A stretch of DNA of 38,153 nt from Candidatus Saccharimonadota bacterium. Lineage in GTDB: Bacteria > Patescibacteriota > Saccharimonadia > Saccharimonadales > UBA4665. The stretch is taken from the NCBI GenBank assembly GCA_027327085.1, contig DAHWAT010000004.1:1-38153 (forward strand), given 5' to 3'. The notes under the pieces are model-generated. The model was not told the DNA's origin. It was given only the letters and a program-made list of their open reading frames with translations, and ran no database searches. Of the stretch, positions 1 through 38,153 are shown piece after piece; the first letter of the stretch is position 1, and every line of letters begins with the position of its first letter. The translations under genes were made by a program, and so were the position numbers.

Positions 1-1383
1 GAGGATTTCCACCCCCTTGATAACGATTCAGTCAATCTTTACAGTTGTGGCCCAACCGTTTATGCTCAGATTCACTTAGGCAACCTCAGCTCTTTTATAT
101 ACGCTGACAGCCTGCACCGTTTGTTAGTAGCATCAGGCTATAAAGTAAATCATGTCATGAACATTACCGATGTTGATGACAAAACGATTAAAGCTAGCCA
201 GACAGAATATAAAGATTTAGAGCCTAAACAGGCACTAGCTAAGCTCACCGAACACTATGAAAGTATCTTTAAAAGAGATCTTAGCCTTGTCGGTATTAAA
301 CATGATCATTATGAATTTACTAAAGCAACAGCCTATATAGGTCAAATGCAGCAGCTGATAGAGCAACTGCTCAGCGATAAGTTTGCCTATGTAGCCGATG
401 ACGGTGTCTACTTCTCCATAAAAAACTATCAGGCTAGCGGTAAGGTTTATGGTCAGTTAAGCGACATACCAAAAAGTTCAAATAGTGAAGCACGGATCAA
501 TAATGACGAATACGACAAAGCATCCATCCACGATTTTGCCTTATGGAAAAAAGCTAAAGCAAATGAGCCAAGTTGGCCATTTAAACTTGATAATCAAGAC
601 TTAGTTGGTCGACCCGGTTGGCACATTGAGTGTTCGGCTATGAGTACAACAAAACTCGGACAGCCTTTTGATATTCATACCGGTGGCATAGATTTACTTT
701 TTCCGCACCATGAGAACGAGATCGCTCAAAGTACGGCCGGCCATCATAATCCGGTTTTAGCCAATTACTTTTTTCATAACAACTACATGCTGATTAATAA
801 TCAAAAAATGAGCAAAAGCTTAGATAACTTTATTAACCTAAAAGATATCATCGCTCAAGGTTTCGATCCCTTAGCGTTTAGGCTACTAGTGCTGCAGTCG
901 CACTATCGGTCACAGGCGCATTTTTCTTGGGAAAATTTAAGTGCAGCCGAAAATCGCTTACTAGATTTAAGGGCTATGGCTGTTTTACGTTGGCAACCTC
1001 GCAAAGTTACCCATGATAGTTCAACTTTTGCCCTAGAAGACGCTGGCGATGATCTAATTAAGCTTTTACAAGACGATTTAAATACTCCTGAAGCCTTAGC
1101 TTTCTTAAGCAATGTCAGCACTCAGCTACAAACAGTCCATTTAGAAGAAGACATGTTGGATCACTTTAATAAGCTGTTGCAGACCATAGACGACTTACTC
1201 GGGCTTCAACTAACCAAGGAGCCTGACATAACCCAGCTCCAAAAACAGCTAATATTTAGGCGAGAGCAAGCTAGACAGGCTAAAGACTATCAAGCGGCTG
1301 ACGAACTAAGACAGCAACTTTTAAACCAAAATATCGGCCTAAGAGACGCTACTCATGGACCTATTTGGTATCGAGTGAAGTAA
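1..1383 (+). CDS. cysS: Cysteinyl-tRNA synthetase, 5'-truncated by window edge
   Basis: Class I aminoacyl-tRNA synthetase that charges tRNA-Cys in the cytoplasm. The reading frame is open from base 1 with no start codon, so the gene begins outside the window and only its last 460 residues are here. Visible signatures are CGPTVY followed by HLGN (the HIGH motif), the zinc ligands in WHIECSAM and HHENE, and KMSKS in the Rossmann fold. A helical anticodon-binding C-terminus ends at TAA 1381-1383. The TTG at 121 is internal and is not the start. The 3' end overlaps the converging permease gene by 23 bp, so the two share a tail-to-tail junction with no room for a terminator. Identification is secure from the motifs. 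Confidence 0.97.
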   Translation, partial: EDFHPLDNDSVNLYSCGPTVYAQIHLGNLSSFIYADSLHRLLVASGYKVNHVMNITDVDDKTIKASQTEYKDLEPKQALAKLTEHYESIFKRDLSLVGIKHDHYEFTKATAYIGQMQQLIEQLLSDKFAYVADDGVYFSIKNYQASGKVYGQLSDIPKSSNSEARINNDEYDKASIHDFALWKKAKANEPSWPFKLDNQDLVGRPGWHIECSAMSTTKLGQPFDIHTGGIDLLFPHHENEIAQSTAGHHNPVLANYFFHNNYMLINNQKMSKSLDNFINLKDIIAQGFDPLAFRLLVLQSHYRSQAHFSWENLSAAENRLLDLRAMAVLRWQPRKVTHDSSTFALEDAGDDLIKLLQDDLNTPEALAFLSNVSTQLQTVHLEEDMLDHFNKLLQTIDDLLGLQLTKEPDITQLQKQLIFRREQARQAKDYQAADELRQQLLNQNIGLRDATHGPIWYRVK

Positions 1384-2482
1384 CATGTCTAAATTCTTTA
1401 TTGTCAATTACGTTTTTGCTTCTAAGGTATTCTAAAACAGCAATTCTTAAACAACCGGCGACAGGAATTGCTAATATGCCACCAAATATACCGTCAAAAC
1501 TAACACCTATAATTACTGATATGAAGACTAAAAGAGGCGACATTTTGGTTGTATTGGATTGAATCCTCGGCTGAATAATATAGGCTTCGATTTGCATATA
1601 TAAGATATAGTAAGCCAGGATAATGATAGCCGAAGTAGTAGAGTGAAAAAGCGCGACTAGCGTTACGATAATTGCCCCAATAGTATGCCCAATCATCGGT
1701 ATGAGCGCACAGATAAAAATAACTACAACTAGTCCTGCTGGATAGCCAATGTGCAAAAGTACTATAACCGGCGAAATAACTAAAGCTGCAATTGCCGCCA
1801 TGATAACTTGACCGTTAGCATAGCCCCTAATCACCATGTACATGTCATGCGATAATCTTTCAGCCAAGCTATGATGGTGATCTGGAAGTAACTGTTTAAA
1901 AAAGTCTATCCATCTTGGCCCCTCAACTAGCATCATGAAAGTGGTAACCAGTATAACCAGTACCGAAAAAATACTACTCCCAACGGTTTTAGCAGTGCTA
2001 AAGGCTGTACCACCAATATTGGTTAACCTTTTAGATAGTTGATTAGAGATATTATTAATGGTGCCTTCTAGATTATGGTGTCTTATGAATGAGCCGATCG
2101 GGCTCTTTTGATCATGAAACTCTCGAAGAATATGAGGAGCTGCTTTAATTAATGAACCGGTTTGTCTGACTAACGGCGGCACAATGATAGATAAAAAGGT
2201 TCCGAGAACGATGACCACGATTAAAAATGACAGGGTAGTCGCAAACGAACGGCTTCCTTTGATTCTACCTGGCAAGTGCTGACTAACCCAGTTTACTGGT
2301 GTATTAAGCGCTAAGGCTAAGATAAAGGCTACAAAAATTAAGGCTAGAATATGCTCAGCTTTTTTAACACTAATGAATATCGCAATACTGGCAGCCGTTA
2401 GCAAAGCTATTCTAATAAAACTGCCCGTTGAAATCGTAACAGCTATCTCTTGCTTTTTATCATCATTTCTAAAATGTAGCAT
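1361..2482 (-). CDS. AI-2E family (PerM-like) membrane permease
   Basis: A 373-residue polytopic membrane protein with about eight hydrophobic segments. There are two near the N-terminus (about 20-65), one near 83-105, one near 165-185 and four from about 228 to 350. This is the usual layout and length of the AI-2E/PerM family. Despite the name, members export diverse solutes or ions, and the substrate cannot be read from sequence. It is the last gene of a four-gene minus-strand operon, 16 nt after the upstream glycosyltransferase, and its 3' end overlaps cysS. The family call is firm; the substrate is unknown. Confidence 0.88.
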   Translation of the reverse strand: MLHFRNDDKKQEIAVTISTGSFIRIALLTAASIAIFISVKKAEHILALIFVAFILALALNTPVNWVSQHLPGRIKGSRSFATTLSFLIVVIVLGTFLSIIVPPLVRQTGSLIKAAPHILREFHDQKSPIGSFIRHHNLEGTINNISNQLSKRLTNIGGTAFSTAKTVGSSIFSVLVILVTTFMMLVEGPRWIDFFKQLLPDHHHSLAERLSHDMYMVIRGYANGQVIMAAIAALVISPVIVLLHIGYPAGLVVVIFICALIPMIGHTIGAIIVTLVALFHSTTSAIIILAYYILYMQIEAYIIQPRIQSNTTKMSPLLVFISVIIGVSFDGIFGGILAIPVAGCLRIAVLEYLRSKNVIDNKEFRHVTSLDTK

Positions 2483-2498
2483 TAGTCAATATTATCCT

Positions 2499-3653
2499 TT
2501 AACTACGTTTTTTTAGCAACGCTTTATAGTAAAAATCTAGCAAGGTTCCCCCTACAAGCTTAACATCAAATTTAGCCGCATAGGCACTACCTGAAGCAGC
2601 TATGTCGGCTCTTAATTTTGGATGCAGCATTAATTGTTCAATCCTAGAGGCAAGGGCAGCCGGATTATTAGTCGGGAATAATTGCTCAGGTTGGTGCTTA
2701 AGTACGGTTTTATAGCCTTCATTATCGGCCGCAATGACGGCTGAGCGGCCTGAAGCCATGGCCTCAAGCAGCACTATACCGAAACTTTCACCACCTGAAG
2801 CTGGGAAGACCGTTATATCGGCCGAAGCATAGTATCTAGGCTTAATCTCTTCCGATACAAACCCCTTAAATTCAACTACATTATGTAGATTATGAGTTGT
2901 GACGAAGTTATCTAAGCTAGACCGCAGCGGCCCTTTGCCACAAATGATTAGCTTAAATGGCGGCAAATCAGCTGTTTGACTTAAGATATAGATAGCTTTA
3001 ATTAGATCAAGGCAACCCTTACGTTTGACTAAGCGACCTAAAAATAAAATATTGAGACAGTTGTCGCTACCTGCTAGTGGCTTAGCCTTTTTAAATCTTG
3101 GGTAGTTAATCGGATTAGGTATAACTTCAGTTTTAACGCCAAAATCTCGCTTGACCACTCTGGCTGCAGCATCCGACACGCTAATTATTTTGTCAAACCG
3201 CTTGATTGATAGCCTAGACCACGCACCTAGCATAAAGTTACCAACATTTAGCAACCAACCATTAGGTACAACATGAAACGTCCCAATAATAGCCGTATTC
3301 TTACTGGCTAAATAAATAAATCTCTCGCCAAAGACAGGGTTATATGGAGCCTGAATGTGCAACACGTCAAACTGCTGATCTTTTAAAAACTGTCTTATTC
3401 TAGCTTGTCTAACTGGCAAAATCGGTATAGTTAGTCTATTGCCATTGGATCTAACGGCCATAGTACTGTTTAAAGAGACGGCATCGGCTTGACCGTAGTT
3501 TACCTCGCCAGCAACTATGTAGACTACCTTGTGTCCGCATGATTTATAAAAGCTCCCAAGCGTTAAGATATATTGTTGTACGCCATCAGGTTCTGACAGT
3601 CCGCCATCTAAAATAAAACCTATTTTAAGCAACGGCTTGTTTGTGTTTGTCAT
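2499..3653 (-). CDS. GT4 family glycosyltransferase
   Basis: A retaining GT-B glycosyltransferase of 384 residues, normal for GT4. The N-terminal Rossmann half carries the acceptor-side motif DGVQQYI. The C-terminal donor-binding half has FLGRLVKRKG near 205-215 and the EX7E signature ESFGIVLLEAMA near 288-300. There is no signal peptide, so it probably acts on the cytoplasmic face of the membrane on a lipid or polyprenyl acceptor. Its 5' end overlaps the preceding GT4 gene by 29 nt, indicating translational coupling. Two consecutive GT4 enzymes suggest stepwise sugar addition to a glycolipid or envelope glycan. Sugar and acceptor are not predictable. Confidence 0.9.
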   Translation of the reverse strand: MTNTNKPLLKIGFILDGGLSEPDGVQQYILTLGSFYKSCGHKVVYIVAGEVNYGQADAVSLNSTMAVRSNGNRLTIPILPVRQARIRQFLKDQQFDVLHIQAPYNPVFGERFIYLASKNTAIIGTFHVVPNGWLLNVGNFMLGAWSRLSIKRFDKIISVSDAAARVVKRDFGVKTEVIPNPINYPRFKKAKPLAGSDNCLNILFLGRLVKRKGCLDLIKAIYILSQTADLPPFKLIICGKGPLRSSLDNFVTTHNLHNVVEFKGFVSEEIKPRYYASADITVFPASGGESFGIVLLEAMASGRSAVIAADNEGYKTVLKHQPEQLFPTNNPAALASRIEQLMLHPKLRADIAASGSAYAAKFDVKLVGGTLLDFYYKALLKKRS

Positions 3654-4776
3654 GATGCTTAACTAAAGCCTGCTGGTAAAACTCTTCGTATTGCTTAACT
3701 ATTTTAGAATAATCAAATTGCTTGACATAAGCCTTGGCCCATTTCTGCCAAACCCGCCTCAGTTCTTCGTTATAGGTAAGCAGCTCAAGCCGCCGAGAAA
3801 ACTCTTCAGTATCTTCAGCGTTGACGATCGACAGCGCTCCAGTACCTTTCATCAAATCATTATAGCCAGAGTTAGAGCCCGCTACCGTAACCACATTCAT
3901 AGCCATGGCTTCTAGCAGGACTATGCCAAAACTCTCACCAAATAGTGCAGGTGAAACAAATAAGTCGGCTTGATTAAACAACTCCAGTTTACGTTCTTCA
4001 GATACAAAACCAAGAAAACTAACATTATTTAGCTCTAAATCTTCACTTAGTAGCTTTAGTTTTTCCCGGTCAGGTCCATCACCAACAATAATCAGTTGAT
4101 CCTCTGGGTGATTAATACAGTAAACCTTAAAAGCTCTAAGTAAGTATTTGATACCTTTTCGGCCTTCTAAACGACCAATGTAGAGGATGGTTTTAGGTGC
4201 ATTTTCTGGTTTAGCCATTTTTTTTGACGGCTTGTACTTAGTTAGATCTATGCCATTAGGAATGATAGTTATAGGTTCATCGGTTAGGCTTGAGACGTAA
4301 TCGGCTCCGGAGGCAGAAACAGCTGTTAGTTCATCTATGTAACTAAGGACTGATTTTAAGTAGGGATTGACTACCTTAATAACCGTTCTGGTCATGAAAG
4401 CTTCAGGAATCTTAGAGTGAAAGGTCGCAATATTAACAGCTGTTGATCGCTGTAGTAACTGGCGGCTTAACAACGGAGACCATGGTTCATGAAAATGCAG
4501 AATGTCAAATTTCTCTTGCTCAAGTAAAGCATCTATTTTATCTATATCGTCAGAGCTGGAAACTTGGGTAGTAGTCGCAGCAGGGGACCTAAAATCAGTT
4601 GAAGTCCCCAAAAAAATAATATCCTTAACGGTTTTAGGCTCTTCTTTACGTGGCTTAGGTGTAATAATTTTAACTTCGTGGCCACAATCTATCAGTCCGT
4701 CTTTTAAAGCTAATATAACCTCAAGAACGCCACCATATCGATTGATGTTGTATGGACAGACCAAACCTATCTTCAT
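3625..4776 (-). CDS. GT4 family glycosyltransferase, PimA-like
   Basis: A 383-residue GT-B enzyme. The N-terminus MKIGLVCPYNINRYGGV matches the form seen in phosphatidylinositol mannosyltransferase (PimA)-type GT4 proteins. LYIGRLEGRKG near 200-210 opens the donor-binding half, and ESFGIVLLEAMA near 279-290 gives the EX7E motif. It starts 9 nt after the alpha/beta hydrolase gene and overlaps the next GT4 gene by 29 nt, so the four genes look co-transcribed. A role in glycolipid or cell-surface polysaccharide synthesis is likely. The PimA resemblance is in the N-terminal motif only and does not establish an inositol-lipid acceptor. Confidence 0.9.
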   Translation of the reverse strand: MKIGLVCPYNINRYGGVLEVILALKDGLIDCGHEVKIITPKPRKEEPKTVKDIIFLGTSTDFRSPAATTTQVSSSDDIDKIDALLEQEKFDILHFHEPWSPLLSRQLLQRSTAVNIATFHSKIPEAFMTRTVIKVVNPYLKSVLSYIDELTAVSASGADYVSSLTDEPITIIPNGIDLTKYKPSKKMAKPENAPKTILYIGRLEGRKGIKYLLRAFKVYCINHPEDQLIIVGDGPDREKLKLLSEDLELNNVSFLGFVSEERKLELFNQADLFVSPALFGESFGIVLLEAMAMNVVTVAGSNSGYNDLMKGTGALSIVNAEDTEEFSRRLELLTYNEELRRVWQKWAKAYVKQFDYSKIVKQYEEFYQQALVKHHDKHKQAVA

Positions 4777-4785
4777 TAGGCTACA

Positions 4786-5724
4786 TTATACACTAGGAGC
4801 GGTATTCAGCCTTTTTCTGAGAGCTGGTGGTAACATCTTGCCAGCCTCCTTTTTGTCAGCTATGGTACTTGATGTATGCGAATTTCCTTTATAAACATAA
4901 GATTTATAACCCTTATAGACCACTTGCATATGTTCCGTAACGATTTCGTTACGTAAATAATGATCAACTTTTGAAACTACGTGTATCACATCTAAATCGA
5001 TCCGTTGTTGGCAGTTATCTATTTTTAAGAACTCGCTAATAGTTAGCCAGTTAGATCTAAGATCGTTAACTTGCCACAACATTGCTTCAAGCTCGATCAT
5101 GGCCTGATTCTCCTGCTTAGATAACGTATATTTTCGTTGTTTTGAATTTGGCGCCCTATCATAAATAAATTTAATGACCGGATAATTGATAAAAAATAAG
5201 TCCTGCGTTAAGCACATCACTTTGGTCCCCAAGAGCCGGCACAAAAAACTATAGGTAACCCGTTGAGGTTTGCTATAAATAAAATCATCTTTATGCATAA
5301 AGCCGGCTAAACTTATTAGTAAGTCGGTTTTTTTTGTTAGTTCTGGATATTTCTGGAACATTCTGGTAACAACAGCAAAGCCAAAAGAGATACCGACTAT
5401 TGTAATCCTTTTTCTACGAAAGCGTAATTTAATAAAAGCCGCTAAGTAATCAGCATATGAATCTAAGTTGATTTTTTTACCTATCTTTTCAAAACTATCC
5501 ATACCGCCAAAACCAGGTAAATCTGGTACAGTGACAGATCCGAAATCGGCAAAGTTTTCAGCTAAACTCCACCATCTTTCTAGCAGGCCATGATGACCAG
5601 ATATAATCAGGATCTCTCGTTTCTTATTCTGAGGCGCCGGGATATAAAGCATTCTGCCTTCAAGTTTGTTAATATTTAAAGGCGCAATGTAATCCGCCGG
5701 ATTAGAAGTTAGTCTACTAGCCAT
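4786..5724 (-). CDS. Alpha/beta hydrolase fold protein
   Basis: A 312-residue cytoplasmic alpha/beta hydrolase. ISGHHG near residue 41 fits the oxyanion-hole HG region, VPDLPGFGGMD is typical of the following strand and loop, and GISFG near 110-115 is the nucleophile elbow with catalytic Ser. A late Asp in VSKVDHY and a His in GNSHTSS are candidates for the rest of the triad. It is the first gene of the operon with two glycosyltransferases and a permease, so an esterase or lipase role on a lipid or lipid-linked glycan is reasonable but unproven. A weak -10 (TACAAC, minus strand, 5740-5735) lies 10 nt before the ATG, with no Shine-Dalgarno. Confidence 0.82.
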   Translation of the reverse strand: MASRLTSNPADYIAPLNINKLEGRMLYIPAPQNKKREILIISGHHGLLERWWSLAENFADFGSVTVPDLPGFGGMDSFEKIGKKINLDSYADYLAAFIKLRFRRKRITIVGISFGFAVVTRMFQKYPELTKKTDLLISLAGFMHKDDFIYSKPQRVTYSFLCRLLGTKVMCLTQDLFFINYPVIKFIYDRAPNSKQRKYTLSKQENQAMIELEAMLWQVNDLRSNWLTISEFLKIDNCQQRIDLDVIHVVSKVDHYLRNEIVTEHMQVVYKGYKSYVYKGNSHTSSTIADKKEAGKMLPPALRKRLNTAPSV

Positions 5725-5807
5725 AATTTACTTCGTTGTATTTTAGCAAAGATATCGACAGATAACTAATAGTTTAGTATCTTATAGTAGCCTACGTAAA
5801 TATCCAA

Positions 5808-5882
5808 TGGGACGTGGCCAAGTGGTAAGGCACCGGGTTTTGGTCCCGGCATTCGGGGGTTCGAATCCCTCCGTCCCAGCCA
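5808..5882 (+). tRNA. tRNA-Gln (UUG), CCA end encoded
   Basis: A full cloverleaf can be folded. The acceptor stem TGGGACG pairs with CGTCCCA (5872-5878). The D-arm is GCC/GGC. The anticodon stem CCGGG/CCCGG (5833-5837, 5845-5849) closes loop TTTTGGT with anticodon TTG at 5840-5842. The variable loop is 5 nt and the T-arm is GGGGG-TTCGAAT-CCCTC. The discriminator is G5879 and CCA is encoded at 5880-5882. UUG reads glutamine codons. Immediately downstream lies a gene-poor island with three degenerate copies of this tRNA's 3' end, so the gene looks like an integration site. Confidence 0.96.
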
Positions 5883-5892
5883 AAGTATCTTG

Positions 5893-5920
5893 TTGACATG
5901 TGATACACTTTTGATACACT
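5893..5920 (+). promoter_or_regulatory. Toxin-antitoxin promoter with tandem operator repeats
   Basis: A perfect -35 TTGACA (5893-5898) is followed after 16 nt by -10 TACACT (5915-5920), and the antitoxin ATG comes only 6 nt later. The nonamer TGATACACT occurs twice, at 5901-5909 and 5912-5920, with an 11-bp period (about one helical turn). It fills the spacer and the -10. Ribbon-helix-helix antitoxins commonly bind such phased short repeats to repress their own operon. The repeats are seen directly; the operator role is inferred. Confidence 0.65.
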
Positions 5921-5926
5921 ATATCT

Positions 5927-6151
5927 ATGAGTACTGCAAAATCACGACTAAACATCAGTCTCCCAGACGATACCAAAGAAGCTCTCCTAAGAATTGCTAA
6001 GCGAGACCAAATGCCTGCCGCTACTAAGGCTGTTCGGCTTATGGAGATTGGCATGGAAACCGAAGAAGATGAAATATGGGATAAAATTGCTGCAAGTAGA
6101 GACCATAAAAATACCGTTTTTCACTCACACATTACCGCATTTGGTAGCTAA
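5927..6151 (+). CDS. Ribbon-helix-helix antitoxin
   Basis: A 74-residue acidic protein. Its N-terminus SRLNISLPDDTKEALLRIAK has the pattern of a ribbon-helix-helix (CopG/MetJ-type) DNA-binding domain: a short beta strand followed by two helices. The acidic C-terminal half (METEEDEIWDKIAA) would wrap the partner toxin. The stop codon TAA (6149-6151) directly abuts the toxin ATG at 6152, so the two are translated together. The -10 element ends 6 nt before the ATG, so the transcript should be leaderless; no Shine-Dalgarno is present. It lies just after tRNA-Gln, a typical place for mobile stabilisation modules. It should neutralise the toxin and repress the operon. Confidence 0.85.
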   Translation: MSTAKSRLNISLPDDTKEALLRIAKRDQMPAATKAVRLMEIGMETEEDEIWDKIAASRDHKNTVFHSHITAFGS

Positions 6152-6424
6152 ATGTACAAGATCACCTATGCAGATAAGGTGTTTAAGGATGATTTACCTA
6201 ATATTCTTGAGCCATGGAAAAGCGAAATTAGAATAGCTATTGAAACAAAGCTTGCAACTCGACCGGAGCTATATAGTAGACCACTTCGTCGCTCATTAAA
6301 AGGGTATCGTAAATTAAGAGTTGGTGGTTATCGTGTCATATTCAGGATAGAAAACAAAAAAGTTAAAATCTTTGTTATCCAACATCGTTCAACTGTATAC
6401 ATAACTGCCCCAGATCGTCTTTAA
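6152..6424 (+). CDS. RelE/ParE superfamily toxin
   Basis: A 90-residue basic protein with the usual RelE/ParE size. Conserved features are the N-terminal helices with KVFKDDL, the segment RPLRRSLKGYRKLRVGGYR, the strand VIFRIE, and the late KIFVIQHRSTVY. RelE members are ribosome-dependent mRNA interferases and ParE members poison gyrase; sequence alone does not separate them here. The arginine-rich LRRSLKGYRKLR patch, the GGYR arginine and the late HRS are more RelE/YafQ-like. It starts immediately at the antitoxin stop codon. No frameshift is visible, so the module looks intact. Confidence 0.87.
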   Translation: MYKITYADKVFKDDLPNILEPWKSEIRIAIETKLATRPELYSRPLRRSLKGYRKLRVGGYRVIFRIENKKVKIFVIQHRSTVYITAPDRL

Positions 6425-6453
6425 ACTACTACCATAGATAAACTCAACTCACT

Positions 6454-6482
6454 GAGAGTTCAAATCCATTATCCCCAGACAA
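6454..6482 (+). repeat. tRNA-Gln 3'-end-like repeat R1 (degenerate)
   Basis: Aligned without gaps to the T-arm and acceptor end of tRNA-Gln (from 5855), about 20 of 31 positions match. The matches fall in two blocks: GTTCAAATCC for the T-loop GTTCGAATCC, and CCCAGACAA for CCCAGCCAA. The acceptor and T stems no longer pair, so it is not a functional tRNA. It sits after the toxin gene and about 35 nt before the next small gene. Confidence 0.5.
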
Positions 6483-6485
6483 TAT

Positions 6486-6513
6486 TTGACGTATTATTAT
6501 CTGTTATTATAAA
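6486..6513 (+). promoter_or_regulatory. Promoter for the 71-residue orphan gene
   Basis: TTGACG (6486-6491, five of six to TTGACA) is followed after 16 nt by TATAAA (6508-6513). An alternative -10, TATTAT (6505-6510), ends 6 nt before the ATG at 6517. Either placement leaves little or no 5' leader. It lies directly after repeat R1. Confidence 0.5.
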
Positions 6514-6516
6514 TGA

Positions 6517-6732
6517 ATGTCAGTGGAACTGCGAGACAATATAAACGATGGTTTTACCCACCCTTCCGAAGAAGCAGCCCGCCTGCTTACTCTTGAGGAA
6601 AGAGAGCAAAGAATTGGCATGTTTATTATTGCAGCCACAAAAGGTACGGCTTCTGTTGCTCTCCCAGGAGCAATAGTTGAGATAGGCAGCGACGTTATAG
6701 TTGGTAATCCGTACTTCCCTATAAGCAAGTAG
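6517..6732 (+). CDS. Orphan 71-residue protein
   Basis: Family not recognised. The N-terminal half is acidic and helical in character (HPSEEAARLLTLEEREQR). The C-terminal half is hydrophobic and glycine-rich (FIIAATKGTASVALPGAIVEIGSD), ending in GNPYFPISK. This could be a small beta-rich or membrane-associated domain. A promoter-like pair lies just upstream, which supports a real gene. There is no Shine-Dalgarno. It lies between repeats R1 and R2 in the tRNA-Gln island, the second cargo unit of that array. A second ATG at 6513 is in another frame. It could be a chance frame, because the island is only about two-thirds coding. Confidence 0.5.
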   Translation: MSVELRDNINDGFTHPSEEAARLLTLEEREQRIGMFIIAATKGTASVALPGAIVEIGSDVIVGNPYFPISK

Positions 6733-6931
6733 CCGTCATGGCCGGCGTACTGGCGGTGTACCAAACTTATCAATTTCTAAGACAACGTTTGGCTAGAAGA
6801 TAGTAAATCTTGTTAATTATTACTCAAATCTAAAAAGCTTAGGGAATAAAAGACGCCATTTCATACGAATTCATAAGTAGGTGTTTAACACTGAACATAA
6901 TGGCTCATCTATACGACCACGATAAATTCTT

Positions 6932-6964
6932 AGGTTCGAGAATCGGAATATAGTCTTTGAAAAG
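6932..6964 (+). repeat. tRNA-3'-end-like repeat R2 (degenerate)
   Basis: Begins AGGTTCGAGAATC and continues to ATAGTC and AAAAG. It shares the GGTTCGA T-loop core with tRNA-Gln. It is most like repeat R3: both have GTTCGA, then 12 nt, then AGTC, with about 22 of 33 positions matching over the unit. It precedes the promoter of the small membrane-protein gene. Confidence 0.45.
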
Positions 6965-6981
6965 CTGAGTATCATTCATTT

Positions 6982-6990
6982 TGATACAAT
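6982..6990 (+). promoter_or_regulatory. Extended -10 promoter of the 72-residue gene
   Basis: TGATACAAT forms an extended -10 (TGn + TACAAT, 6985-6990), and the ATG follows after 6 nt at 6997. The surrounding TTTTGATACA is identical to the toxin-antitoxin -10 region at 5909-5918, with the same 6-nt gap to ATG. No convincing -35 is seen. The transcript should be leaderless. Confidence 0.5.
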
Positions 6991-6996
6991 TAGGAT

Positions 6997-7215
6997 ATGT
7001 TTAAAATTATCGGTGCTTTGGGCTTGATCTTAATCTCGATTGGGGTTATTACAAAGCAGAGGAAACGTCAGGACATTCTGTATATTGTTGGAGGGTTGTG
7101 CTTAGAGGCTTACAGCATCAATTTAAATGATGTCATATTTATCATTCTTCAAATAGTTTTTAGCTTGTCAGCAATATACGATTTAACAAAACTTATGCGC
7201 TCAACAAAGCCTTAA
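6997..7215 (+). CDS. Orphan small membrane protein (72 residues)
   Basis: Family not recognised. It has two to three hydrophobic segments: residues about 3-18 (IIGALGLILISIGVI), 27-40 (ILYIVGGLCLEAY) and 46-65 (VIFIILQIVFSLSAIYDL). Basic residues KQRKRQ follow the first, so it is probably a small integral membrane protein. The regular hydrophobic pattern and the close promoter support a real gene. It is the third cargo unit of the tRNA-Gln island, between repeats R2 and R3. A role in phage or plasmid exclusion, or as a toxin, would be speculation. Confidence 0.55.
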   Translation: MFKIIGALGLILISIGVITKQRKRQDILYIVGGLCLEAYSINLNDVIFIILQIVFSLSAIYDLTKLMRSTKP

Positions 7216-7251
7216 CTCTAGCTATCGACTCAGGGTCAATAGCAAGATTCA

Positions 7252-7284
7252 AAGTTCGAAAATCCGACCATAGTCCCAGCCAAG
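7252..7284 (+). repeat. tRNA-3'-end-like repeat R3, candidate distal attachment site
   Basis: Contains GTTCGAA (7254-7260) and GTCCCAGCCAA (7273-7283), both identical to the T-loop and acceptor/CCA end of tRNA-Gln (5859-5865 and 5873-5883). The spacing is 5 nt longer than in the tRNA. No matching 5' acceptor strand lies upstream, so it is not a whole tRNA. The 11-nt exact block bounds a 1.4-kb segment with the tRNA, as expected for attL/attR of an integrated element. Confidence 0.55.
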
Positions 7285-7334
7285 GCCTACTATAAATAAG
7301 GTAAAGCTATGTAACTGCGCTGTCCTGTATTTTA

Positions 7335-9431
7335 TTAGCCAGTAGAACCATGTGTTGGAGTAGTCCCGTTTGGTGCCAATAAGTCAAATCCATCAACCTT
7401 ATTCAGCATACCCTTTGAGCTGCCGGGTGTATCACTTACGCCATACTGCCAAACCAATGCTTTAGTTGTAGGGTCAATTGCTACCATTCTATCTCTATGA
7501 TCATCATTTAACATAAAAACCCCACTAGGTAATTTTTCTACCAAGGAAGGGTCGTTTAAGCGTCCCGGTCCAGACGTCGGCTGATACCGGTATAGTACTT
7601 GTCCTTGACGAGTAAAAGTCAGAATAGCACCTGGATTTGAATAGTCAGCTATTAAATATAGGTTTGGGTTTTTACCAGGACCTGCTCCAAGTTGCTGCGG
7701 GTCTGAAGGATAAGAAATAGGTAACTTGGTAGCCCAAACCATCTTACCGGTAGGTGTATACTCGCTGACCCATGACCCAATAATTTCAGATACCAGTATA
7801 TTACCGTCGTACAATGGCGTATCACCATTGGGAGAGCCGAGCGATACCCCTGGATTATGCACACAAACCCCAGGTTCGCCAATAGTATGCGCAATTGTCT
7901 TATTTGGGTTAATAAATAGGATGCGACAATTTTGGTCATCTGCAACCACAACTTGTCCATTCTTAAGTTGATAAGCGTCATCAGGAGCTCTAAGATACCC
8001 TGGGGCACTACCTGCCGCTAGAGGATGCCCATAGGACCAGATTATTTTGCCTGATGGATAAGCTATTTTTACTATCGTATTATTGTTTTCTTGGTTAGAA
8101 ATTATTGCATGACCTTGATTTGCGAAAAATGCATCATCTGGAAAATAAAAGTTTGTGTTGCTTGCAGGCAAAGATTTAGATGGATACTTCCAGGTAATAT
8201 TCATTGATGAGTTCATTACCAAAATACGGTTGTTGCCCCTGTCGGCAATCATTAATTTATTACCATAGTAAGGGGAACCAGCTCCAGGAGTACCGGCTAC
8301 TCCAAACAATATATTGGGCTTAAGCATCTGCACAACTCCAACTACCTGTCCGTTAGACTCTCCGCCTACTAGCCAACCCGTGTTAGATATCACTGCGATA
8401 CCAGCATTAGATACCGGAACCTGTAGTCTACCGGCTAATAGGAATTGACCGCTGCTAGGATTTACAGCCCAGATATTATTAGTAGTTTTGGTGTTTGTAA
8501 CAGATATACCGCTTACTTGGGTAGTACCAACGCCTAGAGGTATATTTTGGACCTGATTACTTTGTCCCCCAACCAAGAACATTTCGTTATTTAAGACTAC
8601 TGCCGTAGAACCTTCTAGGGGCATAGGTAACTTCCAGGAGGCTAATTTAATAGTATGATTAGCTGGATTGATTATCTGTACTGTATTAACAGGCTGATTA
8701 GCGTCATGGCCCGATACAGCCAACCCGCCAAATATATATATTTTCCCATCAAAGCTAGCTGCGGCAGCATACCTCACAGGATATGGTAATAAACCAAAAA
8801 CGCTAAAGTTTTTTCCATCCGTAGTTGATAAAACCTGAGGGTCAGCCGTATTGCCATTGTACCCACCTATAATATAGGTCGTGTTGCCGATAGTTGCAGC
8901 TGTAGCATCAGATCTTAACTGAGGCATTTTTGCAACATTTGTTGCTCCTTGGTTAGCCGAAATTATCTGGGCTGTATTGACCGAACCCGATTGTCCGCCA
9001 CCGAAGATAACCATCTTACCTTTAACCATAGCACTGGCCGCATCATGTACACCAGTAGATAAATTACTGGTTAGATTAAGGTTGCCGTTAGAAGTGTTTA
9101 AGCTATACACGCCGCTAGCAGATGAGTTAGATGATGTATACCCACCGACAATGATTAAATTATTGCCGTTAGGGAAAACTGCCATACGGCTTAACGGTGA
9201 TGATAGCTGCCAAGGTAACAAACCTGATTCTGCGGCTGCTAATTTTGGAGTCGAATTTTTAGGTGTAACTCTAGTTGATAAACCAGAAATAGTGTTATGA
9301 TTTTGCCCTTTAAAGATTAAAAGCCCTGCTGCTATAACAATGACGATTCCAAAATAAATAAATTTAGCCTTAGAGTTTTTTTTTCTTTTTAAGACAAATT
9401 CTGGCCGCTTCCTTCTTGGTACAAACATCAT
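7335..9431 (-). CDS. Membrane-anchored double beta-propeller protein (kelch + NHL-like)
   Basis: A protein of 698 residues from the ATG at 9431; a TTG three codons upstream would give 701, and an ATG at 9428 is also possible. The basic N-terminus (PRRKRPEF...KRKK) is followed by one membrane helix (about 24-41), so the rest lies outside the membrane. Six kelch-type blades follow, marked by IIVGGY, VIFGGG, YIIGGY, YIFGGL, FLVGGQ and WLVGGE. About six NHL-like blades come next, marked by LMIADRGNNRI, AIISNQENN, VVVADDQNCRI, ILVSE, LYLIADY and FMLNDD. It is probably a surface binding or scaffolding protein. No catalytic motif or sortase signal is seen. It is transcribed alone. Confidence 0.8.
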   Translation of the reverse strand: MMFVPRRKRPEFVLKRKKNSKAKFIYFGIVIVIAAGLLIFKGQNHNTISGLSTRVTPKNSTPKLAAAESGLLPWQLSSPLSRMAVFPNGNNLIIVGGYTSSNSSASGVYSLNTSNGNLNLTSNLSTGVHDAASAMVKGKMVIFGGGQSGSVNTAQIISANQGATNVAKMPQLRSDATAATIGNTTYIIGGYNGNTADPQVLSTTDGKNFSVFGLLPYPVRYAAAASFDGKIYIFGGLAVSGHDANQPVNTVQIINPANHTIKLASWKLPMPLEGSTAVVLNNEMFLVGGQSNQVQNIPLGVGTTQVSGISVTNTKTTNNIWAVNPSSGQFLLAGRLQVPVSNAGIAVISNTGWLVGGESNGQVVGVVQMLKPNILFGVAGTPGAGSPYYGNKLMIADRGNNRILVMNSSMNITWKYPSKSLPASNTNFYFPDDAFFANQGHAIISNQENNNTIVKIAYPSGKIIWSYGHPLAAGSAPGYLRAPDDAYQLKNGQVVVADDQNCRILFINPNKTIAHTIGEPGVCVHNPGVSLGSPNGDTPLYDGNILVSEIIGSWVSEYTPTGKMVWATKLPISYPSDPQQLGAGPGKNPNLYLIADYSNPGAILTFTRQGQVLYRYQPTSGPGRLNDPSLVEKLPSGVFMLNDDHRDRMVAIDPTTKALVWQYGVSDTPGSSKGMLNKVDGFDLLAPNGTTPTHGSTG

Positions 9432-9481
9432 GATATCCAATTACTTATTATCTTTAACTTAACCTTATTAAATCATACTAT

Positions 9482-9487
9482 ATTATA
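9482..9487 (-). promoter_or_regulatory. -10 element of the double-propeller gene
   Basis: TATAAT on the minus strand lies about 50 nt before the ATG at 9431. This leaves a leader of roughly 40 nt that contains AAGG. The 246 bp between this gene and the receiver gene upstream are very AT-rich. They also hold a short imperfect hairpin (TAGC and TTTTT at 9527-9536, AAAAA and GCTA at 9547-9555) of unclear role. Confidence 0.35.
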
Positions 9488-9686
9488 TGTTTGTTTAAGA
9501 TAAAATATGCAAAAAATATGAGCTAATAGCCTTTTTGATATTTAGTAAAAAGCTACTGTTGAAATAGGCTACAACAAACTTCTTTAGGTTATATGTGTAA
9601 TCATTACTATAAAGATTAAATTACATAGAAAAAAGTTGTTTTAAAAAAGTTAAATCAATAAGCTTAGTAGTTTTGTTCTAGTTTAA

Positions 9687-10112
9687 CTAACTACCATCTA
9701 GTGAAATATCTTCTGACTGGCCAATTGGCTTCAGAATGGTGCCAACTATCTGATCGACTTGATCGTCGGTTAAGTTTGCTTTAACTAAATAGCCTTCTAT
9801 TTTCAGATCTCTTAAGCTTGATGGGGCATCTGCTTCATTAAGATTGGAAATAATCAGAACCTTAATATCTTCGCCCCAATCTGATGAACGCATTACTTTA
9901 AGGATTTGTTCACCAGAAAGCTTAGGTAGCATTAGATCCAATAAGACAAGCTCGGGTCGATTCTTTTCTATCTCCACCAATGCCTGGATACCGTCGCCGG
10001 CCACGGCACATTTATAGCCAATTAGCTCTAGTCTAGTTTTATAGATTTCTGCAAGACTTGGCTGGTCTTCGACAATAACTATTTGGGCTTTTGTTTGATT
10101 ATTTTCATCCAT
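9687..10112 (-). CDS. Single-domain response regulator (CheY-like receiver)
   Basis: A 141-residue receiver domain without an output domain. The acidic pair is E15/D16, the phosphoacceptor is D59 (LVLLDLMLP), and the lysine near the end is in GYLVKAN. Such stand-alone receivers work by protein-protein contact or as phosphorelay intermediates. No kinase gene is adjacent; the nearest are about 11 kb away. TATAAT on the minus strand (10124-10119) ends 6 nt before the ATG, and no ribosome binding site is present, so the mRNA should be leaderless. The receiver identity is secure; the partner is unknown. Confidence 0.92.
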   Translation of the reverse strand: MDENNQTKAQIVIVEDQPSLAEIYKTRLELIGYKCAVAGDGIQALVEIEKNRPELVLLDLMLPKLSGEQILKVMRSSDWGEDIKVLIISNLNEADAPSSLRDLKIEGYLVKANLTDDQVDQIVGTILKPIGQSEDISLDGS

Positions 10113-10118
10113 AAAGGC

Positions 10119-10124
10119 ATTATA
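10119..10124 (-). promoter_or_regulatory. -10 element giving a leaderless receiver mRNA
   Basis: A perfect TATAAT on the minus strand, 6 nt before the ATG at 10112. No strong -35 is visible; TTTGTA at 17-nt spacing is the best candidate. With initiation about 7 nt downstream of the -10, transcription would start at the A of the ATG. Confidence 0.55.
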
Positions 10125-10214
10125 TTACTTTTGTGTTTGGATACAAAGCTGAATCTAACAAAAGGCTAGGTATGTTTATTTGCAATATAACTTAATATGT
10201 TATACTATATAGTA

Positions 10215-10226
10215 TATAATTATAAT
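10215..10226 (+). promoter_or_regulatory. Tandem -10 elements of the 222-residue gene
   Basis: Two abutting TATAAT hexamers (10215-10220 and 10221-10226) lie in a TATA-rich stretch, about 20 nt before the ATG at 10247. The predicted leader is 13-20 nt and contains no Shine-Dalgarno. Confidence 0.45.
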
Positions 10227-10246
10227 GTTAGTCAGACACAACATTC

Positions 10247-10915
10247 ATGTCTAGTACAATAAACCGGTTTGAATACGATGAAGCTGTTACTAAAGAGGCT
10301 GAGCAACGATATGTTTATCTGCCGTCTATCGCTATAGCTAGCGGGCTAGACCCGATGATTGATATTAATCAAGTTGCTTTACTCGAAGGAGTAAGCAAAA
10401 TTAAGCCGGGGCATCTTGCTGTGACTCTTCGTGACTTCAACGCTAACTTAGCGCCTAACCCATCTTTAGTTTACGATCTAGAGGGACAAGCTTTTAAGTT
10501 AAGCTTAGACGAAAGACAGACTGTTAGCGAAAACCAATTAAATGAAGCTTTCTGGTTAGGCTGTTTAGTCACTAAAGCTGCTACCGGCAAGAATGGGGCT
10601 CTTAAGTACAATCAGCACCAAAAGAACCTTAAGAAGACTAACTCAAATCTCTTGGCAATTGGCGCTACAGCCTTATTATTAACACCAGAGTTAATTGACC
10701 AGATTGGTAATACGGCAATTGTGGCTGAAGCCTTAATTATGTCAGGTTTAATTTTAAATAAATTAAAACTGATAGCAGAAGATAAGGAAGTCTATTTTAA
10801 AAAGCGCTATCTTGGGCAAGCTCAAACTTTAGCTGCTAATTATCGAGCTCTTAAATTTAAAACTCCAGATCAATTAGCCGCCAACGTTATTCAATTTCCA
10901 GCTAAAGTTCGCTAA
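10247..10915 (+). CDS. Hypothetical protein, 222 residues
   Basis: Family not recognised. The N-terminal 120 residues look like a soluble mixed alpha/beta domain. Residues about 134-172 contain two hydrophobic stretches (LLAIGATALLLTPEL and AIVAEALIMSGLILNKL) that could be buried helices or a membrane hairpin. The C-terminus is basic (KKRYLGQAQ to the end). It converges on the 327-residue orphan gene with only a 20-bp gap. Its codon use looks like its neighbours, so it is probably a native lineage-specific gene. The upstream tandem -10 elements support expression. No function can be assigned. Confidence 0.7.
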   Translation: MSSTINRFEYDEAVTKEAEQRYVYLPSIAIASGLDPMIDINQVALLEGVSKIKPGHLAVTLRDFNANLAPNPSLVYDLEGQAFKLSLDERQTVSENQLNEAFWLGCLVTKAATGKNGALKYNQHQKNLKKTNSNLLAIGATALLLTPELIDQIGNTAIVAEALIMSGLILNKLKLIAEDKEVYFKKRYLGQAQTLAANYRALKFKTPDQLAANVIQFPAKVR

Positions 10916-10935
10916 GTAGTCAATAAATAACTAAA

Positions 10936-11919
10936 TTATTGGTCGAGCTCTAGGGTTTTTCTGATAATACTATCGTCACTTAGACTAGTTAAATCGCTTA
11001 AGAGACTAACCGCATAAGTTAAACAGGCCCTAGCAAATACTATTTCATCATGTCTAGCCTGTCTTAAGTCCTGATTGATCTTCTCTTCATATGTAGCATT
11101 GTTTAAAAAATTAACTTGGACTCTAGACCAGGTTTGAGTCATGATTTTGCCGGCATACATAAATATTTTTTGCTCAGGTCTAGCCACAAACGAAACATTA
11201 TTAGCTTTATCTAGATGACTAACTTGCTTATAGACAATCAATAAACTAGCTAATGCTGCTTCAGTCTCAATCAGTATATAGTCAATTGGCTGAGCCTTAG
11301 TATCCGAATTGGGGCCTAAAAAATTGTAACTAACTAGCTCGGAGACATAGTTACTGATAAAACTGCCGACCGACTCAGGATCTTTGAGAAACCTTTCGGC
11401 TAGATCTAATTCATAGGCTTTACGCTGATTCTCGGTCGTAGCTTTTATTTTTTCTATAAAACCTATTTCTTCTAAATAGACGACTTGAGCGCATTCCTCA
11501 ACATCAAGATCATCAAAGATATTTGTATTTTTTAGTATCTCGACTAAACCACTCCAATAGCCATGCTCTAAAAAGTGGCTAACCGGCTTATCTTCTTGTA
11601 GAGCAGCCGAAAAGACATGATCAGGCAGTAACTCAATAAATAAATTCCGAAAATCTTGGAATTTTACTTTTGCAAAATCTAAGCTATCGTTGATGTCTTC
11701 ATCATCTAGACAACTTAGGCTATCAACCATAGTTGCCGTAGACTTTAAAAAATCATGAACAGCCGAGTCCTGGCTATTAGGTTGATTAACTTGTAACTCA
11801 AGCAGGGTAAAGTCAATTTGTTCTGGCTCAGCCAAACGCTCAACTAGTTGACGAGATAAAGCCTGATAGCGCTCAAGACCTTCACTAAAACTTAGTTGTA
11901 TATTCTCTTCTCTTGCCAT
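10936..11919 (-). CDS. Hypothetical acidic helical protein downstream of TraG-like ATPase
   Basis: Family not recognised. It is a 327-residue, strongly acidic, probably all-helical soluble protein, with no signal peptide and no membrane segment. Asp/Glu-rich stretches include CLDDEDINDSLD and DDLDVEECAQ. It lies 82 nt after the TraG/VirD4-like ATPase gene on the same strand, so the two may be co-transcribed. An adaptor or regulator for that ATPase is possible, but this rests on position alone. A weak -10 (TAAACT) lies 5 nt before its ATG. Confidence 0.65.
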   Translation of the reverse strand: MAREENIQLSFSEGLERYQALSRQLVERLAEPEQIDFTLLELQVNQPNSQDSAVHDFLKSTATMVDSLSCLDDEDINDSLDFAKVKFQDFRNLFIELLPDHVFSAALQEDKPVSHFLEHGYWSGLVEILKNTNIFDDLDVEECAQVVYLEEIGFIEKIKATTENQRKAYELDLAERFLKDPESVGSFISNYVSELVSYNFLGPNSDTKAQPIDYILIETEAALASLLIVYKQVSHLDKANNVSFVARPEQKIFMYAGKIMTQTWSRVQVNFLNNATYEEKINQDLRQARHDEIVFARACLTYAVSLLSDLTSLSDDSIIRKTLELDQ

Positions 11920-12001
11920 ATTTAAGTTTATTTAGTCTTAACATATATGCTTAGAAAGTAAAACCCTAATTACTACTTAATATTACATAGCTTTTCTTTA
12001 C

Positions 12002-14281
12002 TCAACCTGACTTAAGCGGCTTTAATAGAATAGTTGAGCCAGAAACTGGTAAGGCGTTGTCTTGTCCTTCAAGCCTAGCATAAAATTTAAAACGTGCTAG
12101 GTTGGCAATCTCAGAGGTTTTAACGTATGGCTCAAAAAAGCTTTTTAATAAATTAGCTGAGTAAGGACTCTTTTGGCGAAAGACCACTAAATTGCCGACG
12201 TTGTCTAATATCGTGCTAGCTAGCTTAGGATCGTCTAATTGGGCTAGCGATTGTTGAGCCATAGTCAGGCATAAGCCGTACTTTCTGCTTTCTGAGAATA
12301 AGTTAACAAATGATTTACTAGCATAATTTTGAAACTCATCTACATACAGATAAAAAGGCTCCCTATCTCTAGAGCTCATCGCTTGACGGGCAAGCACGGC
12401 AAGTTCTAATTTGGCTAAAATTAAAGACCCTATTACAGTTGAAGCTTCTTCGCCAATTGCTCCTTTAGCTAAATTGCAAACGATTATTTTTTGATCATTT
12501 ATCGATTGATAGAAATTAAGCCCTGGCTTTTTAGTGGCAACTACCGCTTTAATGTATGGATTGGTAGTTAATCTATCTAAACGGCTTAGTGGGCCTAATC
12601 CCATTTTAACTCTCTGAAAATCACCGGCTTTATTAAACTCCTCCTGCCAAAAGCGTTTGATTGATTCGTCGTCAAGACCCTGTATGACTTGCCACCTAAA
12701 AAGCTTGTCGCTAATCATTCTAGCTACATCGATCAAACTAGGTTGATCTAAACTTAAAACCGACAAAACAGCGTACTTAAGCACTCTTTCTATCCTAAAG
12801 GCACTTGTCTCGTCATTGGATGCGAAAATCTTTCTAAATACACTCAAACAGGCTTCGCTTACTTGATCTTTGGCTATAACTAAAGCCTGGCCACTTAAGT
12901 TTTTGGGTAATTCTAGTAAGTTAATACCGATCACTGAACTAATGTCCTGTGGATTAAAATAGATTACGTCTTTAAGCCGATCTTTTGGCACACGAGTTAT
13001 GACTGATTGCGCTAAATCACCATGCGGATCAACAATCATTAAACCGTGTTTATTGTCTATGTCTTGATTAATCATATATTCCAGCATGGTCGTTTTACCG
13101 TTGCCGGTTCCTCCAAGAATATAAACATGCCTCTGCCTATCAGCCTTAGTTAAACCAATCCTTTGAGTACTACCTTGATAATTATTTAAGCCAATGTAAA
13201 CATCGGCTGATTTTACTAAATTGCTCGAAGCCAGGCTACGGCTTGCAGCCTGTTTAAAATACACTCTTGCCGGGTCTAAATTAGACGGAAAGTGGAACAA
13301 AGAAGCTAGTTCACTCGAAGCTAGGATATTGTTTCGATTGATTAAAGCTGGCAGCTTATGCTTAAAACCAAAATTGAGCCAAACGCTTGGACGCCAAGAT
13401 GTTACTAAAGCTTGTTCTCCGGGTAAGTCTATGTTTTTTAATGAGGCTTCAAAGAGCTGTAATCTCGCCTTAATGTCTTCGGCTGTGTCGCCGATTATTA
13501 ATAACCTAATAGTAGTTTTGAATAAAACTTGATCAAGTTTTGAGGTTGATTGTTGGTTAGCCTTTAATGAGCTAGCTCTTATTTTCTTTATGAAAAAGTT
13601 GATCGACCTTATTATATAGCCACTGTTTTTGTGGTTTTGACTATCGATTCGTTGACTTAAGCGTCGATTAAAACTTTCCGGCAAAGGGCTGAGCGTAATT
13701 TGAAAGTAAAGTTTAGACCGCTTAGACTTTATCTGGTTAGAATTAAAGGCTAAATTAGCTAAAGCGTTTTGTCTGAGTGAGCCGGTAAAATTGTACTTTA
13801 GTTTGAACTGTTTAATCATAAAATGGCTGGAGCTTGATAAGTAGGGCTGGCTACCAATTGATTGCAATACCACATCCTGCAAGCAGTCATGGATTAAATG
13901 TTTTGCCGGTTCAACTAGCTTTTGCGGCATAAACACACAAAAACTAACTCGGTCGTTACTAGTTGTCCTTACTTCAAGCAAATAAGTTGGTTTTAATCGG
14001 AGTAATTTAGATGCTAAACTACTGCTTCTCAGGCCGTTTAAACTAGTAAAAAGCTTTGAAAACGCTTCAGGCGATAAGTCAATATATGTGGGAGGGATAA
14101 TTTCTAGTCCTACTAAATGGTTATTCAAATTAACAACCTCTTGAGCGATTCTGCAAATAAACCAGTAGATTAAGCCTAAAAGACAAACAATAGCTATAAA
14201 GTTCACAATAAAACCACCAAGACCGCTGCCAAATAGGTTGAAAGTTTGGTTTGCCAACAAGAAAGGCTGATCTATAGCCAT
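12002..14281 (-). CDS. TraG/VirD4-VirB4-like type IV secretion system ATPase
   Basis: A 759-residue AAA-type DNA-pump ATPase. A membrane helix lies near residues 22-44, followed by a long N-terminal region of about 340 residues. Walker A GGTGNGKTT is near 388-396, with IVDPHGD after it. Walker B LYVDEFQNY is near 643-651, and MAQQSLAQL fits sensor and TraM-recognition regions. Family members couple or pump DNA or protein substrates at the inner membrane in conjugation-like systems. No relaxase, VirB6/8/9/10 or pilin genes are in the window, so this is an orphan coupling-type ATPase here. Two unknown genes follow. It might serve DNA uptake, cell-cell transfer or an integrated element; which cannot be told. 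Confidence 0.85.
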   Translation of the reverse strand: MAIDQPFLLANQTFNLFGSGLGGFIVNFIAIVCLLGLIYWFICRIAQEVVNLNNHLVGLEIIPPTYIDLSPEAFSKLFTSLNGLRSSSLASKLLRLKPTYLLEVRTTSNDRVSFCVFMPQKLVEPAKHLIHDCLQDVVLQSIGSQPYLSSSSHFMIKQFKLKYNFTGSLRQNALANLAFNSNQIKSKRSKLYFQITLSPLPESFNRRLSQRIDSQNHKNSGYIIRSINFFIKKIRASSLKANQQSTSKLDQVLFKTTIRLLIIGDTAEDIKARLQLFEASLKNIDLPGEQALVTSWRPSVWLNFGFKHKLPALINRNNILASSELASLFHFPSNLDPARVYFKQAASRSLASSNLVKSADVYIGLNNYQGSTQRIGLTKADRQRHVYILGGTGNGKTTMLEYMINQDIDNKHGLMIVDPHGDLAQSVITRVPKDRLKDVIYFNPQDISSVIGINLLELPKNLSGQALVIAKDQVSEACLSVFRKIFASNDETSAFRIERVLKYAVLSVLSLDQPSLIDVARMISDKLFRWQVIQGLDDESIKRFWQEEFNKAGDFQRVKMGLGPLSRLDRLTTNPYIKAVVATKKPGLNFYQSINDQKIIVCNLAKGAIGEEASTVIGSLILAKLELAVLARQAMSSRDREPFYLYVDEFQNYASKSFVNLFSESRKYGLCLTMAQQSLAQLDDPKLASTILDNVGNLVVFRQKSPYSANLLKSFFEPYVKTSEIANLARFKFYARLEGQDNALPVSGSTILLKPLKSG

Positions 14282-14386
14282 AGTGTCTCTTTATGTCTTA
14301 ATGACTAAATACTAGTCTTAAAACTTATCATCTTACTGTAAGAATTTAAGCTAAGTATCTTTTGAGTATAGTTTTAAAACAGGCTA

Positions 14387-15127
14387 TTAATAATCGGCCT
14401 GCTTAGTTATACTGGCCGACAAAAGATTATCGGTAACTAAACTAACTTGGCCATTATTAGACTCTATAAAGTTTACTATCCGGCTTATCGGTATGCTTTG
14501 GTCTTGGTCAATTAGGCGTTTAAGCGCTGCAGCTTTATTATCCCCGGTTGCTACTACAACCGCCTGATTAACTTGCTTAAAAGCCGCTAGGCTCAAGCTA
14601 ATTCTTTGACTAGGTGGTTTTGGCGAATCCTTAACTGTAATAACGAGCGGACTTGAAGCTTTAAGGCCGGCTGAGCCAGGGAAGAGCGACAGACTATGCC
14701 CGTCCTCGCCGATGCCTAAATAAACCAGATCAAACCTAGGCGAGTCACCGACTTTAGCTAGACTATTTAAGCGCTTTTCATAATCAAGCGCCATTTGGTC
14801 TAAATTGTCGAAATAGCGTGGAGCAAGCAAACGATCAGGCTTAAGTTTTAATTTACTTATTAAGTGTTGCTGAACAGCTAACCAGTTGGACTCAGGATCA
14901 TTAGCAAGCACATATCGCTCGTCGCCAATTAAAAACCAAACTTTAGACCAGTCTAAAAACTGAGCATAATCATAAGCTAAAACCTGATAAACCGGCTGAA
15001 AACTATGCCCACCGGCAAGGACCCAAGTAGCCTCGGCGTGTTCTATTAAAGCCTGCTTTAAAGTCATAGCGCTTAAGTAGGCTACTTTGTCGGCAAGATC
15101 ACTAGATTGGCAGCTACACAGATTCAT
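14387..15127 (-). CDS. pgl: 6-phosphogluconolactonase
   Basis: A 246-residue DevB-type lactonase that hydrolyses 6-phosphogluconolactone to 6-phosphogluconate in the oxidative pentose phosphate pathway. It belongs to the glucosamine-6-phosphate isomerase superfamily. Seen here are LAGGHSFQPVYQ (phosphate loop), WFLIGDERYV and YLGIGEDGHSLSLFPGS, the last holding the conserved G-DGH region, at normal length. It is transcribed divergently from gnd, the next enzyme of the pathway, across a 31-40 bp gap. AAGG lies upstream of its ATG, with a -10 that overlaps that of gnd. Glucose-6-phosphate dehydrogenase is not in the window. Confidence 0.9.
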   Translation of the reverse strand: MNLCSCQSSDLADKVAYLSAMTLKQALIEHAEATWVLAGGHSFQPVYQVLAYDYAQFLDWSKVWFLIGDERYVLANDPESNWLAVQQHLISKLKLKPDRLLAPRYFDNLDQMALDYEKRLNSLAKVGDSPRFDLVYLGIGEDGHSLSLFPGSAGLKASSPLVITVKDSPKPPSQRISLSLAAFKQVNQAVVVATGDNKAAALKRLIDQDQSIPISRIVNFIESNNGQVSLVTDNLLSASITKQADY

Positions 15128-15152
15128 TTATCAGCCTTTTTAATTAATTTGT

Positions 15153-15160
15153 ATTATAAT
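15153..15160. promoter_or_regulatory. Shared bidirectional -10 element of pgl and gnd
   Basis: The palindromic octamer ATTATAAT gives TATAAT on the plus strand (15155-15160) and TATAAT on the minus strand (15158-15153). The first serves gnd and lies 7 nt before the ATG at 15168. The second serves pgl and predicts a leader of about 19 nt. Two polymerases could not occupy it at once, so the two genes should compete for initiation. Confidence 0.55.
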
Positions 15161-15167
15161 GGAATCA

Positions 15168-16613
15168 ATGGGGAAAACAGAATTAGCAGATATTGCCGTT
15201 GTCGGCATGGCCGTTATGGGCCAAAATTTAATCCTAAATATGAATGATCACGGCTTTAAGGTTGTGGCCTTTAACCGAACAGTCTCAAAAGTTGACGATT
15301 TTTTAAACTCAGCCGCTAAAGGGACCCAGATAGTTGGGGCTCACTCTGCCGCTGAAATGATCAGCCTGCTTAAAAAACCAAGACGAGTAATGTTAATGGT
15401 TAAGGCCGGTGAAGCAGTTGATGAGACGATAGAGCATATACTGCCCTATATGGAAGCAGGCGACATCATTATTGATGGCGGAAACAGCCTGTTTACCGAT
15501 ACTATTAGAAGACAAGCTTACCTTAATCAAAAATCTATTTTATATGTAGGCACTGGTATATCTGGCGGTGAAGAAGGAGCCCGCCATGGCCCAGCCATTA
15601 TGCCTGGTGGCGATAAGCAGGCTTGGCCACACTTAAAAGACATTTTTCAAGCAATCGCTGCCAAAGATCTCAATGGCAATCCATGCTGTGACTGGATTGG
15701 TGACGGAGGAGCTGGTCATTACGTCAAAATGGTTCATAACGGTATTGAATACGGCGATATGCAATTAATTAGCGAAAGCTACGCTCTTCTAAAAGCTCTA
15801 GGCCTTAGTAACCAAGAGCTTAGTGACACGTTTAGAGATTGGAATAACGGCGTACTAGACAGCTACTTAATCGAGATTACTGCCAATATTTTGAGCTACA
15901 AAGATGGCAACGGTGATTACGTTATTGATAAGATTTTAGACGTCGCCGGCCAAAAGGGAACAGGCAAGTGGACAGTCATCAGTGCCAGTGAACTCAGTCA
16001 GCCGGCAACGGTTATTGCTGAAGCCTTATTCTCTAGATTCATATCGTCTTTAAAAAAGACTAGGCTCAAACTCAATGCGGTCTACCAAACAACTGCACCC
16101 ATACAACTTGATTTGACTGGTGAAAAAATAGGACAAGCCTTATACGCTAGTAAAATTATTAGTTACGCTCAAGGCTATATGTTACTCAAGCAAGCTTCAA
16201 GTGAATACGGCTTTGACATAAATTATGCTAAAGTTGCGGCAATATGGACCGGTGGGTGTATAATTAGAAGTAGATTCCTAGGCGATATCGAGAAGGCCTA
16301 TATAAAAAATCCTAATTTAGAAAGTTTACTTTTAGACGATTTTTTTGTTGAGGCCATTTTAAATAATCTTACGTCATGGCGTGAAGTTGTGTCTAAGTCC
16401 GTAGCCAGCGGTATACCTATTTCAGGTCTAGCTTCGGCACTAACTTTCTTTGACGCTTTTAGAAGCAATAGCTTACCAGCTAATTTAATTCAAGCTCAAA
16501 GGGATTATTTTGGCGCTCACACCTATGAGCGCATCGATACGCCAGGAAAGTCTTTCCATACTAATTGGACAGGCAGCGGCGGTGATACAACAGCCGGACT
16601 CTACAATAACTAA
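15168..16613 (+). CDS. gnd: 6-phosphogluconate dehydrogenase (decarboxylating)
   Basis: Converts 6-phosphogluconate to ribulose 5-phosphate and CO2 with reduction of NADP. The Rossmann start VVGMAVMGQNL and the Arg in AFNRTVSKV favour NADP. GGAGHYVKMVHNGIEYGD (near 178-198) holds the catalytic Lys and substrate-binding residues. At 481 residues it matches the long homodimeric form. I choose the ATG at 15168 over the one at 15159, because the -10 TATAAT (15155-15160) overlaps the first ATG and would place transcription start at about the second. The first ATG would add three residues. Divergent pgl makes these two steps one regulatory unit. Confidence 0.93.
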   Translation: MGKTELADIAVVGMAVMGQNLILNMNDHGFKVVAFNRTVSKVDDFLNSAAKGTQIVGAHSAAEMISLLKKPRRVMLMVKAGEAVDETIEHILPYMEAGDIIIDGGNSLFTDTIRRQAYLNQKSILYVGTGISGGEEGARHGPAIMPGGDKQAWPHLKDIFQAIAAKDLNGNPCCDWIGDGGAGHYVKMVHNGIEYGDMQLISESYALLKALGLSNQELSDTFRDWNNGVLDSYLIEITANILSYKDGNGDYVIDKILDVAGQKGTGKWTVISASELSQPATVIAEALFSRFISSLKKTRLKLNAVYQTTAPIQLDLTGEKIGQALYASKIISYAQGYMLLKQASSEYGFDINYAKVAAIWTGGCIIRSRFLGDIEKAYIKNPNLESLLLDDFFVEAILNNLTSWREVVSKSVASGIPISGLASALTFFDAFRSNSLPANLIQAQRDYFGAHTYERIDTPGKSFHTNWTGSGGDTTAGLYNN

Positions 16614-16636
16614 TCAACCATTCGATATGGAGGCAA

Positions 16637-17440
16637 ATGACAGAAACTATAATCCAAGCAATCGATTTAAAGAAGCAATTTGGCGACTTTGAAGCCGTTA
16701 AGGGCATTTCGTTTGAAGTAAAAAGAGGTGAGATATTTGCCTTTCTAGGACCCAATGGAGCCGGCAAAAGTACCACCATTAAAATGCTAACGACCATGCT
16801 TAGGCCTACATCAGGCACCCTAAAACTAGACGGACATGATGTGGCTAATGAGCGAGATAGTGCCCGTAAAGCCTTTGGCATCGTTTTCCAAGATCCCAGT
16901 CTTGACGAAGAACTTAGTGCCTATGAAAATATGGAGCTACACGCCATTCTTTATAGGGTTCCCAAAGCTCAACAAAAGCACCGGATTAATAGCTTACTTG
17001 AGCTAGTCGATTTAAATGAGAGAAAAGACTCAATGGTAAAAACTTTTTCAGGTGGTATGCGACGAAGACTTGAGATAGCCAGAGGTCTTATTCACGAACC
17101 AAAGGTGCTTTTTTTGGATGAACCGACTTTAGGCCTTGATACTCAAACCCGCAACATGCTCTGGAATTATGTCAAAAAACTAAGCAAGGAAAAGGGAATG
17201 ACCATATTCTTTACCACTCACTACCTTGACGAGGCAGAAGCAGTAGCCGAAACCATAGCAATTATTGATCATGGCTTAATCATCGAAAGAGGCACATCCA
17301 AGCAACTGACTAAAGAGACAGGTACTAAAACTCTGGAACAAGCATATTTGAAGTTAACCGGTACAGAAATTCGCGATGAAAGCGGTAATAATGATGGCCT
17401 TAACGCCCGGATGGCCAGAAGAAATAAGGCATTGAGGTAA
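16637..17440 (+). CDS. ABC exporter ATP-binding protein, DrrA-like
   Basis: A 267-residue nucleotide-binding subunit. It has Walker A GPNGAGKST (about 39-47), a Q-loop in VFQDPSLDE, the signature FSGGMRRRLEIARGL, Walker B VLFLDEPTLGLD and the switch histidine in FFTTHYLDEAEA. The extended C-terminus after the NBD is common in the daunorubicin-resistance (DrrA) and ABC-2 group. GGAGG lies 3 nt before the ATG, in the 23-bp gap after gnd, and the permease follows after 5 nt, so gnd and the transporter may be co-transcribed. It energises export of an unknown compound, possibly a drug, lipid or glycan. Confidence 0.93.
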   Translation: MTETIIQAIDLKKQFGDFEAVKGISFEVKRGEIFAFLGPNGAGKSTTIKMLTTMLRPTSGTLKLDGHDVANERDSARKAFGIVFQDPSLDEELSAYENMELHAILYRVPKAQQKHRINSLLELVDLNERKDSMVKTFSGGMRRRLEIARGLIHEPKVLFLDEPTLGLDTQTRNMLWNYVKKLSKEKGMTIFFTTHYLDEAEAVAETIAIIDHGLIIERGTSKQLTKETGTKTLEQAYLKLTGTEIRDESGNNDGLNARMARRNKALR

Positions 17441-17445
17441 TAGAT

Positions 17446-18198
17446 ATGGATATAGATATTATTAAAGTTCTTTGGCTAAGACAAGTACGACGCTACTACC
17501 GCAGTGGCAGTAGGTTACTTGGTACTTTAGGCCAACCAATTCTGCTACTGTTAGCCTTAGGTTACGGTATCGGCGCCATCTATAGACGGGCTGGTGACGG
17601 TAACTACTTGCAATTTTTAGTACCCGGCATAGTTACTCAGACAGTTTTATTGTCAGGTATCTTTTGGGGCATAATCATTATTCAGGATAAACGTTTTGGC
17701 TTTTTGTCTGAAATGCTAGTTGCGCCAGTCAGCCGACTTAAGATACTAATTGGTAGCGCTATTGGTGGTGCCACAATATCGATTATCCAAGGTATTTTAG
17801 TCTTTATTATGGCTCTAATTTTCGGCTTTAGACCGTATAGCTGGGCAGAAGTCCCAATCGCTTTTCTTATTTTAGTAATGATGTGTATTGCCTTAACCAG
17901 TTTAGGCGCTGGCATCGCTTCATCGGTCAACGATTTCCAAGGCTTTCAAGGCATCAATAACCTAATAGTTACTCCAGCCTTTTTCCTGTCTAGCGCGCTT
18001 TATCCGCTAAATAATATCCCAACCGTGCTAAAGATTATAAGCACGATCAACCCAGTCAGCTACATGGTTGACGCCCTCAGAACAATTCTTGCCAACCAAA
18101 GTCATTTTGGCTTAACTAAAGACCTGATCGTCATGTCAATCACCTTTGTTGTAGCGATTGCTTTTGCTGTTTATAGGTTTAATCGAATCCAGCTGTAG
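17446..18198 (+). CDS. ABC-2 type exporter permease, DrrB-like
   Basis: A 250-residue membrane protein with about six hydrophobic segments and the ABC-2 permease pattern. The LGTLGQPILLLLALGYGIG region near the N-terminus is followed by LLSGIFWGIIII, ILVFIMALIFGF, FLILVMMCIALTSLG and the conserved NLIVTPAFFLSSALYPL. It ends with a last helix near 225-243. GAGG lies upstream of its ATG. It pairs with the preceding ATPase, and two copies of each would make the exporter. No substrate clue is present beyond the family. Confidence 0.9.
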   Translation: MDIDIIKVLWLRQVRRYYRSGSRLLGTLGQPILLLLALGYGIGAIYRRAGDGNYLQFLVPGIVTQTVLLSGIFWGIIIIQDKRFGFLSEMLVAPVSRLKILIGSAIGGATISIIQGILVFIMALIFGFRPYSWAEVPIAFLILVMMCIALTSLGAGIASSVNDFQGFQGINNLIVTPAFFLSSALYPLNNIPTVLKIISTINPVSYMVDALRTILANQSHFGLTKDLIVMSITFVVAIAFAVYRFNRIQL

Positions 18199-18605
18199 TT
18201 GCTACTTTAGCTAATTTTTTATAGACACTATTTAGTTAAACTCTCTAAATTACTAGCTACGAAACTAAGTTTAGAGTGTAGATTAATCTGCCAGTATGAC
18301 CATCTTACAATGACCTGGATCGGTTTTAGCTTAATGATTTCCAATAACAGTATGCGATTAAGAGTCATAAACAGCAAAGCCTAAGTAGCTACGGCAGCTG
18401 GTACAACTGGTCCGATTGAACTGCCTATTGACTGAGACGTATTAAGTAAAGCCAAGTCGATTTCAAATAAAACTAGAGTGTCATAGTTTAACCAGACATT
18501 GGGTTTTTTGAATATGGATATAGACTAAAACTGACCACTAAAAATCAACACTTAAAAAAAGTAATTTTGTTTCTAAGTAAGCTCACTTTTTTCTTTGGCT
18601 AAGCT
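18199..18605. other. 407-bp intergenic stretch between convergent genes
   Basis: No confident gene. On the minus strand one frame is open from 18524 to 18231 apart from a single TAG at 18381-18383. It has no start codon at its upstream end and reads like a weakly protein-like remnant (for example ALLNTSQSIGSSIGPVVPAA), so a decayed gene is possible. AAAAAAAGT (18554-18562) and ACTTTTTT (18585-18592) can pair as a long-looped stem and could act as a weak terminator for the convergent genes. Nothing else stands out. Confidence 0.3.
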
Positions 18606-19529
18606 CTACTTATAAAAAGTAACGTTAGCTGTTTCTTGGCCCTTGTGGGTAAAGATACTTATTGCTTTGACTGGCCTAGTGTTACTGGAACTGTCTTGGT
18701 TTCTAAAGAAGATACGGGCATCAGTTCTACTCTTACTTCTATATTGATCAACTAGTAGTAGAGCAACTGAGCCAAAGCTGGCTCTGGACATCAGTTTAGG
18801 TTTTAGTCCGGTAGCGTAAGCTTCAGCTTCACTAGCTACAGTCTTAAGGATTGGTACCAGATTCATGTCCTTACAGTTAACTTGACTTGGTACCACACAT
18901 TCTTTGCTGTGAGGAAAGTAGAAGTTCTGAGCAGGTTGGTCACCATTAGCACAGCTGATTTCATGATCATATTTAAGATTGCTTAAGACAAATCTGACAT
19001 CGTTATAATAATTGTTATTATTGGTATTAACATTACAGGCACCGACAATCTCAAAACTATGGGGTTGAATCTTCATGTGCTCAACATAGTTCATTGCCCC
19101 TTCTGAAGAAATTGCCTCACCATAGACGACTGTGTCACGGTAGAAATCTTCAACTTGAGTTAGGAATCTTAGTGGCCTGGCTTGACTGGCTAGGTTTTTT
19201 GACGGTGCTGCTAGAGCTATATCACTACTACCAAGAGCAGCGATAGAGCTTAATAGGGCTGCAGCGCCGTATTTAACTATCCTTAGATGTTTAGCTAGAA
19301 ATGGTTGGTTGAAATTATCTAAAGTATTAGGACTAGGTTCAGCTGACTTTGCACTATTTGTTTCTAGACTAGGCGTAGTTAGATCTGTTCGATCAGCTGT
19401 TTCTAATTGGTTGAGGGTATTATCCCACAGACTATCTACTTCTAGTGGTGTATCAATAAATGCACCTGGGTAGACTACATCTGCCTGATTGTCAGGATTA
19501 AGTGTTTGTAGCTTATTTAGTTCGCTCAT
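18606..19529 (-). CDS. Putative exported or membrane-anchored cysteine-containing protein
   Basis: Family not recognised; 307 residues. The first 80 residues are polar, acidic and low in structure. Then KHLRIVKYGAAALLSSIAALG and SSDIALAAPS (about 80-110) look exactly like a signal peptide with an AxA site after residue 108, but it lies internally. The mature part has four cysteines (165, 193, 211, 219), enough for two disulfides, and an Asn-rich loop (NTNNNNYYND). Either an unusually long signal n-region is used, or the helix is a type II anchor with the N-terminus inside. AGAGGA lies about 10 nt before the ATG. No in-frame Met offers a start just before the hydrophobic stretch. Confidence 0.7.
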   Translation of the reverse strand: MSELNKLQTLNPDNQADVVYPGAFIDTPLEVDSLWDNTLNQLETADRTDLTTPSLETNSAKSAEPSPNTLDNFNQPFLAKHLRIVKYGAAALLSSIAALGSSDIALAAPSKNLASQARPLRFLTQVEDFYRDTVVYGEAISSEGAMNYVEHMKIQPHSFEIVGACNVNTNNNNYYNDVRFVLSNLKYDHEISCANGDQPAQNFYFPHSKECVVPSQVNCKDMNLVPILKTVASEAEAYATGLKPKLMSRASFGSVALLLVDQYRSKSRTDARIFFRNQDSSSNTRPVKAISIFTHKGQETANVTFYK

Positions 19530-19590
19530 CTTCTTTAGTTCCTCTATTAGGGTTAACTTAATTTAAATATTTAATGTATTAAGCTATGTT

Positions 19591-19637
19591 AGTATACTTA
19601 GTCATTAATATTTCTAACAGTAGCTTTAAGAAATATT
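19591..19637 (-). promoter_or_regulatory. -10 and upstream inverted repeat of the exported-protein gene
   Basis: TATACT on the minus strand (19596-19591) predicts a leader of about 55 nt for the gene starting at 19529. Just upstream, AATATTTCT (19607-19615) and AGAAATATT (19629-19637) form a perfect 9-bp inverted repeat with a 13-nt centre, located where a regulator could bind. The remaining sequence up to the plus-strand gene at 19786 shows no other clear element. Confidence 0.35.
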
Positions 19638-19785
19638 TGTTTTGATTAATGCTATTTATATAGTATTTTAGGAGTCTTAGCAAGGTTATAGCTTAAGTGA
19701 ATGTCTGATTTTTTACCAAAAATTTGACTGGTACGTGTTAGACTACCAAAGAATCATCACAGTTAAATAAGCAAAGAGAAGGCTA

Positions 19786-20721
19786 ATGACAATTAGAAAA
19801 ACGGTAGGTATTAGCTCTATAACACTAATTATAGCTACTGTTTTAACAGCTTTTTATGTATTGGAGGAATTACTTCTGCCGATTAACCACGTAAGCGCCA
19901 GTGGCTATGGCTTATCGGCGATTGACTATAGGCTAGTTAGTATCCTGGTTAATTTGCCACTAATTATTATTTGGTTTGTGGCTTTTTGGGGCTATAGCCA
20001 GCTTAAAGCTTACTCTAAAAGCCTGGGCAACAGCCGCGAAGCTCCGGCCTATAGAAGTTTAGCTATCGGCATAGCTTGGTTAACTTACGGTCTAATTATA
20101 AAAACCATGGTTGAGCGTTTGCTAGCTGCCCTCAGCAATACTAACCCAGCCTTAGTTGGGCCAACCACCATCATTAGCAGTTACCTAAATTTAATCTTGC
20201 CGCTTATTGGTTTTATTATAATCTTTGCCGCCTCTAAAACCTTAATGCGACTGCAATCTAGCCTGACTAAAACCATAAAGCCCCTCCAGTTGATGGGCTT
20301 ATGCCTAGTTGCTGGTGCTATCTATAACTTTACCTATATTCGAGCAGCCGGCCTACATAGTATTTCTAGTCACAATAACATCTATAATTTACCAGGCTGG
20401 CTACTGTTAATTAGCTTAATCTTACCTTACTTATACGCCTGGCTAATTGGGCTTACAGCCTCTTATCAACTAGGTCTGATCAGTCTTCACTCTTCAGGTA
20501 TTCTTTATAAAAAAGCTCTGTCTTACTTAACAATCGGCCTGATTACCATAGTTATCGGTTTTATGTTTAACCAGTACTTGTCGGCTATTTGGCCACTTAA
20601 AAATCATTTAGTTTTAAATTATCAGTTAATCATCATACTGCTATTTCGCATCATCAGCGGCATAGGCTTCATTATTGCCGCAATCGGGGCTAACAAATTA
20701 AGAATGATTGAGGAGCTATAA
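19786..20721 (+). CDS. Eight-TM membrane protein in a signalling operon
   Basis: Family not recognised. It is a 311-residue integral membrane protein with about eight hydrophobic helices (near 7-27, 49-70, 90-115, 127-148, 163-183, 205-232, 243-262, 275-300) and short loops. It begins a four-gene operon with a 92-residue protein, a soluble PAS kinase and a receiver. Its stop codon overlaps the next start by 1 nt (TAATG). The kinase has no membrane segment, so this protein is a good candidate for the membrane input module, though that is inference. AGAGAAGG lies just upstream of the ATG. It carries no obvious heme or metal motif. Confidence 0.75.
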   Translation: MTIRKTVGISSITLIIATVLTAFYVLEELLLPINHVSASGYGLSAIDYRLVSILVNLPLIIIWFVAFWGYSQLKAYSKSLGNSREAPAYRSLAIGIAWLTYGLIIKTMVERLLAALSNTNPALVGPTTIISSYLNLILPLIGFIIIFAASKTLMRLQSSLTKTIKPLQLMGLCLVAGAIYNFTYIRAAGLHSISSHNNIYNLPGWLLLISLILPYLYAWLIGLTASYQLGLISLHSSGILYKKALSYLTIGLITIVIGFMFNQYLSAIWPLKNHLVLNYQLIIILLFRIISGIGFIIAAIGANKLRMIEEL

Positions 20722-20999
20722 TGGCTAAACTATCCAATAGCTCAACCTACAATCAGGTTGTCGAGGTGACACGCAAGTACCTTGGCCCAGCTGCTGAGCG
20801 GTTTATTAATAGACAAGTGTCTAATCACCTCAAAAAAAACCCTAAACAACTAACCAAAGCCGATTTAGCTAGTTTAATCGATTGGATCAAAGTCATCGTA
20901 TCTTTAATCACTGAAGACACGTCTATTGTTGAAGAGTACATCTCAGAACTAAGTAAGCTGAGTATGCCAAAAAGCCAAAAAGGGAAGGCTAACCCGTGA
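20721..20999 (+). CDS. Small linker protein of signalling operon (92 residues)
   Basis: Family not recognised. It is small and mostly helical: a basic segment around RKYLGPAAERFINRQVSNHL, the Lys-rich KKNPKQLTKADL, then an amphipathic helix (LIDWIKVIVSLITEDTS) and a basic tail. It overlaps the upstream membrane-protein gene by 1 nt and the downstream kinase gene by 4 nt (GTGA), so all three are translationally coupled. It may be an adaptor between the membrane protein and the kinase. That rests on position only. Confidence 0.7.
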   Translation: MAKLSNSSTYNQVVEVTRKYLGPAAERFINRQVSNHLKKNPKQLTKADLASLIDWIKVIVSLITEDTSIVEEYISELSKLSMPKSQKGKANP

Positions 21000-22114
21000 A
21001 TCAAGCTAATTTAAAGCTATCTCAGCAGAAGTCAATTCGAAAGTCTAAGGAAGCTGATGCTCTTTTCAATAGTATCGGTGAAGGAGCTATCACTACCGAT
21101 GAGTTTGGCCGTATCACCCGAGTCAATAAGCCAGCCCTAAAAATGCTTGGGTTTCATAAAAGCGAACTGATTGGCCAGCCTTTTCTAAAATTAGTCATAG
21201 CTGAAGATTTTGACGGGAAAGTAATTGGCACGATTGACCGACCAATAGTTCAGGCTTTTTTAACCGGACAGTCAATTTTAACTAAATTAAACTATCGGAC
21301 TAAAAAGGGAACTTTACTGCCTGTAGATATTAGCATTTCGCCCTTGATGCTCAACAATCGACCAGTAGGAGCAATTGAAGTTTTTCGCGACATTAGCCTA
21401 GAACAAGAAATCGACCGCATGAAAAGCGAGTTCATATCTCTGGCATCACACCAACTAAGAACGCCTTTATCGGCTATTAAAACCTACTCTCATATGCTAA
21501 GAGACGGCTATATGGGTAAACTAAATAAACACCAAAAGAGCTCCCTAGACACAATTATCGGCGCTACCAATCGAATGAACGAATTAATATCAACCCTGCT
21601 TAACATTAGCCGGATTGAAAGCGGCACGATTAATGTTACTCTGAAAAAGAATAATATTGAAAAGGTTATCAAAGAAATTATCCCGGAATTAACACTAATT
21701 GCCGATGCTAAGGCAATAGAGTTTAAGCTTGTATCTACATCAACTGAATCGCTTGAAATCGTCACCGACGCCTTAATCGTTAAAGAAATAGTAACTAACC
21801 TAGTCTCTAATGCTATTAAATATACCGAGGCTAACGGCAAAGTATGCCTAACCATAGCTCCTAGAAAACAAGATATCCTACTAAAAATCAAAGACAGTGG
21901 TTGGGGCATCCCTGAAATAGCTCGCGATAAAGTTTTTACTAAATTTTACAGAGGTTCTAATATCGTTAGTAAAGAAACCAATGGCACAGGCTTAGGCCTT
22001 TATTTGGTCAAAGGCCTAATTGAGGCTATCAACGGAAAGATTTGGTTTAAAAGCGTTGAGAAAAAGGGTACAACTTTTTATGTTAGTTTACCAAGAGAGC
22101 TTGACTTAAAATAG
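20996..22114 (+). CDS. Soluble PAS-domain sensor histidine kinase
   Basis: A 372-residue cytoplasmic kinase. A PAS domain (about 20-135, with GEGAITTDEFGRITRVN) is followed by the HisKA dimerisation helix with phosphoacceptor H152 in LASHQLRTPLSA. The ATPase domain has the N-box EIVTNLVSNAIKYT, DSGWGIP and NGTGLGLYLVKGL. There is no membrane segment. The GTG start (20996-20998) overlaps the upstream TGA and is preceded by AGGGAAGG. The likely partner is the receiver at 22222, and the likely input is the eight-TM protein. The PAS ligand is unknown; redox, heme or flavin sensing would fit the neighbourhood but no ligand residue proves it. Confidence 0.93.
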   Translation: MNQANLKLSQQKSIRKSKEADALFNSIGEGAITTDEFGRITRVNKPALKMLGFHKSELIGQPFLKLVIAEDFDGKVIGTIDRPIVQAFLTGQSILTKLNYRTKKGTLLPVDISISPLMLNNRPVGAIEVFRDISLEQEIDRMKSEFISLASHQLRTPLSAIKTYSHMLRDGYMGKLNKHQKSSLDTIIGATNRMNELISTLLNISRIESGTINVTLKKNNIEKVIKEIIPELTLIADAKAIEFKLVSTSTESLEIVTDALIVKEIVTNLVSNAIKYTEANGKVCLTIAPRKQDILLKIKDSGWGIPEIARDKVFTKFYRGSNIVSKETNGTGLGLYLVKGLIEAINGKIWFKSVEKKGTTFYVSLPRELDLK

Positions 22115-22221
22115 TAAGAAATTAGACAATCTAATGCTCTAGTCTTATGATATAAGTAATAGAGTAAAACTAAAACCTCAAGCAAATTGACGGTTTAATT
22201 AATCAAGGGGAGACAATATTA

Positions 22222-22632
22222 GTGGCCAAAATATTAGTAGTAGAAGACGACCGTGATCTTAATAAAGCATACTGCATTATCTTGAGACATGAAGGTCATG
22301 ATGTTGTCGCTGCCTTTGACGGTAAAGAGGCCCTAGTTAAGTTAAGTGAAATTAAACCAGACCTTGTCCTGCTAGACCTACTAATGCCGGTGATGGGTGG
22401 CTTAGAATTTCTTAAAGCCTGGGCCGATCATAAGAAAAATGATGCTAAGATTCTGCTGTTTACTAACATGGAGAACTCACCCGAAATCTCTGAAGCCTAT
22501 AAGCTAGGGGCTAGTCGCTGTATTATTAAGAGTTGGACGGCGCCTCATAATCTAGCCAAGGTAGTTAACGATACTTTAAAAAGCGATAGTTTTAAGAAAA
22601 TAAAGTCTAGGCCAAAAGTGCAGAAGGTTTAA
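22222..22632 (+). CDS. Single-domain response regulator
   Basis: A 136-residue receiver with E8/D9/D10, phosphoacceptor D52 (LVLLDLLMP), the Thr of LLFTNME and the Lys in RCIIKSW. There is no output domain. GTG start at 22222, with AAGGGGAG (22205-22212) about 9 nt upstream. It follows the PAS kinase after a 107-bp gap and is probably its cognate receiver. Its 3' end overlaps the converging Crp/Fnr gene by 26 bp, so the two transcripts are antisense at their ends. Without a DNA-binding domain it must act on another protein. Confidence 0.92.
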   Translation: MAKILVVEDDRDLNKAYCIILRHEGHDVVAAFDGKEALVKLSEIKPDLVLLDLLMPVMGGLEFLKAWADHKKNDAKILLFTNMENSPEISEAYKLGASRCIIKSWTAPHNLAKVVNDTLKSDSFKKIKSRPKVQKV

Positions 22633-23311
22633 GATCAGCAATAAACTGATCGTTGGCAATCTGAAATAATTTACTTAGATTAAGCACATAAGGCGTATTT
22701 TTGGTATAGGTAATAATACCTGCTCGTTTTAACTTATTAAGCTCGGTTGCAGCCGTCTCGCGGGTAAGCCCAGTCAGGTTAGCAAAATCTTGATGAGTCA
22801 GATGAATGGTCAATTCTACCGTCTGGTTATTAATGACTTTGCCATGAGTTAAAGCTAAATAATGTAAGGTGTAAATTAACTTATCGCTAGCTCTGGAATG
22901 CTGCAAAGCATTCAACCTCATAGAGCCGCCTAATTGATCAGTCAAAAAACGGTCCATTTCCTGATAAAGTAACTCAGGGCTTTTCTTAATAAAATTAACG
23001 TAGCTTTTCCGATCTATCAAGTAAACTTCAACTGATGAGGTAAACGCCTCATAGTAAAACACGGCACTAGGCAGTTTAGCGTAGACCCAGGTTGCCGGAA
23101 AAACATGAGTCTCTTGGTAAAAAGCTATTGGTTTTTCTTCTCCGTTAACACTTAAATTATAGGCTTTAACGATACCACTTTTAACGGCGTAGGCATGCTG
23201 AGGAGCTTCCCCTTGAAAAATAATTATCTCGCCTTTTTTAAATTTTCTAACAGGATGACGCTCTAGAAATACTTTTAAATAATTATTAGCTACTCTATCA
23301 AGCATGGCCAC
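22607..23311 (-). CDS. Crp/Fnr family transcriptional regulator
   Basis: A 234-residue protein with an N-terminal cyclic-nucleotide-binding-type beta-roll (about 20-110, with KKGEIIIFQGE) and a C-terminal winged helix (about 150-220). The recognition helix region is LTHQDFANLTGLTRETAATELNKLK in part. It contains no cysteine at all, so it cannot hold an Fnr-type iron-sulfur cluster. GTG at 23311 is chosen because AAGG (23322-23319) lies 7 nt before it; an ATG at 23305 is the alternative. It lies between two two-component systems and about 2 kb from the cyo operon, so respiratory control is plausible. No target site was found. Confidence 0.9.
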   Translation of the reverse strand: MAMLDRVANNYLKVFLERHPVRKFKKGEIIIFQGEAPQHAYAVKSGIVKAYNLSVNGEEKPIAFYQETHVFPATWVYAKLPSAVFYYEAFTSSVEVYLIDRKSYVNFIKKSPELLYQEMDRFLTDQLGGSMRLNALQHSRASDKLIYTLHYLALTHGKVINNQTVELTIHLTHQDFANLTGLTRETAATELNKLKRAGIITYTKNTPYVLNLSKLFQIANDQFIADLKPSALLA

Positions 23312-23336
23312 TAAACCGCCTTTATTAAGTAAGTCT

Positions 23337-23364
23337 ATTATAGCTTAACTCTTGTCGCATCAAC
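23337..23364 (-). promoter_or_regulatory. Promoter of the Crp/Fnr gene
   Basis: On the minus strand, TTGATG (23364-23359) is followed after 16 nt by a perfect -10 TATAAT (23342-23337). The predicted leader is about 20 nt and contains AAAGGCGG. The remaining bases up to 23508 show no clear inverted repeat suggesting self-regulation. Confidence 0.5.
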
Positions 23365-23495
23365 AGCCTGCTAGAAATGCATTATGATCAATAATAGAAT
23401 AGTAGTTGATTAACAGCTTTAGGTTTTTAGAGACAATTGATTCTAGTATACTGATAGCATCAAAAACATTTACAGCTAATTTTCAATAACACTTA

Positions 23496-23501
23496 TATAA
23501 T
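23496..23501 (+). promoter_or_regulatory. -10 element giving a leaderless OmpR-type regulator mRNA
   Basis: A perfect TATAAT ends 7 nt before the ATG at 23509. No Shine-Dalgarno lies between them and no good -35 is seen at 16-18 nt (TTTACA lies too far, at 21 nt). A regulator may be needed for activation. Confidence 0.5.
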
Positions 23502-23508
23502 CATAGGT

Positions 23509-24189
23509 ATGAAGATATTAGTTATTGAAGATGAGCCGAAAATTGCCCAAGCAATCAAGAAGGGACTAGAGTTAAAAAAATTTGCCGTTGACGTTGTCTA
23601 CGATAGCGACAATGGCTACTCCTATGCGTCAGACCCGGATTATGACGTAATCGTTTTAGACCGTATGCTGCCCGGTAGTATGGATGGGGTAGAGCTGTGT
23701 CATAAGCTAAGACAAGAAAGCATTAAAACCCCTATTATCATGCTAACTGCCCGTGGCACCATCGGCGATAAAGTCGAAGGTCTAAATAGCGGCGCTGACG
23801 ATTACCTCGTCAAACCATTCTCGTTCGACGAACTGATCGCAAGAGTCAAGGCCTTACTTAGACGCCCGCCTGAACACTTAGGCACATCTTTGCAAGTTGG
23901 CGATTTAACCCTCGATACTAATTCCTATGAAGTCAAACGAGCGGGTAAGCCGATAAAGTTGTCCTCTAAAGAATTTTCACTGCTTGATTACTTCATGCAT
24001 CATCCCGGTCAGATAATTACCAAGGACATGATTATCAACCATGTTTGGGATCAAGATGCCGATGTCTTACCCAATACAATTGAGGTCTACATCGGTTATC
24101 TAAGAAATAAAATTGATCGACCATTTCCTAAACAAAAACCAATGATCATAACCGTTCGTGGGTTTGGTTATAAAATCGAGGATAGCTAA
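23509..24189 (+). CDS. OmpR/PhoB family response regulator
   Basis: A 226-residue two-domain regulator. The receiver has E7/D8/E9, phosphoacceptor D51 (VIVLDRMLPG), MLTARG and the Lys in DDYLVKPFSFDEL. The C-terminal winged helix (about 130-224) carries SSKEFSLLDYFMHHPGQ and the Arg/Gly-rich GFGYKIE end. It is followed after 2 nt by its kinase gene, a classic two-component pair. The pair lies upstream of, and convergent with, the cyo operon. The transcript is probably leaderless. Confidence 0.95.
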   Translation: MKILVIEDEPKIAQAIKKGLELKKFAVDVVYDSDNGYSYASDPDYDVIVLDRMLPGSMDGVELCHKLRQESIKTPIIMLTARGTIGDKVEGLNSGADDYLVKPFSFDELIARVKALLRRPPEHLGTSLQVGDLTLDTNSYEVKRAGKPIKLSSKEFSLLDYFMHHPGQIITKDMIINHVWDQDADVLPNTIEVYIGYLRNKIDRPFPKQKPMIITVRGFGYKIEDS

Positions 24190-24191
24190 AT

Positions 24192-25202
24192 ATGTTTCGT
24201 TCGGCAACTCTTCGCTTAACTTTATCTTATTTAACGATAGTTATGGCTATTAGCTTGGTGTTCAGCGCCCTACTTTATAACGAAACTACTCGTGATTTAA
24301 GCCAGGGCTTGAGGAGTGAATCTCAGTCTATTTTTAGCCAATACCCGATTTTTCAAAATGACCCGAGTCTTAACCTTCAGCCCACTCATTATTATCGAGC
24401 CGAAGCCCACCGCATATTAATTCGCTTAATTGGCTTTAATCTAATTGTTTTAGTAGTAGCCGGCTTTTCCAGTTATTGGTTAGCCGAGAAGACCCTTGAA
24501 CCAATTATAGCTGCTCACGATAGGCAAAGGCGCTTTACTTCTGACGTATCTCATGAGCTAAGAACCCCCTTAACGGCTATTAAAATGGAGAGTGAGGTAG
24601 CTCTATTAAGCACTAAAACACCAACTAGCGAGTTAAAACAGACGATTAAAAGCAATCTGGAAGAAGTCGCAAAGCTAGAGACACTAATCAATAACTTATT
24701 GAAGTTATCACGGTTAGAAACGACCGACCTAAAAGCCAACTTTAAAGCCGTGAACGCCAAAGATATGGTCGAACAAGCTGTTAAAAAATTAGAAAGTAAG
24801 TCTAGTAACCATCATGTGCTCATCGATGTACCCGATAAACTTACCCTGTATGGCGATAGCGATAGCCTAGAACAACTAACTATTATCCTGTTAGATAATG
24901 CTCTGAAATACAGCCCAAAAGACAGCAAAATCAACATCAAAGCCTATTTAAATAACCATCAGACTATTTTGGAGGTAGAGGATAACGGCTATGGCATTTC
25001 CCCTAACAACCTGGAGAACATTTTCGACAGATTTTATCGAGTCGATAATTCAAGAAATAAAGGCCAGGAAAGCGAAGGTTATGGATTGGGTCTAAGTATC
25101 GCTCAAATGATTGCCGATCTTCATGATGCCGAAATAACCATCACTAGCCAGGTAAGTCAAGGGACTAGCGTCAAAGTACGTTTTCCGTCAAGCAAAACCT
25201 AA
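24192..25202 (+). CDS. Membrane sensor histidine kinase
   Basis: A 336-residue kinase with two membrane helices (about 8-28 and 76-97) flanking a short external segment of some 47 residues. Only about 10 residues separate the second helix from the HisKA domain, so there is no HAMP domain. The phosphoacceptor is H121 in VSHELRTPLTA. The ATPase domain has LLDNALKYSP, DNGYGISP and GYGLGLSIAQM. It starts 2 nt after its OmpR-type partner and ends 8 bp before the converging cyoE gene. The small external domain suggests sensing of a small ligand, ions or membrane state. Confidence 0.94.
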   Translation: MFRSATLRLTLSYLTIVMAISLVFSALLYNETTRDLSQGLRSESQSIFSQYPIFQNDPSLNLQPTHYYRAEAHRILIRLIGFNLIVLVVAGFSSYWLAEKTLEPIIAAHDRQRRFTSDVSHELRTPLTAIKMESEVALLSTKTPTSELKQTIKSNLEEVAKLETLINNLLKLSRLETTDLKANFKAVNAKDMVEQAVKKLESKSSNHHVLIDVPDKLTLYGDSDSLEQLTIILLDNALKYSPKDSKINIKAYLNNHQTILEVEDNGYGISPNNLENIFDRFYRVDNSRNKGQESEGYGLGLSIAQMIADLHDAEITITSQVSQGTSVKVRFPSSKT

Positions 25203-25210
25203 ATTAACCG

Positions 25211-26128
25211 CTAGACTATCAACCTAGATACCGGCAGCATAACTGCCATGATTAGTAGGATAGCTAGAGAAGCTATAAAGACCTTTTTAGCCCAAGCCGT
25301 CGCATTACTACTATCAACTGGCTTATAAGCCAGATGTAGCCAATAGCTACCAATCACTACCATGACACCCAAAAAACTATAGCCGCTGTAGCCAAAGAAA
25401 CTTAAAAGAGCACTAACGATTATAAGCGAAAAGACATAGAACCTTATTTGTTTAACCGTACTTGCCAGACCTCGCTTAATCGGCCATAGCGGTAAATTAG
25501 CCCCTTTATAATCACTTAACCTATAAATAGCTATGGCATAAAAATGAGCCATTTGCCAACAAATCATGAGGGCTAATAGTAATACACAAGCGAAATTAAG
25601 TTTGTTTGTAAATGTAGTGTAGCCGGCTACTAGTGAGGCAGCCCCAGGCAGAGTGCCAACTAGAGTTGAATAAACGCTGTGGCGTTTGGCGAAACCGTAA
25701 ATAATAACGTAAAAAACAACCGCTAAGATACCAATTAGCAAGGTAAGTTTATTAGTTCCTCTAAGCACGATGAGGCCGATTACCAACATAACTAGGCCTA
25801 AAGAAAGCGCATGTCTTATGCTAACCTGTCCGGTCACGATAGCCCGTTTTTTAGTTCTTTCCATACGCTCATCAATTCTTCGATCAAGTACATTATTAAA
25901 AATACAAGCCGCCCCAATTAGCAGCGACATACCAATGATTAAAGCTAAAAACTGACCTAATTTTAGCTGCCATTTACTGGCTAAAAGATAACCAGCCGTG
26001 CCTGTTAATACATTGGCATAAACAATCCCTGGTTTAATCAATGAATAGTAGGTTTTAAAGCTAGGTTTAGGTTGATCCTGCTTTAACCTGGAACTGGGGC
26101 GCCTAGACGACCTAAAGTCCGCTGTCAT
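25211..26128 (-). CDS. cyoE: Heme O synthase (protoheme IX farnesyltransferase)
   Basis: A UbiA-family prenyltransferase of 305 residues with about nine membrane helices. It adds a farnesyl group to heme b to make heme O for the bo3 oxidase. The first Asp-rich motif is NNVLDRRIDERMERTKKRAI, and the second polar loop is YRLSDYKGANLPLW. The first 24 residues form a basic cytoplasmic extension. The start overlaps cyoD by 17 nt, and no later Met fits before the first helix. It is the last gene of the cyo operon, in the same order as the Escherichia coli operon. Confidence 0.94.
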   Translation of the reverse strand: MTADFRSSRRPSSRLKQDQPKPSFKTYYSLIKPGIVYANVLTGTAGYLLASKWQLKLGQFLALIIGMSLLIGAACIFNNVLDRRIDERMERTKKRAIVTGQVSIRHALSLGLVMLVIGLIVLRGTNKLTLLIGILAVVFYVIIYGFAKRHSVYSTLVGTLPGAASLVAGYTTFTNKLNFACVLLLALMICWQMAHFYAIAIYRLSDYKGANLPLWPIKRGLASTVKQIRFYVFSLIIVSALLSFFGYSGYSFLGVMVVIGSYWLHLAYKPVDSSNATAWAKKVFIASLAILLIMAVMLPVSRLIV

Positions 26129-26495
26129 CTTGTTGTTTCATATATTTATCAATCTGAGACGGTAAGAACATACGGTGATTTAGGTTATGCATTATCCAAA
26201 TAGACCCACCAACTAAAATCAAGACTACTGTTATCATAAAACCAAAAACGACTAGCTTAAGTCTTGGTTTGGTTTCTTTACCTAAATGCAAGAATAGAAC
26301 TAGCTGAGTAATTGCTTGAATAATCGCTAGGGTTGCTACAACCAGAGCTATCGCCCAGTTCTGCGACAGAACATGATTAACGGTTAAGCTGTAAGCTAGC
26401 AACGTACAGGCTAGGCTTAATAAAAAGCCAGTCACGTAAGCTCTATATGATGCTTGATTAGGATTGTGCACCGATACGACCATTGCTTTGCTCAT
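26112..26495 (-). CDS. cyoD: Cytochrome bo3 quinol oxidase subunit IV
   Basis: A 127-residue protein with three membrane helices (about 22-42, 50-70, 84-106), the usual form of CyoD. It includes the characteristic TQLVLFLHLGKE loop. It is thought to assist assembly of subunit I and its copper site. It overlaps cyoC by 4 nt (ATGA) and cyoE by 17 nt, so translation of the operon is tightly coupled. Confidence 0.93.
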   Translation of the reverse strand: MSKAMVVSVHNPNQASYRAYVTGFLLSLACTLLAYSLTVNHVLSQNWAIALVVATLAIIQAITQLVLFLHLGKETKPRLKLVVFGFMITVVLILVGGSIWIMHNLNHRMFLPSQIDKYMKQQDDSGL

Positions 26496-27124
26496 ATATT
26501 AAGCCCTCCGCTTATTAGATAGACAACGCTAAAGATAAAGATCCAGATAAGATCAAGAAAATGCCAAAATAGACTCATTAAAGTTAGCTGTCTGACTGTT
26601 ATCCGGTTTAAACCCTTTTTTAGCACTTGGAACATCATCGTACCAATCCAAAGCAACCCAATCGTAATATGCAGGCCATGAGTAGCCACTAAAGTGAAGT
26701 ATGAAGATAAAAAGCCACTCCGGCGCCAGCTGTCACCTTGATTGACAAAGTTGGCAAACTCTCTAAACTCTAAAACCAAGAAGGCTAAACCGAGCAAGAA
26801 GGTAATCAAAAGCCAAAACAGGACCAACCTTTTAGCCTTGTTCTGAGCCGCCAAAATAGCTAGTCCGCAAGTAAAGCTACTAGTTAAAAGTATCAGTGTT
26901 TCGGCAAGAGCGTAAGGCAAGCTAAACAAACTATGCGCACTTGGCCCATTAAAGGTATTAGCATGCAGCACGGCAAAGGTGGCAAAAAGACTGGCAAACA
27001 AGACACAATCGGTCATTAAATAGACCCAGAAGCCAAAATAAGTTTTACTGTCGGCTTCAGCCTTTAGGCTAGCCTGGTTAATCTTGTAAGAATCTACAGC
27101 CGAGTTAAGCTCACTCACGCGCAT
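26492..27124 (-). CDS. cyoC: Cytochrome bo3 quinol oxidase subunit III
   Basis: A 210-residue heme-copper oxidase subunit III with five membrane helices, as in quinol oxidases. FGFWVYLMTDCVLFASLFATF marks the first, in part, and VATHGLHITIGLLWI and FWHFLDLIWIFIF are conserved segments. It stabilises subunit I near the proton entry of the D pathway. It overlaps cyoB by 14 nt and cyoD by 4 nt. GTG or ATG alternatives near the start were not needed, since MRVSELN follows naturally inside the cyoB end. Confidence 0.94.
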   Translation of the reverse strand: MRVSELNSAVDSYKINQASLKAEADSKTYFGFWVYLMTDCVLFASLFATFAVLHANTFNGPSAHSLFSLPYALAETLILLTSSFTCGLAILAAQNKAKRLVLFWLLITFLLGLAFLVLEFREFANFVNQGDSWRRSGFLSSYFTLVATHGLHITIGLLWIGTMMFQVLKKGLNRITVRQLTLMSLFWHFLDLIWIFIFSVVYLISGGLNI

Positions 27125-29102
27125 AATCCTTCCATGAAGTCATACTTGCTTCAATTTGGTTAATTGTTTTAACCGATACAATTTCTTCGTGCTCACCACT
27201 TGTGGTTCTAATTAAGACAGTTAAAATAATGCCAATTAGGCCAATCGGCGCCAACACCCATAAGTGCCAAATCATTGAAAAGCCAAAAATAAAGGCAAAT
27301 ACGGCAATGAATAGACCAGCAGGGGTATTCTTTGGCAAATGAAGCGCTACTATTTCAGATTCAGGTAAGTCTTTGCGGTGCTTCATGTCCCAAAAGGCAT
27401 CGCGGCTTCTGACTACCGGCAGTACGGCAAAGTTATAAAAAGGTGGCGGGGAAGCGGTTGACCATTCTAAAGTACGGCCGTTCCAGGGATCACCGGTTAT
27501 ATCTTTAGTCTCATCGCGTTTTATGATGCTATAGATAACCTGGACAAACTGTACGGCTATACCGCAGGCAATGATGGCACCACCTATCCCGGCTGTCACA
27601 AATAGTAAATGCCAGCCCGTAGCCGCACTATAATGATCAAGTCGCCGAGTAGCTCCCATCAGCCCCAAGATGTATAGTGGGCCAAAGGCTACAACAAAAC
27701 CGATAATCCACAAATATGCGGCATATTTGCCGAGTTTATCATTTAGCCTAAAACCAAACACTTTCGGGAACCAATAGGTAATTCCGGCAAAATAGCCAAA
27801 TAATACACCACTAACTATCATGGTGTGGAAATGAGCCACTAGGAATAGGCTGTTATGTAATTGAAAATCAATTGCCGGAACAGCCATCAAAACTCCAGCT
27901 ACACCGCCCATGGTGAACAGAAAAATAAAACCCATAAACCAAATCATGGGTGAAGTAAACCTAATTCTGCCTCTATACATGGTAAATAACCAGTTAAAAA
28001 TCTTCACCCCAGTGGGAATGGCAATGAGCATGGTAGCGATACCAAAAACTGCGTTGACATTAGCGCCAGCCCCCATCGTAAAGAAATGGTGTAGCCAAAC
28101 TCCGTAAGATAAGACAACTATAGCCATAATTGCCCAAACCATCGACTTGTAGCCAAATAAGCTTTTCGACGAAAAAGTTGACACAACCTCAGAAAAAATA
28201 CCAAAAGCCGGCAAGACTAAAATATAGACCTCTGGATGGCCCCACGCCCAAATCAAATTAACATACATCATGGCATTACCCCCACCACCAGCCGTGAAGA
28301 AATGAGTCCCAAGAGTCCTATCAAGAGCAAGTAAAGCTAAGGTAACCGTTAGAATTGGAAAGGCAAAGGCTACTAAAACCATAGCTCCTAGTACACTCCA
28401 GGAGAACAAAGGCATTTTCATTAGACTCATACCCCTGGCTCTTTCTTTTAAAATAGTGGTGATGAAATTAATACCTGACATCAGTGAACCGATACCAGCA
28501 ATTTGTAAACTCCATATCCAATAATCTACGCCGGTTGTCGGGCTATACTTTAGTTCTGAGAGCGGCGGGTAAGCTAACCAGCCTGCAGCCGAAAAATCAC
28601 CTAAGCCTAAGGAAACGTTAATTAGTAAAGCTCCAGCAGCAAATAACCAAAAACTAGTAGCGTTCATAAACGGAAAGGCAACATCCCTAGCTCCGATTTG
28701 TAGTGGCAAAACTAGGTTAATTAGGCCAAACATCAGCCCCATAGCCGCAAAGAAAATCATAATCGTACCATGGGCGCTGGCTACCTGCTGAAACATTGAT
28801 GCCGACATAAAGCCATGGCTGCTACCTACGCTTGTGGCTTGCTGCAGCCTCATCATGGCCGCGTCAGATGCACCACGTAGTAACATCAGTATAGCCACAA
28901 TAAGATACATGACACCAATTTTCTTGTGATTAGTGGTAGTTAACCATTCCCGCCAAAGCCAAGTCCAGCGTCTAGTCAAAGTGATAAGTAATAAAATAGC
29001 AATGATTAATATGACTACACCTATGGCTGCCGCTGCGGTGACTAGGCTAGTTGGAAAGACATTACCGCCAGAAAAACGACCAAAAAGGTTAGCTAGGTAC
29101 AT
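27111..29102 (-). CDS. cyoB: Cytochrome bo3 quinol oxidase subunit I
   Basis: A 663-residue heme-copper oxidase subunit I, the same length as Escherichia coli CyoB as I recall it. Visible ligands: H111 and H426 for heme b, H424 for heme o3, and H289, H338 and H339 for CuB, with cross-linked Y293 (WGHPEVY). D140 (D channel), E291 and K367 (K channel) are present, so oxygen reduction and proton pumping should be intact. R76 and D80 of the quinol site are conserved, but the position matching His98 of E. coli appears to be Met103 (ASMFQQ). Its ATG overlaps the cyoA stop by 1 nt. The sequence resembles proteobacterial CyoB strongly, suggesting ancient transfer. Confidence 0.97.
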   Translation of the reverse strand: MYLANLFGRFSGGNVFPTSLVTAAAAIGVVILIIAILLLITLTRRWTWLWREWLTTTNHKKIGVMYLIVAILMLLRGASDAAMMRLQQATSVGSSHGFMSASMFQQVASAHGTIMIFFAAMGLMFGLINLVLPLQIGARDVAFPFMNATSFWLFAAGALLINVSLGLGDFSAAGWLAYPPLSELKYSPTTGVDYWIWSLQIAGIGSLMSGINFITTILKERARGMSLMKMPLFSWSVLGAMVLVAFAFPILTVTLALLALDRTLGTHFFTAGGGGNAMMYVNLIWAWGHPEVYILVLPAFGIFSEVVSTFSSKSLFGYKSMVWAIMAIVVLSYGVWLHHFFTMGAGANVNAVFGIATMLIAIPTGVKIFNWLFTMYRGRIRFTSPMIWFMGFIFLFTMGGVAGVLMAVPAIDFQLHNSLFLVAHFHTMIVSGVLFGYFAGITYWFPKVFGFRLNDKLGKYAAYLWIIGFVVAFGPLYILGLMGATRRLDHYSAATGWHLLFVTAGIGGAIIACGIAVQFVQVIYSIIKRDETKDITGDPWNGRTLEWSTASPPPFYNFAVLPVVRSRDAFWDMKHRKDLPESEIVALHLPKNTPAGLFIAVFAFIFGFSMIWHLWVLAPIGLIGIILTVLIRTTSGEHEEIVSVKTINQIEASMTSWKDYARE

Positions 29103-29968
29103 TATAGCTTTGCTCCAGTCATATATTGATTAATGATGTCACTAAATAAATTGTCGGCCGGGTCCTTATAATAAGCCACCGGATTATATTCGCTAGGCCT
29201 TGCTAATTTTTTATAATTGGCAATATTTAAGCTTAGGCGTGATTGACTTAGTTTATGCAGCCAAGACGAAAAAGCTTGGTAATTAAGACTCAAAGCCTCA
29301 AAATGCATACCGGCAAAGCCCTTGCCGCTAATATTAGCCGACGAGCCATAATATGAGCCTAACTTAGAAGCTTCTAAATTAAGCTGAGTCATCATGCCTG
29401 GCATGGCATAAATTTGCCCTCCTAAAGATGGGATCCAGAACGAATTCATAACCGTATCAGAAGTTATATAAAAATGCACCGGATGATTAACCGGTATAGC
29501 CAGTTGGTTGACACTAGCGACAGACTGGTTTGGGTAAATAAACAGCCATTTCCAATCAAGTGAAACAACCTCAACATTAATTGTCGAGTGAACAGAAGCA
29601 ATCGGCTTATACGGATCAAGTGCGTGTGAACTAGTCCAAGTAACAACCGACAGTACGGCAATAATCGCCATAGGGATACCCCACCAAATAGTCTCTAGAA
29701 CCCGACTATGGTCCCAATTTGGTTCATACCTGGCCTTTTTATTTGATTCTCGATACTTAAGCGCTATTAAAATAGTTAAACTATAAACCGGAATAACTAC
29801 AAAAGCCGCCAAAATTAGAGCGAACACGAATAGGTTTCTTTCCTGAGCGGCAATTGTTCCGGCAGGTGTTAAAACTGGCACATTATGTTGACTTAAAAAA
29901 ACAATTAATAGCCCTATGACCACCAAAACCGGCAAAGCAATAATTAATATTTTTCTTTTTGTGCTCAT
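29102..29968 (-). CDS. cyoA: Cytochrome bo3 quinol oxidase subunit II
   Basis: A 288-residue subunit with two membrane helices (about 8-27 and 46-72, a third hydrophobic stretch 95-112) and an external cupredoxin domain. The CuA ligands (CxxxC) are absent, as expected for a quinol oxidase. VVSLDWKWLFIYP, SFWIPSLGGQIYAMPGM and PSEYNPVAYY match the CyoA pattern. There is no cysteine near the N-terminus, so unlike the E. coli protein it is not a lipoprotein. First gene of cyoABCDE, with AAAGGTGG before the ATG and its own promoter upstream. Overlaps cyoB by 1 nt. Confidence 0.95.
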   Translation of the reverse strand: MSTKRKILIIALPVLVVIGLLIVFLSQHNVPVLTPAGTIAAQERNLFVFALILAAFVVIPVYSLTILIALKYRESNKKARYEPNWDHSRVLETIWWGIPMAIIAVLSVVTWTSSHALDPYKPIASVHSTINVEVVSLDWKWLFIYPNQSVASVNQLAIPVNHPVHFYITSDTVMNSFWIPSLGGQIYAMPGMMTQLNLEASKLGSYYGSSANISGKGFAGMHFEALSLNYQAFSSWLHKLSQSRLSLNIANYKKLARPSEYNPVAYYKDPADNLFSDIINQYMTGAKL

Positions 29969-30017
29969 TAACCACCTTTAAATGTTAAGTCTATTTAAAA
30001 GCCTCAGCTTAAATCTA

Positions 30018-30056
30018 ATTATACACTAGCGTTTTAAAAATGGTCACGGATGTGAC
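30018..30056 (-). promoter_or_regulatory. cyo operon promoter with overlapping palindrome
   Basis: On the minus strand, GTGACC (30047-30042, four of six to TTGACA) is followed after 18 nt by a perfect -10 TATAAT (30023-30018), giving a leader of about 43 nt to cyoA. The inverted repeat GTCAC-N4-GTGAC (30043-30056) covers the -35, inside the last codons of the dehydrogenase gene. The promoter is well supported; an operator role for the palindrome is a guess. Confidence 0.5.
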
Positions 30057-31704
30057 TGAACGAAAAATCCCAATCGGCATTAGCTTTTTTATGAGGGTTA
30101 AAAATACCGTCCGGATCCATAATCTGCTTAGCTTGTCGGAACAAATTGACAATTTCCTTACCATACATAGCCTCTAACCAAGGACCGCGCACCAATCCAT
30201 CATTATGCTCCCCAGATAAAGAACCGCCATATTTAAGTACCAGATTATTAACTTCTTTCATCGCCGGTAATATTTTGTCTCGATCTTTTTTATCTTCAAG
30301 TTTCATTAAAGGAATGACGTGGAAATTACCATCACCCATGTGCCCTGCAATCGTTGCAAACAATTGATATTTTTTAATAATTTGTTGCAACTGAGGCAAA
30401 AACTCAGTTAAGTGCGCCGGTGGCACAACAAAATCATCTATAAACGGTGCCGTGTGTTTATCTTTAACCTTACTGCGTAACAGCTGAAAGCTATAACGAC
30501 GCATCAGCCAGAATTTAGCACTTTTCCCCTCAGTCGGATCTTCCTCGAAGCCGTTAATCTCATATCTGGCTCGATGCTGATTAAGGTTTCTATGTAAATC
30601 GTGAATGCGCTGACGAACTTCAGCTTCGTCGTCACCATTGAACTCAACCATGAGTATTAGTTTTGGTAGACCACGCCAGGCGTTAACATCAAAGGCTGTT
30701 GGCAAAAAGGATAGTAGCAGCTTAAGCACACCAGCCCAACCTAACATTTTATGAAAACTTGGTAAAAACTTAAGCCCAAGGTACATAGTTGCATCATCAA
30801 ATGATTCAAAAGTGGCCGGTTTGGCTTCTAAGACTTTGGGGATAATTTCACCCAAATCATCAATATTATCTAAAAATAATATTAGTAGACCGGAATGAGC
30901 TTTAGTGGGGACTAAGCGAAAATGGATATCGGTTACAAAGCCCAAAGTGCCCTGAGCCCCAACAATGAGCTTATTAAGGTCAAAGATTCCCTTGTCCTTA
31001 TCTAAAACGTCCCATAAATTATAGCCGGTCGAGTTTTTGCTAACCTTCGGCTTGGCTGCTTTTAATTTATCGTAATTATTCTCAATAAGTTCATATAGTT
31101 TTTTATAGACCTCACCCTCAAAGTCAGTTTGCGACATTTTTTGATGTAGCTCGTCTAAGCTTAAAGGTTTGACTGTTCTTTCAATACCATCAGCAAAAAC
31201 AAACTTTAATTCGGTTACAAAATCTTCGGTCTTGCCATACTCTAACGACTTTTCACCTCCAGAGTTGTTATTGACCATCCCGCCAATAGAGGCTAAATCG
31301 CGTGAAGCCGGGAAGGTTGGCATTAGAGCCTTGTGCTTTAACGTTTCTGGCTCAAAGTCTCGATAAAGCACACCAGGTTGAGCCTGAGCCGCACGATCAG
31401 AGACCTGCTCTATGGTCGTAAAATACTTACTAAAATCAACTATAATCGATTCATTAATCGCTGCCCCCGACATGTCAGTACCAGCGCTCCTAGCTGTTAA
31501 ATTAAGGCCTTCAACCTCATGTTTATGATCATTGACAAATTTAACTAAAATTTCCACATCATTAGCGTCTTTAGGTTTGACAACTAACTTAGGCCTGAGC
31601 TCAAACATTGACGCGTCATGACTGTAAAAATCTAGGGTCTGATCACTATTATCTATGTCGCCTTTAAAGCCGGCTTTAACTAAAGCTGTTTCAACAGAAT
31701 CCAT
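30034..31704 (-). CDS. FAD-linked dehydrogenase, GlcD/D-lactate dehydrogenase-like
   Basis: A 556-residue flavoprotein with an N-terminal FAD-binding (PCMH-type) domain and a C-terminal FAD-oxidase domain. Motifs are RSAGTDMSGAAI, ASRDLASIGGMVNNNSGG and GAQGTLGFVTDI for FAD. GHMGDGNFHVIPL holds the catalytic-side His, and SLSGEHNDGLVRG and MDPDGIFNPHKK complete the C-terminal domain. No iron-sulfur CxxCxxC motif is present. Relatives oxidise D-lactate, glycolate or D-2-hydroxyglutarate and pass electrons to quinone. Its position just upstream of cyoABCDE on the same strand suggests feeding that oxidase. The exact substrate is uncertain; D-lactate is the best guess for a fermentative lineage. 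Confidence 0.85.
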   Translation of the reverse strand: MDSVETALVKAGFKGDIDNSDQTLDFYSHDASMFELRPKLVVKPKDANDVEILVKFVNDHKHEVEGLNLTARSAGTDMSGAAINESIIVDFSKYFTTIEQVSDRAAQAQPGVLYRDFEPETLKHKALMPTFPASRDLASIGGMVNNNSGGEKSLEYGKTEDFVTELKFVFADGIERTVKPLSLDELHQKMSQTDFEGEVYKKLYELIENNYDKLKAAKPKVSKNSTGYNLWDVLDKDKGIFDLNKLIVGAQGTLGFVTDIHFRLVPTKAHSGLLILFLDNIDDLGEIIPKVLEAKPATFESFDDATMYLGLKFLPSFHKMLGWAGVLKLLLSFLPTAFDVNAWRGLPKLILMVEFNGDDEAEVRQRIHDLHRNLNQHRARYEINGFEEDPTEGKSAKFWLMRRYSFQLLRSKVKDKHTAPFIDDFVVPPAHLTEFLPQLQQIIKKYQLFATIAGHMGDGNFHVIPLMKLEDKKDRDKILPAMKEVNNLVLKYGGSLSGEHNDGLVRGPWLEAMYGKEIVNLFRQAKQIMDPDGIFNPHKKANADWDFSFSHIRDHF

Positions 31705-31782
31705 ATATTTAAGCTTAAGCCTTTTTATGTCTAAAGGGCAAGTAAAAATAGCTAGTTAATCTGTAACGTCATAGTCTTATTA

Positions 31783-31790
31783 AGTATAAC
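31783..31790. promoter_or_regulatory. Bidirectional -10 between dehydrogenase and membrane protein
   Basis: AGTATAAC gives TATACT on the minus strand (31788-31783), about 72 nt leader for the FAD dehydrogenase. It gives TATAAC on the plus strand (31785-31790), about 40 nt leader to the ATG at 31836. It is the second overlapping divergent -10 in the window, after pgl/gnd. Confidence 0.4.
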
Positions 31791-31835
31791 GTGCTATATT
31801 GCCTAAAGTTAATAATTAAAAAGGCAGTCTTAAAT

Positions 31836-32450
31836 ATGCATAATAACGATATGATACCTGGAGGTAAATGGCCAGGTGCTTTTGGTGTTTACAAATATTC
31901 TAAAAAAGTTGTCACTTATAACCTTAATGCCTTTTTACCGCTTATCATCCTAGGTTATGCGGCTGACATTATTGCCAATTACTCTAATATGGCTGTAGCA
32001 ATTTTGCTTTATGTCATGATCTTCCTATTTCAAATATCGGCCTATACTGTCCTAATTTCTAGCCTGCACCTGCAAAAAATATCGCTTGCTCAAGCCTTGG
32101 ATAAAGCTACTCGGTTATCTCTAAAGATTATTGCAGTTTACATTATTATCCTTGTAACGGTATTCGTAGGCTTAGTGGCCTTAATCGTCCCCGGCCTAAT
32201 TTTACTGCCAAGACTTATTTTGGCACCTTACTACATTATTGATCAGGAGATGACGGTTAAACAGGCTATTGAGGCAGCTTGGCATAATAGCAAGGATCAG
32301 GGTCTAAGAACCTGGGCAGTTATAGCCGTTCAAATACTATTTGGCCTACTGGCTATTATAATTATCGGCATTTATTTATCGATAGTTTATAGCGCTGCAC
32401 TAATTGTGCTCTACGGTTTCACAAACGGTCATTTAAAGACAAAAAAATAA
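31836..32450 (+). CDS. Polytopic membrane protein, YciC/DUF975-like
   Basis: A 204-residue protein with about four to five membrane segments. The pattern LIVPGLILLPRLILAPYYIID followed by KQAIEAAWHNSKDQG (in part) is characteristic of YciC/DUF975-type and glycerophosphodiester-phosphodiesterase-membrane-type proteins, whose function is unclear. I choose ATG 31836 because a GTG at 31791 sits right after the -10 and would lie upstream of the transcript start. AAGG (31821-31824) lies about 11 nt before the ATG. It is followed 75 bp later by another membrane protein on the same strand. Confidence 0.75.
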   Translation: MHNNDMIPGGKWPGAFGVYKYSKKVVTYNLNAFLPLIILGYAADIIANYSNMAVAILLYVMIFLFQISAYTVLISSLHLQKISLAQALDKATRLSLKIIAVYIIILVTVFVGLVALIVPGLILLPRLILAPYYIIDQEMTVKQAIEAAWHNSKDQGLRTWAVIAVQILFGLLAIIIIGIYLSIVYSAALIVLYGFTNGHLKTKK

Positions 32451-32525
32451 TTTGCAATCAATTTTAATTTCATTTAAACTTAGGCTAAATTAACAACATT
32501 AGGTGGGGGATAAAAATAGAAAACC

Positions 32526-33314
32526 ATGAAAAAAAGAAGTTTAGTGGCTGTTTTGATATTCAGCGTTATAACGGTCGGTATTTATGATCTTGTCTGGCTT
32601 TATAAGATCAAGAAAGAACTTAATCAAAAAACTTCAATCCATATTCCAAGTATCTTTTTGCTGTTTGTGCCTATAGTACTAATCCTCATCGCTTTTGTGG
32701 CCATGTTTGCCTTAGCTGGATCAAGCACAACCACTAGCTCAACCAGCAGCATCAGCTCATACGGTTCTAATTCATTTAACACTACTAGCTCTAGTTCTGG
32801 ATCGGTTCTTGGGCCAGTTGTAGGTATGTTGATCTACGCCATTGCTATATTAGCTTGGTTAGGTATTGGTTTTTATTGGTTTTTGAGATTCTCAAAAGGC
32901 ATTGATCGCTACACTGAAGGCAAAATTAGTACACCTTTGAGCTTTTTGCTACTCTGGGTGCTAAACATTATAGGTATAATGCTACTGCAAGACTACTTTA
33001 ACGACATGTTGGATGGTAACATGGATGCTCAACCAGCTCTGGCGTCTCAGCCAACGCCAATGCCACCAGTTAATACTCAGCCACCGACCATATCAATGCC
33101 GCCTCAGCCTCAAATACAGCCAAACTTAGTTACTCCTGCAGTAGTCAGCTCTAGCGATAATTTAGCACCCATGTCGCCGACCAATGCTCCGGCTCCTAGC
33201 CCAACATTTAGCCCCACTAACGACTCTAATTTAGCTAGCCCAGCTAACGCTACAACACCAAATCAAATAAACGGCCAACAACCAATTATTGGACAAGGGC
33301 CTCTAGTCCAGTAA
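32526..33314 (+). CDS. DUF4234 membrane protein with proline-rich tail
   Basis: A 262-residue membrane protein. The N-terminal FSVITVGIYDLVWLYKIKKELN is, in pattern, a DUF4234 domain. Helices lie near 5-25, 42-66, 95-118 and 135-153. A Ser/Thr-rich loop (about 69-92) sits between the second and third. The last 100 residues are rich in Pro, Gln, Asn, Ser and Thr and look disordered. An in-frame TAG at 32517-32519 fixes the ATG at 32526 as first start. AGGTGGGGGA (32501-32510) lies some 16 nt upstream, longer than usual. Function unknown. Its last codons join a hairpin that may terminate transcription. Confidence 0.75.
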   Translation: MKKRSLVAVLIFSVITVGIYDLVWLYKIKKELNQKTSIHIPSIFLLFVPIVLILIAFVAMFALAGSSTTTSSTSSISSYGSNSFNTTSSSSGSVLGPVVGMLIYAIAILAWLGIGFYWFLRFSKGIDRYTEGKISTPLSFLLLWVLNIIGIMLLQDYFNDMLDGNMDAQPALASQPTPMPPVNTQPPTISMPPQPQIQPNLVTPAVVSSSDNLAPMSPTNAPAPSPTFSPTNDSNLASPANATTPNQINGQQPIIGQGPLVQ

Positions 33315-33345
33315 CTCCTCTTAATACTAGATTGGACTTAGAGGC
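33299..33345 (+). terminator. Probable terminator after DUF4234 gene
   Basis: GCCTCTAGTCCA (33299-33310) pairs with TGGACTTAGAGGC (33333-33345), a 12-bp stem with one bulge and a 22-nt loop. A short TTTT run (33353-33356) follows. The first arm contains the last codons of the gene. The stem is strong but the U-tract is poor. Confidence 0.45.
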
Positions 33346-33365
33346 AATAGCCTTTTAATTAGTTA

Positions 33366-33395
33366 TTGTCAAAGTCGACTAGTTTAAGATATAAT
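33366..33395 (+). promoter_or_regulatory. NDH-2 promoter
   Basis: TTGTCA (33366-33371, five of six) is followed after 18 nt by a perfect TATAAT (33390-33395). It is the best-formed promoter in the window. The ATG is 10 nt further on at 33406, so the leader is only about 4 nt. Confidence 0.7.
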
Positions 33396-33405
33396 CATAA
33401 GCAAT

Positions 33406-34599
33406 ATGACCAAAACAAAAGTATTGATAGTCGGTGGTGGCTTTGGCGGGGTGGCAGCTGCCTTAGAGTTAGTCAATCACCCTCATTTTAACGTCACCTT
33501 GCTGAGCGATAGTAGTAGCTTACGTTATTATCCAACCCTTTATAGAGCGGCTACTGGAGGTTCAAGAGCAAATTCAGATATCCCTTACTCGGTTATTTTT
33601 CAAAACACGCCCATTAATATAGTTCAAGCTGAAGCCGTTAGTATTGATCGTCAGGCTAGGCAAGTTATAACCAAAGATAATCAAGCCTATGCTTACGATT
33701 TTCTAATCTTAGGCTTAGGTGTGGTAACTAACTATTTTGGTATTCCTGGTCTAGACCAGTACTCATACAGCATTAAATCTCAAGACGAGGCAGCTAGATT
33801 TAAAAAACATTTACACGAGCAATTAATCAATGACGGTAGGCCCGATCTTAACTATTTAATTGTCGGGGCCGGTCCTACTGGTATTGAACTAGCTGGCGCG
33901 CTGCCAAGCTACCTTAAGCAAATCACTAAAAACCACGGCATCGCCCCCAAAAGGCTTAATATTAGCCTAATCGAGGCCATGCCTAGACTATTACCTAATT
34001 TACCAAAAGCTACCTCAAGACAGGTGAAACGTCGGCTTAAGCGGCTTGGTATAAATGTTTACCTTAACTCTAAGGTTGAAGGGCAAACTGCTGACGCTCT
34101 AGTAATTAATGGTCAACCAATGCCCAGTCAAACGGTCGTTTGGACAGCCGGAGTAACTAATCATCCGTTTTTCGTTAATAATCATTTCGTGATCATGGGC
34201 CGCGGTAAAGTCGGAGTAGATGCTTATCTGCAAAGTGAACCCAAAATCTTTGTGATAGGCGATAATGCCAATACGCCATTCAGCGGCTTAGCCCAAACCG
34301 CCCTGCACGATGGTAAGTTTGTAGCGCAAAATCTAATAAGAGCAGCTAGAGGCGAAATGTATAAATCTTATGAAGTTAAAAAACCAATTACCGTCATTCC
34401 GGCTGGTCCAGGTTGGGCGGCTGTTGACACCGGTAAGTTTCGCTTACATGGACGTTTAGGCCTACTCGTAAGGGAAGCGGCCGATCTAGAAGGCTTCAAA
34501 GATCTTGAGCCTTGGAGTCAAGCAGCCAAGCAATACTTCACCCAATTTAAAACCGACGATAGTTGTGAAGTTTGCAGTTTAGCCAAAGCTCGTTACTAA
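33406..34599 (+). CDS. Type II NADH dehydrogenase-like FAD/NAD oxidoreductase
   Basis: A 397-residue two-dinucleotide-binding flavoprotein. FAD site LIVGGGFGGVAAALE (about 7-21), NAD site YLIVGAGPTGIELAGAL (about 148-165), and the second FAD segment IFVIGDNANTP followed by LAQTALHDGKFVAQNL, in part. NDH-2 enzymes oxidise NADH and reduce quinone at the membrane surface without pumping protons. Together with CyoABCDE this gives a minimal NADH-to-O2 chain. The C-terminus ends in a CEVC pair close to the last residue, which is not a usual NDH-2 feature as I know the family. The mRNA is nearly leaderless. Other FAD reductases of this fold are the alternative. Confidence 0.87.
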   Translation: MTKTKVLIVGGGFGGVAAALELVNHPHFNVTLLSDSSSLRYYPTLYRAATGGSRANSDIPYSVIFQNTPINIVQAEAVSIDRQARQVITKDNQAYAYDFLILGLGVVTNYFGIPGLDQYSYSIKSQDEAARFKKHLHEQLINDGRPDLNYLIVGAGPTGIELAGALPSYLKQITKNHGIAPKRLNISLIEAMPRLLPNLPKATSRQVKRRLKRLGINVYLNSKVEGQTADALVINGQPMPSQTVVWTAGVTNHPFFVNNHFVIMGRGKVGVDAYLQSEPKIFVIGDNANTPFSGLAQTALHDGKFVAQNLIRAARGEMYKSYEVKKPITVIPAGPGWAAVDTGKFRLHGRLGLLVREAADLEGFKDLEPWSQAAKQYFTQFKTDDSCEVCSLAKARY

Positions 34600-34604
34600 A
34601 TCTT

Positions 34605-34611
34605 GTACAAT
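34605..34611 (+). promoter_or_regulatory. -10 element giving a leaderless helicase mRNA
   Basis: TACAAT (34606-34611) lies in the 20-bp gap after NDH-2 and ends 8 nt before the GTG start at 34620. There is no Shine-Dalgarno. No good -35 was found, so read-through from the NDH-2 promoter is an alternative. Confidence 0.4.
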
Positions 34612-34619
34612 AGGCTATA

Positions 34620-37600
34620 GTGAATAAAGACTTGAGCGATGCATTTTCAAAACTCAACGCACAACAAAAAAAAGCTGTTGAGCTTATAGATGGTCCTGTG
34701 CTGGTTATAGCTGGACCAGGTACTGGAAAAACCCAATTACTGAATCTAAGGGTTGCCAATATTTTAGCTAAAACCGATACCGACCCCAGCCAAATCCTTT
34801 GTTTAACTTTTACCAATGCCGCCGCTACTAATATGAAAGAGCGGCTGTTTGGTCTAATCGGGGTTAGCTCACGAGCCGTCAATATTAAAACCTTTCATAG
34901 TTTTGCTGCAGAAATCATGTCTGAGTATCCCGATTATTTTTGGAGTGGTGCCCGATTAAGTGTCGTCCCAGAAGCCGTTCAAAAAGCTATCATAGATAAT
35001 ATCCTTGCTGGGCTGCCTCTAGATAACCCTTTGGCCAGCCGTTTTGAGGATAATTTTACAGCTACCAGTGATATTTTATCAGCCTTGAGACTGACTAAAG
35101 AAGCCGGTTTAACACCTGAAAAATTGCTAGCTTTAATTGAAGTCAACGATAGATACATCGATTTAATCGAGCCCGAATTAGCCGAAATCACAAGTAATCA
35201 ACTAAGTATTAAAAAGCTAGACGATTTAGAGCAAAAAATTAGCCAACTACCTGACCAAAACATCGACGACCTAGTCGCCCCCTTAAGTTCATTGTCAGCC
35301 GTTATTAAATCAAGCCTGGCAGTGGCTGTCGAGGAAGATAAACTAACCAACAAGACAACCGCTACTAGTAAATGGAAAGCACGCTGGACAAAGAATATAG
35401 GTGGCAAACGGGTGATGTATGAAGAAAGGAGGCGTAACCAGTGGTGGAGACATCTAGCTGAAGTTTACAGTCTATATCGTAACCACTTACATCAAAAAGG
35501 CTATTATGATTATTCCGACATGCTAGTTGAAGTCCTATCGACTCTTGAGCAACAACCAGAACTACTTACTTTAGTCCGTGAACGATATCTCTATATTTTG
35601 ATCGATGAGTTCCAAGACACTAATGCCGCCCAACTAAGACTAGCTCATCTGGTAGCTTCAGCTCAAGATAGTCAAACCACACCAAACATCATGGCAGTAG
35701 GCGATGACGATCAATCAATTTTTGCCTTTAACGGTGCTGAGCTTAATAACATGTTGTCGTTTAATAAGTTATATCCCAGCGTTAAAACCATCTTTTTAAC
35801 CGAAAACTACCGCTCAAACCAAGCAGTTTTAGATGCTGCAGCATCAATTATTAGCCAAACGGATAATCGTTTATCTGTTTCTAGGGGTTTCTCTAAAGAC
35901 TTAAGGGCGGCTTTAGACCACCCAAAAGGTAAGATTGAGCATCTAATTTATCCAACTAAAGAGCACCAACTGGAATTTATCGCTCAACGAATAAAAGCCG
36001 ATCGGGAAGCAGATTCTAGTCGCTCCATAGCAGTTATAGCTCGAAAGCACAGCAGCTTAAAAGACATCTCTAGCTATCTTTTAAAATATGATGTTCCCTT
36101 GGTGTACGAGAAGCAAAATAACATACTCGAGCTTGAGCTTATACAGCAAATTATTATTCTAGCCAGATTACTTTCGTCTATTGCGTCCGGCAATAACCAT
36201 GAGGTCAACTATAACTTGTCCAGTTTGCTATTTTACCCAGCCTGGCAAACCAGTCCAAAACTACATTGGCAGCTAGCCCTTAGCATCGAACGACAGGGAA
36301 GTTGGCTCGAGGCTTTAGCTCAATCTGGCAATGACTATTTCAGGCAACTGTACAATTGGCTTTTAAGCCTAAGTAGTCAGAGCATGACTCAACCTTTAGG
36401 CGTCGTAATTGAATATATGATCGGCCTGCGTGAACTTGAAGCTTTTTCTAGCCCTTTAAAAGCTTATTACCTAGATAAACGTACTATCGATAACCATTAT
36501 CTGGCAAATTTGTCGGCCATCTCACTGCTAATTAGTCATGTTCATGAATTCGTAGCCACCAGCCACACTACTCCATCGCTTAGCGATTTTATAGACTTTA
36601 TTACCGCTACCCCAGCTATAACTGATAGTTCTTGGTATATCGCTCACGAAGAAGCTGTCCAACTACTAACTGTCCATAAAGCCAAAGGTTTAGAGTTCGA
36701 TAAAGTCTACATTATTGATGCCATCGAAAAAAATTGGTCACCGAGTAGTAAAGGCCGTAAAGCACCATCTAACTTACCCTTGCAACCTATTGGTGAAGTC
36801 TACGACGATTATGTGCGTATGGCCTACGTAGCTGCCACCAGAAGCCGTTCTAGCCTCATTATTAGTAGTTATATGGTTGACCAAACCAACAATGCCGTGC
36901 TGCCGTCTAGCTTATTCTCAGCCTTTTCAAGTCACCATATCAAAAAGATAGAGGCTAACCATAGCGCAGAATCACTCAAGACTAAACTTACTTGGCCGAG
37001 ACTAGAAAAAGCCGATGAACGACTTTTACTCAAACGTCGCCTAGAAGACTACAGCTTAAGTGCCACCGGCTTAATCCAGTATCTAGATGTTAGTCAGGGT
37101 GGACCTAGTCAATTTTTGGAGCGTCAAATTTTAAACTTACCCCGTCCTAAAACCGCTTACATGGCTTACGGCATAGCCATGCATGCTGCCATGCAAACTG
37201 CTCAAAATCTAGTCAACCACGATCGTTTTGACAAAGGACTGATTGTTCAAGCTTATAAACTAAGCCTAGAAGAGCAACAATTACCGGCAATTGAATTTTC
37301 CAAGTATTTAAATCACGGTAAGTTAATGCTAGATAGACTGTTTGATGATTACCACTTGCAGTTATCATTTAATGATCTTAGCGAAGTCGGCATTAGTAAC
37401 GTTGACATAGGCCCAGCCATTATAAACGGCAAGATCGATCACATCCACATCGATAAAAAGAGTCTTATTATTACCGACTATAAAACCGGTAAGTCACTTT
37501 CCAGTTTTCAAACAAAAGATAAAACTAAAGCAATCAAAGTCTGGCGACAGCGAACCCAGTTATTGTTTTATTGTTTACTAGTCAGCCAGGCTAAACGACT

Positions 37601-37823
37601 TAAAAACTATTCCGACATCAGTGCACAAATAACTTATCTTGAGGCTGATAACCCGAAGCATTTAAACTTAGTTCTAAAACCCGATCCTAGCGAACTAGAC
37701 AGGACTCGCCGCTTAATTGAAGCTGTTTGGTTAAAAATCCATAGCTTGGACTTTAGTTTAACCCCAATCTATCAACCCACCATAGATGGCATAGAAGCCT
37801 TCGAACAAGACTTGTTAAAATAA
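34620..37823 (+). CDS. UvrD/Rep-type helicase fused to RecB-like nuclease
   Basis: A 1067-residue superfamily 1A helicase with a C-terminal PD-(D/E)XK nuclease. Helicase motifs in order: Q-motif LNAQQKKAV (12-20), Walker A AGPGTGKTQ (31-39), LIDEFQDTNAAQL (near 327), GDDDQSIFAFNGAE (near 360), TENYRSNQAVL (near 395), TVHKAKGLEFDKVY (near 684) and VAATRSRSSL. The nuclease has GKIDHI, ITDYKTGKS and QLLFYCLL (near 938-990). No four-cysteine iron-sulfur cluster is obvious. The architecture recalls AdnB/AddAB subunits and fits double-strand break processing or handling of incoming DNA. GTG start. No partner subunit is in the window. Confidence 0.92.
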   Translation: MNKDLSDAFSKLNAQQKKAVELIDGPVLVIAGPGTGKTQLLNLRVANILAKTDTDPSQILCLTFTNAAATNMKERLFGLIGVSSRAVNIKTFHSFAAEIMSEYPDYFWSGARLSVVPEAVQKAIIDNILAGLPLDNPLASRFEDNFTATSDILSALRLTKEAGLTPEKLLALIEVNDRYIDLIEPELAEITSNQLSIKKLDDLEQKISQLPDQNIDDLVAPLSSLSAVIKSSLAVAVEEDKLTNKTTATSKWKARWTKNIGGKRVMYEERRRNQWWRHLAEVYSLYRNHLHQKGYYDYSDMLVEVLSTLEQQPELLTLVRERYLYILIDEFQDTNAAQLRLAHLVASAQDSQTTPNIMAVGDDDQSIFAFNGAELNNMLSFNKLYPSVKTIFLTENYRSNQAVLDAAASIISQTDNRLSVSRGFSKDLRAALDHPKGKIEHLIYPTKEHQLEFIAQRIKADREADSSRSIAVIARKHSSLKDISSYLLKYDVPLVYEKQNNILELELIQQIIILARLLSSIASGNNHEVNYNLSSLLFYPAWQTSPKLHWQLALSIERQGSWLEALAQSGNDYFRQLYNWLLSLSSQSMTQPLGVVIEYMIGLRELEAFSSPLKAYYLDKRTIDNHYLANLSAISLLISHVHEFVATSHTTPSLSDFIDFITATPAITDSSWYIAHEEAVQLLTVHKAKGLEFDKVYIIDAIEKNWSPSSKGRKAPSNLPLQPIGEVYDDYVRMAYVAATRSRSSLIISSYMVDQTNNAVLPSSLFSAFSSHHIKKIEANHSAESLKTKLTWPRLEKADERLLLKRRLEDYSLSATGLIQYLDVSQGGPSQFLERQILNLPRPKTAYMAYGIAMHAAMQTAQNLVNHDRFDKGLIVQAYKLSLEEQQLPAIEFSKYLNHGKLMLDRLFDDYHLQLSFNDLSEVGISNVDIGPAIINGKIDHIHIDKKSLIITDYKTGKSLSSFQTKDKTKAIKVWRQRTQLLFYCLLVSQAKRLKNYSDISAQITYLEADNPKHLNLVLKPDPSELDRTRRLIEAVWLKIHSLDFSLTPIYQPTIDGIEAFEQDLLK

Positions 37824-37824
37824 A

Positions 37825-37855
37825 AAATTACCCTGGCATCAACCAGGGCAATTTT
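37825..37855. terminator. Bidirectional Rho-independent terminator
   Basis: CCCTGG (37831-37836) and CCAGGG (37843-37848) form a perfect 6-bp GC-rich stem with loop CATCAA. It is extended by AATT pairing after one A-C mismatch and flanked by A-rich and T-rich tracts on each side. It lies between the convergent helicase and aquaporin genes and can serve both. Confidence 0.8.
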
Positions 37856-37876
37856 AGTAGCATAAAAACTACTTAA

Positions 37877-38153
37877 TTATTTCTTTTTGCTAGTCTTCTT
37901 TTTAGCAACCGCCTTTTTGGTCACACTTTTACGAGTAGTCGTAGCGCTAACTTCTGCAGCTTTAACTACTTTTGGTTCAGCAAAAACCATAGTGTATAGA
38001 TTAATGCCTAAAATGGCACCAATAAATGGACCGACAAAGTAAGCTGTGGCCCAAGCCCGAATGCCTAAAGCAACGGCTGGGTTAAGTAGGCCAATAGCAG
38101 CCGAGCTGGCAACTAAAATACCTACGGTATAAGCTACTCCAGAAAAGGCAGCT
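37877..38153 (-). CDS. Aquaporin/MIP family channel, 3' end only, lysine-rich tail
   Basis: The last 91 residues of a channel protein whose start lies beyond the window; the frame is open to base 38153 and stops at TAA 37879-37877. GLLNPAVALGIRAW carries the second NPA box of the major intrinsic protein family, and the last helix is YFVGPFIGAILGINLY. After the membrane domain a strongly basic tail of about 25 residues (TTTRKSVTKKAVAKKK, then TSKKK) follows. It resembles histone-H1-like repeats more than a usual aquaporin end. Water or glycerol passage is likely. The terminator at 37825-37855 lies downstream. Confidence 0.85.
   Translation of the reverse strand, partial: AAFSGVAYTVGILVASSAAIGLLNPAVALGIRAWATAYFVGPFIGAILGINLYTMVFAEPKVVKAAEVSATTTRKSVTKKAVAKKKTSKKK

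Follow-up and report, generated by a model that had tools for sequence, protein, structure and literature searches.

In the window analysed here, a stretch of 38,153 nucleotides from a Candidatus Saccharimonadota bacterium, the genes for an eight-helix membrane protein (TM8), a small soluble protein (LINK), a histidine kinase and a lone receiver form one row (Table 1), as a preliminary description made from the sequence had it, and these genes probably encode a two-component system in parts, that is, a receptor-adaptor-kinase-receiver chain made of separate polypeptides. In other bacteria, one or two proteins often combine the counterparts of these components. The split-sensor reading offered in the preliminary description is supported by our analysis and accounts best for the conservation data. 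For the physical contacts, the direction of signalling and the target of the receiver, we infer the following scheme: TM8 would serve as the membrane input, a receptor without an output domain; LINK would dock on the cytoplasmic face of TM8, the likely contact being the conserved C-terminal end with the invariant Glu309, and would pass the conformational change of TM8 to the soluble PAS kinase, by which the lone receiver would be phosphorylated; the target of the receiver would in turn be another protein, most probably the CRP/FNR regulator encoded next to it.

Table 1. Components of the row, its conserved neighbour and inserted membrane sensors in related loci (window positions unless a locus is given)
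Feature	Coordinates	Strand	Remarks
TM8, eight-helix membrane protein, 311 aa	19786..20721	+	ORF, AF2 model; 4-TM units at residues 5-165 and 166-311; proposed output-less receptor
LINK, 92 aa, soluble helical protein	20721..20999	+	YLGPAA motif; STAC-type adaptor (most likely)
Soluble histidine kinase, 372 aa	20996..22114	+	PAS-HisKA-HATPase_c, H-box SHQLRTPL, without TM segment
Stand-alone receiver, 136 aa	22222..22632	+	Response_reg; single-domain response regulator
CRP/FNR-family regulator	22607..23311	-	cNMP_binding and HTH_Crp; conserved neighbour, convergent with receiver
Stand-alone MASE1 proteins, 362-370 aa	L055:5537-6649 and L104:6260-7348		between LINK and kinase

The overlaps by which the preliminary description coupled the first three genes, 1 nt between TM8 and LINK (TAATG) and 4 nt between LINK and the kinase (GTGA), are both present; the kinase and receiver genes are separated by 107 nt and do not overlap, and the 3' end of the CRP/FNR gene, which had escaped that description, shares 26 nt with the 3' end of the receiver gene. 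The search for this neighbourhood in other genomes, proposed at the outset, showed that the TM8-LINK-kinase-receiver set recurs in many Saccharibacteria. Sixty relatives were searched and inspected and named genomes were then added, yielding 44 distinct LINK loci, some of which lack parts of the set because they are cut by contig ends. TM8 adjoins LINK in 40 of these loci, the kinase belongs to the cluster in 40 and the receiver in 35, and a CRP/FNR gene convergent to the receiver is found in 26. Conservation of the row across more than 20 genera, together with the co-occurrence of TM8 and LINK, exceeds chance. In a set of 93 genomes from the family, 34 contain TM8, 36 LINK and 32 both (Fisher p 3e-18; this value, like that for the phylum, is inflated by the kinship of the genomes), and in a 380-genome sample of the phylum LINK was found in 5 genomes and TM8 in the same 5 and one more, with one further weak match. 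The mean pairwise identity is 37% for TM8, 54% for LINK, 57% for the kinase, 65% for the receiver and 58% for the CRP/FNR regulator; that TM8 is the most variable part fits the expectation for an input.

The flanks of the row hold several other genes of note. A 307-aa protein with a hydrophobic segment and no family is encoded between an ABC transporter pair and TM8 (18606-19529, minus strand); in L042 an LPG_synthase_TM gene takes its place, and genes of similar size occupy this position in other loci. The CRP/FNR gene is followed by a classical pair of an OmpR-type regulator and a membrane histidine kinase (23509-25202), and several other loci have comparable pairs in the vicinity of the cluster. 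Next comes a cytochrome bo-type oxidase operon (25211-29968; COX1, COX2, COX4_pro and a CyoE-like gene), also found near the cluster in L045, L051, L063 and L104; neighbouring genes of about 535 aa were considered as terminal oxidases, and the two that were scanned proved to be phosphoglucose isomerases. Farther downstream, the window encodes a UvrD helicase of 1067 aa with a C-terminal PD-(D/E)XK nuclease domain (34620-37823).

The AF2 model of TM8 (pLDDT 88, pTM 0.87) consists of eight long helices, in agreement with the eight membrane segments initially assigned to it. Scans of Pfam, NCBIfam and PHROGs yielded no family for TM8, with no SSF match in the Pfam scans, and nothing significant emerged from a profile search of the PDB; the family scans of TM8 and LINK included a weak match to DUF7521 (E 0.003) in one of 30 members. 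The two halves of TM8 match each other over 137 alignment columns (probability 98%, E 7.9e-14), with a score of 83.5 as against 19 for the reversed control and at most 29 for 60 local shuffles, which at the sequence level marks TM8 as a tandem duplication of a four-helix membrane unit. Most of the invariant residues are Pro, Trp, Tyr, Gly or Leu, to which Glu309 is added at the cytoplasmic end. The alignment of relatives contains no well-conserved His, Lys, Arg or Asp in the membrane helices, so that heme, retinal or ion-coupled binding appears unlikely. Accordingly, TM8 was rejected as a heme binder for want of a conserved His, and as a microbial rhodopsin because the helices have no conserved Lys (a partial K occurs only at 307, near the cytoplasmic end) and the PDB matches to rhodopsins are insignificant. 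As a guess, the signal might be some hydrophobic cue, or TM8 might respond to the membrane state. TM8 is a new family of duplicated membrane proteins and a proposed new receptor.

The statement in the preliminary description that neither TM8 nor the small protein belongs to a recognised family stands for TM8, as far as Pfam and NCBIfam are concerned, but not for LINK, which closely fits the STAC family. The STAC proteins, typified by Af1502, are short (about 60-90 aa), carry an LGPx(x)A motif between h1 and h2 of a four-helix bundle made of two hairpins, and are encoded beside receptors ending in HAMP; according to its authors, Af1502 itself escapes detection by sequence searches (PMC4834066). 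LINK is soluble and, at 92 aa, a little longer than this range (its relatives span 78-112 aa as longest ORFs, with true starts that may be later). The LGPx(x)A motif is present in 25 of 29 LINK proteins, with F for L in one or more; three of the other four have LGPAG and one has LGLEA. In the AF2 model (pLDDT 87), DSSP assigns three helices (9-37, 46-63 and 67-81) as against four in Af1502, and the top fold match in the PDB is Af1502 (probability 0.90, TM 0.50/0.65, but E 1.1). No family was found for LINK in the Pfam, NCBIfam and PHROGs scans, and its PDB profile search gave nothing significant. The hhalign comparison with fused SLC5-STAC domains, taken from RpuS-type kinases on plasmids, was not significant either for LINK (E 0.13; 23 of 200 shuffles scored as well) or for the LINK profile with the Chloroflexota members included (E 0.11). 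For this reason we speak of a STAC-type protein rather than a proven STAC member, and most likely LINK is a stand-alone adaptor of this type. The signalling role of STAC is described as still unknown. A related domain joins the SLC5 membrane domain of CbrA to the cytosolic signalling domains (PMC4834066), and in a cryo-EM structure of CbrA, STAC is packed beneath the membrane domain, from where, as the authors propose, it relays movements to the kinase (PMC13022988). Growth on the respective substrates was still seen when CbrA and CrbS lacked STAC (PMC5715377), and the module may thus be less important than supposed.

Relatives of LINK also go with output-less receptors in a second phylum. A search of 400 Chloroflexota genomes with the LINK profile, in which neighbourhoods played no part, returned six genomes, namely the Dehalococcoidia-labelled genome of L106 and five more (one match at E 5e-13 and four between 4e-5 and 0.003); the comparison of the LINK profile with these relatives gave a probability of 98.9 and E 1.3e-17. 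All six adjoin a receptor that ends in HAMP and has no output domain, five of these receptors being scored by Pfam and that of L136 (417 aa) being judged by its close similarity to them. The receptors are dCache-HAMP proteins in L106, where nothing follows HAMP, and in L134, L135 and L137, and a 279-aa HAMP protein in L133. The LINK domain stands alone in two cases (75 aa) and forms the N-terminus of a TPR-type protein in the four with the weaker matches. The latter proteins, of about 480-560 aa, are encoded in L134, L135, L136 and L137 directly after the output-less receptors, starting 3 nt after the receptor gene or slightly overlapping it.

Tandem duplication is common in transporters, and TM8 might instead be a transporter or channel, with LINK regulating flux and the kinase merely controlling expression or reading the state of the protein, as proposed for STAC in SLC5 proteins. 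The ABC transporter pair found upstream of TM8 in many loci and the very name of STAC, which refers to a link to solute transport (PMC4834066), are in line with this explanation. We nevertheless consider it unlikely, given that TM8 matches no transporter family and has no well-conserved charged residue within its helices, and that the Chloroflexota relatives of LINK adjoin Cache-HAMP or HAMP receptors, not transporters.

The kinase consists of PAS, HisKA and HATPase domains, and the absence of a membrane segment, noticed from the start, was confirmed. It has the motifs NLVSNAIKY, DSGWGI and GTGLGL in addition to the H-box, and the same motifs are found in most relatives; judging by these H, N and G boxes and the receiver domain, kinase and receiver qualify as orthodox two-component proteins. 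The cluster kinases of the relatives also have no hydrophobic segment, with the sole exception of L107. There, the kinase (L107:3227-4972) bears an N-terminal membrane region of its own, with about five segments and no relation to TM8, and is followed by two receivers; the idea that this region carries a TM8 half was unsupported. The receiver contains only Response_reg (E 1.8e-20) and, as first described, no output domain; by position only, the CRP/FNR neighbour is the best candidate for its target. A second lone receiver domain protein without an output domain (141 aa) is encoded at 9687-10112 on the minus strand of the window.

The kinase is complete and soluble, and it could sense a cytoplasmic cue via its own PAS domain, with TM8 and LINK serving only to anchor it or to control its stability; three LINK-kinase clusters with no detected adjoining TM8 (L063, L074 and L075) would agree with such an arrangement. 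Against it stand the retention of TM8 beside LINK in 40 of the 44 loci, with a conserved cytoplasmic end, and the presence of extra TM8-LINK pairs in genomes that have the full cluster, so we hold this explanation to be distinctly improbable. The extra pairs (L064, L066 and L069) have no adjoining kinase, an arrangement that the preliminary description had counted as potential refutation, but because the same genomes (G015, G001 and G003) also hold a complete cluster, they look like additional receptor-adaptor pairs rather than counter-evidence. Copies of TM8 without LINK exist in some genomes, such as a paralogue convergent with a CRP-family gene (L072:6686-8313); in L071 (G030:C23:9519-10124) the TM8 match falls in three pieces inside a shortened frame, so that the gene looks reduced. 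In G034, TM8 is on a different contig from LINK, kinase, receiver and CRP/FNR gene, and the receptor would have to work in trans. In two loci a stand-alone MASE1 membrane sensor lies between LINK and the kinase as a second separate input, which, together with the extra TM8-LINK or TM8 copies, suggests that several inputs may feed one kinase. That the gene products do not interact and the genes share a transcript merely for reasons of dosage or common regulation is very unlikely: Saccharibacteria genomes are compact and the flanking ABC pair and the CRP/FNR gene are also conserved in many loci, but the set survives reordering (kinase-TM8-LINK-receiver in L103, L105 and L107) and stays together in the distant lineages L100, L103, L104, L105 and L107 while the flanks change, and the Chloroflexota LINK relatives accompany unrelated output-less receptors.

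The proposed chain of TM8, LINK, kinase and receiver can be set beside several known systems. In the chemoreceptor-CheW-CheA-CheY system, the receptor, soluble adaptor, soluble kinase and single-domain receiver are likewise separate. The parts are not homologous, however: the kinase here is of the HisKA type with a PAS domain, TM8 has no chemoreceptor signalling domain, and Pfam detected no CheW-like or CheA domains in LINK or the kinase. MASE1, MASE3, HisKA_7TM and further multi-TM sensor domains are also polytopic membrane inputs of signalling proteins, but TM8, a tandem duplication without a fused output domain, has no Pfam match to any of them. The SLC5/STAC histidine kinases CbrA, CrbS and RpuS share the order membrane module-STAC-PAS-DHp-CA, although theirs is a single polypeptide with an N-terminal 13-TM SLC5 transporter domain, whereas here there are three polypeptides, eight TM segments, no SLC5 match and no significant match between the LINK and fused STAC profiles; the order of CbrA, here split into three polypeptides, suggests the succession TM8-LINK-kinase. 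Closest in the adaptor is the Af1502/Af1503 pair of Archaeoglobus fulgidus, where a small helical LGPx(x)A protein of 60-90 aa is encoded beside a membrane receptor without an output domain, but here the receptor is TM8 with its 4+4 TM duplication, not a sensor-TM-HAMP protein, and the same row includes a soluble PAS kinase and a lone receiver, which are not described for Af1502 (PMC4834066). Among the titles listed by a literature search on Saccharibacteria two-component systems, no paper dealt with this system.

No effector is recognised for receptors whose sequence ends with HAMP, Af1503 among them. We tentatively raise the possibility that stand-alone STAC proteins are general adaptors that connect output-less receptors to separate soluble kinases, in a CheW-like role played by unrelated parts, and that with this row all four members of such a chain can be named for the first time, namely a receptor of a new 4+4 TM class, an adaptor, a kinase and a receiver. 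The evidence supports placing the adaptor beside the known but poorly understood STAC family, with a proposed receptor that is new. The row thereby offers a small protein set for asking directly whether a STAC protein connects a receptor to a separate kinase, and, besides a new duplicated membrane protein family, it adds a signalling layout to a group whose genomes are highly reduced.
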